Source of the DNA: Nymphaea colorata
Taxonomy: Eukaryota; Streptophyta; Magnoliopsida; Nymphaeales; Nymphaeaceae
Reading direction: 5' to 3'
DNA: 64,000 bases
NCBI RefSeq assembly: GCF_008831285.2
Contig: NC_045146.1
Coordinates: forward strand, 21,839,289-21,903,288
Position 1 is the first letter of the stretch. Each line of letters begins with the position of its first letter. The position numbers were made by a program, and so were the translations under genes. The notes under the pieces are model-generated. The model saw only the letters and a program-made list of their open reading frames with translations. It made no database searches and was not told the DNA's origin. This document shows, piece by piece, positions 1 through 64,000 of the stretch.

Positions 1-170
1 ACAGCCACCACCAGAACCGACTTACTCCTTATAGCCCCCCCCCCTCTCCTGCCTCGCTCCTTCTGTTTTCTCCCCCCTCACCCTCTCTCTCCTGCTTGCT
101 TGGTTTTCCTTCGCCACCAAGTTTTAGCTGCTCAGTTCTTTTTCTCCTCTCTTCCTCGTGCTTGTTGACG

Positions 171-213
171 ATGATGAATATGGTGCCCTGGCCACAGGTA
201 ATCACGCAGGCTT

Positions 214-252
<39 letters not shown>

Positions 253-1354
253 CCAGTTCCATTTTTTGCTGATGCAAATCTCACTCTGTGTGTGTGTGTG
301 TGTCTGTAAATCCTACATGACTTTTTGAGGGAGGGATTTATCCCGTGAGAATTGCTTCAAAATCAGCGAAAGAGAGAGAGAGAGGGAGAGAGAGCTGTTC
401 TTGCTCCTAAAAGCAGACCAGAATGTTTCGTCAGCTTCTCTTTCTATCGTTTCCTTTTTCTAATTTTTTTCTGTCTTGCCTTCTGTGTATTTTGAGATGA
501 TGTGAAATTAATTAGTCATAAAAAAATTCATGCAGGAAGTCGGAGCTAAGCCCCTGGAGGAGATGGTGTCGCCTTCGTCATGCTCATCAAGATCAATGCC
601 AGAGAGAAAGGCGAAGCCCCAGAGGGAGCAAGCCTTGAACTGCCCAAGGTGCAGCTCCACCAACACCAAATTCTGCTACTACAACAACTACAGCCTCTCC
701 CAGCCCCGCTACTTCTGCAAGACCTGCAGAAGGTACTGGACGGAAGGTGGTTCTCTGCGGAACGTGCCCGTTGGCGGCGGATCCAGAAAGAACAAGAGAT
801 CAATTACCAAGAAGCTCCCCGATATCCATTCACCCATTATTTCCGACCCCTTCTCGCACACCAATGTTGATGACGGCAAGGAGGTCAACTTGGCATTCCC
901 CATTCCACGGGACTGCCACTCTCACCCCACCAAGGCACTGCCTTCTTCTGAACTTCTTGATTATGGAAACCCAGCTTCTTCTTCTTCCTCCTCCTCTGCT
1001 CTCTCAGCTTTGGATTTGATGAAAAGTGAGCTTCCTCCTAGAAGTTTAGGGTCTTTAACGTCAATCCAAGATGCCAACTTCTATGGCCTTCCCGGTTTTG
1101 GCTTGCATGATCTCAGGAGCAGCATGGGTATCGAGGGGTTCAGCGGAAGTGGGAATTTTCAAGATACTCAAGACAACGGAAAGCTGGGCTTCTCTTTTGA
1201 AGATCTGAGGCAACCTTCTCATGTGGAATCAGATCAGAATGCTGCCCAAGCAGTTGGAGGATCTGCATATTGGAATGGGATTTTTGGAGGGGCACCATGG
1301 TCCCAGGTAGCAAATTATGGGCTTTATGAGAGTTCTAGACTGACTCTGCCATGA
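171..1354 (+). CDS. Dof-type zinc-finger transcription factor (Dof4.6/Dof5.6-like), two exons
   Basis: Plant-specific DNA-binding protein expected to bind AAAG core sites in the nucleus. Exon 1 is 171-197 and encodes nine residues ending in VPWPQ; the intron 198-535 has GT..AG borders; exon 2 is 536-1354. The predicted protein is 281 aa. Joining gives the N-terminus [14 protein letters not shown], which resembles the conserved start of Dof4.6-type proteins; this is why I prefer the ATG at 171 to the in-frame ATG at 530, which overlaps the splice acceptor. The Dof finger is CX2CX21CX2C with cysteines at about residues 45, 48, 70 and 73, followed by the family-typical [22 protein letters not shown] stretch. 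A C-terminal YWNGIFGG motif also matches this subgroup. Subgroup members act in vascular or procambial development, but the precise orthologue cannot be set here. A second in-frame ATG lies at 174. Confidence 0.93.
221..303. repeat. (CT)n and (TG)n microsatellites in the Dof intron
   Basis: An uninterrupted CT run occupies 221-247 and a TG run 286-303, both inside the single Dof intron. CT-rich tracts also surround the transcription unit. Confidence 0.9.
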
Positions 1355-3908
1355 CCATGTTGTTGATGGTCACGTTCATGCTGTTGGATATGGCCATGGT
1401 GGTAACTGATATTAACATGGAAAATAGGAAGTGCCCACTAGTTTTCTTCTCTTTTTCATTTTTTTTTTCCTAATATTAACATTTGAAGCTTCTTTTAGGT
1501 TGGCTTCTTATAAGTATGTCGGTTTCTTGGCTATGTTGATTTTGGGGTGTCTTGGGATGAAGGCGGGGCAAATGCTGTTGACATTGCCCAGGTTTTTTGT
1601 TTCACGGTAGGAATATTTAGATCCTTCCATGGTGATGGAATGTAGGAGTTCTAACTCTTTGAAAGATGGGAAGGACAGTGACGAACAGAAGCAAGAAAGT
1701 GAAATTGAAACTTAGTACATGTCTGTGGATTGCGAATAATTTGTTGTACCCACTATCTGAAAGCCTGCATTTGTTTGTTTCTTTATGAAGCGTTCATTCA
1801 AGAGAATATAATGCGATTTCTCTCTTTCTCTCTCTCCTTCACAGATGTGGTCGAAAGCATGAGCAATTGCGATCTTCGAATTGGGAGACATTTTGTTTCG
1901 TTTTCAGAACCAAGTTTGATGTTGAAACTCCAACCATTAGCTGAACGGTTGGATATAAACAATGGATCCGTATTCATACCAAGAATTTAGCATGAATAAG
2001 TGTATCAAATTAAGTTGCAGTCCAGTACATTCGAGTCAGGAATATTTTTGCAACGTATAGAAGTCTCAAGGATCAGAAAGCTAGCTAGTTTTTTGATGAT
2101 CATTTCAGGATCATCGTTCTTAGGATGCAATCAAACCATAAGCTGCATTTGCGCATTTTTAGGTGTCCCACACCAACTTTTAATGCTGGAAAGTAATTTC
2201 GGAGCTGAACAGGTTTGAAGTTTGAACCCCCTCTTGAAAGCAGACTCAGACTTGAGCTAACTCAGCTCTGAACCCTCTTGAAAGTAGCAGTAATACCAAA
2301 GATTTGCTTAAGATTTTGCGACTTTTATGCATTGAGGTAGAAGCCCAGAGGTTGGCAGGGAATCATTTACGTCCCCACTTCAAAGGGAACACAGAAGATC
2401 AGCATGACAGCTCACATGCCCTCCTTGTACAAATCCATATTTCCTTTTCCTTCTCGAGAAAAGAAGAAAAAGAAAAAGGCCGGAGTCATGGCAGATCTTC
2501 ATAACACTATGTTTTTATATGTCATGAATCTCTTCTACACCTCAAGTCTATCGGTCGTGCTTTTGCCTTGAGTCTTTGATTTCAAGTTTGCTACGAACAA
2601 GGTACGCTGCCAGATCATGTCCTTTAACTTTTTTATCATGGAAAACTCAATTCCTTCTTCATTGCAGTGCTTTCTTTAAAGTATTCTTTTACTGATTGGG
2701 AGCCCAACTTTGGGTTATTTTATGCCTCAAAGGAAGCCAACTTGGGCTGCTGAACTGTCAAGCCACCACGGCTTGTTTGCTTTTTGGTCGACCCACAAAC
2801 ATTCTCCTTGATGGGAGCGCCACAGAATTATACGCCTTCACATGGCCCCCTATTGTTTTGGGGCGTTTCACCTGTCTTTTTTAACACCTTTGTCAATCGT
2901 CGGTTGTCATGGTCCTCCCTTGAGGATGGTTGGCAATTGAATTGAGTTAGCTGGAGCCTGAAATCGGTTAGGCTCTAACTGGGCTCATCTTAAGTGGGCT
3001 CGACACCAACTCACAGATAATGAACTTACATGCTAGTATCTCAACTCAGCTTTAGGGCTGTGTCGACGCTCAAGGGTGAGTTCAAACCCTCGATCATTCA
3101 ATCCCTTTATTCAATTCCTCCCCTTAGGTTGATTGGCTTCGACAAATGGGCTTGTCAAGCAGAAAGCAGCTTATGGAACTTAAGCTAACCAAGACTCAAA
3201 ATGACTACGTAACTGTACATATAAACTATGATATAGACCAAGTCCTCGTCCTCACGCACTTCAATGAAATAACCAAATAATGAGTACATTTGGTGCTATA
3301 GATGAATAAACTGTGTGTAGCTGAAGATTAAAAAGCTAAGGCTGGATCATGAGCGCTCTTTGGATATATCAATTTCTGACAAGGTGTCCTTTCACCATGA
3401 TAGAGGTTGGATTCAGAGATTAAAGTTGAAGAAGGTAAGGAGTTCAATATCCAAGGCACGGGTCTGACTCCAACTTGCCTTGAAGCGGAAACTATAGATG
3501 CTTTTAACTGCATGAGAAAGGAGTTCAAAGTTCAAACTCTTCTTTTTAGGAAGAGTACCTCTATAACCTAATGCAGCTAATCTTAAGAAAGACTGTTCTT
3601 GTCAGGGCCATAAGTTTTGAGAAATTGGGTTTTACTTTGACCCACTAGGGCCTAGGCCAACAGGACGATTTTACAAAATTTTATTTATTTTATCCGATAT
3701 TGGTCTGCCTTGAACTTTCAATTGCCTTAATGGCTTAGAAAGAAAATCTCTAGGTTAAATGTTATATGTAAATACTGACACTATGTTTAATAATTTCCAT
3801 ATATATACTTGGGTCATAACACAAGCATCTAAAATCAGCTGAAATTATAGAGATTAATTTTGGGCATCTGCTTTTGGTTTATAAATCACTCAAAATCCTT
3901 CTAGTGTG

Positions 3909-3915
<7 letters not shown>
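1355..3915. other. Intergenic region downstream of the Dof gene; no gene seen
   Basis: The first few hundred bases are T-rich and are probably the Dof 3' UTR. Open frames here are short and resemble no family I know. A short local duplication of the motif gaaccc-ctcttgaaag lies near 2224-2284, and 2930-3190 has a clue-poor region reading like old dispersed repeat. No coding claim is made. Confidence 0.6.

Positions 3916-4004
<89 letters not shown>
3916..4004. repeat. (AT)n microsatellite, about 89 bp
   Basis: An essentially pure AT dinucleotide run preceded by a short GT run. Short reading frames across it encode only IY repeats and are artefacts. Confidence 0.97.
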
Positions 4005-4007
<3 letters not shown>

Positions 4008-5093
4008 GTTCATGTAAAACTGTAAAACCCTAAAAGATAAGAGAGTACAGTTATACATGGAGTTCCTCGAATTCTGTTCTCCCTTTCTTTCCAAGGCTAC
4101 TAGGTGTCAGCAGTGTGCAGAGTAAGGAAAGCACAATCTTCATTGCTGTCCAGCAAGATGCATTTACAAGTACAAAGTTCATGATGGCACTCATATTTCA
4201 TATCCTCAGGGGAAGAGAAAAATGTCTGCAGAGGGTCTTACAAGAATAATGTGAAATATTTGATCTCTTAGTCAAGCACCTACATAAACATTATTCTATG
4301 GCTTTATTAAAATTAAGCAGTTGATTATGATGCTGACCATACCTTCTAATTAATTATAATTAACGGCCGACTTGCCCCTTATTTCTTCAATCAAAGTTGT
4401 GTGACATGAATTTCTTATTATCCGTTCTTTGTGGTTCGGCTGATGTCTATCTCAAAGATACTTATTTAATTGGATTTCAGGATCGTTTGCATGTTTTATA
4501 CGGTTAAAAAAATAATATTCTAGAAAAAGCCACAATGGTATGTCAATTGCAGGAATCAGGGAAAACATCCGATGTAAAAGGGCATCAATTCTTTTTTACT
4601 GTACAGTTAAGAAATATATATATAATTCATTTCAAGTTTATGATTCTGAATGACCAAAAGTACGTGGCAGTTAAATCAGTACCACTAGCGTTAATTTTAA
4701 TTAAATACAGGACTTGCGGATTTGGCCAACTAATACTTACGAGTTTTAGTGTTGTCTGACCAATTTGACATAATCTCAAACAAAATTTATGTTCTAACTT
4801 TGAACAAGAGCCCTCCTGACATTGTAAATCTATATATGGTTATACAGGAAAAAAAAGAATAAGCACAAGTTAGATTTCATGATCTCGATCCTTATAGAAC
4901 TTATTGATCAATTTGAAATGGATGAATCTCAAGCTCTTAAGAAATTTGATTCACATATTGGTTTTCGATTATTTCTTTTGCCAACCTTCTAGATTTGAGT
5001 CAACCAAATACAACTGTGAAATCAACTTTTAAAAAAAATTCCGATGAAACTAATTGAGTGGTTATAAAATAGTGGCAAGCTAAATTCACCTAC

Positions 5094-5096
<3 letters not shown>
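4005..5096. other. Intergenic, AT-rich; nothing recognised
   Basis: No open frame with family resemblance, no terminal repeats and no RNA gene were seen between the two AT microsatellites. Confidence 0.5.
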
Positions 5097-5136
<40 letters not shown>

Positions 5137-5143
5137 GCGCGTG
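5097..5143. repeat. (AT)17 run continued by alternating GCGCGTGCGCGTG
   Basis: The AT run 5097-5130 passes directly into a GC/GT alternating tract, giving about 47 bp of unbroken purine-pyrimidine alternation. Confidence 0.9.
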
Positions 5144-5353
5144 GGACACTAGCTAGATTGTGGCTACAACAAGAATCTTGAGTCCTTGACACTAACCAAT
5201 ATATCTTTTCGATGTTCCATCTACTAATTAAATGTGACAAGTCAAGAAAGAAGAAGCGAAGGAGATGGAGATGTATAAATGAGAGAGAGAGATTCGTCGC
5301 GGTTGTTTTCAACATCTGTCTGCTTTTTCATATCTAGGTAACTTGATCTTAAC

Positions 5354-5492
<139 letters not shown>

Positions 5493-5545
5493 ACAAAACC
5501 ATTACCAATTTTTAGGTAAGATGATTGTGGGAAAAAAAAGGAGAA

Positions 5546-5695
5546 ACTATTTGACAACAGTAATATTCTACTACTATGCATGAATCTACCCATGGTAGAT
5601 CCATGGAACTCTGTAACAAGTATTGTTACAGTGTTCCATAAATCAGCTCCATTTTTTGGGCAGATTTACGAGGTGTTTTACCATTGTCAAACGCC
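5546..5695. mobile_element. Foldback MITE-like element, copy A
   Basis: Terminal inverted repeats are related to tttgacaa at the left end and ttgtcaaacgcc at the right end. The interior contains the family signatures catgaatct and gggcagattta. Four further relatives occur in the window (near 10.5, 34.7, 35.6 and 61.0 kb). No transposase is encoded, so it would be non-autonomous. The superfamily is uncertain: the termini recall PIF/Harbinger (Tourist) or hAT elements. Confidence 0.6.
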
Positions 5696-8600
5696 TCATA
5701 AGTACACTTATAATATTACGCTATGATGGCTAAGATGCCATATTAATCGAACTATGTCAAGCTAAGTTGCGACTTGGTGTGCATTAGCTTTAAGAGCAGT
5801 TTTTCCACATACTTAGTCATGTACCACCAGCATCTGGTTGTCAGTGCATCATATAGCAACTACAGAGGCAAATCTTATAAAATTAAACGTATGGTTTAAA
5901 TCGTTGGATGACATAAGCATAAATGTAGTGATCAAATATCAGTTTGTACAGTTAGAGATGGAAGCTCACGCTGGATTCGAATGAGTTACAAATTATCGAA
6001 GAAAAGGAGGAGAAGTTTTTATAGCAGATTAATTAGGGCAAGATTACTCACCATGGAAAAACACCCATCCTACCAGTCATCACTCCATTTCAGTGGGAAA
6101 GCAATACATCAGGTCAGCCCCAACATACACGGTTCCGCTGAGTTTCACCAACCCATTGTTGACTATTGTATTCCTCTCGACCATAACGTTTGCCACTATT
6201 GGTTCAACACACATAAAGTCACAAGCTTCCTTTTAGAACAATACGATATGATAATTAATTGTCACGAGAATATGATTCCCTCAACTACATGTCAATCGAT
6301 TTCCACCGCAATATTTTATCAGCTCCTCGACCCCGCAACATTTATCAGAACATGAAAAGGCAGATAGATGCACAATATATATATATATATGACACATAGA
6401 AGTTGGATAATTGGACATATTTAGAAATTGACAAAATCCTCGAACCAGATCTATACCACTTGAAAACCTTATTTATTATAGGGCGTCTAGGGTGATGTGA
6501 GTTTGCAGATGATCTGCCATGACAACCTATAAAGAAATGAAAAGTTTACAAGAATGCTGAGTTTTGGCACCTCAACAAAGACATATGCCCACCACTTGGG
6601 TTATGGTGTTCGTTTTTAAAGGGCCGCTTCAGCTACTTGGCGACAGTTGGTCTATCTACATGATTATATTTATTACCCTTTTACGGACAGTAGCTCGTCT
6701 TCAAACTCCGTTCATCCGACTGGACGACGGATTGTGCTTCAATATGTTATCGACATCAAGTTCCATTTTTATTGATTATGATTTAAGTTTTTCAATGTAT
6801 TCCCTCCGCAAAGTTCAAAATTTTCACTCGTCCAAACTCTGTTTTTTCTTTCTAGTCCAATGCCTCAGAAAAACAGATGGTTGTTCTCTTTTAGTTTAGA
6901 CATTCATTAACTGGTTGAATGAATGCAATGGGGCAGCAAGTTAGACAAGGTGTTCATTTGGACCTGAAATCTCCCTGATTTGCCAAACATTGCTTTCCTT
7001 TTCTTGCTTTCACAAAGAATTGACAGCTCTGACAACGAACGCAGAAAAACTTGCAAACCAAAGCATTACTTTAACACCTTTGTGAATGAACCCAGAACAA
7101 GTAACATACATATTGATTGCCGAATTCAATGAGATAAAATCTAACCCCAAGAAATAAAAGATTCCTTCAGTGTCAGCAATTAATCAAGAAAAGCTTGAAA
7201 CTCACAACACCCTTTCGCTAAGATGATCACTTTTGGCCGATCATTATAACGCCAAAGCGTATATAATAGTCGAACCGCTTAAATTTCATTAGAGGAATTG
7301 TTCATGACGCATCGAAAAACAAAAAATCATTCCACCGGAAAGTGAAAGTGAGACAACACATGAAGAAAAATAGACCAGGAAGTGGTAAGGGATAAACATC
7401 CAAGGTCATAAATTCAAATTCAGACAAAAAATTTCCCAGCCTAAAAAGAAGCCGCCATTGAAATCCAAAAATCCCTAGAAAAAACGAAACCAGAGCTGCA
7501 GGATACTTACAAACAAATTCCTAATAGCACTGTGCCTAAACAGGAAACCCTTACCCTAGAGCAGAAACCACGAACTAGAAATGAAAACCCACAAAACTGA
7601 AGACAAAGAAGTGTGAAAAGGAATAGCAGGACCAGAAAATTGAGAGAAACGATGAAGAGGTGAATTGATGTTGGTGGGCGGGCAACGTGGCTCAGATGGA
7701 ATTTGTGAGATCAGAGAAACCCCGGGAGGAATTAGTGGAAGTTGCGGACCTCACCAGAACATTGGGTCAGTGGATCTTGATTCCTTTAGTTTGGTGGATC
7801 TGCCAAAGAAAGTAGAATCCAACCATAATTGAATTCCGAATTGGTCGTAGTCTCGCATTTGAGTCTGCAATCCAACAAGAAATCTGACCTGTTGACCTGT
7901 AACACGGTCTTAGGTTAGTTAGACTTAGATTCAGTTTGAATAAGTTATATGTCGGACTGGGGTTTAGACCCGAAATTGGCCAAATCTGATCGAGTAGTTA
8001 GGCCTTAGAATATCTTCATCTGACCCGAATCTGAACAGGAACTATGCCATTCTAAACAGATCTAATCTATTAGAATGAGCCCAAACTCTCACTCTTCCCC
8101 CATCCTTCAGGTTACGAGGGTTTTGGGATGATGCTTCTACTATGATTCAACTTATGTATTGGTGCAAAAAGGAGAGAAGAGCACCATCTAGGCTGGGTTT
8201 GGACTGCATGGACCTGGTCTGTGTGAACCGGCTTGCCACCGGGTCCAAACAAACTCCAAGTTCATATCCTCACTTCCGAGGCAAAAGCCCACCAGCCTCT
8301 GCGCTTTGAGATCTGCAATATTTCATGTCAATGTCTGGTTCTGATCTGGTCGGATCTAGACCTAAATCACATGATCCGAAGGACAGAGAGAGAAACCTGA
8401 TTCACATGAGAGCCAGAAGCACCACTCCTTAAAAGGCATTCTCTTCAGCTGAGCCATGCATGATTTTCGATTCCAAATTCGATCCAGTTTATTGTGCTGG
8501 GTCTCCAGAAAGTCAACTTGTGATGAAAAAAACCACATCTCACACTTCTCTCAAATTTCACCAGAATATGAGAAGTGTAAGCACTTGATAAACAGTAATT

Positions 8601-9748
8601 CATGCCAATTCTGGCATGAATAGCCGGACATAATGGTCGTGAACTTGAAGGGCAATTTTTTTGGAAGGTGATCCATTTTCATGTATATGACAAGGAATCC
8701 TTTCTCATGTTAAAGTGAATCAACATTGTAAAGATTCAATCATTCGGGAGTTAACGAGAAAATGTACTAGTAGACCCTTTCGGTTTTGGTGATCATGGTG
8801 CAGCGCCAGACTCTTGTTTTATTAATGTTGTGATCACATTCTTATAAAAATTCATCTAACTATCAAAATTGAGCTTTGTTTTTCAAGTCCAAATTGCACT
8901 TGAACCCCATGGCTCGACAAACTCAAAGAGAGAGCGAGAGAGAACGAAAGATGCGGGTGTGTTTCTAATGCATGGAGATATAATCATTTTCAATCGCATG
9001 GAAATATCTTTGCTGATCAGGGCTTAGTTAGAGTCCCATTATGTTTCAGTATTGGTTGGTCACTTGAATCGATTTGCCTGATAGGTTGTAACTCATGCCA
9101 CTTTTGACACTTGAAGCCTGCTTCAGTTTGTTCGGCAAATTCGGTTCTCTTTATAGCCCGGTAGAAGTCCACTAATCAGTTCTTTAAATTTGGCTCGTTA
9201 ATTTACTTGCTCAGTAATTTTGGTCAAGTCCATTGATGATATCAATATCAGGATCACACATGGATCTCCATAGAATTCTGAAGCCATGTCAAACTCCGAA
9301 GTGATATAAATGAGTTCATCAAGACGTCACTGCACCCATCTCCGTACTGGCTGATACATAACACAAGCTACTCTGTCATCTATACCATTTCTCGTGATGA
9401 ATGATCCTTCAACTCGGGGACATAAACGGGTCCGACTCTCAAGCACCATTTACCTGGCGATCTAGCTGGGAATGATCGGAGGTAAGAGTTGAAGAAGAAG
9501 TTTCAATTGTTGTTACATTTTAGAGTGGTAGATCGGCAACTGAATGCCCCAAGATGTTATAGAGTTAAGACTTGAAGCAGAAGTTGAAGTACTTTTTGTT
9601 GGAAAAAAAATTAGTGGTAGTCTTTTATAAGTAGGTAAGATGGGGAAGGAAGGAGGTCTTCGACTTCTTCAGACTTCACCATGTTGATTTTCTTTGGTAC
9701 ATTGATAGGAGATAAGTTTTAGTATCCAAGCAATCAAACGATGACTAA
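5696..9748. other. Intergenic; no convincing gene
   Basis: An open frame at 5981-6355 (+) of 124 codons and one at 6564-6899 show no recognisable domain. Around 7400-7760 the minus strand reads like a pyrimidine-rich 5' leader (for example tttctctcaattttctggtcc), but no coding sequence follows it downstream on that strand, so I do not call a gene. 7900-8060 contains phrases such as acccgaatctgaacagg that are typical of old plant dispersed repeats. Confidence 0.45.
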
Positions 9749-9773
9749 GGGTGAGTTCATCGGTATGCATATA

Positions 9774-9815
<42 letters not shown>

Positions 9816-9832
9816 TGCCGATGAACTCACTC
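9749..9832. repeat. Hairpin: 25-bp inverted arms around an (AT)n core
   Basis: The left arm ggtgagttcatcggtatgca (9750-9769) is matched by the inverted right arm tgcatgccgatgaactcact (9812-9831) with two mismatches. The core is an AT microsatellite. It could be a small foldback element or a microsatellite expanded in a palindrome. Confidence 0.8.
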
Positions 9833-10500
9833 TGGTGAGTTTCAATGCTCTCCTGATACATGGTTTAATTTGATATTAATGTGTCAACCATGCATGTACG
9901 TAGTTATCTTCATATCTAGTGTATTTATGACTGAGTTCCACTATTCGATTCAAGAAATGAAATGTTGGGCTATGCTTTCATAAGAAAAGAAAATATTCTG
10001 GCATGAATAGTGAAACCCGTCCGCCTCGACTGCTGTAGTCTACTTTCTCCAGGACTTATTCCTCATACTTTCTACCTCACATGAGTTTTGTCATGTTGAC
10101 ACGCAAATAAACGTATATTAAGAGTACACATTTATATATGCTATATCGTAATTCAAATATCCAAAGCATCGCAAACTTAGAAAGATACATATCTTTAGTT
10201 GATCGTGACTCTTCGTACACAAATGGAATATTTTTTCCATTCACCTATTTCTGCGATAAATTTCTTGTTAATGACTAAAATAATTATTTTGCAGCCTTTG
10301 CTTTTGCTTAAAGTTTTTTCTTTTTAGGACAAGTTTTTTCTTTTTGGGACAAATATCTCAAGCACCTTTCGGATACATGCCAATTACTTTTCTAACATCA
10401 TTTTCAAAGTATCCCAAGAAATCTTCCCATAGTTATCATATCTAGTATGCCAACTTTTTACAATAAGTGATGCATATTTAGAACCCGTTTTGATTGGAAG

Positions 10501-10715
10501 AGATCGTTTGGCATTAGGAACACTATATATTGTTTATAGAGCAAATTTATAGAACACTAAAACAACCTTTTAAAATAGTTTGACAATAATATCCCATAAA
10601 TCTGCCCCCTAAAATATGACAAATTCATAGAACATTTATTACTAGTGTTTCATGAATCTATTTTTTTGAGATGGATTCATAGGACAATAACAATATACTG
10701 TTGGCAAACTGTTCC
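10501..10715. mobile_element. Foldback MITE-like element, copy B
   Basis: Left end cgtttggcatta, right end tgttggcaaactgtt. The interior has gtttcatgaatct and the inverse phrase agattcatgaaa-like segments shared with copies A, C, D and E. It is longer than the other copies (about 215 bp) and may carry an internal duplication, since an extra tttgacaataat motif appears near 10579. Confidence 0.55.
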
Positions 10716-11870
10716 TAAAACTAAAAATCTAATATCTACACCGCTTCCAGGTAATTAATTATGCCTGCATATGGTGGTTCGACACCGCAAGTTTTGTGCC
10801 ATGTTTCTTCTGGCACCCATGATCATTGATCAAGTCTCTGTATGTGATTCATTTTTGCATATTTTATTCACTCAAAACATGATTGAAGATCAGGGGAGTA
10901 CCTATGGATGTACTTGACAACTCTTGGCATTAATGAGTTGTATCTTTCAAGACTATGAAAGAAAGCTGCATCTTTCGGCTGCACCACTTAACTCCATTCT
11001 TGATTTTCCTTGGCTGTGAACTGGATCACAGCGGACTGGGTTGTGGCTGGTGATGCAGAATCATAAAAGTCGATAGGTTTTGTGAGGCTGGCGTTGAGTT
11101 TGTCCCTCTAATGAGCAGACAACTCGAGTGCAGGGTGGATCTCCTGCCACTGTACATGCATGTTGGGGAGATTGGTGATGCCCACACATTATTTTAAGGG
11201 GATAAAGACTAAGTTTACTAGCATCTGTTTGCTACCCAAAAACAGTAGCCAAAGGTACCACGGCACTGCATGCCCTAGAATCATTGAACACCATTTTTCT
11301 ACAGTATTAAGAAATATTCGTTTCATCTAACGCTTTTCTATTGCTTTGCAGATCATTGAGGCCGTCTTTCTCTCTCTAGGCAACTAGGCAAGGCCTGATG
11401 AATTAAGCATGATGTAGATTTCAATTTCTTTGAGTTTTCGTTTTTCTCTTCTAGGGTTATGACAGATTCGTCCAAATTGACATCATATTTATGAGCGTAT
11501 CAAATGCATGTCTCTGCATTAATTAGAGAGGATGTCATGCATGAGATTCATGTTGGAATATCTATAAATCGGATAATCTACTACCAGGTGACTGTATTTC
11601 TATAAAAGTCATACGCATGTGGGCACACACACAAACGCAAAATAAACCTGAAAATATATATAAGAACACACGAGCTTGCTTGTTAAGACCAACTTTTAAA
11701 CATGGTTTCTTATATATAAATGCTTTGAAGTCGGGAGACTGTGTATATCTTTTTATATGTTAATTTTTCACTGAAAGGAAAGGAAAAGAGAGAGAGAGAG
11801 AGAGCGATGTTTCGGTTGAATGAATATAGCTGCAGTGAAAATGCCCAAGAGATCGAGTTTTTACTCCTCT
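10716..11870. other. Intergenic; nothing recognised
   Basis: AT-rich sequence with short GA runs. No open frame here has family similarity that I recognise. Confidence 0.5.
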
Positions 11871-12103
11871 CACTACAACAAATTTGGAAATCACCAACCC
11901 GTAATTCGGGTTGGAGGTCACTAGCTCCGAGCGAAAAGAGCGTCGTCAACGTCGTCGTGAAGATCGCGTCACTGCTTCATCTTCGATGATTTTTCTATCA
12001 CGCCGTTTTTTTCCATCGCGTCCAAAACAATGGCAACACCATTATATTGTCACCCAGTTTTGGCCCTTGCCAACGTAAAACACCAACAAAATAATTTCTA
12101 GTG
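11871..12103. mobile_element. Putative non-autonomous CACTA-like MITE, about 233 bp
   Basis: It begins CACTACAACAAATTTGG and ends aataatttctagtg, so both ends terminate in CACTA in inverted orientation. The GC-richer interior (repeated cgtcgtc, and accaacccg next to cgggttggaggt as a small inverted repeat) contrasts with its flanks and resembles CACTA-derived MITEs of plants. No convincing 3-bp target duplication was found (flanks tct and tga). The ORFs that cross it are not genes. Confidence 0.5.
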
Positions 12104-15100
12104 TGAATCAGAAAGCTCTCCATTACCAAAATTTACTTTAGTTCAAAAATGTTAATGGATCCTTAGAAAGCAAAAGACCAGATCTAAGTTTGTAAAATAA
12201 TTGCAAAAATGACGCATACAATAATATATCTAATAACTCATGAAGCGCAGGAGATCGATCTGTACAACGAAATCCGGTCGCCTCCATTATAGGAAAATGC
12301 ATATGCCAAGGAGCATGGCCGTATGCAGAAAGTACGGGGAACAGGAACAGTTCTTATCCTTTATTGAGAAGACAGACAAAGCGAGTACATATTAGAGGAG
12401 TCGCGCTGTTCACGTAAGGACCCTTTGATCTGAGCCCACTTGGCGTAGACTCAGCATCAAATGCGTAGAAAGCTTGTCTGCAGAGAAATTTAAATTGCTT
12501 TGGATTCTGCCAGAAAGCACAGCCACGGGCCACGGCAAAGTACTGTGGGAGGTGGGGCAGAATGACAGGATTAATTTGGTGGTATCTGAGGCTGCCATGG
12601 CAGAGTATGTAGCAGATCTTTCTTGCTAGGCACAGTTTTGACAGGCAGAATCAAGGTGACATGACCTCAAATTCTAAGCCTGCAAAGAACTTCAGATGCC
12701 GATTCCATCTAGTGTGCTACTTCGCGTTTTCATTTTTCTAGAAGGGCATCTGTTACTGGGAGATCATGTCCCTTGCTGATTCTTAGCTTTTGTGACAAGA
12801 TCCCTTCTTTTAAATAACTTCAGAGTGTTTCGACATTGTGACAAGATCTTCCTCTTTAATGGGCACGGAGTAATATATATATATACATTACAGACTTTTT
12901 TTTTCTTTTACAAATTTAATCTCAAAAACCATCTCGAGGAGAATAGTGCCCTTGGTGGGGCTGGTGGCGTCTTCAAATTCATTCTCATATATGTTACCCC
13001 TTGCCTTATGGAGGTAGAACGCGACATAAAGGTGAAGGTACACTATCTTTATTCCAAACACACACAGTCCTGGACCAAGAGGTATGAGGTGGGTTGGATT
13101 TCAGCGGTATACAAAAGGAGATTTTCAGAAACTTCTCCTATGTTTTCTGCTTATGTCCAAAATTATCCTTCAACAAAGTGCAAGACCATCCTTTGGAGCA
13201 AATTTAATTAAGATGAATAGATTGAAATCAATAACTAAGCAGCACAAAACAAACTCTCCTATCAGGAGAAAGTAGAAACAGTGGAAAATAACCTTTAAAA
13301 TAATGAAGAATGGACTTGGAAAGCTTGAAAAGGGAGGCTGGATTTAGAAAATAGTTCTTAAGGTGGGAATTGTTCTGGAAATTAAATAAAAAAAAGTCTC
13401 AGAACATTTTTATTATAAGAAAGGTCGTCCCCATCTCTTCTTTAAAGAGAATAAGCTGCCGGTCAATATATTGCATGGGACAAGGACAGAGGCACGAGGG
13501 TTGCAGCTTCGCACATGGCCGTGCATGGCAGCTTAGGATGCATGTTCATGAACCAAACCTTTTAGATCTTCCCGATCCTAATTTTTCGTGGTGAATAGAT
13601 CATAGAAATATGCATCTAGCTGTAACGAAAACGTTCCTGTTTTAATTAATTTTAGCACATGTATGAGGGGATGCATTTTCCTTTTGTTTTTGCATGAGAA
13701 TATTTAATACAAAGCAACCCTCTTATCAAGGGGTACGTGAATCTGTGCTAGTGTCGGTCTCAAGCTTACAAAATGTAACACCAAAAATTAAATGAATAAA
13801 GTGAAAACTGTATAAAATTCACTTGGGAAAAATAGTGGGGATAAAGATTAGAATGAGGACGAAGATGGTGGTGCCCTGTTGAAAAGAACGGATATGAACT
13901 AAACGTCAATGAATGACCCTGACATCGTTTGTCTTGACATAAATGCATTTTCTCGGCATTTTTCTAATAAAAAATAGACTTTTCAACGTTCGGTTATTTT
14001 TATTTTTCGGGTATTTATTGCTCTATATTTATTTGGTTTTGAGTGCATGTGGACTGTTTTGAGCTAGAAAAAACCTTTCTGTATTCGTTGGTAAACATTT
14101 GAATGTGTAAATATGTGTCAAAGGGAAATGTGAAGATAAAAAAAGAGATAGAGACTTGTTGACATTCCACCAAAGTATTAATAAATGCATAGGCATTAAC
14201 ATCTATAGTTTTCTTAACTTCTTTGATTCGTAACTTCTTTGATTGGTGATTTGATTGGAGGTCAAAATCGCCCCCTAAAATCGCCCCCTACTTTATGTGT
14301 TCGGGATTCAAGGCTATTTTAAGATGTGGGTAGGAAGTGAGACACAGTTCCGGTACAAAGCATCTACCTTTTATCGTTCCGCACATGAAAACATTGAACT
14401 TTTACCGGTAAGACATTGAACTTTTACCGACTTACCAGTCCGACCAATTACGCTAGTGACTTTTTCAGTCCTTAACTTCTTTGATTTGATGCCACCATTG
14501 ATAGAATGCAGGATAGAAATAAAAAAAGATATATGACAGTGCATTTTTTTCTGCTTCATTTCTCTCCTTCGGAAACAATTGAAGATGTTGATGTGAGGTC
14601 CAACCCCATCTTGTCACGAGCACCAAGTAGATTTAAGTGTTGAGCAAAAAGGAAATTAACGCACAGTGATCTAGAATCTCATAGTTGGAGAATCGAGACA
14701 ACTATTAAGAAGATTTAAAAGGAATATTTTTGTCGTAATCTAGAAGGTAGGAAGATATTGCACGATGTGGGCATATTCTGTTTAATTAAGCTGTCAATTT
14801 TTTCAATTCCATTGTTGTGGAAGGTTGGTAGATGCAGTGTTCTTTGCAGCATTAATTTCGTGGAAATACAATAGTCAAAGATGGCTTCTTTCTTAAGGAG
14901 CCTTCTGTTAGCTCAGATATCTTGATTCCAGATTTCATGGTTATTTTTTTTTTCTTTTCAAACCCTAAGATCTTTTTACGCCATCAGCTTGCTTTTGATT
15001 GAAAGATAATATTGATGACCGTTTGTGAAGAGAACAGAATTTGATTTGGAAAAACTTTCTATCCTCCAAAGGACTGACTACTTTTCCCAATGGAATCGGC

Positions 15101-15820
15101 GAAAATCTGTATATACATTTGGATATTGTCCATTAAAATCCAATCTGAGAGCCAATGCAGTTAGTTGGATTTGATAAGAAAATTAATCCAAGTCTGTCTG
15201 CAAATCAAAATTTGTATTGGTAATTGTTGGACTTCCTTATCAACAGTCTATGGATATCTGAACTGGATTGCTTACAAAAACTGAATTTGACTCTGCATAA
15301 GCTTGTTCATCTATATCCAAATATGGTGACATGAATATAATCACGTTATTAACCAGCAAAAAGCCGAGAAATTAATGAAGTGAATATTCTCTTCTAAGTG
15401 AAGATTCACATGATCTTCACCAGTCAAAGAATTCACATTAATCAATAAGAGTGACTATTAAAATTTTTTGCCAACAAGTAGGGCTAGTTCTTATGAATGC
15501 AAAATTTTTTAATGAAGTCACTCATATATATTAAACGTATTCCAAGCAAAAATAGTGGCCACTAATGTTTTGGTGGCAGGCAGTCTTCAACCTCCCCGGT
15601 CTCTTCATTGGTTAAATGTGTCGAATTCCCAACGTTATATTCGCCATTCTTTTTGCTTTCAGGAGAGATCAGGATTGCAATCTTCTCTTTCGATTGGCTG
15701 AAACAAATAACTGACGTCAAACCAATAAACGATGACAGAGAAAAAAGAAAGCGGAAAAGAATGGGACAAGGAAAAAAGATCGTCTCCATCGTTTGACAAG
15801 GACCTCAGTGTTGCTCTCAT
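12104..15820. other. Intergenic; no gene seen
   Basis: Only short open frames occur. Small local duplications include tgtgacaagatc (12791 and 12839), aaaatcgccccct (14266-14292) and acattgaacttttaccg (14392-14430). None indicates a function. Confidence 0.5.
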
Positions 15821-15973
15821 TAATGGAGGAGAGAAAGAGAACCCAGAAACCCAATTGCGTTTTTCTTCTTTATCCTGGAAATGTACAGATAGCACCCAAT
15901 AATTGGTGGAGAGAAAGGGAGCAGGGAGACCCAAAAATTAAATTTTCTTCTTTCCCATAACTGTACGTGTAAG
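15821..15973. repeat. Imperfect tandem duplication, about 75 bp x 2
   Basis: Copy 1 (about 15821-15892) and copy 2 (about 15901-15973) share ggagagaaag, accca and the tttttcttctttatcctg / ttttcttctttcccata segment, then tgtac. The copies are clearly diverged. The minus-strand open frames here are incidental. Confidence 0.6.
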
Positions 15974-16487
15974 ACAAGAAGTTTCCCTATGAAGGCGTCT
16001 CGACTTTCTTTCTCCAAGAATATATTAACAGTCATGTCGCCCTGAATTGAGAAGGCAAATGGACTTCTTCAAAAAGTATTGAAAAGGATAAACATTGTCA
16101 AGTCCTTATATTTTAATCTAAAATAAACATTTCCACTACAATCAGTTCAAAAAGTTTAACATGGTAGCTTTTGATTAACTTCATTAATAGCTCATTTTCT
16201 CAAAACTAAAAAATTCGTTGTAATCCACTTTTGACTTAAAAAGTTTACACATAATATATATATATATACTTATTTATATATATATATATAAAATTATGAC
16301 TTTGGTTTTTTAGAGTCACCCAGTCATCTAATAAGGGTCGTCCAATTTATTATGATCGATGATTAAAAGAAAAACAAAGAAAAAAAGATAATAGTTATTT
16401 TCGTTATATAGTATTACTCCATATCTTTTTTTTTCTTCTCATTTTTCTCTCATCCTCCCATTTTCTTGAGATGAGGAGCTCTAGTTG

Positions 16488-16602
16488 AAGTCCTCTGACC
16501 ATCTTGAGTTCCATCCACTAATCTAATGCATCAAGTGGATGCAATTAAGTACACCATTTGATGCATTGTCTCGATTAGTGTGATGTGAGAGGCCGGAGGA
16601 TT
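16488..16602. repeat. Imperfect inverted repeat with about 50-nt arms and a short loop
   Basis: The left arm (16488-16538, containing cactaatctaatgcatcaag) pairs with the right arm (16553-16602, containing ttgatgcattgtctcgatta) across about 15 unpaired bases. By eye about 80% of arm positions pair. It could be a foldback MITE or an unrecognised small-RNA hairpin; no known mature miRNA was recognised in either arm. Confidence 0.6.
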
Positions 16603-19600
16603 TCTCCATCCAAAGTCGACCAGATAAATTCATAAATCCTATACATGTGTACATATATGTGTGTATGTGTGCCGAAATTATGAAATTACTAGAATTAAGT
16701 TCATCACCGTCTATGTGTTAAGTATGGAGGCTTGAATCACATTTTCGTTTATCAAGTGTGTCATATTCAAATTACACTTGCAAATTAATATCAGTTGCCA
16801 TGCATGTGCGTGTTGTATATATATATATAAAATGTAAAGCTATTATAAATAAAATAGATGTCCACAAGGAATAGAATCTACAGAAAATATCGTGGAAAGG
16901 TTTGTTCCACTGAATTTTTTGGGTGCTTCATCATGAAAACAAAGACATCCTGGAACTTATTAAAGATATAATTTTATAGCTGTTTGCCGTAAGTGGTGGC
17001 TTTCAAAGTGGCCGTCTACTTATTCGGTCGGTACATTCATTATTAATTGCACTAGACGGCAACAGGTATCGGTATCTTTGTGATAAATTATGATCTTCAT
17101 TCTTCCCGTCACATATATATTACAATACTATTGGTCGTTGTCTATATTCTATAGCATGTTGCACCAAGTTTCTGATAAACTTCTCTTCGTGTGCATGTGC
17201 CCCGCTGTTCTGAGCTTTAGGTTAAAATGCAATCGATCATGCCATATACTGATAATTAATGCACGAGTGCAGAGAAGATCCATGTATCAAGTCCACGTCG
17301 ATGATAAATCTTTCTGAGTCTAAGAATTTCTTCGCGAGTTCTTGATTATTTGAAACAATAGTTTCTAATATGAATACCTACATTTACCAGTCACTATAAA
17401 ACTAAGAGCTTAAATTAAAACTGGTATCGGCAAGGAATTGCATTGAGAAGGCATTTGATATATAGATATATAAGGAAGACATTGGCTTCTTGGAACACAT
17501 ATCAGTGCAGCACTTAATCTAAGAATGCCATGTTCGCGTATTATTAGAAACATGTTGTGATTGAAGATGTTATTCTTAACTCTTAACAATTAAAGATTGA
17601 ATGATGCTCAAACTATTAGGATCCGACTTGGAAGTAGAGCAACCCAAAAGAATTGTCATATTGTTTTATTTAAAAATAAGTGTTCTTTTATTGTTGAGGA
17701 AATATAATTGGAGGACAAAGCTGGTCAATCACTTGATTTTATGTACCTGAGCGAGCGATGGTGTTCTGAGCGGGGTTTTTTTTTTTGTTTCTTACTCGAG
17801 GAGACTGAATCCAGGTCGAGATACTTTATATTCGTCTAATCTACCTACAGGGGTTTGAAATGACAGATTAGATAGTAATCATATAGGTTAAATTTCATAC
17901 GTACAATGTACCAAAAGTGCTGACGCTGCATTGCTTGGTTGGTGGAATGCTAATTATTTGACGCTCTAAACATCATTTTCTCTCATGTAGCTTCCAAACA
18001 ACAGTAAGCTATGTATTTCAGTTTTCTAATAGAGTGAAAAGAACAAAAGAAACTGTCCCTTTCTCTCTTCTACTTTTTCGACCTGCAAAAGCGTAGGTTC
18101 AGCTTTGTGAACAAAGAAAGAAGATGCTAAAAAAGAGACCACCTGCTCTGCAGCTTGAGCTGTTGGATAGTGAAGTAGAGAACTCAGGATCGAATTTCAA
18201 TCTTGCTGTGCAGTTTGAGCTTTTCAATGGTGTTCTTCTTGGCGAAGAACGGGAACGACTGAAAATTTTCTTTTGTGACCAAGAAAGCTCGAAGATAGGT
18301 AACTGCTGGACAGAAAATGCGATGAGGGAGGATTAATTTGCAGAGTGGAGCCAAGATAGAAGGAGAAAAGCTTGACGATGACAAGTAGTGGCATGCAGCC
18401 AAATTAAATAATTGTAGGTCTAGAAACCACGAGACTAGACAAACAAACACATATGTAGTACAGTAACAGTTGTTGTTGTTGGTACCACCATATATAAATC
18501 TACATATAATATATATAACGTCATTGGTTACATTTTTACTGTATATATACATGTCCAAATTCACTTAAATAGAAAATTTTCATGTTCTCACCAACAATGC
18601 CAAAAAAATCTCCCCCAAAATTCAACCACCACAGAAGAGAAAAAGAAAGGAAGCAATTATTTAGTTTTTAAATTGTACATTTTCTCCATCGAAAATTTTC
18701 TGGTCATACGACAAGAAAGCATACATGAGCACATGCAACAGCTGTACAGTCGTATTGGTTGGTAAGAAGATTCATTCATTCATTCACTCTCTCTCTCTCG
18801 CTCTCAAATGATTAACTGTGGCCCACGCTGTAGAGTTCATCATGCAAAGAGATAGTGATGGAAATGCAAAATCTGCATTCCCATTCACATATTATAAATT
18901 ACTTAAATTAAAGACTGCCATGTTTTGGGCATTATTAAAATTATATTTATTTTATGTATGTTACATAACACAACATTTTTGTTAACTTGGATTGATAAAG
19001 AGTCAAGCAGACATGGTAGGTTTAATTTTTTCCATCTTTCTTAAAACAATGGGATTTTGTCAAGTTTTCCCTGTATCATTCTTTCTCACCTTCCTTTTGC
19101 TTCCCACCAACCCAACCTCCAGACAAGCAAGCTAGCATCCTACAGCAAGCGTCTCTCTTTCGCATATCAGTATATGCCTTTCATATCCATGGCCATGTGA
19201 AAAAAAAAATGTGAAAAATATCAACCCAGTTTATTGACAAGGTGGGGGTTAAAATCGAGTATATATCAAAATTTTAACCTGTTTTAACTTGAAGGTACTG
19301 ATTATCAAACTTGACATGTGAAACCTTTGTCAATATTTTTTTAATGTTTACTTAGAGGAAATTGCTTTCGGCATAAAATATCTCAGGTCATACCCTTATA
19401 CATCCACGATTTTAGCTTGATTCGAGTTTTGAGTGGATCTACGGTATATCTTTTAAGTCGGGTATCATGTTTCCACTATTTGCAACCATAGGATAATACA
19501 TTAAAGTGTGATTGCAACTACAAGATTCAAACCACGGATCCCTTGAGTGTGTTGGATTGCATTATGCCCCTTGAGGGCCTTTGTTGGTATTTAGAAATGA

Positions 19601-20190
19601 TTTTGGCAAAAGAGACTTTTGGATTTCTATTTTATAAACTATAGGAACAATAGAGAAAGAGTGGAAGAGGATTAAGAAGGGAGATAAGATATCTGGGGAT
19701 GTCAGCGGCCATTTGAGGTGTGCGAACCAAAGGTTTCCACACTAACGGTCCCATCTCCGAGTGGAAGTAAAGGTCTAACCCTTGGAAAACACGTGACGTC
19801 TGATCTGGCTAAGATCCATCCCATGGATTTGGCTCCTACAGGCAAGACAAGCCAACCGGTGATCACTCTTTTCCAGGCGAAAAAAATTCCGATTCCGAGA
19901 ACCAACGACAAGATGATTGCCATCTGAAGTTTTACTTGGGAACCCATTAACCATGTGTTGGTGCACGATGTTTGCCGAATTGCACGCGGTGAAGAAATTA
20001 AAAAGACTTCTCGGGTTTTGGCCTTCAATAACTAAATCTGCTCTTCTATTCTTTCTCTCTCTCGCCGGGAAACGTAATCGATGAGGCCGGCGTTTGATTA
20101 GGTCATTTGATGAGGTAAGAGCTTACCAATGTAATGACAAGCGACTCGCTTGAGAAGATGATCGATCACATCTAGATTGACACATACCCC
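16603..20190. other. Intergenic; nothing firmly identified
   Basis: A minus-strand frame of 108 codons at 19702-20028 shows no known domain. The rest is AT-rich with short microsatellites. Confidence 0.45.
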
Positions 20191-20210
20191 TCTCTCTCTC
20201 TCTCTCTCTC

Positions 20211-20242
<32 letters not shown>
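20191..20242. repeat. Compound (TC)n-(AT)n microsatellite
   Basis: TC run 20191-20210, a short spacer, then an AT run to 20242, followed by a GT run. Confidence 0.95.
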
Positions 20243-20244
<2 letters not shown>

Positions 20245-20476
20245 AGATATGTGTGTGTGTAAATAGATAGACATTAGGCTTTCATGTGTCGGACTTATAA
20301 AAAATCTTCTTAATTATTTATCTTAAAATGGATGACTAAAGGAAAATTAAGAAGAAAAGTTATTGATGCTAGGAAACTAAATATTATGTTTAATCTTTCT
20401 CCTTGATTTTCTTTTAGTTAATCCATCTTCAAAACATCAACAGCAAGCATAATTCCTTACTAGTCACAACCAACAA

Positions 20477-20512
20477 CTGCTATATATATATATATATATA
20501 TATATATAGCAG
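20477..20512. repeat. Palindromic (AT)n tract bounded by ctgc/gcag
   Basis: The tract reads ctgc-(ta)n-gcag and is a near-perfect palindrome able to extrude as a hairpin. Confidence 0.85.
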
Positions 20513-20544
20513 CTAGAAATTCTTGATTGAGAGGCACTTTTACA

Positions 20545-20757
20545 TAAAATTATAAAATTTTAAGGGGTAATGAATCTATGAATAAGCCCGCATGGGACTT
20601 AGACCCACCTCAAATTAAAAAAAAAACATGTAAAATTAAAAAAACATCACTTGTTCTATATACAAACTTTGAAAAATGGTATTTTTGGCCTAGTAAAATT
20701 TTAGAAACTTTAATTCGGCCCGCCTCATGAAAAATTTCTGACTTCGCCTCTGGTCGT
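20545..20757 (-). repeat. Probable old dispersed repeat (minus orientation)
   Basis: Read on the minus strand it starts with gaggcgaagtcagaaatttt and continues atgaggcgggccgaattaaa. This resembles a widespread plant repeat phrase (ggcggagccagaaattttt...gggcc). A similar phrase, gtggcggagctaagatttt, lies at 59951-59969. The element class and its exact ends are not resolved. Confidence 0.4.
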
Positions 20758-21694
20758 CAATATATGAACAACCAAAATTTATGTGGGTTGGTGCGTGCAA
20801 TTGCCTATAAAGCCTCTACATATGCCTCCACTACTAATTATCAAGACAATTTGGACTTCTAGATTTATTTCTCTTTTAGTTAGAGTATTAGAGTTAAGCG
20901 GTAGTGCTCAAGTTATTAAGATTTATACAAGTCAGGAGTTGAGTTCGACACAACATTGCGAGTCATAATTAATTGTTGGATGTGTTGATGCTTTTATAGA
21001 ACATGCATGCACTTGGATAAGATACTTTAGACGCCAATATATGCTTAAATCGATGGCTCAAATTACGCTGATCTTTGGAAATAAAGAATTCAAATGTCTA
21101 AGGACAATGAATCCGGTACCATGCCATGTCCACGAGTGGACGGATGATAAAAAAAGACTCATAAATGTATCGGATGCAAAAGGAATACCTCAGAATACTT
21201 TTGTTCAAAGGTCCACAATGGGTCCTAGGGGGCACATCTTCCCTAATTATATGATGCAATTTCAAGGATGTACCCGATTGGTTCATTTAGGCATTTAATC
21301 ATTTTTGTATATATAACGACGACACAATATTGCTCAAAGTAGTAAAAGAAGATGAATATGTTCTACAACATTACTGGCTCAAAATTTCCTAACTGGTCCA
21401 CTTCAATAAACAAAATTACTAAAAATTAAACCCGCACCCTTGAAAAGATTGTCTGCGTATATGTGTCACATAAATATATATAAATGAATTATATGTTTTC
21501 ATTAGTGGGATATTACTGGTTGGTAAAAAATTAAAAATATCCCACAAAAGCACCAAGGATTGTTGCTGAAAACACTAATGAGTGCTGATGCATCATAAAT
21601 TGTTGGTAATGCTCATGTGACAGATTTTTAATTTAAAGCCATCTGACAATGTCTAGTATCGTTAGTAGCTAATAATATACACATACTAGTTTTA

Positions 21695-21695
<1 letters not shown>
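20758..21695. other. Intergenic; nothing recognised
   Basis: Short open frames only (for example 85 codons at 21041-21298), without recognisable domains. Confidence 0.45.
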
Positions 21696-21752
<57 letters not shown>

Positions 21753-21777
21753 AAAGAGAGAGAGAGAGAGAGAGAGA
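21696..21777. repeat. Palindromic compound microsatellite (CT)n-(AT)n-(AG)n
   Basis: A CT run, an AT run (about 21715-21749) and an AG run follow one another. The CT and AG arms are complementary, so the whole 80-bp tract can fold on itself. The apparent ORFs with IYIYIY and RERERE repeats come from it. Confidence 0.95.
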
Positions 21778-22696
21778 AGATAAGAAGATTTTTTGTGGAT
21801 TGTATGAGGAAACCAACGAGAATCAAGAAGATTTCGGGGGTTTGATTGAAGAGTTTTGAAGAAGAAGATGGGGTAAGGTAGGAGCGATTCGGTGAACAAG
21901 GACAGAAGTAGATGGTGTTTTTGTTGGGAGGTGACCACACAAAGGGAGTTGGAGGCGGTGGTCAGTCAATTTTGATGTGCAGTACAGGATTTGGGCCAAC
22001 AATAATTGGAAAATGCGCTTCTCCATTCACCATGCATCGCGCTATCTCATTAATTTAAAGCCAAAAAGCTTTTGGCAAACATCAATGCAAGTTGCACAAC
22101 TTCCTTCCATCCTCCTCGGAATTGCTTTCCATGCAATAAACTTGGTTCACAAGGGAAAGCCAGAGTTATTTATTTCTTTCCTGCGCATAAAGTCAAATAT
22201 GTGTGACTGAGACCTTCCTTTTCCCCTCGAAGAATGCTCAGCAATTGGCAACTGTTGGTGGTAGTACCACCACACACATTCAATTTCGTCCACCATCACG
22301 ATAAGGTTGGGGGAGACGAAGCATTGAAGCTAACAATTCACAGGAATTGAGGCATTTGAACATATATATATATATATTCCCAATCTAACAGTATTTACCT
22401 TTTAGGTCACACACGAAATGACTTGAAGTAGATCTCTAAAGAAAAAGTTGGGTCCTTATCATTGAAACGAACAAGCATAATCCTCCCTCTTTCTCTCACG
22501 AATACATACAAATATATGCATTTGTACGATTCATATGCCAATGAAAGGCACCTTTCATAGCCACTATTTGTCTGAGAACTGAAGTTTCTCCCAACACATA
22601 TATACTCTCTCTCTCTCTCTCCCTACCAAATTTGATTTCTGTGAGTGGTGCCCTTCAATCAGCATTGGAGTTTCAGGGTTCAAGGCGAAATCCGGC

Positions 22697-22740
22697 AGGA
22701 TTTCAGGATAAGGGTTGTAGGATTTCAGGATAAGGGTTGT
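22697..22740. repeat. Perfect 22-bp tandem duplication
   Basis: The unit beginning aggatttcaggataagggt occurs at 22697-22718 and is repeated exactly at 22719-22740. It looks like a recent slippage or repair event. Confidence 0.95.
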
Positions 22741-25700
22741 GATTGAGCTCTCTCTCTCTCTCTCTCTTTCTCTCTTTCTACTCGAGTTAAAGGATGTACT
22801 ATAAACGAGTTGAGGTCTGACCTCTTTTAGTCGGACCTCGAATCTAATGCTTTTTACAATATAGTATGGATTAGAGATCTACACGGAGGAGGGGTGGGGT
22901 CATGCTGAAATCTACATATTGTTAAAACTGTGGATTGAAGGTATCGTCGATGTTTGATCCCTTCCGAGTGAAAATCCATGGAAAATCAAACGCAACCTAA
23001 ATATTTTACAGCTAAAGCGAGTTTTCCTAAGTACTGACTGACATTTTAAAGGAAAACAGTAGCCACTTGCTGGATTTACTTAAGATATATATATATATAG
23101 AGAGAGAGAGTCTTATCTCATTTTTTTTCCCTCAGGGTTGTTGGCAAATGTATATGAGGGCTCAAATAAAAAGGCTTGTATTGTATTGTATGAGCAAGTG
23201 ACCCTTTAAGGTGAAAACGAACTCCAACTTGAGCTTGTATTTACGCATATATAGTTGATAATAGAATGAAAATAATGGTGCCTTCCGACTTGGATTGTGC
23301 CATTAATTAATTAACAGCTTCTGCCGACTGTCAATATCGAGGGACTCTGGGGCCACTTCCTGTCTAATTGCCCTTTGTTTGGTAGGCTTGTACGTTGGTC
23401 TAAGGAGAAGACGATGGTACAACGACCAATTTCCTTGAATTTAATTCCTTTTCCATTCACGAGCACACATTTCCTTTTTTCAGTTCAACATGATGTAACA
23501 TTTTGATGTTCTTCCCCAAAAAAGAATAAGGTTATGGTACTTAGTAGTGAACTTTCAATTGCTAAAAGGAAATTCGTGACAATATCGATCTAAATCTTCA
23601 AATGAAAGACATGTATGGTCAAAATGGCATCGACAAAATCTAATTTATTAATTCATTTTAGCTACAAATATGTTAATGATGTACGTGCACAATTTAGTAA
23701 ATCTGTAGTCGCTTGTAAGAAAATGAAGGAGAAGAAGATTATTAGAGTCTAAGCAACTTTTTTTCAGTTTTAGAAATTTGAAACTCTCTCCTTCTCTCTC
23801 AAGTCGCTTGTAATATTAAGAGAATCTCATAAGCAGAAGTCTAACCAAATTCATGATTTGAGACCAAATTCAGGTAAACCAAACGCGTCCCTTAGTCCCA
23901 TCTCAAGCAACAAAAGCTTAAAAATTCCTGAGACGGCTGACATAGCTAGATCGAACGTAGGTGCGGGGATGACTTGCTATCACTGACATGAAACTGAACA
24001 GAGAAGAACCAGCCAAGCATGAATGCATGTGTTGTGGGAAAAAGAAAATCATATTTTTAAACAAGGGAAGCGTGGATCTCCTTTTTGTCGCTTTACCCTA
24101 TAAATAAAGAGAAAAAAAGATCTAGGATGGAAACGTACTTCGCTCGCCCACCAAGAGTTAAATCAGTGCAAGACAACAAAAGACGAGTCATGACAGGGCA
24201 CCACTTTCGCCGGTGATTACCGGACGGGAAATTCTCCGGTGACCTAAATTCCGCGTTGCTTTGTTGTCCGATACCCAGCGTGCACTTTATCGTCCTCACG
24301 TAATAAACAATTCACAACGCAAATCCTTGTGTTGCGGTCGATCATACACGTGTTTACTTTTCAACATATATGTATGCAGAGATAGAGAGAGAGAGAAAGT
24401 TGACACCATGACATCCGAATCAATATATAATATCTTATTCATACGCCTTGTTGGCATGAGCTTCACTCTGCCGGCCACAATAATTTGTGTGCCAAGTTGA
24501 TGGGATATTATCTAAATCAAAACCTGCAACCAGCATCTCCTACAACACATCAATAACCTATATATATATATATATATATATAAAATCATTTTTAAAGCAT
24601 AGTGAACATTTTTGTTAAAAGTGGTAGCAAAAAGTACTGTCACTTTACTCTGTTTCCAACTAACTTGTAGTCTATTTTTTCCCCTCATGAATATGGAAGA
24701 GACTGTGTAGATCATGTCTTATATAGACAACCTCATCATTATGTTTTCCCTCTTGTTCCCTACCAATGAAATATGCAATAAGTATTGCCTCTTTGGCCTT
24801 TCAAATAAAAGAGGTCTAACCCTTAACACTCAAACCAGAGAGAGAGAGAGAGAGCTGGTGTGGCAGTTAAGTATTGGGTTTTAAATTTTGTTGTAGTTAC
24901 TATTATGATCCATGAAGTTAGCTTGTGGGAACTGACAGTCAACTATGGTTTTGCAATTTGCAGATAAATTTAGATTTACCAACCATCAAACTTCTAGGGA
25001 GATGACATCTAGTTATTGGAATTAATGGATGTTACTTTCATTTGGAGGAATTGGGTCTGTACATATTTGATCCAAGTGGATTGTGAACCTTGCCAAGTTG
25101 ACAAAATGTCAAGGAATTAAAAATCCATGGTCAGATCTACGTAGCAACGACCGAACCTATCAAAATTCTAAATGGGTAGTCGTTAGAGTTGTCTCTACGC
25201 ATTCGCCATGCAATTTGCCAAGCTGATCTTTTACCGAATTATTCCGTTTGGAGAGTTCAAGATCTTACATTTACCATCCAGTGACATCTACCAAGCGAGC
25301 GATAACACACAAATAATAAATTTAATAAGTAATTAATGAAGGTAATATTATATAATTAGGAACTTAATAGACATGCATGTTTCAATTTGCATATCGAATG
25401 AATTTTGTTGTGATATGAAAACTTGGTTCGTTAGAAACTTGAAATGAAGACTGAAGGATGATTCTGTATTTTATAAATTTATAAGTTTCAAGGGCGAGGA
25501 AGGGCACGGAAAGTATATAAAAGTTGTTGACCTGCGCTTTGACGATCATGCCCCTTTCCTCGATAGGGATTTGCTTTGACTACTGGGTCCGAAATAATAA
25601 AAATATCTCTGGCCCCGCGTGAACTATTATTATACGTTAATAGCGCCTGTTATTTTTGTTCCTCTCCGGTACTCCATTAAAAATGAAGTATCCTTCTCAG

Positions 25701-25792
25701 GTGAGGTGACTCACTCTGAAAATACCGCTAAACTACCTTGCCCAACCATCAAAGACCAGCCTAAAACACACTTTCATTCATCAGATTTCACC

Positions 25793-25861
<69 letters not shown>

Positions 25862-26102
25862 TGTTTTTTGAAACTGATTTTTCTAACATTTTTACATGCT
25901 CAACTGAATCGGTGATCGGACGATTCACTGACTTTTACAGCTCACCTAATTCAGCTCACTAATGTTTGACAACTATTCATTCACACATACATATATATAT
26001 ATACATCTTCATGTACTATTTTCGATAAAATTTTCAAAATTATATCTTTATGCTTTCATGGTTTTCAGTTGAATTGAGGTTTGGGAGATATATGGTACAT
26101 TA
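22741..26102. other. Intergenic; microsatellites, no gene recognised
   Basis: It contains CT runs at about 22749-22767, an AT/AG run near 23086-23110, an AT run at 24559-24582, and a TC-AT compound run at about 25798-25856. Open frames are short and lack domains. Confidence 0.5.
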
Positions 26103-26204
26103 TTCAACTCGAGTGTTCACGCTTGCTACCATTTGCAACCAAGAAACATAAATCTTTCAACTCGAGTGTCACGCTTGCTATTATTTGCAACCAAGAAATA
26201 TAAT
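26103..26204. repeat. Two-copy tandem repeat, about 53-bp unit
   Basis: The phrases ttcaactcgagtg, cacgcttgctac/t and atttgcaaccaagaaa occur in the same order from 26103 and again from 26156. A third partial caactcgagt follows at about 26230. Confidence 0.8.
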
Positions 26205-26618
26205 ACACCAAAGCCTGGCAACAACCTCAACTCGAGTATGAGCTGCCATGCACTTTGGCTGCTCTTAAACTTGATGTAAATCAAACTAAATTAACTTTGT
26301 AAATGCAATGAACAACATATATTTGTTTTAAAATAATTTAATATCGTGCGTCATCTTAATTGTCAAACGCATAAAAATATGCAGCCTGGGTTTACCAAAA
26401 AAAAATCTGATGAGCTCCCTCAAACGTATGCATACGGACGTGCATTAGCATCGTATTTGAAAGTTCAACACGGTAAAATAATTCCTATCATTTTCATCTC
26501 CTTTCGGTCACACCTGGTCAATACAATACACAACTGGTCAATAAAAAAAAGCGTTAAGCGAATTTTTTTTAGTTCTTGTTACGTGTTCGACTCGAGTACG
26601 TCCTATTCATTTCTAAAA

Positions 26619-26754
26619 AGGTCCATAGCATAACATAATTTGAGAATTCTGATTGCTAATTCAATTTCAATTTATTGAATCCATTTGTTAAAAGTCCATA
26701 CAATAACAGAATTATGAAATTTGATTGCGAATTCAATTTCGATTTATTGAAATC
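26619..26754. repeat. Two-copy direct repeat, about 65 bp
   Basis: Copy 1 (about 26619-26681) and copy 2 (about 26690-26754) share gtccata, the block attgctaattcaatttca / attgcgaattcaatttcg, and tttattgaa-tcc, with scattered substitutions. Confidence 0.75.
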
Positions 26755-27117
26755 CGACTAAATCCCGAAGTCGAATAGAAATAAAATATTGCCGGACCCA
26801 TTAAGATCGGCACAATGGAACGCACTCAGCCAAGGTGGCGCGGACCTGAGCTCGTGGCCCGCTTCAACCGAGGAGGGGATACATCCGTCAATAACTCCAA
26901 AGTCTCCTACCATTTCCGTCCAACAGCAGAAAGCAGAACCGGAGCAGCTGCGGTGTGCTTCGAGGGAGATGCGCGTCATTAACGAGAAAGCCTGGTAGCC
27001 TTTGCGTCCAAGAGTGGAAAAGTGAAAAAGATTAAAAAGGAGTGTAAAGTTACGGCCGTAAAAAAGGAGGCAGCACAGCAGGAGGGTCGGGGGACCGAGC
27101 GACGGCGGTAAATGGAA

Positions 27118-27129
27118 TTCCCGCGAAAC
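27118..27129. promoter_or_regulatory. E2F-like palindrome upstream of the WD40 gene
   Basis: The sequence ttcccgcgaaac matches the E2F consensus core. It sits in a GC-rich stretch (about 26780-27130) that looks like a promoter or CpG-rich region. Function is inferred from motif and position only. Confidence 0.35.
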
Positions 27130-27248
27130 AGAAATAGGGCAAACATTTCTTCGTAGTTTACTTTTTCCTTTTTTTTTTTTTTCTGTTTGTTCGTAATTTT
27201 GGGGTATTGCCGCAGCCCGCAGGCCCGCAGTGTAGTGTCTCTCGAGTG

Positions 27249-27262
27249 ATGGGCCGGCCCAT
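27249..27262. promoter_or_regulatory. Site II-type palindrome (TGGGCC/GGCCCA) upstream of the WD40 gene
   Basis: The 14-bp palindrome atgggccggcccat holds two inverted GGCCCA elements, which plant TCP factors bind in promoters of widely expressed genes. It lies about 430 bp before the WD40 start codon. Confidence 0.45.
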
Positions 27263-27692
27263 GTTCTGAGATCTCGAGGGCTTCTTCTCCTCCTTTTTAA
27301 GAATTTCCTCGCCTTTCCTTTCCTCGGGAAGAATTCTTGGGCAGGGAGGCGGGGAAAAGGTACCGGAAGGGAGAAATTCCGTCCATTTTTTTCTGGAAGT
27401 TGTGACGGTGCTCTTCGGGTGGAGTGGTTGGATTATTGAGGGGTTTGGTTTTGAGTGTAAAGACCCAGAGGTCAGAATTTCCCCTTGTTTGAGAAAACAA
27501 GAGGCCTTTCATTTGTGATTCATTCGTTTCGTTCGGTTGGTTTCGGTTCATTGATTTTCCTATGCTTCGTTTGTTCGCCGGAATTGGGCTTTTTCTTGGA
27601 TTTTTTGGGGTTTCTGTGGTTTCCAGGATGTTAGGGTTAGGGTGGGAGTGGAATGGGGGCTATAGGGATTGATTGAAGGAGATGCGGGGGGA

Positions 27693-27709
27693 ATGAAGGA
27701 GGAGGAGGA

Positions 27710-27740
<31 letters not shown>

Positions 27741-30700
27741 AGGTTTTTCGATTCGAGGGAGGAGATAACGGCGACGTCTGACGCGTTGGACTACGGGGAG
27801 GTTTGTGATCTGGGGAAGCCCGACTTGTTTGCAAACCTTGGACGGTCTGGTTTCGAGGTGTGGCTCGGCAGGCCGGAGAGTGTGCGGGAGCGGCGTGAAC
27901 GGTTTCTGCGAAGGATGGGGCTAGATCGGAGCGAAGAGGGGGAGGCGGAATCCGGCTGTGAGGGCTTGGATTTGGTGCGTGTGAAGAGGGTGGAGGATTG
28001 TGAGGTGGTGGAATTTTGGGATTCGGATTCGGGGAGCGAACTCTCGTCCGGACATACCTCGACGTCGAGTAGGTTGGAGAATAGCTCGTGCTCGTCGATG
28101 GATGGAGTGGGGAATGGAATTGAGTATGGTCGTGGTTTGGATTTAATGCTTAGAATTAGGAATCTTGATGATGGCAGTGAGTTCATGGTTGATGAGAATG
28201 ATGAGGGTGGAGATCTAGGAAGGATTAGGGAATTGCGTTCCGATAGATTAGTCTCAATTGATGAATTTCATATGCATCTTGGACTTTCGCCGATTGTTCA
28301 GCGGCTTATGAGGAGAGACGCCGAAGAAGGAGTCAATGTGGGTGGCGATCTAGAGGATATGGTGATCAGGAGAAAAAGGTGGTTAGGAGGTTTGATGGCG
28401 GCCATCGGTAGTAGACAGAGACGGCACAAATCCTTTCCGGATGATCCACCGAGTATTACTCGGGATGCTCACTGTGGGGATATGGAGATTGCAAGTTTTG
28501 AAAAGGTTAAGGTGCATCGTATTAGGAAGAGGGATAAGGAGTTTTCAGCAGTTTATCGAACACAAGAGATACAGGCTCACACCGGGGCGATTCTCACCAT
28601 GAAATTCAGTATAGATGGCGAGTTTCTTGCGACTGCCGGCGAAGATGGCGTAGTGCGTGTTTGGCAGGTGATTGAGTCGGAAAGATCTAACGAACTTGAT
28701 TTACCTGATTCTGACTCTGCTTGCGTGCACTTCACATCCAATAAATCTGCTGAATTGACCCGGACTGCGGTCAGCAAAGATAAAAGAGGAATATACAGTA
28801 AGAAAAAATCAAGCGCTTGCGTGGTTATCCCTCCCAGGGTTTTCCGGCTATCGGAGAAGCCTATTCATGAATTCCATGGACACAGCAGCGATGTACTGGA
28901 TCTCTCATGGTCTCAATCTAAGGTACTTTGTTCTCTTTGTTGGTGCTTATCTGAGTCCAATATTGCATCTCTTTTCTCTTTTCAAATTGCTTATATTAAT
29001 AAGAGACTGCCGATTTCTCAATGCAGTGCCTACTGTCATCATCCATGGATAAGACTGTTAGGTTGTGGCAGCTTGGATCAGACAAGTGCGTTAATGTGTT
29101 TCCTCACAATAACTATGGTATGTCTGATCTCAAGTACTGTCTAGAAATTCATCGACGTTGTAGATTTCAAGTAATTTATGAAGTATTGTCTCTTCAGATA
29201 ATTTGTAGATTGGAATTTATATGTTACAAATCTTCTTTATGCAGTGACTTGTGTCCAGTTCAACCCCATTGAGGAAAATTACTTCATCAGTGGTTCGCTT
29301 GATGGGAAAGTTCGGATTTGGTCCATTCCCAATTGTCAAGTTGTTGATTGGGCAGATATAAGAGATATAGTCACTGCAGTTTCTTACAGTCCAGATGGAC
29401 AGGTTTACATCTCTGCTTGCTTGCTATTGTAATGCTATAAAAGTTGCATACTTATTTAGTCAGATACATCCATAGCAACCAGTCTAACGTTTTCCATGCC
29501 TTTCTTCTCTATAAACAGAGAGCGCTAGTTGGCTCAATGACGGGAAATTGCCGCTTTTATGATGCATCAGGTACTATCTCGCAATCCAGTTTTCTTTCTT
29601 TAACATGTCTGTACATTCTTCCATCTCGTTCCACAGCTCAGTTTTAAAACGCCTTCAATCATATGGACAGGCCTTCTTTTTTCCCCCTTATGGTTACTCT
29701 CTGCAATTATATGCCATCTTGTTAAGTAGGTCTTTTCCCTTTGTTAATCCTTCTCCCTTCTCACTACATGCTTCCAAATATTAAAAAGCAATTACAGTAC
29801 CAAATGAAACTCTCTTCACAAAACTGTATTTTCGCTGCCTCCTGAGGTCGTATCTACCGTCTCTTTGGTATTCTTCCTGATTTTCATTGGTATCTACAAA
29901 ATTCTGTAATAAAGTCAAAGTCCGCTTCTCAGACCAGAGGTCGTCCTTTCTTTTGTTACTACCACCGTCTTGTCTGTTTGTTTGTCTACTGTCCATGTGT
30001 AACTTGTTTTAACATGTAATGCACATAGTCTTCTACCAGTCTTCTGTAATGCACTCGTACGAAAAGGAAAAAAAAAATGTAGTTTTTTTTTTTGAGATTA
30101 AGGACTAACTACAGGTTAATGTTTAATTAGAGTGGTTTCTCTCTCACAAAAGTTTTGCATCCTATAATCCATGGCATATAAAGCTGTTGTCAAAGTTTTG
30201 CCTTCAGAGCATCCTTACGAGAAGGCAAGAAGGGCATTCTTTTCTAAATTAGCTTTGTGTGGTCGATGTAGGTCATTGTCTGCAGTTGGATACGGAGATA
30301 TGCTTCCAGGGGAAGAAGAAATCTCCGGGCAAAAGAATTACTGGATTCCAGGTAATACATTCGTCCGTTATCATATACCATCCTTCCAATTGCTTTTCAT
30401 AGTCATCGCTGGTTTTTATGTTCTATCTTACCCTCTGCCTTTTCCTATGTCCTGACGATGAATTTTTCCTCCATCTCCCGCTCTGCAGTTTCATCCGAAC
30501 AACGCTCAGAGGGTTATGGTAACTTCTGCAGATTGTCGAGTTCGAATAATTGATCAACTCAACATTGTCTCCAAATACAAAGGTAAATAATCTCTTTATT
30601 TGGCAATGCATTTTTCATTGTTTCATGCATTTCATATTTTCATATTTCTTCAAAGTCCTTTGTATTGAACTCTATTGTGTTTTCAGGATTCAGGAATCCG

Positions 30701-31288
30701 GCAAGCCAGATATCAGCATCATTTAATTCGAATGGAAGGCACATTATATCCGCAAGTGAGGATTCTCACGTCTACATGTGGACATACGAGTCATCGGAAT
30801 CCCCTGTCTCCAAGCCAACAAAAAGCGTTCGTTCTTGTGAGCGCTTTTATTCAAGAAATGTCTCTGTTGCAATGCCCTGGTGCAGCCCAAAGACCAAAAT
30901 TCCCGTTTCTATTTCATCTGGTCCTTTCGAGGCTCGGTATAGAAGTTCAAGTGACTCGCTTGACAGCTCAGAAAATGGTTGCCGCAGCTACTGGGATTCT
31001 TGTGACAGCAGTCCGTCGACGACCTCATCATCTCCTAACAGGTTGTCAGTGGCTCATGGATTCTTCAGTGACGGTCTTGTTAAGGGGTCTGTAGCTACAT
31101 GGCCTGAGGAAAAGCTGCTCTCGTCCTCGTTAGGAACAAAATTATGTAGATCTCAGTGCAAGTTCCTCAAGATTGCTTCCGGTGACAATGCTGTGGTGCC
31201 GTATGCGTGGGGTTCGGTTATTGTTTCTGCGAGCTGGGATGGACGTATTAGTTCATTCCAAAACTTTGGTCTACCAACACAGCGCTGA
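27693..31288 (+). CDS. WD40-repeat protein, plant WDR44-like family, seven exons
   Basis: Exons: 27693-28922, 29027-29117, 29245-29402, 29519-29570, 30272-30351, 30489-30582, 30687-31288. All introns are GT..AG and the frame is continuous, giving about 768 aa. The N-terminus has a Glu-rich run (residues about 3-16) followed by RFFDSREE and a conserved [15 protein letters not shown] segment, as in the plant transducin/WD40 family related to animal WDR44. WD repeats start near residue 292 ([18 protein letters not shown]) and include [44 protein letters not shown], a RVRIID repeat and [12 protein letters not shown], followed by a Ser-rich tail. The protein is probably a scaffold; mammalian WDR44 binds Rab11, but the plant role is not established. 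The start is the first ATG in the frame. Intron 4 is the longest (701 bp). Confidence 0.95.
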
Positions 31289-34200
31289 ATCGAAGCCTTG
31301 GAGATGATTTTGTGCCTTAGTGTAAAGGCGTTGGGCCAGTAACTTTTATCTGCCAACTTAAGGTTCCATATGTGTCACCGCCATGGTGAAGAAGGTGAAC
31401 GGGTAGACTGCTAAAGCAACAGGAGCTCTGTGGTGAGGACTGGAGCATGTGATAATCTGTTGTGCCTGGCCATGCCAAGCAGCAGGAGATAAGGCTTTTC
31501 ATCACTTTCTTTGAAGAATGAGTGCGAACTGGAGAGCTGTTCCCTCATCAGCCCCAAGCAGGAGGCAGGCATCCTGAGGTGCCGGAAGCGCCATTGAAGG
31601 GTTACCTGGTTGGGGTCACCCCCTTGATTAGGAAAGGTTCCCCTGTATTTATACAATTCTTTTATTTAACATAGAGAGAAAAAGGAAAGTAATTAGCGAG
31701 TGTGGAAGAGGTGTGTATACGTTGTAAATCAGCCTTTTTTGCTGGTCAGTGTTGTGGGGAACGTAAATATTGGTAAGGAGGAGATATGTGGATAAGAGTT
31801 TTTGTTTTTCCCTTAAGTATTGGTTATTTTCGTTCTCACGGTGATAGATTCTGTTACCCACGTGGTTGGATGTAGCGGCCCAAATCGTCCAGAGTTCCCA
31901 GTGGAATACTTATTTTTGGTCTTACCTGCAATTTGCTGCATTTTCCTTCCCCCTCGCCGCCTTTTATGTATACATAGTCTGAATAACTAATCCACGTCTG
32001 CCCCCTTGAGTGTCGTTCTGATTGAACACATCCCACCAATTGTGTGGTGGGAGCAACTCATTTTAGAAACAGCGGCACGGTTTTAGGTGCTGAGCTCATC
32101 AGGATCCATGAACTTCCAGAGTATTGTTAGCTCATCCACCCTCAGTTTTGATGGAGTTTGTTGAGCTGTCCTGGTTTTGTATGGGGATGGTGATACTGAA
32201 CCGTGGCACCCACCAGTTTACTGCTGATAGATTTATAAGCGGTGACGAAATGCTGAAAGCGGAATGCTTACAGAAAGCACTGGCCCACGCTTATCAGAAG
32301 AATGCGTCCTGATGGGTGCTGTCCGCCATTAAATTTAGTGCAGGGGGGCTTGTTATGTTTCTTTTTCTTTTCCTTCCGCCTCCTGCCTCTGTGAAAGTTA
32401 TTTCAAGTTTGCTGATGACAGTTAAATGGCATTCCGGGAATGTGCCCATCACAGTCTACGGCGTTTCGAAGTTCCCTTGCGAAGAGGAGTCAGTTCATAT
32501 CACACTGACGCTAAGAAAAAAGAGGAAACAGGACACATTATTCTGCAATCTTCCCTCAAAGTATAGAATACCAGAAGGCATAATTTTTAATAAATTCGAT
32601 TGGTGTGCGATGTAGTCAAAACCGTAGCTACATGCCGACCTTGACCATATCCTTTTTTAAGTTGGTGCATCCAATACCGTGTCTAATTTACTGGTGCCTT
32701 TCACATACAGTGGAACAGCACCAGATCCATGCAGCTAAAAGCTCTGTAGAATCAGAATAAGAAGAGCCGTCGTTCTCGTGCGGCTCTGTCAAGTTTACCG
32801 TCAATCAAATCCAGTTTCGCTGATGGAATGGGGAGTGTCTATGAGGAGAAAACAGGCGCGCAGAGGCACGTGCATCTAATGATGGACGGCTGACCTTTTC
32901 TGTGCTGCTTTGTCGCAGACGTAAAGAAAAAATCATTTCATATTATGGCAGAGACGACCTTGCTCTTCACCAAGCTTTGACATCACAAGTGATGCTAGAA
33001 AATAGACAGATTAATAGTATGGCCAGTAGAAAGTCTGGCCGCAGACTTTTTCCAGGCATATTCCCCTCTATTTCCTGCGCCCGTCCTTGTCTAATGCCCC
33101 TCCATTGAGAGCGGCTACCTGCACAGATGGTTTGTTTGTCTAACTCAAGCTTTGTTGTTTGTTTATTTAATCGTTTATTTTGCTTTCAGATATAAAACAA
33201 AGAATGGTGAGAGATGCAGCCAGCCTAGGTCACGTTCGAAATTTTGAACTGTCTCTTTCCCGTATTGTTTACTGAGTATTGGTGAGTTTATTTTCATTCC
33301 TAGACACAGTCCTTGGGTTCTTTTCCCTCTGTAGCTTCTAGAGACAGTAACATGGTAAGTTTGTCCTTGATTCATTTACATTCTTCTCCTCCCAAAGTAA
33401 AACTTTTCTGGGTATATGTCTAGTTTCTTAATCTTTGTAAGAAACCTAATAATTTGAACCAAAAACTGAGGGAGGGTGGGGGAAGTCAAATGCATGACAG
33501 TAAAACATTATTATATGATTGTCGGCAGTGCTGATACCAACACAGGTTGGCGTGGGAAGGAAAAAGAGTTGATTAAATTTCACTGTGTAATCGTAGGTCG
33601 TTGATTTACTCCCTCCAAATGGCTCTCTGATTAGACAAGCTTGCCTCCAAATCCAACCATCTTTGTAACGCCAGCACGAGAGCCTTGAGAGGGCCCAGTT
33701 CTCTAAGCAGGGGGTCAAAGTTAATTGAGGTGTATTTGATTGTGGCCTTTAAACCAAATTGAAAGATGAGTAAAGGAGGATGCAGCAGACCCTTAAATCT
33801 GTTCATCAAATATTTTCAAGTGCAGAATATTGTGCCAATGTCCACTATATACAACATGGTGATTTGGTTACAACTCCAACAATAACTGTCTCTCTCTCTA
33901 TCTCTCTGCCGCCACCAGTTTCCTGCTGCTGATTAGCCGCTCTCTTTTTCGGCAGCATTTTTTGTTGCATCTTGCGCTACCGTATTTTTTTTTCGTTTTT
34001 CCTTGTTCACATTTTTTTAGCTTGCTCATTTTTTACATTTTTAGTAGCCTTTGTCATCCAAATCTTATCTTATTTTCATTTTGTGGGCTCTTTCTCTCTC
34101 ATGACCTGTACATGTGTTCTTATCTGTGTATGCATGCCATGTGCGCAGGTACATGGATATGTACAAAAGATGTGCGTGTGTGTGTGTGTGTGCATGGGCG

Positions 34201-34678
34201 CGCGTGTGTAACTGAGAAAAACAGATATCTTAATTGATGAGCAGGGGAAAAGAAAGCCAAAACTGAAATGCTGTAAGGACTTGACAACTGGGAGGGATCA
34301 CTTGCAAATACTCGTATACTTGGAGCAACCCACTATACACTCCGTTTAAAGTCATGGAGAAATTACTTTATGGTCCATCGTTGTAAGAGTGGTAAACCTC
34401 AAAAATTTATGTCCGGATAGATTTGGCAACGATCAATATAAACAGATTCCATTTTCTCATAAAAACTAAAGTGATCCCTAAAACAAAATACTTTTTCTAC
34501 TTCCCAACAACCACATCACACACCCACTCTGATTTGGATCGGATATTCTAACAGTTCCAAAAAAATCAGAAATGGAAAAACATTTAATATCTAATTAAAA
34601 GATGGATGTATCTCATTTATATATGTGGAGTTTGTATAGTACTACTTAATTTCTGCAGTTACTTTTTCTTAGGCTATC
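31289..34678. other. WD40 3' UTR and intergenic DNA; no further gene recognised
   Basis: The first 500-600 bp probably contain the WD40 3' UTR. Open frames at 32124-32312 and 32316-32615 have no recognisable domain. A GT run lies at about 34174-34191. Confidence 0.5.
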
Positions 34679-34852
34679 AAAGGGTGTTTGACAATGAGAA
34701 TAGTAAATGTCACTATTTCATGAATCTGCTCTAAAGATTAGGTTAGGTATAATGTATAGAGAGAGATTTACGAAAGAATCTACAATAATCTTTTGGGCAG
34801 ATTCATGAAACAGTAACAAATCGTTACTTCACGCTGTCAAACGCTCCCTTTA
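34679..34852. mobile_element. Foldback MITE-like element, copy C (best preserved)
   Basis: Ends aaagggtgtttgacaatg and ctgtcaaacgctcccttt form inverted repeats of about 15 bp. Inside, cactatttcatgaatctgct and gggcagattcatgaaacagt are mutually inverted, so nearly the whole element can fold back. No coding capacity. Confidence 0.7.
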
Positions 34853-35392
34853 AGAAACACAATTAGACATGCCAAGAGGAAAGGAAGTTGGCTTGCAGAA
34901 CTTGCCAAGCATCATCTGCAAGTGGGCCTTAGGTGTGTGCCAACTTGCTGCATTATGAACCTCATATTACCACCATTTAGGGGGAAAAAACTCCTATTGC
35001 AAACGTTTCGAAGATGGAATTGCACATGGCTTGATGCAACATTTTTTGGTGCTCTCCTTTAATCAATAAGTGAGGTGTTAGCCATTTTCCAGGTTGTGTA
35101 ATGCATTATAAGCAAGTTTAAGCCGAACGAGTATCGATTCAAGAGGGCTCACCAAGATTTTCTTTTTCATGGTACGTTTGATGTCAAGAATGTGCTTATC
35201 CTTTTGATTCCAAAAAAGCGTATGTCCTCTTAGGCAGAATTCATTTAGCCTGTGATAATGTCGGGAAAATGCCAAAAATTATGCACTCTCGGTTGGTTCA
35301 ACAATTGGGCTTCCTTCAATGTATATGAAACTCATGGCTCTTGGAGTGCTGAGATTTTGAACCACACAGCCCACCAGCCAAAATCATATGTA

Positions 35393-35432
<40 letters not shown>

Positions 35433-35606
35433 CTTTTTTCCGAGCATGTCGTCATGTGTTTGCCCTTGAGGAATGTCCCTTGATTTCCTGAAACAATCTT
35501 TTTATGGAGTGTAATAATCCTCTTGACCACGATTGAAACGATAACTCAATTTGTTCACAACATTGTGATGGCTAATTGGCCAAGTTGATTCAGTATCATA
35601 TGACAT

Positions 35607-35780
35607 TTTTGAGACCGTTTGACAACAATAATAGTTTGTTACTGTTTCATGAACCTGCTTTAAAGTTTAGAGTAGATTTATAAAACACGATAACATAATA
35701 TTCTACGAATCCATCCTAATCTCTAAGGCATATTCATGAAATAGTACCAAACTGTATCCATTGCCAAACATCCCCTTTGG
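35607..35780. mobile_element. Foldback MITE-like element, copy D
   Basis: Left end accgtttgacaacaataat, right end attgccaaacatcccctttg. The interior shares gttactgtttcatgaacctg and catattcatgaaatagta with copy C, 755 bp upstream. Confidence 0.65.
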
Positions 35781-38700
35781 GATCAGTTAATACTAGAAGA
35801 TTCAACTCTCAATCTGCCCAATTGATGACAGAAGTAACTTTAATAACTTTGGAGATCCCACTTTCTATGCCTCAGCAGTTCTAAGAAGAACAGCTTGCAG
35901 GAAAACCATCAGGCTGAGCTGCAACATTATTTCTATTCATCATAATCGTTAAGTTCTTAGAAGCCATTGGCTGAGAATTCGCTTGTTTGTCCATAGTCAT
36001 GACCAATCACCTTGGCTTTACATATCATGTTGATCTGTATCTTCTCTGATAAGAGAAGAAGCCATTGGCTTGAGAAGCAAGCATTATTGTATTGGTTTAT
36101 ATATATGTATATACCGGTATCTTCCAGACAGTTTTTTACCAGACAAAAGTGGAACCGTTTGGACGGTTAGATTTAGGTTGAACGGATGGCTCCGATTGAT
36201 AGTGTTGTCCCGCTACTTTTTGTATCCCCTTTTCCCCCTTGCGTTAGAGACCAAAAAAAAAAAAAGGTTGCTCAAAAAAGAACACCGACTGTTCGCTGGT
36301 AATAGTAGTTGATCAAATCACCAACTTCTACTGCCCAATGGACGTTTTTGACTGCATTCTGTGCAGATTTTTCAATGGAAAATCAAAGATCTAATCACAT
36401 TAAGTCAGATTCAAAAGAAAAGCCTATAAGTCAGATCAAAAGACTAAAGGTTTCAGAGGTTTAGGTCGATTTTTCCGACCAAAAATCGTTGGTCTCTACC
36501 GGTTTTCGGTTCGATTGAGTGCCTAGAAAATCTTCTAAACTAGTGAAAAAGCACATACCAGCCTCAAGGGTCGAACAAAATCACTCGGTTTTATAATTAT
36601 AGTAGAAACGGCAAAAACAGGAAAAGCGACTATTGATCCATCAAATCCACATCTAGATGTGAATTTTCTCTTGTAAAACACTAGCTTCCCATTTTAGTTG
36701 CGTTTAGCAATTAAATCACTCAAAGAGTTGGTGATTTTAAGATTAAAATATCTGACTTTTAGGATGAAAAATGGCTTTCTCCATCTGAACTAATGGAGAA
36801 GGAGAAAAAAAGAGATCAAGATCGACCCTTGTCTCAACAGAGAATGCACGGTTCGACCCTTTGCCCGCTTTTTTTGCCCTTTTCCAAAACAAAGTTAAAA
36901 CGGGTATATCCTTAAGGTTGTGTTTGTTTCATTGCGGACCTGCGATTCATGGTGATCTGAATATTTATGAATCTAAGATCAAGCAATCCTCCATCCAACC
37001 TTAAATTCATGACCATGCTATCGAGATCATCCTCAGGTTTCAAAAAATACACCTTTTTTATGCAACCTCAATCATAAATCAGAGGACACAACTTAATTGA
37101 TAATGCTATTGCTTCTATTATAAAATAGAAAGCTCTGTAAATCATATTTTGACAGCTTCAATTTGTTCTTGAATGGTTTCGCAAAATGGTAAGTGGAATG
37201 AATATGGATTTGCATAATGGTAAATGGACCAACGGTAACTAATTATGACCACAAAAATCATGCATCAAGCTGTTTCACTATCATTAGCCAAGGTCGATAT
37301 ATGCACATGCAATTTCAATGCAAATTTGCCCGCATAGAGACCTTCCTAATTAATTTGTTGCCAAAGACTAAAGAATAACATACAACGATAAAACCAGCTA
37401 TAGATACTCCTTCTCAGTGGATCTAATTACTAAAGAAATCAAATATATAATTTAAACGTCATCATATAATTATCCACAGTTTGAGTTAACCACATGTTTA
37501 ACCACATCATATAATTATCCAACGTAACGTCCCTTCTAGCTAGAAAGACTTTTTGTTGAACACTATTTATCTGGACTGCAAACAATGGATGCACGACATT
37601 CTAGTTAGTTAATGGGTGTACTACATCTCACTTAGGTCCCAAAGTAGCACTGATCCTGACGACAAAGGGAAAGGGGAAGGGCCCTTGGCCTCTTTGGGGT
37701 ATCTCCATCTTTCAGCTACAAAGGCATTTCATGAACTTATTGGTTAATTTTCAGAACCTTTTACAGTTAACTTTCAGCCTAGTACATCAATTTTGCAAAT
37801 CTAAAAAAACCTTTCCATAAGCTTACTAATTGTACATTTGTTAGTATAAAATGCTGAGGAATGTTATTAATTATCGGCAAGTATTGGCTGATACTGATCA
37901 TTTATCAGCCCTTGAAGACCCGATAAACTCCATACCAACTCATGTCGAGTGTTGTAGCCCAATTTTAAAACTTTGATGAATTTATTTTTTTTTTAAAAAA
38001 AAAGCAAAGGAAATTACAAGAGCCTACTCGAGCGTATTGAGTCAAGCTCGTTTAACTCAAACTCAACTCATTTACAGACTCAATTTTAATTTAAGCTCGA
38101 ACTCGACTCGACGACAAAAGAGTCAAGTTCGAATGGAGCTTACCCCGAGCTCTACTCACTGAACAACCCTTACTTTAGACTAAAGGTGATTTTTTTTAAG
38201 CTTTTTTAATTTTACTTTATCCTAGTAAAAGAAGAATTTTCTCTTTCATTTCTTCATCACATTTTTAGATAACGTGAAAAAACTCAGTCAAAGCACTTAA
38301 TGTCATTTCCAGCATTGTACTTTGCTTTTGTTTGGACCTCAGAACAAAATCGAAAGTAGTGACTGAGGAAAACTTGATGAACAAGCAGAAGCAGAGAGGA
38401 AAGGAAAGAGGCTGAATGAATGAAGACAGACTTCGCACTTAACTGGGAAGCTGCTGTTTCATAGGTGAGTCATAAATATGTTCCTATTTTTTACAATTGG
38501 GAAGTTGCAGTTTCCTAGTTCTGCAAATTTTTATTATATGGTTGAGCGCACTATAGGTGGTGGACTATGAATTTGTAGGCACAGAAATAACAACCCAAAT
38601 GGGTTAGATACATCTGTATCGATCTTTTGCTTGTCGGTCTATACATATGATATTGGATCCTTGCTGGGTTGATCATCATTTATGTGGATCCAATTATTAA

Positions 38701-39021
38701 TTGAACTCAAACTTGGTATGCAGTTTCATAGTTGAATATGAATATGATACTCAGTTGGGGACCTGACCCGATTAGAGATATAATTGGGGTGTTAAGTTAG
38801 TGAGGTGTTCAAAGGAATAAGATTCAAGCAAGTTTGAATCCCAATACATAAAATCCGATTGGTTGAATTCAATCTAAACTGGATTCCCAGTCTAATCCGA
38901 GCCATTTCCAATCCCCAACCACGGCGATGGGAAAAAGGATAAAACTGTAAGTGCACAAGTAGGACTCCGCTCCGTCTCTTTCCCGCAGCAAACCAGTCCT
39001 TCCACAGAGGAGGGAGAGAGA
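35781..39021. other. Intergenic and MYB upstream region; nothing recognised
   Basis: About 36940-37060 starts with ggttgtgtttgtttcattgcg, which resembles a Tourist-type end, but no matching right end was found. About 38030-38160 has repeated ctcgac/ctcaac phrases of an old dispersed repeat. No reading frame with family similarity. Confidence 0.45.
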
Positions 39022-40454
39022 ATGGGGAGGAGTCCATGTTGCTCGAAAGTTGGACTTCTCAGAGGGCCATGGTCACCGAGAGAAGACGAACTGCTCATCA
39101 GTTACGTAAACGAACATGGCGAAGGTCAATGGAAGTCTTTACCCAAGAAAGCAGGTTTCAGTTTCACTTCTTTGCTTTTTCGATGCATTATGTTATGTGT
39201 GTTTCTTGTTCTCACGCCTGCAATTGTCACGCTATATTTCTCTCTGTTTTTGGCTGTTATTCTTTCTTTTCACTGAAACATCTTCATGGGTCTTCCGCAT
39301 ATTTTACTCTTCAATTCACTGGAAAAGTAATACTGTGCTGCTCCTGCGGACTATTGTGCTTCTCCTCCTCCTGAAATTCTCTTGGGAACTTAACCTTCTG
39401 CTGTTTCTTTTAATTGAGGAAAAGTTACCATGAATCAGATCCTGTTTTGCTTCGATAAATTTTAAGGGTGACACCTCTCCATTTACGTTTTCTGACCCCC
39501 TCTTTCTCTCCGTTCGACATTCCCACGACTCTCTCTCTCTCTCTCTCTCTCTCTTTTTAACGTTTGATGAATGCCTTGTGCTAATTAATTAATTAATTGA
39601 GCATTCCCATTTTTGTCGGCTTTCTCCCTCAAACTCACTCAGGGCTCCTAAGGTGTGGAAAGAGCTGCAGGCTGAGATGGATGAACTACCTGAGGCCTGG
39701 TATAAAGAGAGGCGGCATAGGCCAAGATGAGGAGGATCTCATCCTCAAGCTGCATGCTCTTCTCGGCAATCGATGGTCTCTCATTGCAGGCAGGCTTCCG
39801 GGTCGCACAGATAACGAGATCAAGAACTACTGGAACACCCATCTCAGCAAAAAGCTCAAGAGGAATGGCATCGACCCCAACACCCACAAACCCATCCTCG
39901 GTTCCTTTTCTCAATACAGCAACGATGGTGTATTTCGTCCCCGAAATCAACAATTCATGCGGAGAAGGTCTGCCCTCAACACCAGAAGCAACAAAGGGAA
40001 GAACGGCAGAAAGGATCACGTTACCGAGGTTACAGGCTCTAGGCTTCATATGCCTAAGGCAACTAGAGTCATACCCAAAGTACCACCGCCATGGATGCGT
40101 CGAGAGACAAAGGTCCTGCCCATTTGCGAGGGTAGGAACCATGGCAGCAAAAATGGTGGCGAGTTCACTGGTGGTGGTGGCTCTGATGATGAGCTCTGTA
40201 GGTCGGGTTCCGCTGTGTCGCTTCTTGATCAGAATGTAGGTTGGAGTGGAAACGGTGAGTTCACACAGGAAGTCCACGGTTATGATCACGGCGAGGGATC
40301 CACGCCTGAGATTTTTCAGCTTTGGCACGATCGCGGTCAGAATATTGTAAGTGATGATCACAGCGTAAAGATGAAGATTCATGAACCGAGTCTCGTCTGC
40401 TTGGAGGATGAGAACATGCTGTTGGATTCCTTCATTCAATCTCTCATGGACTGA
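39022..40454 (+). CDS. R2R3-MYB transcription factor with bHLH-interaction motif, two exons
   Basis: Exon 1 is 39022-39154, exon 2 39643-40454, with a GT..AG intron of 488 bp; the protein is 314 aa. It starts [12 protein letters not shown] and has complete R2 (tryptophans in GPW, GQW, LRW) and R3 (Ile replaces the first Trp, then NRW and YW). R3 has the DLX2KX3LX6LX3R signature at residues 76-95, which binds R/B-type bHLH partners, so it belongs among the flavonoid or epidermal-fate MYBs. A KATRVIPK stretch after R3 faintly recalls the TT2 (subgroup 5) motif, but the subgroup is not settled. Most R2R3 genes have a second intron within R3 (before WSLIAGR); here R3 is uninterrupted. It probably regulates proanthocyanidin or anthocyanin genes; that is inference. 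The 263-codon frame on the opposite strand is a shadow. Confidence 0.94.
39799..39819 (+). promoter_or_regulatory. Candidate miR858-type target site in the MYB R3 exon
   Basis: The 21-nt segment over the codons for PGRTDNEI is complementary to miR858 as I remember it, apart from G:U pairs near miRNA positions 2, 8 and 20 and mismatches near 14 and 21. miR858 targets this conserved part of many R2R3-MYBs. Pairing was counted by hand. Confidence 0.45.
39831..39852 (+). promoter_or_regulatory. Degenerate miR828-type site (WNTHLSK codons) in the MYB
   Basis: These 22 nt encode WNTHLSK from residue 108, the motif also encoded by the miR828 complement. Compared with the window's own miR828 they mismatch at miRNA positions 2, 8, 10, 14 and 17, so efficient cleavage is unlikely. 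Confidence 0.4.
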
Positions 40455-43400
40455 AGGTTTAGCTACAATGCATCACTTTGTGGTTCATATCGTAGTTCTT
40501 ATAACCACTACTACTTTTTCTTCATTCTCCCTCTCTCTCTAGTGAAGCAGTAAGTATGTCGCCATGATCATGGGGTAATGGCTCCAGGCTGCTGTTTAGG
40601 AAGTATAAAAGAAATATATGTGACTAAGCTTTTGTTCCGTTAAAATAGAATAAAAGAATGTTGAATGGAATCCATGAATGTTTTGTAAGTTCACTTCCCC
40701 TTCATCAAATCATCTCATACTCGTAACGGCGACCATGATCCGTCAGAAAAGACGGAGCATCGAGACGCAAAATCTGGTGAAGGAAGAACAATTATCTTCA
40801 TGATCGAGTTGAGAGAATGGTACTACTGAGGGCCAAAGATCAGATGATGTGATTAGATGAGGATTATTGCCATCGATCTGAGCAAGAATCTAGTTTGCTG
40901 ACCGTTTCCATCCTGTTTCTAGGATGCAGCCAAGAACCAAAAGTTAACTTCAGTCTTGATATTTCAGGAACAAGCGACTCAACACGAAACGTCGTCCTTT
41001 ACTTGTGTCAACAAGATATCGTTTTTGCAGAATACGTGCGTTCAACGCCACTGTAGAAACTCAACTAAAATGACAAAGTTTATGTCTTCCCTGTCAAGGC
41101 ATCATAAGATCTGTTGCGTGAAGATTTAGAACCCCACATGCCACCACACGACTTTCACTAATGGAACGGAGAAACTGGAACTTTGGAACGGCGGCAGTGA
41201 AGAGCGTCCATGTGTGCGCAGCAGATTAAATTTTAATTTGGGCCCGCGACCATGTCGTCACTATCCGCATTAAACTGATTAATTTTAAACATTGTTTAGC
41301 AAAATAAAAATAAATGCCTCAAGGGGCCTAGTTGCCGCAAGGCAGCTCACATTCAGCTAAAGGGTCTAAGATTCCAATCATGTGGCCATTGTCCTTTCAT
41401 GCATTATTTTTTTTTGTCGTCAATGTTACCTTTTTCAGTGCAAGCACTATACTCGAGTTGAAAGATATACCATCATATTTTATATAGAGAGTTTTTCGCA
41501 AAAGGCAATTATTTTTTCTAAGTAAACAATTACAAAAAAACTTGAATGATCAACGTTTTTAATTACCAACATCTTTTGGTCTATTTGGAGGTTAGGTTGA
41601 GATTTGGGATGCGCTCAATTGACATGCATGTTGAGAAAGAGACATTGCTTTTACCATCTTATTTACGAGAAAAAAGTTCACAACGTCACATTTTTGTAAG
41701 ATATATATATATATAGCTATGTTTCAAATGTTTTTGTTTTTTTCCTGCTTGTGCTTTTGACAGGTTGGTTGATACATCGATGACAGGGAGATATCAAATT
41801 TACGGAAACAACTTCACTTATGGTAGTTGAAAATGACCCACATCTTCAGAAGGCATTGTTCAGTGTTATGCTGCTCAGCGGCCTTTCTCTCCAACTTCTC
41901 CTTTGAGCAAATTTAGACGAAACCCTACCTAACCTCTTGCCCATAAACTGTGCCTTTTTCTGGCAGTAGCTTGTGGGCAACCTTCTTGGATTTTTTATGT
42001 TTAAGCTTTCTAAGATCACTATGTAAAGTATGTAACGTTGGAGTAAGTTTCTGCTCATCAAGACCATTGATTTGTTGGGAGGATACACGAAAAGAGTTCC
42101 TTGAAAACATGATGCTTAGCGTTCCTAAACATGCCAAGCACGGAGTGTTCGGCTCTATGGTATCATTTCTCTATCTTCACCTTTATTTTGTATTAATTTG
42201 TAGGGAAATTTTAGACATATAATGTGAAAATGGAACCAAAGTTTTTCTTCATTTAACGAATACAAAAATCATGCATAAAAATGTTACCATTTTTCCCTCT
42301 AAAAATAGCATGGAAAATATTCTTAATTTGTATTAATATAGCTTGGCTTTCCCTGTGGAACTTTCCAACATTAATAAAAAAAACTACCCCATGCTTATTT
42401 TGAAAGAAAAGTATGTTTTTTGGATAAATTAGTGATCATCGCACATCAATATTATTGGACATAATTAAGACACTAATATAAATTAACGAACTTACGAGCT
42501 ACTTTAGTTAAAAGTATTTTGGTCACTTTTATTACATAATTAGCCCAAGCCTAATTGACCACCTTTGTAGAAGCAGCAGCAGCAGCAGCACACTGATTTA
42601 GTATAAGCGACATCGCATCAGAATCATTTTTAAGACCAAGTTTTGTATGAATCTGAATAAAAGCATGGTCCAGATATAAATCTTACATGTTATATTGGAT
42701 CGAATTTAAATTTAGTAATATCATATAAGTTATATTTGTTTATGTTTATGGCTCAGTGCTATATCCATCAGGAGTCATATGGGCCACTGGAGGCTTTCAA
42801 TTTGGAAGCCGTTATTAAGAGAGTGAGTTGTGTGCACTGTGCACTAGGATATAGTGGTGCATATAATCAGCTTCCATTGTGAGCTTTGCCTAGCGAAGAA
42901 TTGTGGCGTTCACCGAAGATATTTTGTTGGCTGGATCCGCTTGTCAGTGACATCATAATTAATTTGAGCCTATTCAATTCCAAGATTTTATTTTTAAGTG
43001 ATCAGATCTGAACTAACCCATCGCATATTTGATTGCTGCAGTAGGCATGAAATGTTAAGTAATTGCGAGTTCTCCTTCTGAATTTATAAGCGCATGTTTT
43101 CCTAAGATTTAATTATTATCTATAAAATGGGAGAGTTCATACGAGTAGGAAAATATTTTAGGATATATATCGTGCGGTTTGTTTAGATATAAGTGGAGTG
43201 TTCCACCCACACCGTAGCATTGATTTTTATTGGTCTTTATTTAAGGAGAGAAAAAGAAGAAGAAAGGTTTTACAAAATGTCAAAACCAAAGACTGTAGAC
43301 TGCTATGCCTCTTTTTCCATTAAAACCCACAGTTTATACCTCCGTGTTTTAATTGATTAGCTGCAACTCTAGTTGCGCAACCACATGGACCCCGTTCATG

Positions 43401-43505
43401 GTAGAACCAAACTTGAATATACATTTCAATGTATCTAATTGAAAATATAGTTAGGTTATTAAATGTGGAGCCCGTTGATATCATAGAGTTTGTTAGGAGT
43501 TTTTT
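40455..43505. other. Intergenic; no gene identified
   Basis: A minus-strand frame at about 41846-42137 (70-80 codons, lysine-rich LRKLKHKKSKK) might be an exon relic, but I recognise no family and no splice context. A (CAG)n run lies at about 42573-42590. The remainder is AT-rich. Confidence 0.45.
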
Positions 43506-43858
43506 TGTTGTAACATTCCAAATGTTTAGTATTGTATTAAAAATTGTGTGAAATTTTCAAAGGTTTATAAAATAGATCATTAATGAGATGATTGTCGTGA
43601 TTTCTAATCTTTTTGGAGTTGGAGCTGAAACTACTAGAGGGTGAATTGAGATCAGCCAAACCAAGGGCTCGAGCACAGGAGTGAATCGGGTTGTTATAAT
43701 GGTATCATAGTAGTTTCAACACTCGAACCTGGAGTCCCACACGCGTAAACGCGTGTACCTTAAGGGGTGGATTGTAACGCTCCAAATGTTTAGTCTCGCA
43801 TTAAATATTGTGAGGAATCTTCAAAGACTCGTGCCCATGAGTGGATCGAATTGTTGTA
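43506..43858 (+). mobile_element. TRIM-like miniature LTR retroelement
   Basis: LTR1 is about 43506-43699 and begins tgttgtaacattccaaatgt. It is followed directly by a degenerate initiator-tRNA-Met primer site, tggtatcatag (43700-43710). The short interior ends with the purine run aagggg before LTR2, which begins tggattgtaacgctccaaat at 43768 and ends near 43858. The LTRs share ccaaatgtttagt, aatattgtg and a terminal ctcg..gtg-atcg..ttgttgta segment. LTR2 lacks about 100 bp of the middle of LTR1. No coding capacity and no clear target duplication, so it is old. Confidence 0.6.
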
Positions 43859-44507
43859 CTTGTAATACTTGTAATGAATTTTGGCATGGATGACGTAATC
43901 AAGACCATCTTTTGTTTATTTACTTCTATAACTTAATGAACCACACTAACACCGTATTAATTTTTTTATCGTAGAATTCTTATAAGAATACCTACAATAA
44001 ACCAGCAATCGGTTAAACAGCCAATCTTTTATATATGCTCCACTCATTTTGATTGTTTGAATCTGAACATCTATCGCTCATAGTTTTGAACTTGAACATA
44101 TTCAAAAAGTAAAATGTAATTAAAGACAAAACGAACTAGGTTGATATTTGATTACACACGGTAAATTTTTGTCCGGCCAAGGACGGGCAGCGGAACTAGT
44201 TACATGACCATCCCCATTTGGGGGGTGTTAGTGGCACCTGGATACAGCGACTTCGTCCGTTTCGCTTCGCGTATCGTGTGCCGGTGATGTTGGACGATTT
44301 GCAGCGTGTTCAAGAACTGACCTCACAGAATCATAGAGATGCAAGGCCGCCATTGTTGCAGTACGCCCTTAATGCTACTTTCTTAAAACAATGAACCACA
44401 TTTTGTCATGGTAGTGGGGTTTCCGGTGTGTGGTATCCTGGTAAAACCTGTAGTGCATAGCCTGGTAATCTTTTGGGCTTCACCAATTTGTGCTAAGCAA
44501 CCAACCA
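43859..44507. other. Upstream region of the PPOX2-like gene
   Basis: No coding feature. The last 250 bp are GC-richer and probably include the promoter and 5' UTR of the following gene. An in-frame GTG upstream of the ATG is not a plausible start. Confidence 0.4.
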
Positions 44508-47500
44508 ATGGCTACGGTGACGAACTCCCCATGGAAGCATCTGCTATTAGACGCTTTGCAAACCAACGCCCATCTAAAGCAATCCTCATTCTTCCAATTG
44601 GTACCCTCTTCCTTCTCTGAAACAAGAAAAAATTGTCAAGATTTGTTTTTGTTTTCGCATCTGCAGCGTGTTTCTGGGTACCTTTTTCTTTTGTTCTTCG
44701 GTGAGGTGCGTTAAGGGGTATCTCAAATTTCAGGCGACAGTTGGTTGCAATGGTAAGCCTGCCAATAGGACCGTTGTTTTCAGGTACACATATGAAAACT
44801 ATCTGAACTGTTTGTTACTGAGTTGGGATTTTTTTTTTACTTTGGGCATCGATTGATCGCAGAGGATTTCATGAAGGATCACAGAAGATCGAAATCTACA
44901 CCGATTCGAGGAGTCATAAGGTTGGCATTTACGGGATTTCTCTTGAGTTGTTACACCAGTCGAATTTGATGTATAGTTATGTTTTGGTGTTTGTCATGTA
45001 GGTTGATGATCTTAAGCGCTGCCCATATGGGGAGGTAGGTTCTTTCATCCTTGATAAATTAATTCCCGTGCGTTACGTTTGATTGTAACTTCGGGCTGGG
45101 CATAAGTTCTCTTTTGTGGTTCTTATTGCAATTTTTTTTTCTCTTAGGTTAGGTTCAATGATTTTTGACAGAGCTGTATTTCTTTCATAATTTTTTGGTC
45201 TCCGTTGTTCAGATATGTTGGTACTTCACAGACACCTGGGAGCAGTTCCGAATCAATGGCAAAATTGAAATGATCGATAGTTTTAATGCTGATCCTCTCA
45301 AGCTGCATGTGGGTAATGCGAAATTGTCTGTCTTTTACATTTCCTAATGGCAGGCTTTCTGTTCCTGATTCCTTTTGATATTAGAGTTTTCGAGAGATGA
45401 CTATTGTTGTCTTGGTATTGAGTTCATTTGCGGCCATTGAAACTTTATGGAAATTGTTATATTTTGCACAATGAGGTGTATTTGATAGGAAGCTTCTTGC
45501 TTCCAGCTACGTGAGTGGGTCATTCTGATGTTATTCAGATGATAAATGAATCCCCATGTTTGAAGGGATTTTGCATGTGTCTCTGGGATAATGTTGAACC
45601 TTTGTTCACAATGTTAAGGTTTTGTGATGTTCTGTTGGGTTTAGGTGTTACATAAATAATGTAACGCCCCTTCTGCTGTGTGCTCAATACTAAATTGATT
45701 TTTTTCATCTAACAGTGCAAATTTAGTAAATAGGTAGCATGAAGGAGCTATGCTCAAAACAACTTTGAGGAACATGTCATGAATATCTTAACTTAGCACT
45801 TATCAGAAGTGTTATTTTGCCAGATAGTGGTGATATTCCCTGCCCTGAACTTATACAAACTCCCTGGCAAATAAAATAAGCAGATGATGAGAACGAGGGG
45901 AAGATGATTAACTCACCAAGGTTGAGCAGCAGATCTGCAGAGAACATCATTGGGCCAAACTGCTTGTGAAACAATGACCAGCTTGGCAAACTCTTGGTCT
46001 TTGATCATTTTGTTAACTTGACATTCTTAGCTGGCGCTCTCTGACGAGGTCATTTGCTAAATGAACTGAAGCCAGTCTTTTTGAGCACATGAAATGAAAT
46101 AAATTTAAAGAAAGAGTGCCTTACAGGCTGGAAATGAAATATGCTGACTTTTGCTTGTCAGGTTTCTGACGGTGGGGCTTTAGCTTTATAAAGGGAGTGA
46201 ACCATCACCTACTCTTATCTAACTCTCTTCTTGTCTTTTACACAATTACCCATCAGTTCCATAGTAACCAGATATCAGATTTCTATTTCTGTAACTGTAC
46301 ACGTCCATATATGGCTAGTAGTTGCCTTTCACATAGATAATTGCTCCAGATTTTGGTTCCAGCAGTCACTTAGAGATATGTAATGTTTTATCTACTGCCT
46401 TTTTCTTTATTGGGTGATTTGTGGTGCCTGGAATTAGGATCTGGGCTTATACTCAGAAAATGATATGTTTAAGTGCTATTCAGCCACTAAATTCCTGAGA
46501 TATAACTCAGGAAAACAAGGAAACCTTTTTCATCTTTCATTTTGACGAACAAGTTCTGTTCCACTGATGCAGCTACTACTAAACTTAGGTACAGCAACAA
46601 TAATTGAAATTTTCACTAAGAGCACCTTCACGTATGCCAGTACTGCTAAGATCTTATTGAGATTTTGACATGTCATTCAGTTCATAATTTCCATACTTCC
46701 AATGAGTTTGATTTGCAGTATAAAGTTGGAGAAGTCAACATATGAAAGCTCTAATTCATTTCAAGTTCTGAGCTGCAATGACCCTACGCAACTTATCAAG
46801 GGTTCATTCAAAGTAAAGGCATGGTGTTGACAGTAGAATTTTTGAGCTTGTTGTTACCAGAAAAGAGGATTTAGCTTCGAGCATGATTGTTGAGGGAAAA
46901 AAAAAACTATCACTACTTTTTGTTAGAAATGAGGACTTGACTAAAATTAATAATACTTGTATGTGTGTTTTTGGTACAAAAATCAGATGGTATAAAGAGA
47001 TAAGTGCCTGGATGCCTTGGAGGGATGTTGTTAAGTTTAGTGGCTTGGTGGCTTGTAGAGACAAATAAAACAATCTATAAAATTAGACAAATATTGGGGG
47101 TAATATGGATAGCATTATCATTATTTGTGTCTTCAGAAATGGAAAGCTTTTTCTTGTACTGCTTTCTCATCATGTGTTTAACTTGAAGATGGTTAGTGCG
47201 ACGACTAAAGCCTGTGATTGGAATTTTCCATATAAGAAGCATTTTCCTGCTAGATGACAAACTATTTTTTTCCTATGATCTGCTATCTAATTCCTATTTC
47301 TTTGTTTCTTAGCTAAGGGAAAAGGCTTGGTTTGCTAGTTCATTAAAGTCGAGAATGCAGTACTTGGGGTGTGATCCTGGTCGCCCATATATAGTTTCTG
47401 AAACACCGAACAGCTACAGGCTAGAACCAACTGATGGCCCTGTTGATACATTTTGCCTTCTGGTATTAGATCCTGAGCAGGTCTGATATCCTGATTTTCT

Positions 47501-47729
47501 TTTAACGTAGCTCTGATAGTACTGTGACACTGTCATTTAGACAGATATCTTTTTATTCTTCATAAGAGAAATATCACGTAGGCAAATTGTTATAGTCATG
47601 CAGTGGACTGTTCATTGTGCATTTCAGGTTGATTACTTAAATCTGAAGGGAAACGAGAGAGTCGTATTCAGAGTCAATCCTGACAATCCTGAGTCACATG
47701 AATGGATTGTGGAGAAGATAAACCCCTGA
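44508..47729 (+). CDS. PPOX2: Pyridoxamine 5'-phosphate oxidase-like FMN-binding protein (PPOX2 type), seven exons
   Basis: Exons: 44508-44600, 44734-44783, 44863-44920, 45002-45034, 45213-45308, 47313-47480, 47628-47729. All introns are GT..AG, the frame is continuous, and the product is 199 aa, close to the 198 aa I recall for the Arabidopsis PPOX2 protein. Sequence landmarks in order: SPWKHLLLDALQ at the N-terminus, NRTVVFRGF, TDSRSHK, CWYFTDTWEQFRINGKIEMI, REKAWFASSLKSRMQY and VDYLNLKG near the C-terminus. The fold is the split-barrel FMN-binding domain of pyridoxamine phosphate oxidase enzymes. The canonical activity would oxidise pyridoxamine or pyridoxine phosphate to pyridoxal phosphate in vitamin B6 salvage. 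No transit peptide is apparent, and enzymatic activity of this short subfamily is less certain than for the long plastid PDX3 type. Intron 5 is unusually long (2004 bp). Confidence 0.93.
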
Positions 47730-48876
47730 GTCTCAAACTGCTTTTCCATTGGCGAGTAACCCCTTAAGTATCAGCTGTGAGAGCCAAACTTCTTGAACGA
47801 GAAAAGATACGCTGTATATGCTGGTTGATATATGCAAACTATTGTTCCACTATTTGCTCTCTACCTGCCCTCTGTTTATATGCTGCGTTCAGGATACAAG
47901 CTGCTACAGTCATTCTTACAATTGTGCGACATCAGCCTTGAAAGTTTTTCCTGTACAAACAAAGGAAAATTAAAGACATTCAATTACATTTCTTATCAGT
48001 GTTTTATGAGAAATCTAAAGCATCATTCTTATTACAGAAATAGATAGCATGAAGCTGTAAGCACCCTGGAATGGTAAGAAACCTTGGAGAGGTAACATGC
48101 GGCAGTAAAGAAGTAAATAGCACGTTGTTGAAATCATCCTTACAGATTATTCTGCCCTATACTTGTTTCCGGTGAACAGTAGTATACCATGTTATATGTA
48201 TGGATTTGCCTTTTTTTTTGGGTCATGTTATAAATGGATCAGGGTATCACGTAACCTCCATCTGAATTGTTTAATAAAGGTTAATAAAGATTTTCTAATT
48301 CTCCATACACTAGTTGCTTTTCCTGAATTTGAACTCATTGTCAAGTTTGTGATTATCAGAAGCTAGCTTTCAGTATCCAGGACATCAGCTGTTTGGTCAG
48401 GACAGATTCGTTTTAGAGGTCTAGAAGGGCCAATATTCGTACTCCTAATCGCCAATCATAGTGTTCAAGTAGTTACTAAGGGAGGACGTGCTACAGGCCC
48501 ACAGGGTTTGATATGGTGGGATGAGGTCTCTGTCATGCGGAGAGTCATAGTTCATGTCCCATGGACATCATGCTCTATGCAACCTGAAATTTTTTATTTG
48601 CAGTTAGTAGTCAAGAAGGTATAGTAGTTTGAAACTTAAGCATGCTTAGATTCTACAGCGTATTGTTAACTTCATCATCCTCCTCAGCTAGAATAATTGT
48701 TTGCTTACATCTTAAAGAGGTATGTGCGCTGCAGTGTAACAACCGAGTACATGAGAATCGGATGGTTCTTGTTCTCATTTTTTTATGATGCAAGAACCCT
48801 TTAGCTTGATACACGTGCCCAATAAATGCATCAATTTTCTTCAGATAAACATGCTTTCTTGAACTATGAGGTTTGT
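47730..48876. other. PPOX2-like 3' UTR and intergenic DNA
   Basis: The first few hundred bases are probably 3' UTR. No other gene is recognised; the open frames (70 codons or fewer) are not supported. Confidence 0.5.
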
Positions 48877-49159
48877 CGTGTTTCGAATCAACAGCTTCTC
48901 ACGATGTATGTTTCTTTCCTATGATGCATTGCTTTAAGAAGCTAGGCGTGTTTCGAATCAACTGCTTCTCACGATGTTTCTTTCCTATGATGCATTGCTT
49001 TAAGAAGTAGGCGTGTTTCGAATCAACAGCTTCTCACGATGTATGTTTCTTTCCTATGATGCATTGCTTTAAGAAGCTAGGCTTGTTTCGAATCAACAGC
49101 TTCTCACGATGTATGTTTCTTTCCTATGATGCATTGCTTTAAGAGGCTAGGCGTGTTTC
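48877..49159. repeat. Minisatellite, four copies of a 70-bp unit
   Basis: Units start at 48877, 48947, 49012 and 49082 with cgtgtttcgaatcaacagct (or a one-base variant). Unit lengths are 70, 65, 70 and 70 bp, and a partial fifth copy ends at about 49159. Unit 2 lacks the tatg of the gtatgttt segment and one further base. Identity between units is very high, so the array is recent. Confidence 0.95.
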
Positions 49160-51002
49160 TTCATGTCACGGTCATGGTCGTGAGGCTATATCCTGGTAGT
49201 GGAAAACCAGATTTGTAGCTTCCATGAGCGTGGCCACATTGTTTAAGAGCTTCCAGGCATTGCCCATTAAGTGCTAAGGGAGGCACAGTACAGATGCCCC
49301 AGTAGAGGTGAAAATTTATCAGATTGGTATCTGCTAAACACGTATAAGATCGGATTTGAATCAAATTCCAAATAGCCAAGATTCTCAACATCCTCACTAC
49401 CCCATTTAAAGCCTGATCCGCTGTTTCTTTTTCCTTTTTGTAAAAAAGATCCCAGCTGTGAGCCCAAGAGCTTGAGTTGTGTGCTTTTTGGCTTCACACA
49501 TGGCCATCTGCATTTGGAAATGCTGACGAAATTGAGACATTTGTCTCATTCAACATGGAAAGGAAAATTGATAGGAAACAGAAGGGTAAACAAAGCGGCC
49601 AAACGGTCGAATCTTAATCCTGTCATTCAAACATCTTGCCGTAGAATTGTTACTTTTACGGGGTTCAGTCTAGTCAATATTTACTTGAAGAACAACGAAT
49701 AAAAATCTTCGCGAGCCAATTCTTTCTCATCCGTTTCCTTCACTGTGACTTTATATTACTGCCTACATTTTTTTTTTAACAAAAAGATTGTATGTATTGC
49801 AGCTGGCTTCGACCTCGTACCTCAAGTGACAAACTTTCGTCGCGTTATGACTTCAAGTTTTAATTTATTTATTTAATTTTCCTGGCAGCTGCCATTTTAT
49901 GGCAAAGTTGAGTCCTGCCTCCTCATGCCTTAGCATTTTGAAGCCATCAAAGTTTTAGGAGTTTGAAGCAAACGAACGAAACAGATCAGGAAAGAGGGAG
50001 GTGTTTTCCCCCAAACACATAAAAAAGAGCTCAAAAAGAAAAAGTAATTCACTTTCATGGAGTGCTAATTTTTCACATAAAAAAAACTAAGTAGGGAAGA
50101 GCCATCCCTTTGCCTCAAGGGACATAGCACCTCAAGAGCATAGATGGTTGGTCTAGGTATGAAAAAATAGGTTTTTAGTTTGATTGTTATGGGCGCTGTC
50201 ACTCTGCATCATAAGCAGTGGATTGTGGTATCTAAGTTGAAGAGTGTACTGCCGATGATGCTGATGCCATGCCACCACTTAAGTGTTCAGCCATTAGTTT
50301 TCTCATTTTTCACCTGAAGAAACGTAAGGGCACCGACAGTAGCAGCTATATGATTACACGGAGCAGGAAGAATGATGGTCTCTTTATTTCGTTGATACTG
50401 CCTGGAACAACAATTTACTTGATCCTGAAATATGTACATCAACTTTCACGTGGGGTTGGCCAGGCAACTCCGCTATCCCTATCTTGGTTTGGCTCATATA
50501 CAAGGTAGTTGCCAGTTGAACCTCTGTAGCAGAAACAAGTCATCTCATGAAAGGATCTCCTTTACTTCAAAACAATCTCTCAAAAATGGCGTTGTCTCAG
50601 TGATGACCAACACAATAAACCCCTAAAGACAGACTTTTCGGATTTTCTGTACTGCTGGCTACTGCCATCGTGTGCTTTCACGCTTACAAATCACCATGTA
50701 TATAAGATGTATATATCTTGCATGTTGGTGAAATATCATGAGTTCAGAAGCCGCCATTAAGGCCCTCTGCTGCAAAGTTAAAGTTGACGGTGCAAGGAGT
50801 GGATCAGATCACCCGCTGAGTGTCCTCCTTAATGTGAGACACCATTCAGGAGACGTTTCATTCACGTTAAGGGTGTCAACCAACTGGTCGACCTGATCTA
50901 CTTCCTTGCAGTGCATGACCAGAGTAGAAAACCCACAGAGAGAGAGAGAGAGGACTTACCATGAACACATGCAAGTGCAGGGAGAAGTGGAGTCTGTAGA
51001 GG
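49160..51002. other. Intergenic; nothing recognised
   Basis: Short open frames without known domains; a GA run lies at about 50938-50954, near the distal side of the miRNA hairpin. Confidence 0.5.
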
Positions 51003-51183
51003 CTTACGCCTTCCAAAGGCAGGCATCTAGCTCGGATGAGTATTACACCGCAGGGAAACGCAAGTCGCAGCAGAACAGAGGCATGGTGATGGATGGTTTT
51101 GCCCTCTGAAACGTTGGGCTACGTTTTCCTTCTTCGAGTGGAATACTCATTTGAGCAAGAGGTCTGCCATGGAAGGCCTTACA
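51003..51183 (-). ncRNA. MIR828: MIR828 precursor hairpin
   Basis: The complement of 51139-51160 is a 22-nt sequence that begins UCUUGCUCAAAU and ends GUAUUCCA; as I recall it, this is identical to plant miR828. It lies in the 5' arm of a hairpin read on the minus strand. The opposite arm (complement of about 51026-51047) pairs with it except at four positions (miRNA nucleotides 4, 9, 10 and 20), which predicts a star strand near 51024-51045. The loop is about 91 nt. Pairing continues below the duplex: gccttcca and ggcag on one side (51008-51023) oppose ctgcc and tggaaggc on the other (51164-51178). A 5'-arm 22-nt miRNA that triggers TAS4 siRNAs and cuts MYB transcripts is the known behaviour of miR828. 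Weak short reading frames on both strands here are incidental. Confidence 0.92.
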
Positions 51184-51231
51184 TTCCTGGAACTCTTCAT
51201 TGCCCAGATGAGACCACACGCACCTGGCCCT

Positions 51232-51243
51232 GTATATAAATAC
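51232..51243 (-). promoter_or_regulatory. Possible TATA box for MIR828
   Basis: On the minus strand this reads gtatttatatac, about 50-60 bp before the predicted hairpin base, a suitable distance for a start site in between. The motif is nearly symmetric, so its orientation is not certain. Confidence 0.35.
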
Positions 51244-52692
51244 ATCCATAGAGGATCAAAGTTCTACTTCCTCCCCTTCTGTTACCCCTTCTGCCTGTGA
51301 AACAGTAAAAGTAAAAGCTGGTTCCATCAAAAGTTGAGAATCTGATCCTAACGGCTAGCACTCGCTTTCATAGTTCTTTGCGTCAACCTCTCTCCGCCGT
51401 GCTATCTTTCCAAAAGTGAACAATTTACAGCACCCAACTTCTAGTCTAACAACAGAAACCATATATCCTCTGAAATTTTTTTCATTTTACCGCCAGTTTT
51501 GCTCCAAATATAAAAGATTCAAACACATACATAGAATATTTTATTGCTGAGGAGAATTTCTTCTTTTTGACTTACTTAAATACACCCACCTTCTAGTCAA
51601 GAATGAGGGAAGAATCAGGTTCCCTCGTTGATTTCATCAGATTTTTGGGATGAAGGGCAGAGTGCACGAGTCTCTAGGTAATCTTGGGGCTCTCAATATT
51701 AACAAGTTAAGTGGGAAAAAACACTTAAAAAAGGATCGTTCTGGTTTAGGTAAGCGTGCGCTACATGTAATTGGTTGGTAATCTATAGTCGAAAATTTGT
51801 AATTGGAAACTCAGTCAAACATGGGTGAATTCCATCTTTAACATGTGTACCCTTTCTTCCAAATTCAGCATTAAACGAGGAAAATTTTGCCCCGTTCAAA
51901 TGACAAAACCCCCATCGAGAGATCAACAGCACACCCTTTAAGCCAACCGGTTTCCAGTGATCAGCTTGAATGATGCAAAAAGTAATGGTAGAATTCAAAT
52001 TCATTAACCTTCCAAGAGCTCTTCTTTTGATTTTTAGGTTTCAAGTTGGTTTTATCTTATCTGCAGACGGTCAAATTCGATCAAAAAGCTGAAGACTTGA
52101 TTCTCAATGCTTGCTTTAAAGTACTTAGTACATCAGCATTAATTTCGATCCACAAACTTCAAGAGATCTTAAATAGTGAGCCGATTACCGAGGTGGTTGG
52201 ATGACAACTAAAACCTGGTTTTGTCTCAAAATACTATTTTATTGATGATAACAATAAAATACTATTTTACCGCCACTTCTCCCTCAGTTTTTTCAGCAAA
52301 ACTGATTATATATATATATATATATATATAACTTTTTCATCAGATCAACTCTCTCCCAAACACGGATTCAACCCCAAAATCATGAGATTTTTTTTGAGAG
52401 GGAGGAAGGTGGTGCGAGGCTTGGGCCCTATTACATTTTAACAAAAAAAAAAAAGGGAGCGACTGTTTCCTTTTCAAAATCGTAAAAAAAGAGAGAGACA
52501 GTGTTTAACCTCCTGAAAGTCTTGCATCCACTTGCGCTCTTCTTTATGAACTTTTTGAAGCCTTGTGTCAGTGGATTGTCGAACTGCCGTATCTACATGC
52601 GATCTGCATCTAAAGGAACAACCATTCTTCACTTCACTTCACTTCACTTCATCTCACATGAACATAACCATAACAGAAAGAGAACGAGAGGG
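51244..52692. other. Region between MIR828 and the copia element
   Basis: No gene seen. This is the probable 5' flank of MIR828. It has an AT run at about 52310-52330, and direct cttcactt repeats at 52629-52651. Confidence 0.5.
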
Positions 52693-52697
52693 AGAAC
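52693..52697. other. Left target-site duplication AGAAC of the copia element
   Basis: The five bases agaac immediately precede the 5' LTR and are repeated exactly after the 3' LTR at 57965-57969, as expected for integrase-made insertion. Confidence 0.95.
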
Positions 52698-53185
52698 TGA
52701 AACGGATAATCACCAATTGGCAAGAGAAACGGATGAGGATAAACACCAATTGGCAAGATCGCAGATTGCGTCGGTTACAACAAAGGCCAAATCAGTCAGG
52801 CCACAGATTGCATTGGATATTAATGGGATTGCGTTGGATATTAATGCAAGAGATAATAAAGGCAAGATAGCTATGGATATTCATGATGATTTGGGGAAGA
52901 TTCATCCAAGAAAGAGTAAGTCGGTTAAGGAAGATGGCGATCCAGAGATGCAACAGCCCAACAAAGCAAGTCAATCTAAAACCGACAATCATATTAAAGA
53001 TTCTTGTACAGCTCATAAGAGCAATCATGATAAGGATGTAATCTCTCCTAAGATCAAGGAGAAGCCTAACGTGTAAAGCATTATAAATAGTGGAAAGCCT
53101 CTCCACCAAAAAGGGTGGAAGGACCCCTTCTCGTGGACGTAGGTGAATTTACACCGAACCACGTAAAATCTTCTTCTTTCTCACA
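52698..53185 (+). repeat. 5' LTR of the copia element (488 bp)
   Basis: Starts tgaaacggataatcacc, ends ctttctcaca. A TATA box, ttataaatag, is at 53081-53090, so transcription probably starts about 30 bp later. The first 60 bp carry an internal repeat of caccaattggcaaga. The LTR is open in one frame from its start to 53076. Confidence 0.96.
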
Positions 53186-53197
53186 TGGTATCAGAGC
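53186..53197 (+). other. Primer binding site (initiator tRNA-Met)
   Basis: tggtatcagagc directly follows the 5' LTR and is complementary to the 3' end of plant initiator tRNA-Met, the standard primer of plant copia elements. Confidence 0.95.
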
Positions 53198-53245
53198 AAT
53201 AGGGTCTTGGGCCGTGAGTCTCTTCAAGCTTTTTGTATTTTCTCA

Positions 53246-53980
53246 ATGGCTTCTATTGTGACCCCTTCTTACCCATACCCTTACAACTTAAACGTCACAA
53301 ATTTTGTGACCATTAAGTTGAACCAAACCAATTTTTTGATATGGAAAACTCAGCTGCTTGGACTTATTAAAAGCCAAGATATGACTGAGTTTATTGAAGG
53401 AGAGACGGTTGCACCTGAACCCACAATCAAGCATACCAAGGAAGATGGTACGGTGGAGGAACGAGTGAATCCAATCTATCAAGCATGGCGAAAATCAGAT
53501 CGACTATTGCGTGGATGGATCACCGGCACTCTCGCAGAAGAGGTCATGGGCACGATTATTGGCCTTCAGACGTCTAAAGAGGTATGGCACACTCTCATGA
53601 CACATTTCTCTCATAAATGTCAAGAGAGGGAACACTTGCTTATGCAAAAGCTTTAGACTTATAAGAAAAGAAGTTTATCTATTGCTGATTACATCTGTGG
53701 GTTCAAGAAAATTTGTGACGAGCTTGCAGCCATAGGCAAGCCTATAGAGGATCATTCCAAAGTCTTTTGGCTTCTCAGTGGATTGGGACAGGAATACGAG
53801 TCCTTTACCACCACTATGATGAAACCCCCAACGCCATCTTACATGGACGTAGTAGCTTTACTTCAAAGTCATGAAACTATGCGAAGCATGTATCATGAAG
53901 AAACCAGCCAGCAGGTTGCGTTTTACAGCAAAAAGTATTCAAACTCCAAGTTTAGAACAAACAAGAATCAGTTTTTTTAA
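53246..53980 (+). pseudogene. copia gag region, interrupted by an amber stop and a frameshift
   Basis: The structural (capsid-like) protein region begins at the ATG at 53246 (MASIVTPSYP), with the typical copia gag phrase VTIKLNQTNFLIWK and later WHTLMTHFSH. It is broken at 53654-53656 by TAG, where related elements usually have glutamine (a single C-to-T change would explain it). The same frame then continues through SLSIADYI and LSGLGQEYESF to a TAA at 53978-53980. That second stop arises within a run of seven Ts (53972-53978), after which the gag-pol polyprotein continues one base out of phase. Copia elements normally encode one continuous polyprotein, so both are probably disabling. Confidence 0.88.
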
Positions 53981-56900
53981 CTCAAAAGGGCGAGAGTTCA
54001 TACAGGCAGCCCAAGGTGGAGGACAAGCAGTCCAAGGTGGTGGACGGTTTCAGTCAAACCAAAACAGAAATGGAGGGCAAGGAGAGAACCAAAGTAAGGA
54101 CAAAGGTGTTCGTTGCCAAATCTGCCACAAATTGAATCACAATGCTGCGAATTGCTGGCACCGATTCAATCACGCCTTTCAAGCGCAAGAAGTTCAACAC
54201 ACCTTGGCAGCAATGAAGATAGCCGACGGTCAAGATAACACGTGGTTTCCCGATACAGGCGCATCCACACATATAACATCTGATCCAGGTAACCTTACAA
54301 ACTTTACTCAGTATCATGGTAATGATCAAATTATGGTAGGAAATGGTGAAAAGTTGAATGTTACTCATATTGGAAATACTGATATTCAAAATGGGGAAAG
54401 ACGTCTTATTCTCAACAACATGCTAGTTGTGCCTCAAATTAAGAAGAATTTAGTCTCAGTCAGCCAGTTAACATCTGAATATCCATATGTTTTTCAATTC
54501 TCTGCTGATGGGTTTTTTGTTAAGGACAAGAGGAACAACCGACTGATAGCATCGGGCAGTAGAGCTAGAGATCTTTATGCGTTCCAAGAGACACCCAAGG
54601 ATCAACAACATGCAGTTTTCTTTTCCAGTAGATTTCAATCAGCAAATAAAGAGACATGGCATCAACGTTTGGGCCATCCTCATCGTCAGATAGTTGATTT
54701 TCTTGTTAGCAAAAATAACATTGAGGTGAGTGGACCTCAATCAAGAATGGGCATTTGTTCTAGTTGTCAAATCGCCAAGATGTGTCGGTTGCCATTCCTT
54801 CCAGTAGAAGATCATTCTCAAATTTTTCTTGAACGTGTTCATTGTGATTTATGGGGACCAGCCCCTATCATGTCTTCACAAAAATTTCAATTTTATGCTA
54901 TATTTGTTGACGAGGCTACAAGATTTGTCTGGTTATATCCTCTCCGGCACAAATCTGAACTTTGTCAAGTGTTTATGGATTTCCATAAATTAGTTGAACG
55001 ACAATTTGGGACAAAGTTAAAAAATTTTCAGACTGACGAAGGGGGTGAATTTAATAGCCGTATCTTAGCAATTTATTTGCGAAATAATGGCATTCAACAT
55101 ATTAAGTCATGCCCCAAAACGCCACCACAAAATGGGTTGGCTGAACGGCGTCACCGGTCCATCGTTGAATTAGGCCTCACCATGATGTTTCACTCTCACG
55201 TACCCATGAAATATTGGGTCGATGCCTTCCTAACGGCTGCGTGGTTGATCAATCGGCTTCCTACTCCCACCTTGCATATGAAATCACCTTTTGAGTGTGT
55301 GTTTGGGAAGAAACCAGATTATTCTTGTCTTCGTATATTTGGGAGTCGTTGTTTTCCTTACTTGAGAGATTATGCCAAACATAAATTTGAGCCAAGATCA
55401 TTACCATGTGTCTTTTTGGGGTATAGCTCTATTCATAAAGGATATCGATGTTTATATCCTCCTACTGGTCGAGTATATATCTCACGACATGTAGTATTTG
55501 ATGAAGCTTATTTCCCTTATCACAAGCCTGGAATATTATTCTCAAAGGTTGAACAACAGCTACATCCTGCCACCTTCAATGATTGGACAGAGCCTCCTCA
55601 TGATGTTACTAACTTGCCTGGTACGCAACACATTGACTCTTATGATGCTTCTGCTCGTATGCATCATGAAGAGATTCCAACTCAAGAAGCATCAACAACT
55701 AGTTTGGCTATCTCGAACGTTCATGCATCCTCCATGCATCAACCAACTGCAGGAGAATTGACGTCTTCGTGTGATGAGCCCTTACATCAAGACAGTCAAA
55801 TTCTCACACCAACTGAGTTATCTCCAAATGCTGATACAACAAGGGAAGCACATGACGAGTCCATTCATACTTCATCAAATTCTCATGCTATGGTTACTCG
55901 AGCAAAGGCTGGTGTTACCAAGCCCAATCCTCGATATTTTCTCACTGTGAGTATTCCATTAGAACCCAAAACGGTGAAAGATGCCTTAATGCATGATGGT
56001 TGGGTGGCAGCTATGAAAGAAGAACTAAATGCCCTCCACCACTGTAAGACATGGACTCTCGTTCCTCGGCAGCCAAACATGAATGTGGTAAGTACACGCT
56101 GGGTTTTCAAAACAAAATTAAAAAGCAATGGTACTTTGGAACGCTTGAAGGCCAGACTCGTCGCTCGCGGGTTCACTCAAATTCCCGGCATTGATTTTAT
56201 GGAAACATTCTCTCCTGTTATCAAACCGGCTACGATTCGCATTGTCCTCACCATTGCATTAACCAACAATTGGGACATCCGGCAGCTAGACGTCAAAAAT
56301 GCATTCCTCCATGGCAACTTAGATCAAACAGTTTTTATTGAACAGCCTCCAGGGTTCGTTGATACATCCAAACCAATACATGTTTGTCGCCTTCATCGAG
56401 CACTTTATGGACTTCGCCAGGCCCCTCGAGCTTGGTATGATCGCTTTGGTTCATTCTTATTGACAAAAGGGTTTTATACAAGCATCTCCGATTCCTCTCT
56501 CTTCGTCTATCGAGCAGCCCAAGGTACTATATTTCTCCTCCTCTATGTTGATGACATCATATTAACAGGGAGCAACAACATCCTTCTTCAACAGTTTGTC
56601 AATGAGCTTAGTACTGAATTTGCCATGAAAGATCTTGGATACCTTCATCATTTTTTGGGTATAGAAGTTGTTCAAACCCATTCTGGACTCTTCTTAAATC
56701 AAAAGCGATACGCCTTTAGTCTACTTGAACGTGCAAAACTGCTCGGCTGCAAACATGTCATCACTCCTTTGATTCAACACTATCAACCTCCTAGTGATGA
56801 TAAACTCTTTCCGGCTCCAACTTTATTTCGGAGTCTAGTTGGAGGACTACAATACTTGACGTTCACTCGACCTGACATATCGTTCAGTGTTAATTATGTC

Positions 56901-57812
56901 AGCCAGTATATGCAGACACCAAAGAATAGTCATTTCCAACTTGTGAAGCGTATACTTCGCTACATTCATGGCACCATTTCTGATGACTATATTCTTTCCC
57001 CTCAGAAGGATTTTCGGCTTCATGCTTTCTCTGATTCTGACTGGGCAGGATGTCTAGACACTCGACGCTCTACTACTGGTTATTGCACTTTCATCGGAAC
57101 AAATTGCATCTCCTGGACTGCTAAGAAACAGCCTACTGTTGCTCGATCGACGACTGAAGCTGAGTATCGATCTATGGCATCTGCCGCCGCTGAACTTACG
57201 TGGATTACATATATTTTGAAAGATCTTGGAATATACTTGGCCTCTGCACCTACCTTATATTGTGATAATATGTCTGCACTACAGGTTTCTATTAAGCCAG
57301 TTTTTCACTCTCGAATGAAACATGTCGAATTAGATTATCACTTCCTTCGTGAAAAGGTTGCACTTGGTCAGCTTACTACGCATTTTGTGCCTTCCTCCCA
57401 ACAACTTGCTGATATATTTACCAAGGCACTGTCAAGCCATTCTTTCAATACACTTCGCACCAAACTGGGCCTCACTAAAGCCCCGCCCAGTTTGAGGGGG
57501 GATGAAACGGATAATCACCAATTGGCAAGAGAAACGGATGAGGATAAACACCAATTGGCAAGATCGCAGATTGCGTCGGTTACAACAAAGGCCAAATCAG
57601 CCAGGCCACAGATTGCATTGGATATTAATGGGATTGCGTTGGATATTAATGCAAGAGATAATAAAGGCAAGATAGCTATGGATATTCATGATGATTTGGG
57701 GAAGATTCATCCAAGGAAGAGTAAGTCGGTTAAGGAAGATGGCGATCCAGAGATGCAACAGCCCAACAAAGCAAGTCAATCTAAAACCGACAATCATATT
57801 AAAGATTCTTGA
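53979..57812 (+). CDS. copia pol region: zinc knuckle, protease, integrase, RT, RNase H
   Basis: This is one unbroken frame of about 1277 codons. Landmarks by position: CX2CX4HX4C nucleic-acid-binding knuckle from 54114; aspartic protease DTG at 54252; integrase zinc motif around WHQRLGHPH and CSSC (about 54657-54765); integrase catalytic D at 54846, D at 55035 and the QNGLAERRHRS E near 55143; reverse transcriptase with DVKNAFLHG (about 56290) and the YVDD active site at 56544-56555; RNase H with SDSDWAGC (about 57030), TEAEYRSM and LYCDNMSAL. All catalytic motifs look intact, in contrast to gag. The frame does not stop at the polypurine tract but runs about 103 codons into the 3' LTR. An apparent upstream ATG at 53871 lies inside gag in another frame and is not a likely start. 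Confidence 0.93.
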   Translation, partial: NSKGREFIQAAQGGGQAVQGGGRFQSNQNRNGGQGENQSKDKGVRCQICHKLNHNAANCWHRFNHAFQAQEVQHTLAAMKIADGQDNTWFPDTGASTHITSDPGNLTNFTQYHGNDQIMVGNGEKLNVTHIGNTDIQNGERRLILNNMLVVPQIKKNLVSVSQLTSEYPYVFQFSADGFFVKDKRNNRLIASGSRARDLYAFQETPKDQQHAVFFSSRFQSANKETWHQRLGHPHRQIVDFLVSKNNIEVSGPQSRMGICSSCQIAKMCRLPFLPVEDHSQIFLERVHCDLWGPAPIMSSQKFQFYAIFVDEATRFVWLYPLRHKSELCQVFMDFHKLVERQFGTKLKNFQTDEGGEFNSRILAIYLRNNGIQHIKSCPKTPPQNGLAERRHRSIVELGLTMMFHSHVPMKYWVDAFLTAAWLINRLPTPTLHMKSPFECVFGKKPDYSCLRIFGSRCFPYLRDYAKHKFEPRSLPCVFLGYSSIHKGYRCLYPPTGRVYISRHVVFDEAYFPYHKPGILFSKVEQQLHPATFNDWTEPPHDVTNLPGTQHIDSYDASARMHHEEIPTQEASTTSLAISNVHASSMHQPTAGELTSSCDEPLHQDSQILTPTELSPNADTTREAHDESIHTSSNSHAMVTRAKAGVTKPNPRYFLTVSIPLEPKTVKDALMHDGWVAAMKEELNALHHCKTWTLVPRQPNMNVVSTRWVFKTKLKSNGTLERLKARLVARGFTQIPGIDFMETFSPVIKPATIRIVLTIALTNNWDIRQLDVKNAFLHGNLDQTVFIEQPPGFVDTSKPIHVCRLHRALYGLRQAPRAWYDRFGSFLLTKGFYTSISDSSLFVYRAAQGTIFLLLYVDDIILTGSNNILLQQFVNELSTEFAMKDLGYLHHFLGIEVVQTHSGLFLNQKRYAFSLLERAKLLGCKHVITPLIQHYQPPSDDKLFPAPTLFRSLVGGLQYLTFTRPDISFSVNYVSQYMQTPKNSHFQLVKRILRYIHGTISDDYILSPQKDFRLHAFSDSDWAGCLDTRRSTTGYCTFIGTNCISWTAKKQPTVARSTTEAEYRSMASAAAELTWITYILKDLGIYLASAPTLYCDNMSALQVSIKPVFHSRMKHVELDYHFLREKVALGQLTTHFVPSSQQLADIFTKALSSHSFNTLRTKLGLTKAPPSLRGDETDNHQLARETDEDKHQLARSQIASVTTKAKSARPQIALDINGIALDINARDNKGKIAMDIHDDLGKIHPRKSKSVKEDGDPEMQQPNKASQSKTDNHIKDS
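57489..57502 (+). other. Polypurine tract of the copia element
   Basis: agtttgagggggga lies immediately before the 3' LTR and would prime plus-strand DNA synthesis. It is part of the coding frame (SLRG). Confidence 0.9.
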
Positions 57813-57964
57813 GGATGTAATCTCTCCTAAGATCAAGGAGAAGCCTAACGTGTAAAGCATTATAAATAGTGGAAAGCCTCTCCACCAAAAAGGGTGGAAG
57901 GACCCCCTCTCGTGGACGTAGGTGAATTTACACCGAACCACGTAAAATCTTCTTCTTTCTCACA
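57503..57964 (+). repeat. 3' LTR of the copia element (462 bp)
   Basis: Same sequence as the 5' LTR except for three transitions (in the ccaaatcag-caggcc, ccaag-aagag and gacccc-tctcg segments) and a net 26-bp deletion after aaagattcttg. The right target duplication agaac follows at 57965-57969. Confidence 0.96.
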
Positions 57965-59632
57965 AGAACACCCTTTTTTTCATTTTGGATAAAGAAGAGC
58001 ATGTCTTTTTAGAATTTCATATCTAACACAAGTTAACACGAAGATAACAGGAAAAGTCTTCACCTCTCGCTCACCCTAAATATAACAGGAAAAATCTATG
58101 TTTATCTTTGAAAACAGAGGTAAAGGTTGGCCGGCCATTCGTAAATTCTCAAATTATGTTAGCACAAGGCACGTTTCTGTGTAAGTTAACGCGTGTAAGA
58201 ACCTTTTTTTACATTTTATTGCCCGCCATAGCAAGAGTTCTTGCCTTTTCTATCATAGGGAGCATTCTGGTCACGCAAGCAATCCAGTAGGTCGGCCCCA
58301 TTTAGTTACTTTCCCCTAGATGCAAAAGTTACTGACGTAAGATGAATTACTTTTTGGTTGAAAAAGCAACTTGATAGGAACCCGTTATATATGGAAATCC
58401 ATGTGAATCAGATGTAATAGTGGGTGCAAATTTAGAAGCGTTAATGTAAGACGGGCGAGCAATATTCATAAATGTGAGTCATCATCGTCTTGTCTAGCTG
58501 TCGCGCTAACCACTCTTTTTCTCTCTATAAGGAAGGAGTAAATTCAATTCAATGCTGTCAAGTGCCCAAATAATTGTCGTCCCATGAGTAACATTTAAAA
58601 ATTCATGTTAAAGATGTTATAAATTATCATCAAAACCATCATAACAAAGTCTAATATTAATTTAATGATTACTTTTAAGGATATATTTTTAAAATTTAAC
58701 AATCTGACATCTGGCACACAGAACTAAACCGCCTCTGTACATGCATTTCCTGCATTCTGATGTGAGATAAGGAGTTTGCAGCAGCAGCAACACCGAGGCG
58801 CCTTCCTTTCTTTTAACCCTTCAACGTCCTTTCATCCTTTTTGAAAGCTTCATCGTCAGGTTTGGTGCTTTGGTGCTGTAAACTTTCTCTGACAAGCATA
58901 TACGTATATATATATATATATATATACAAGAGAAACAGAAGAAAAGGAAAAAGAGGAAGGCAGATGAACGCATGCCTTGCTCTCACAAGCTTCGTTGCAA
59001 AAAAGAATTGCGTCCGAAGGGACGTACCTTGACACAAAAAAAAGGCGAGAGAGAAGGACGGTCGGACGCATTTGGTTCTTGTTTCACGTCAATGGGTGGG
59101 TGTCCCTTGTTTGCATCAGCCGAAGATCCGCAAGAACACTCGTCGAAATGGGGTGGAAAAATCTCAACCCTGTAGGAAAAAAAGGGAACGTACTTAGGAG
59201 CATGAGTTATTATTAACTGCAACATAAGGGAGTTGCTTCTTGCTGTGGTAGTTGGCCTGGTTTTCCTCCCTTGAAACGTAAGGAACAATCTGTAACCATG
59301 TGTATCTCTTTCCAACCCGACAACCCATTTACTTGAGGCAGGTCGCCTTCAATAATACCAGTTCCTTGTTTGGGATCTGCCCGAATTTTATTGACAAAAA
59401 GAATCAGTACAAAAGAAGAGCTTGCTCCCATTGCAAACAAAATACCTACCATTAGTCTTAATACAGAAACCCCTTCAATAAGGTTTGGCCGACTCCAGAA
59501 GTCGAAGTGGATATCAAAACTCTCTCCAGCAAGATTAGACCAAGGGTCAGGTGCTATTCCTGAATTATCCAGAGTCTATTGGCCTCTGATTTGGAAGATT
59601 GAGACGAATCATCCAGAGTCATCATTTTCAGT
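57965..59632. other. Intergenic; no gene recognised
   Basis: Starts with the right target duplication. An AT run lies at about 58907-58926. Minus-strand frames at 59213-59452 and others may be further decayed LINE sequence, but I see no diagnostic motif. Confidence 0.45.
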
Positions 59633-59945
59633 TCAGCCCAAAGCGAGTAGCAAGCACTCATAGCTGTGAGGCCCACCATGAATTGAGCTGTTCCTGTATT
59701 TCCAGAGGAAGCTCAGGATAAGGGCCGGGCCTGCTATCCACAGGTCTATTGTCCACCCTTGCTTAGAGCCACTGTCCTTCCACTTCCTGATCAAATCCTT
59801 AAGATTCTTAGCGAATGCCACTTTCTTGTAAAAGTTACTGCACCAAAATTTCTAGATTTTATTTGCTCTAGCGCAAGATAGAAACAAATGGGAGGAGGAT
59901 TCAGATTCTAAGCTGCATAAGGGACACCAACTGGCCAGGGCAATA
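59633..59945 (-). pseudogene. LINE (non-LTR retrotransposon) relic, 3' zf-RVT region
   Basis: Read on the minus strand, the frame contains WCPLCSLESESSSHLFLSC followed after a stop by KFWCSNFYKKV and later LSFLWKYRNSSIHGG. This is the zinc-binding region that follows reverse transcriptase in plant LINEs (C-X2-C..H..C, then W-x-x-R-N). A TAG at 59852-59854 occupies the place where the family has tryptophan. No reverse transcriptase domain is present upstream, so it is a 5'-truncated or decayed fragment. Confidence 0.65.
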
Positions 59946-60130
59946 CAAGTGGCGGAGCTAAGATTTTTTATCAGTGTGGCACTTGTGTGAGTGACACAAC
60001 TTTGGTGTGACCACTGCATATAAATTTAAAGTTATAACAATATAAAGTTAACTCATTATAATGAAATTTTTAATGGGCTGGCGTGGGCAGTGGCCCACCC
60101 AACCAACAAGTAGTTCAGCTCCCAGAATGA
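59946..60130. repeat. Probable dispersed repeat bordered by ggcggagct / agctccc
   Basis: Begins gtggcggagctaagattttt, includes gggctggcgtgggcagtggc and ends near cagctcccag. The phrases match a common plant repeat also seen in minus orientation near 20.6-20.76 kb. Class unresolved. Confidence 0.4.
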
Positions 60131-60284
60131 GTAAGTAATCAATCTTCAACAGCCAACCAGAGGAACTAGGAAGAGGATGCGGGGACGTGCTTAGCCTAAA
60201 TAATGGATATCCATTCATCAGTCATATTAGACTGCCTAATCAAAGCGTATACCTCGCCTGGTTTCACAGACTACACTTCTCACT

Positions 60285-60302
60285 CCCCCCCCCCCCCCCC
60301 CC
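60285..60302. repeat. Poly-C run of 18
   Basis: Eighteen consecutive cytosines within an otherwise AT-rich region. Confidence 0.95.
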
Positions 60303-60441
60303 ACTAATAATCGCTGCCATTTATTAGAGTGCAGCGTCGTTCGTCGAGAAGGCACATAATGAGTACGTTCGTTTTTCGATTTCATGAGAGTTGAGTTGGG
60401 TTGAGAGGTGCTTGTATGGTTTAAGTGGGGGGTGCTTGTCG

Positions 60442-60474
<33 letters not shown>

Positions 60475-60988
60475 GTTACAAGTATTGCTCTGAGTTTCTG
60501 ACCTCCTTACTGACAAAAAAGAGGGTTCTCATGCCATACAGTGGCAGGCTACATTAAGAACACGTTAAACATCATACCTTCTGCATTTCTAGTACCTCGT
60601 TTTCAGCAAGAGCGGTGATTGGGCTTGAACCCACAGAAAATAAGAGAGGCAACTAGTTTCTTGAATCAATGAAAAAGAAGAGCAGAAAATGAAAGGAAAA
60701 ACTTTCTTTAAACCGGCCAATTTTATTTCTTAAACAAGTAAGAAATAAAGTGTTCGGGTTCCACATTAAACAGATTGAGCATCTGACACGATCATACTGG
60801 GTACAGCAGAAAAATCCTTCTTTGTGTTAGTTGAAACGCCAATTGAACAGACGTTGCAGAATGAACAGATATGAAACGAACTGTAGATGACTAGCACTTC
60901 AATCCTAATCTAATGTCATGATATCAAGTCTTTCGAGGGGACTGACAAAAGGGGCATAAGCACAGGTGTGTCCGGTTTGAGACTGACT
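60303..60988. other. Intergenic; nothing recognised
   Basis: A CT run at about 60450-60473. A minus-strand gtgggttcaagccc phrase near 60625-60640 resembles a tRNA T-arm, but no tRNA cloverleaf can be built around it. Confidence 0.45.
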
Positions 60989-61080
60989 TAAGGCGTGTTT
61001 GGCAGCAGAACAAATTGTTCATCAATCTGCCTCAATTTTTAGGATAAATTCATGAATCTGTTACTTTTACCAACTGCTCT
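60989..61080. mobile_element. Foldback MITE-like element, copy E (shortened)
   Basis: Left end aaggcgtgtttggcagcaga; the interior has caatctgcctcaatttttag and aattcatgaatctgttactt, the family signature; the right end ttaccaactgct is degenerate. About half the length of copies C and D, so probably deleted internally. Confidence 0.5.
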
Positions 61081-62278
61081 TAATAACCCTTTTCCCCGCT
61101 CTCCATAACCTTGTACGAGCCTCTATTGGTTGGCTCGGACACCTTATTAATCGGCGTCCCCACTCTGGCCATCTGAACAGAAACCATTTCACAGAGAGAT
61201 GCACATGAACCTCATTTGGGTTTTTATATAATACTAAGAATGGGAGGGGTTGGCATTGGGTCCTACTAAATACAGGAAGTGACACTGTAATTCTCGCCTT
61301 TAATGCTTGTGGATGCACCCACTTACACAGAAAAAGCAGGACAAGTGGGGACAAGGAATTTTTCAGGAAAAGAACATCTTCCTACTTAGCAGCAAAAAAA
61401 GTAAAATAATGCAGTTACTCACCAAAATGAATTATTTACTGTTTGAGGCAGTCTGAACACGGTTGAAGCTCATGGATCAGGAAGCAACGATGATATCCTA
61501 CCCGAATCACATTCATATTTAATATGTGAATTGCCTGCTGTAAAAACATCAAAGGGATCAACTCAGGTCACTATCTTTGTTCTGCAACCCACAAGGGATA
61601 CCTTGTGGATTATTTCACCCTGTGAATCATCGGGTAAATTAAGACCATCATCAAAGCCAGGACCTACAACTGAGTTGAAGAGGCTCGGGCATCCATTAAT
61701 TAGTCAGTATGCCTTTTCCTTTTCAGAAAAGGTAAAGGAAAACTCATCTTGTGCTGCATTCACTTAAGTGGCCATGTGAGGAGAACCCTGATTTCGTTGG
61801 TAGGGATGTCAGTTCATCACACTTGGTAAAATTGGCCAAGTTAATTTCGTGTCACAGTTGTTTCACTGCACTCAACTCTCAATATTTTGACAAGAAAAAA
61901 TGTGGAACACAGTTTAAAAACGAAAAGGTTTCTTCTATTCAAGATTAAAGCTCGACGTAGATGGGAGATGGCATGGGATTTTTCCATATAAATGCCGTGG
62001 CTCGTGAAAGTGGGCGGTGCCACCGTGTAAACACAAGAAATTGTGCTTTGTTCTTCCCCTTAGCCAAATGGCCTTGTTCACAAAAAATGTATGGAACCAA
62101 CACAGCGTCATGGCATTCAAAGGATATATCATAAATCCACCTAAACCCTGAAATAAACAAGTCTTCAAGGCACAAGGATATAACCTTGGATTTTACACTG
62201 AAATCAGTTTTCTTGAATAAATATTACAAAGCAATATGGTAATCCAGACTCTCTCAGGGACGGAGCAATATTTCATTC
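61081..62278. other. Intergenic; no gene recognised
   Basis: Frames of 60-95 codons occur on both strands without known domains. Confidence 0.45.
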
Positions 62279-62393
62279 GGATGCCTTATTACTTACTAGG
62301 TGGATGTATATTATATATCAGAGACGCTTTATTACTCACTAGGTATATATATATATATATATACCCAGTGAGTAATAAAGTAATAAGGCATCT
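62279..62393. repeat. Nested inverted repeats around an (AT)n core
   Basis: Inner arms: ctttattactcactaggtat (from 62327) pairs with atacccagtgagtaataaag (to 62380) with one mismatch. Outer arms: gatgccttattact (62280-62293) pairs exactly with agtaataaggcatc (62379-62392). The left half also has two direct copies of ttattact-actagg. Confidence 0.85.
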
Positions 62394-63322
62394 GATGATC
62401 TTAATGAAACCTTACCACTGCGTTCTGGAGGCAAAACACCAAAACAGATCGCCGTTTTAAGGCATGCTTAGGTGACTTAAAAAACGTTGTTCTTGTTCTG
62501 TCGGCTAAACACGCAAACCAAGTTTCAAAAATTGAATATAAAACCATATATTAATAAAACCTCACATTGGTAAACCGACTTTTCTTGAGGGTCTCATCCG
62601 AAAGCTACACTAAACCATTCTGAAGAGAAGGTGACCAAATTGGAAAGAGATAACAACCAAGTAAATTATTTTTGAGAATTTCATACATGAATTTTCTACA
62701 TTTGTTCTTTGGAATGATTCGCTGATAGCTGAGGAAAATCAGGCACAGAACGAGAACTCCACGGTGCAAAAAGTGGAAGTAAGCCGACTAACGAAGGAGA
62801 TTCCTGAGTGAGACATCACTTGCACAAGTGCCTTCGTGCCGAATAAATGGGGTCATAGAAGTACTGAGAACAAGAAACCACCACAGCAAACGAAAGATTT
62901 TACCATCACCTGCATCCTCCATCTCAAGACGGAAAGGACGTGAAACTTCCACTCTTGGCATCCATGCCTGGGATCAAGAATCTAAAGCTCCTCTTTGGGT
63001 GCTGGAACCGATTCCATTTTAGAGCCTGAAACCAGTAGCGCAGCAAAATGCAGCGCAATCTTAACTCCCAACTCATTACCATGCACCAACCAAGCAACGA
63101 CCCCCGAGTGACCAGAATCTTTGATCCCCATGCTGTAGCACATCCCTTCGGTTGGCTCAACCTTTCTTTTGCTGAAAAATCAACAACAGCAATTCACTGA
63201 TGATGAGTGCATCTTCTTTGCTAAGAAACTTAAATTGCTTTCCCTTCTCATTCTTGATATGTATAGATTAGTGAATAGAAACCGAACCACTAAAGCACAA
63301 CAGCCGCTACACCCAGTTCACT
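62394..63322. other. Downstream region and probable 3' UTR of the Rsm22-like gene
   Basis: The part nearest 63322 is expected to be 3' UTR of the minus-strand gene. Further left nothing is recognised; a 78-codon minus-strand frame at 62924-63160 has no known domain. Confidence 0.45.
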
Positions 63323-63949
63323 TCAGAAAGGCCACAAGTCACCCCAGAGAGAACGGCGAGCCTGTCGGTGTAAGGTAGGATTCTTATGTTGTGTGACAAC
63401 AATGCGTTCAAAGCAGCCCTCAGATCCATCATGTTTTGTTGACCTGCAGACGTCCATGGTTATGCGCTTACCCCTCCTCACAGGAGTAAAGATAATGCGG
63501 CCCCATCCACTTCCAACGTCAGCGGGAACAGTTTCTTCAATTTTTTCCCCCTGATCGGCATCTGGTTCTACTTCTGTGAGATCGGAGACTTCGCTTCCTG
63601 GATCTGCTTCATATGGTATATCCGCATCCTCAGATAGAAGCTGATCCTCTGTTCCACTTACTCATAGTTAATACCAAGTCCAACCCCACATATGAAAAAA
63701 ACCAGCATGGGCATGAAAATACAAACTAATAAGGTCTATTGTGTTATTAAAGAACATGAAACAACAATCCCGGGGCACCACATTCTTTTATAGGGAAAAA
63801 ACTGAAAGTTGACAGCTTAAAACTGATTAGAGAAAAGGGGACAGGCATCCGGTATCTCACCAAAGTCAACCTCAAGATCTTCAGGATTCCGTCTCGCATG
63901 TTGTTCTTTCAAAGTCTCAAATCTCATACCATGAAGTGGCCAAGGCGAC
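63323..63949 (-). CDS. Rsm22/METTL17-like mitochondrial ribosome assembly methyltransferase, 3' end (partial)
   Basis: Two 3' exons are visible on the minus strand: 63949-63861 and 63648-63323, separated by a GT..AG intron of 212 bp. The frame is continuous across it (..LEVDF-EDQLLSED..). The gene continues beyond the window, so the methyltransferase core is not seen. The visible C-terminus contains SPWPLHGMRFETLKEQHARR, an acidic stretch, GWGRIIFTPVRRGKR, ITMDVC and FERIVVTQHKN, and ends WGDLWPF-stop. This is the C-terminal pattern I recall for plant homologues of Rsm22, a protein needed to assemble the mitochondrial small ribosomal subunit. A TTAAC branch-like motif lies 19 nt before the chosen acceptor. 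Two further AGs nearby would break the frame. Confidence 0.85.
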
Positions 63950-64000
63950 CTGTAACACCAGCTCTAATTAGGAAGACAAGTAAATATCGAGGCAACAACT
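63950..64000 (-). other. Intron of the Rsm22-like gene at the window end
   Basis: On the minus strand the sequence ending tggtgttacag is a good splice acceptor for the exon beginning at 63949. The upstream exon is outside the window. Confidence 0.7.

Follow-up and report, generated by a model that had tools for sequence, protein, structure and literature searches.

A probable MIR828 gene of the water lily Nymphaea colorata and its partner in a duplicated segment

The DNA considered here, a window of 64,000 nucleotides from C9 of the water lily Nymphaea colorata, very probably carries a MIR828 gene on its minus strand, one of two that arose by a segmental duplication; its partner lies on C2. 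By analogy with the rest of its family, the miR828 encoded here should act to silence genes of the MYB family, some of which control flower pigment. Sequence, fold, a second copy, collinearity and target sites are the observations on which we build. A preliminary description had proposed a MIR828 gene on this strand, and the sequence, the opposite arm, the geometry of the duplex and the second locus all fit that proposal. So do a mature sequence that is unchanged alongside a diverged star, lower stem and loop, and good MYB sites elsewhere in the genome. The features of the locus and its neighbors are collected in Table 1.

Table 1. Features of the MIR828 locus and its neighbors, in positions of the window
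Feature	Position	Strand	Remarks
Dof zinc-finger gene, anchor of the block	530..1354	+	Pfam Dof; 100% full-length to N. colorata protein
R2R3-MYB gene, two exons	39022..40454	+	Pfam Myb; own splice sites, 39022-39154 and 39643-40454
MIR828 hairpin (precursor)	51003..51183	-	181 nt; fold against shuffles, MFEI 0.75, Rfam RF01026 match
Lower stem, 3' side	51008..51023	-	From the fold
Predicted miR828 star, UAAUACUCAUCCGAGCUAGAUG	51024..51045	-	From the fold; 2-nt 3' overhangs
Terminal loop	51048..51138	-	91 nt, partly self-paired; poor alignment to C2 loop
Mature miR828	51139..51160	-	22 nt, 5' U, 5' arm; exact match
Lower stem, 5' side	51161..51177	-	About 17 nt, internal mismatches
TATA-like box, TATATA	51233..51238	-	Sole TATA[AT] within 300 nt upstream of the mature sequence
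Upstream block in common with C2	51348..51392	-	35/45 identical

The identity of the small RNA is the simplest part of the argument. Read on the minus strand from 51160 to 51139, the DNA spells TCTTGCTCAAATGAGTATTCCA, which agrees with canonical miR828 at 22 of 22 letters, as had been claimed. The same 22 letters are given for grapevine MIR828A in the available text of PMC2831844, and that of PMC8438446 has them for miR828a of apple and grape, so the preliminary description had the miR828 sequence right. With up to three mismatches allowed, TCTTGCTCAAATGAGTATTCCA matches once in the 64-kb window and never in 100 shuffles. Prokaryote and viral sequence collections gave no match to the exact 22-mer.

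The arm opposite also behaves as had been described, pairing with the mature sequence at 18 of 22 positions (51047-51026) and leaving no bulge. The distance of 113 nt given for it proved to be the offset from the start of one arm to the start of the other; between the arms lie 91 nt (51048-51138). Mismatches fall at mature positions 4, 9, 10 and 20. Plant miRNA duplexes have up to five mismatches and few bulges, and the C9 duplex, with four and none, is of this kind; mature and predicted star fold together at -18.5 kcal/mol. Pairing does continue below the duplex, the stem running to about 51177/51008, and there are further pairs inside the loop. A lower stem of about 17 nt suits dicing from base to loop.

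As in MIR828 genes, the hairpin is stable and has the mature sequence on its 5' arm. On the minus strand 51003-51183 folds at -69.0 kcal/mol against a shuffled mean of -45.4 (sd 3.9; z -6.0), and none of 200 shuffles is as stable. The wider stretch that had been suggested for folding, 50980-51200, bears this out at -74.7 kcal/mol (z -4.3, again 0 of 200). Among 1420 sampled 181-nt folds from both strands of the window, one was as stable per base as the hairpin. The locus had been called hidden under unrelated reading frames, a fair account: five frames of 49-86 aa overlap it (counted stop to stop from 45 aa upward), none with a Pfam match. They show no sign of being genes, and the hairpin looks intergenic.

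The 407.8-Mb N. colorata assembly holds two perfect copies of the 22-mer, the one in the window and one at C2:30493010-30493031, both on the minus strand; the reversed 22-mer, run as a control over the whole assembly, had no match. The C2 stretch folds on its minus strand at -63.2 kcal/mol (z -5.0, 0 of 200 shuffles as stable), and its duplex at -20.3 kcal/mol compared with -18.5 on C9. The two loci share the mature sequence, related lower stems and star arms, an upstream block, and Dof and MYB neighbors. They differ in that C2 has a shorter loop, which aligns poorly and with long gaps to that of C9, a higher Rfam score, and the minus strand as its better-folding one. What has changed between them, and what has not, is telling. 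The mature sequence differs at none of 22 positions, the arm opposite it at 4 of 22, and the lower stem at 5 of 20 on the 5' side and 6 of 20 on the 3' side, making 15 of 62 for the stem outside the mature sequence. At that rate, and with sites assumed independent, the chance of 22 unchanged positions is about 0.002. One stem pair has altered on both sides and still pairs. Another 11 pairs form in one copy alone, seven in C2 and four in C9, which makes C9 the less regular of the two.

Profile scores have to be read with some care. Rfam's MIR828 model, RF01026, matches 51018-51168 at 37.6 bits and the opposite strand at 32.6, where its cut-off is 69; the C2 copy, at 58.7 bits, falls short as well. 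A search of the window at Rfam gathering scores returned nothing. At E up to 1 it gave 50 rows, most of them AT-repeat stretches assigned to other miRNA families, with MIR828 ranked 23 by bits. Genome-wide, at E up to 0.001, the search returned the C2 copy only (56 of 56112 candidates scored). We read the low scores as reflecting a model whose loop is short, and do not use the cut-off as a biological criterion.

Upstream, the TATA-like box lies on the expected minus strand in both the C9 and the C2 copies. As evidence it weighs little, because TATATA is frequent: counted on both strands, the window has 612 of them, mainly within AT repeats. Our guess for the start site is the CA at 51210-51209, 29 nt past the box. 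The block in common with C2 precedes the mature sequence by 188-232 nt on C9 and by 210-254 nt on C2. On the minus strand, 51348-51392 contains TTGACGCA and CCGTTAG, which we take to resemble W-box and MYB-binding cores; given that likeness, feedback by MYB proteins is conceivable. A scan for bacterial-type promoters and terminators, a method not apt for plant DNA, found none.

The company the gene keeps is what ties the two copies together. On C9 the order is Dof (+) at 21.840 Mb, MYB (+) at 21.878 Mb and MIR828 (-) at 21.890 Mb, and C2 repeats it in the same orientation at 30.351, 30.473 and 30.493 Mb. The Dof paralogue at C2:30350649-30351443, second-best of 29 genome matches listed, shares 59% identity across residues 4-265 of the 274-residue query. 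In a tblastx comparison of the window with the C2 segment (80 of 86 matches listed), the MYB gene and the hairpin are collinear; the other listed matches are mostly short or fall between Copia-type stretches. For the window MYB, 10.7 kb from the hairpin, the best relative listed is a protein of Nymphaea thermarum, with 94% identity. No close N. colorata protein is among the 120 matches listed for it, so this gene may be absent from public annotation or modeled differently there. C2 has two further MYB-type sites, at 30.420 and 30.426 Mb. Victoria cruziana has its best relatives of the window Dof and MYB genes both on contigs of 226342348 bases, and several paralogues of the two on contigs of 220669513 bases. 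From the C9/C2 collinearity and this arrangement in Victoria cruziana we read a segmental duplication, probably one of the whole genome. MIR828 would then have lain near this MYB before the segments were duplicated.

Three other elements share the neighborhood. A Copia-type LTR retrotransposon lies at 52698-57964 (+), about 1.5 kb from the hairpin; its end repeats are 99% alike, so its insertion was probably recent. A tandem array (70-bp unit, 4.1 copies, 93% matches) occupies 48877-49159, 1.8 kb from the hairpin, and pieces of a WD40-repeat protein gene lie at 27669-31288 (+).

It is tempting to go further and see in the linkage a relic of the birth of MIR828 beside, and from, the MYB family it now silences, predating the C9/C2 duplication and kept near the base of the flowering plants. 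We think this rather unlikely. In 28 comparisons of the hairpin flanks with seven MYB genes there was no convincing similarity that would speak for a MYB origin. Six comparisons passed z 2.5 (60 shuffles each): three come down to pyrimidine-rich repeats, another to a match of 16 bases, and a sixth, C9 against C12, stands at z 2.5 itself. The remaining one, a 38-column gapped match of the C9 lower stem to the C3 MYB at z 4.6, we take as chance, or as beyond judging.

Could the C9 hairpin be something other than a working MIR828 gene? One might suppose that it does descend from such a gene and is now a fading duplicate, poorly processed or silent, with C2 doing the work. Its lower Rfam score (37.6 vs 58.7 bits), longer loop and weaker duplex (-18.5 vs -20.3 kcal/mol) lean that way, as does the count of seven pairs peculiar to C2 and four to C9. 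Yet a mature sequence that is intact while 15 of 62 other stem positions differ tells against decay, and the hairpin has kept a TATA box and a fold far more stable than its shuffles, so that we find fading improbable. That the hairpin is instead a scrap of a MYB gene in reverse, carrying the target codons, or simply a chance fold, seems to us scarcely credible. One frame of the plus strand of the mature sequence does encode WNTHLSK, like MYB genes, but the window MYB agrees with the 22-mer in no more than 17 bases, the flanks have no convincing likeness to the seven MYB genes, and a second hairpin with the same 22-mer stands on C2.

The strand calls for more discussion. If the hairpin were transcribed from the plus strand, its conserved arm would be the complement of miR828 and it would be no source of the small RNA; and across 51003-51183 the plus strand does fold better, at -86.0 kcal/mol (z -8.1) compared with -69.0 (z -6.0) for the minus. 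On C2, however, the order is reversed (minus -63.2, plus -54.4), and the minus strand is better in four other cuts too. Of 1064 windows, 69 have strands that differ by at least 17 kcal/mol, and for strongly folding windows the count is 23 of 83; the wobble skew is not significant in any of four alignments (5:8, 3:7, 1:7 and 6:7; p 0.58, 0.34, 0.07 and 1.0). It is also the minus strand that matches a known miRNA exactly and that has the nearest TATA box. Transcription from the plus strand as the explanation of this locus is therefore very unlikely, and we keep to a minus-strand MIR828 gene, most probably in working order. As a separate matter, the better plus-strand fold of 51003-51183 makes an antisense transcript possible.

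A MIR828 gene also needs something to act upon, and matching sites are present in the genome. The miR828 complement with up to three mismatches occurs in at least 17 places, the reversed pattern in 1 (counts from the genome pattern search are lower bounds); with both MIR828 loci and the star arm of C2 set aside, 14 remain. Five R2R3-MYB exons carry predicted sites, on C4, C12, C10 (two) and C3, with penalties of 2, 2, 2, 2 and 4, and in each the site falls at WNTHLSK-type codons after KNY or KNH. These MYB sites are the kind of match, in MYB mRNAs or TAS4, that is expected alongside a MIR828 gene. The C3 MYB has an NDVKN signature, presumably like that of the subgroup-6 anthocyanin MYBs. Another two of the 14 places are MYB-like and score 5; one contains stops. 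The other seven are not MYB-coding at the site and score 2, 2.5, 3.5, 3.5, 4, 4 and 5, which means that a low penalty is not in itself proof; six of them, at 2.5-5, are not near a known MYB exon. Starting instead from a degenerate pattern for the codons, we found at least 18 places, two of which are the MIR828 loci. The other 16 divide into four at penalty 2-4 and 12 at 6-14, which suggests that more than the protein motif lies behind close matching to miR828. The C3 gene is missing from this list because it reads WNTRLSK.

Neither of the MYB genes beside the hairpins is a good candidate. We rejected the window MYB as a target (site 39831-39852, penalty 8, 17 bases matching the 22-mer), and its companion on C2, at penalty 6, is not a good one. 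A curiosity on C8 deserves a mention. A penalty-2 miR828 site at C8:20199134-20199155 (-) lies in non-coding sequence, and about 360 nt downstream, in the same direction, is a MYB R3 exon reading TANDVKNYWNSHL, which we take to be a signature as in anthocyanin MYBs. Is this locus TAS4-like, or a broken MYB gene? When 14 phases on both strands were compared with nine MYB stretches, nothing matched except the C8 locus itself, twice, which lends the TAS4 reading no support, and the genome search established no TAS4 in N. colorata.

For transcription, processing, slicing, siRNAs and any effect on color, the miR828 family is our guide. With the TATA box at 51238-51233, RNA polymerase II would begin transcription near 51209. 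The primary transcript would fold, and DICER-LIKE1 would cut from the base of the lower stem, itself about 17 nt long, to free the 22-nt miR828/star duplex. ARGONAUTE1 loaded with miR828 would slice MYB mRNAs where the R3 repeat encodes WNTHLSK; being 22 nt long, the guide would also trigger 21-nt phased siRNAs. MYB output, such as pigment control, would be lowered as a result.

That a member of the Nymphaeales should have MIR828 is expected, since the gene has been reported from gymnosperms and Amborella, along with several early monocot orders (PMC7194464). Less expected is that in both duplicated segments it is linked to a MYB gene. For N. colorata, a survey published in 2024 (PMC11548254) listed 92 miRNAs, 72 of them in 22 conserved families; the available main text, as distinct from the family table in its supplement, does not mention miR828. 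The miR828-related passages at hand in PMC3445533 concern Liriodendron. The titles and abstract openings that we found, as distinct from the miRNA databases, contain no report of a Nymphaea miR828. Two MIR828 genes and their candidate MYB targets can now be placed in a water lily that is cultivated for blue petals (PMC7015852), from a lineage near the base of the flowering plants. The predicted stars of C9 and C2 differ, so existing small-RNA libraries, such as those named in PMC11548254, can tell which copy works where. And the Dof-MYB-MIR828 block offers a marker for asking if MIR828 adjoins MYB genes in other plants.

How does this gene compare with systems already known? miR858 and miR159 also target R2R3-MYB mRNAs, at other positions in the MYB genes (PMC3446319), and are set apart here by description only; in apple, the accessible part of the same paper places miR828 sites in the third exon of R2R3-MYB genes and has TAS4 cut too. 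Set beside Rfam RF01026 and grapevine MIR828A (PMC2831844, in the text available), the C9 gene has the same mature sequence, on the same 5' arm and of the same 22-nt length, and it shares with the Rfam consensus structure the mismatch at mature position 20. It departs from them in a loop some 36 nt beyond the Rfam model without insertions, in a diverged star arm and in a score under the cut-off. The closest parallel in function is lily, where, according to the excerpted text of PMC7661471, miR828 cuts MYB12 mRNA, triggers secondary siRNAs and keeps MYB12 suppressed where the tepal is white. The working we propose for Nymphaea is the same, drawn there from experiment and here from family resemblance.
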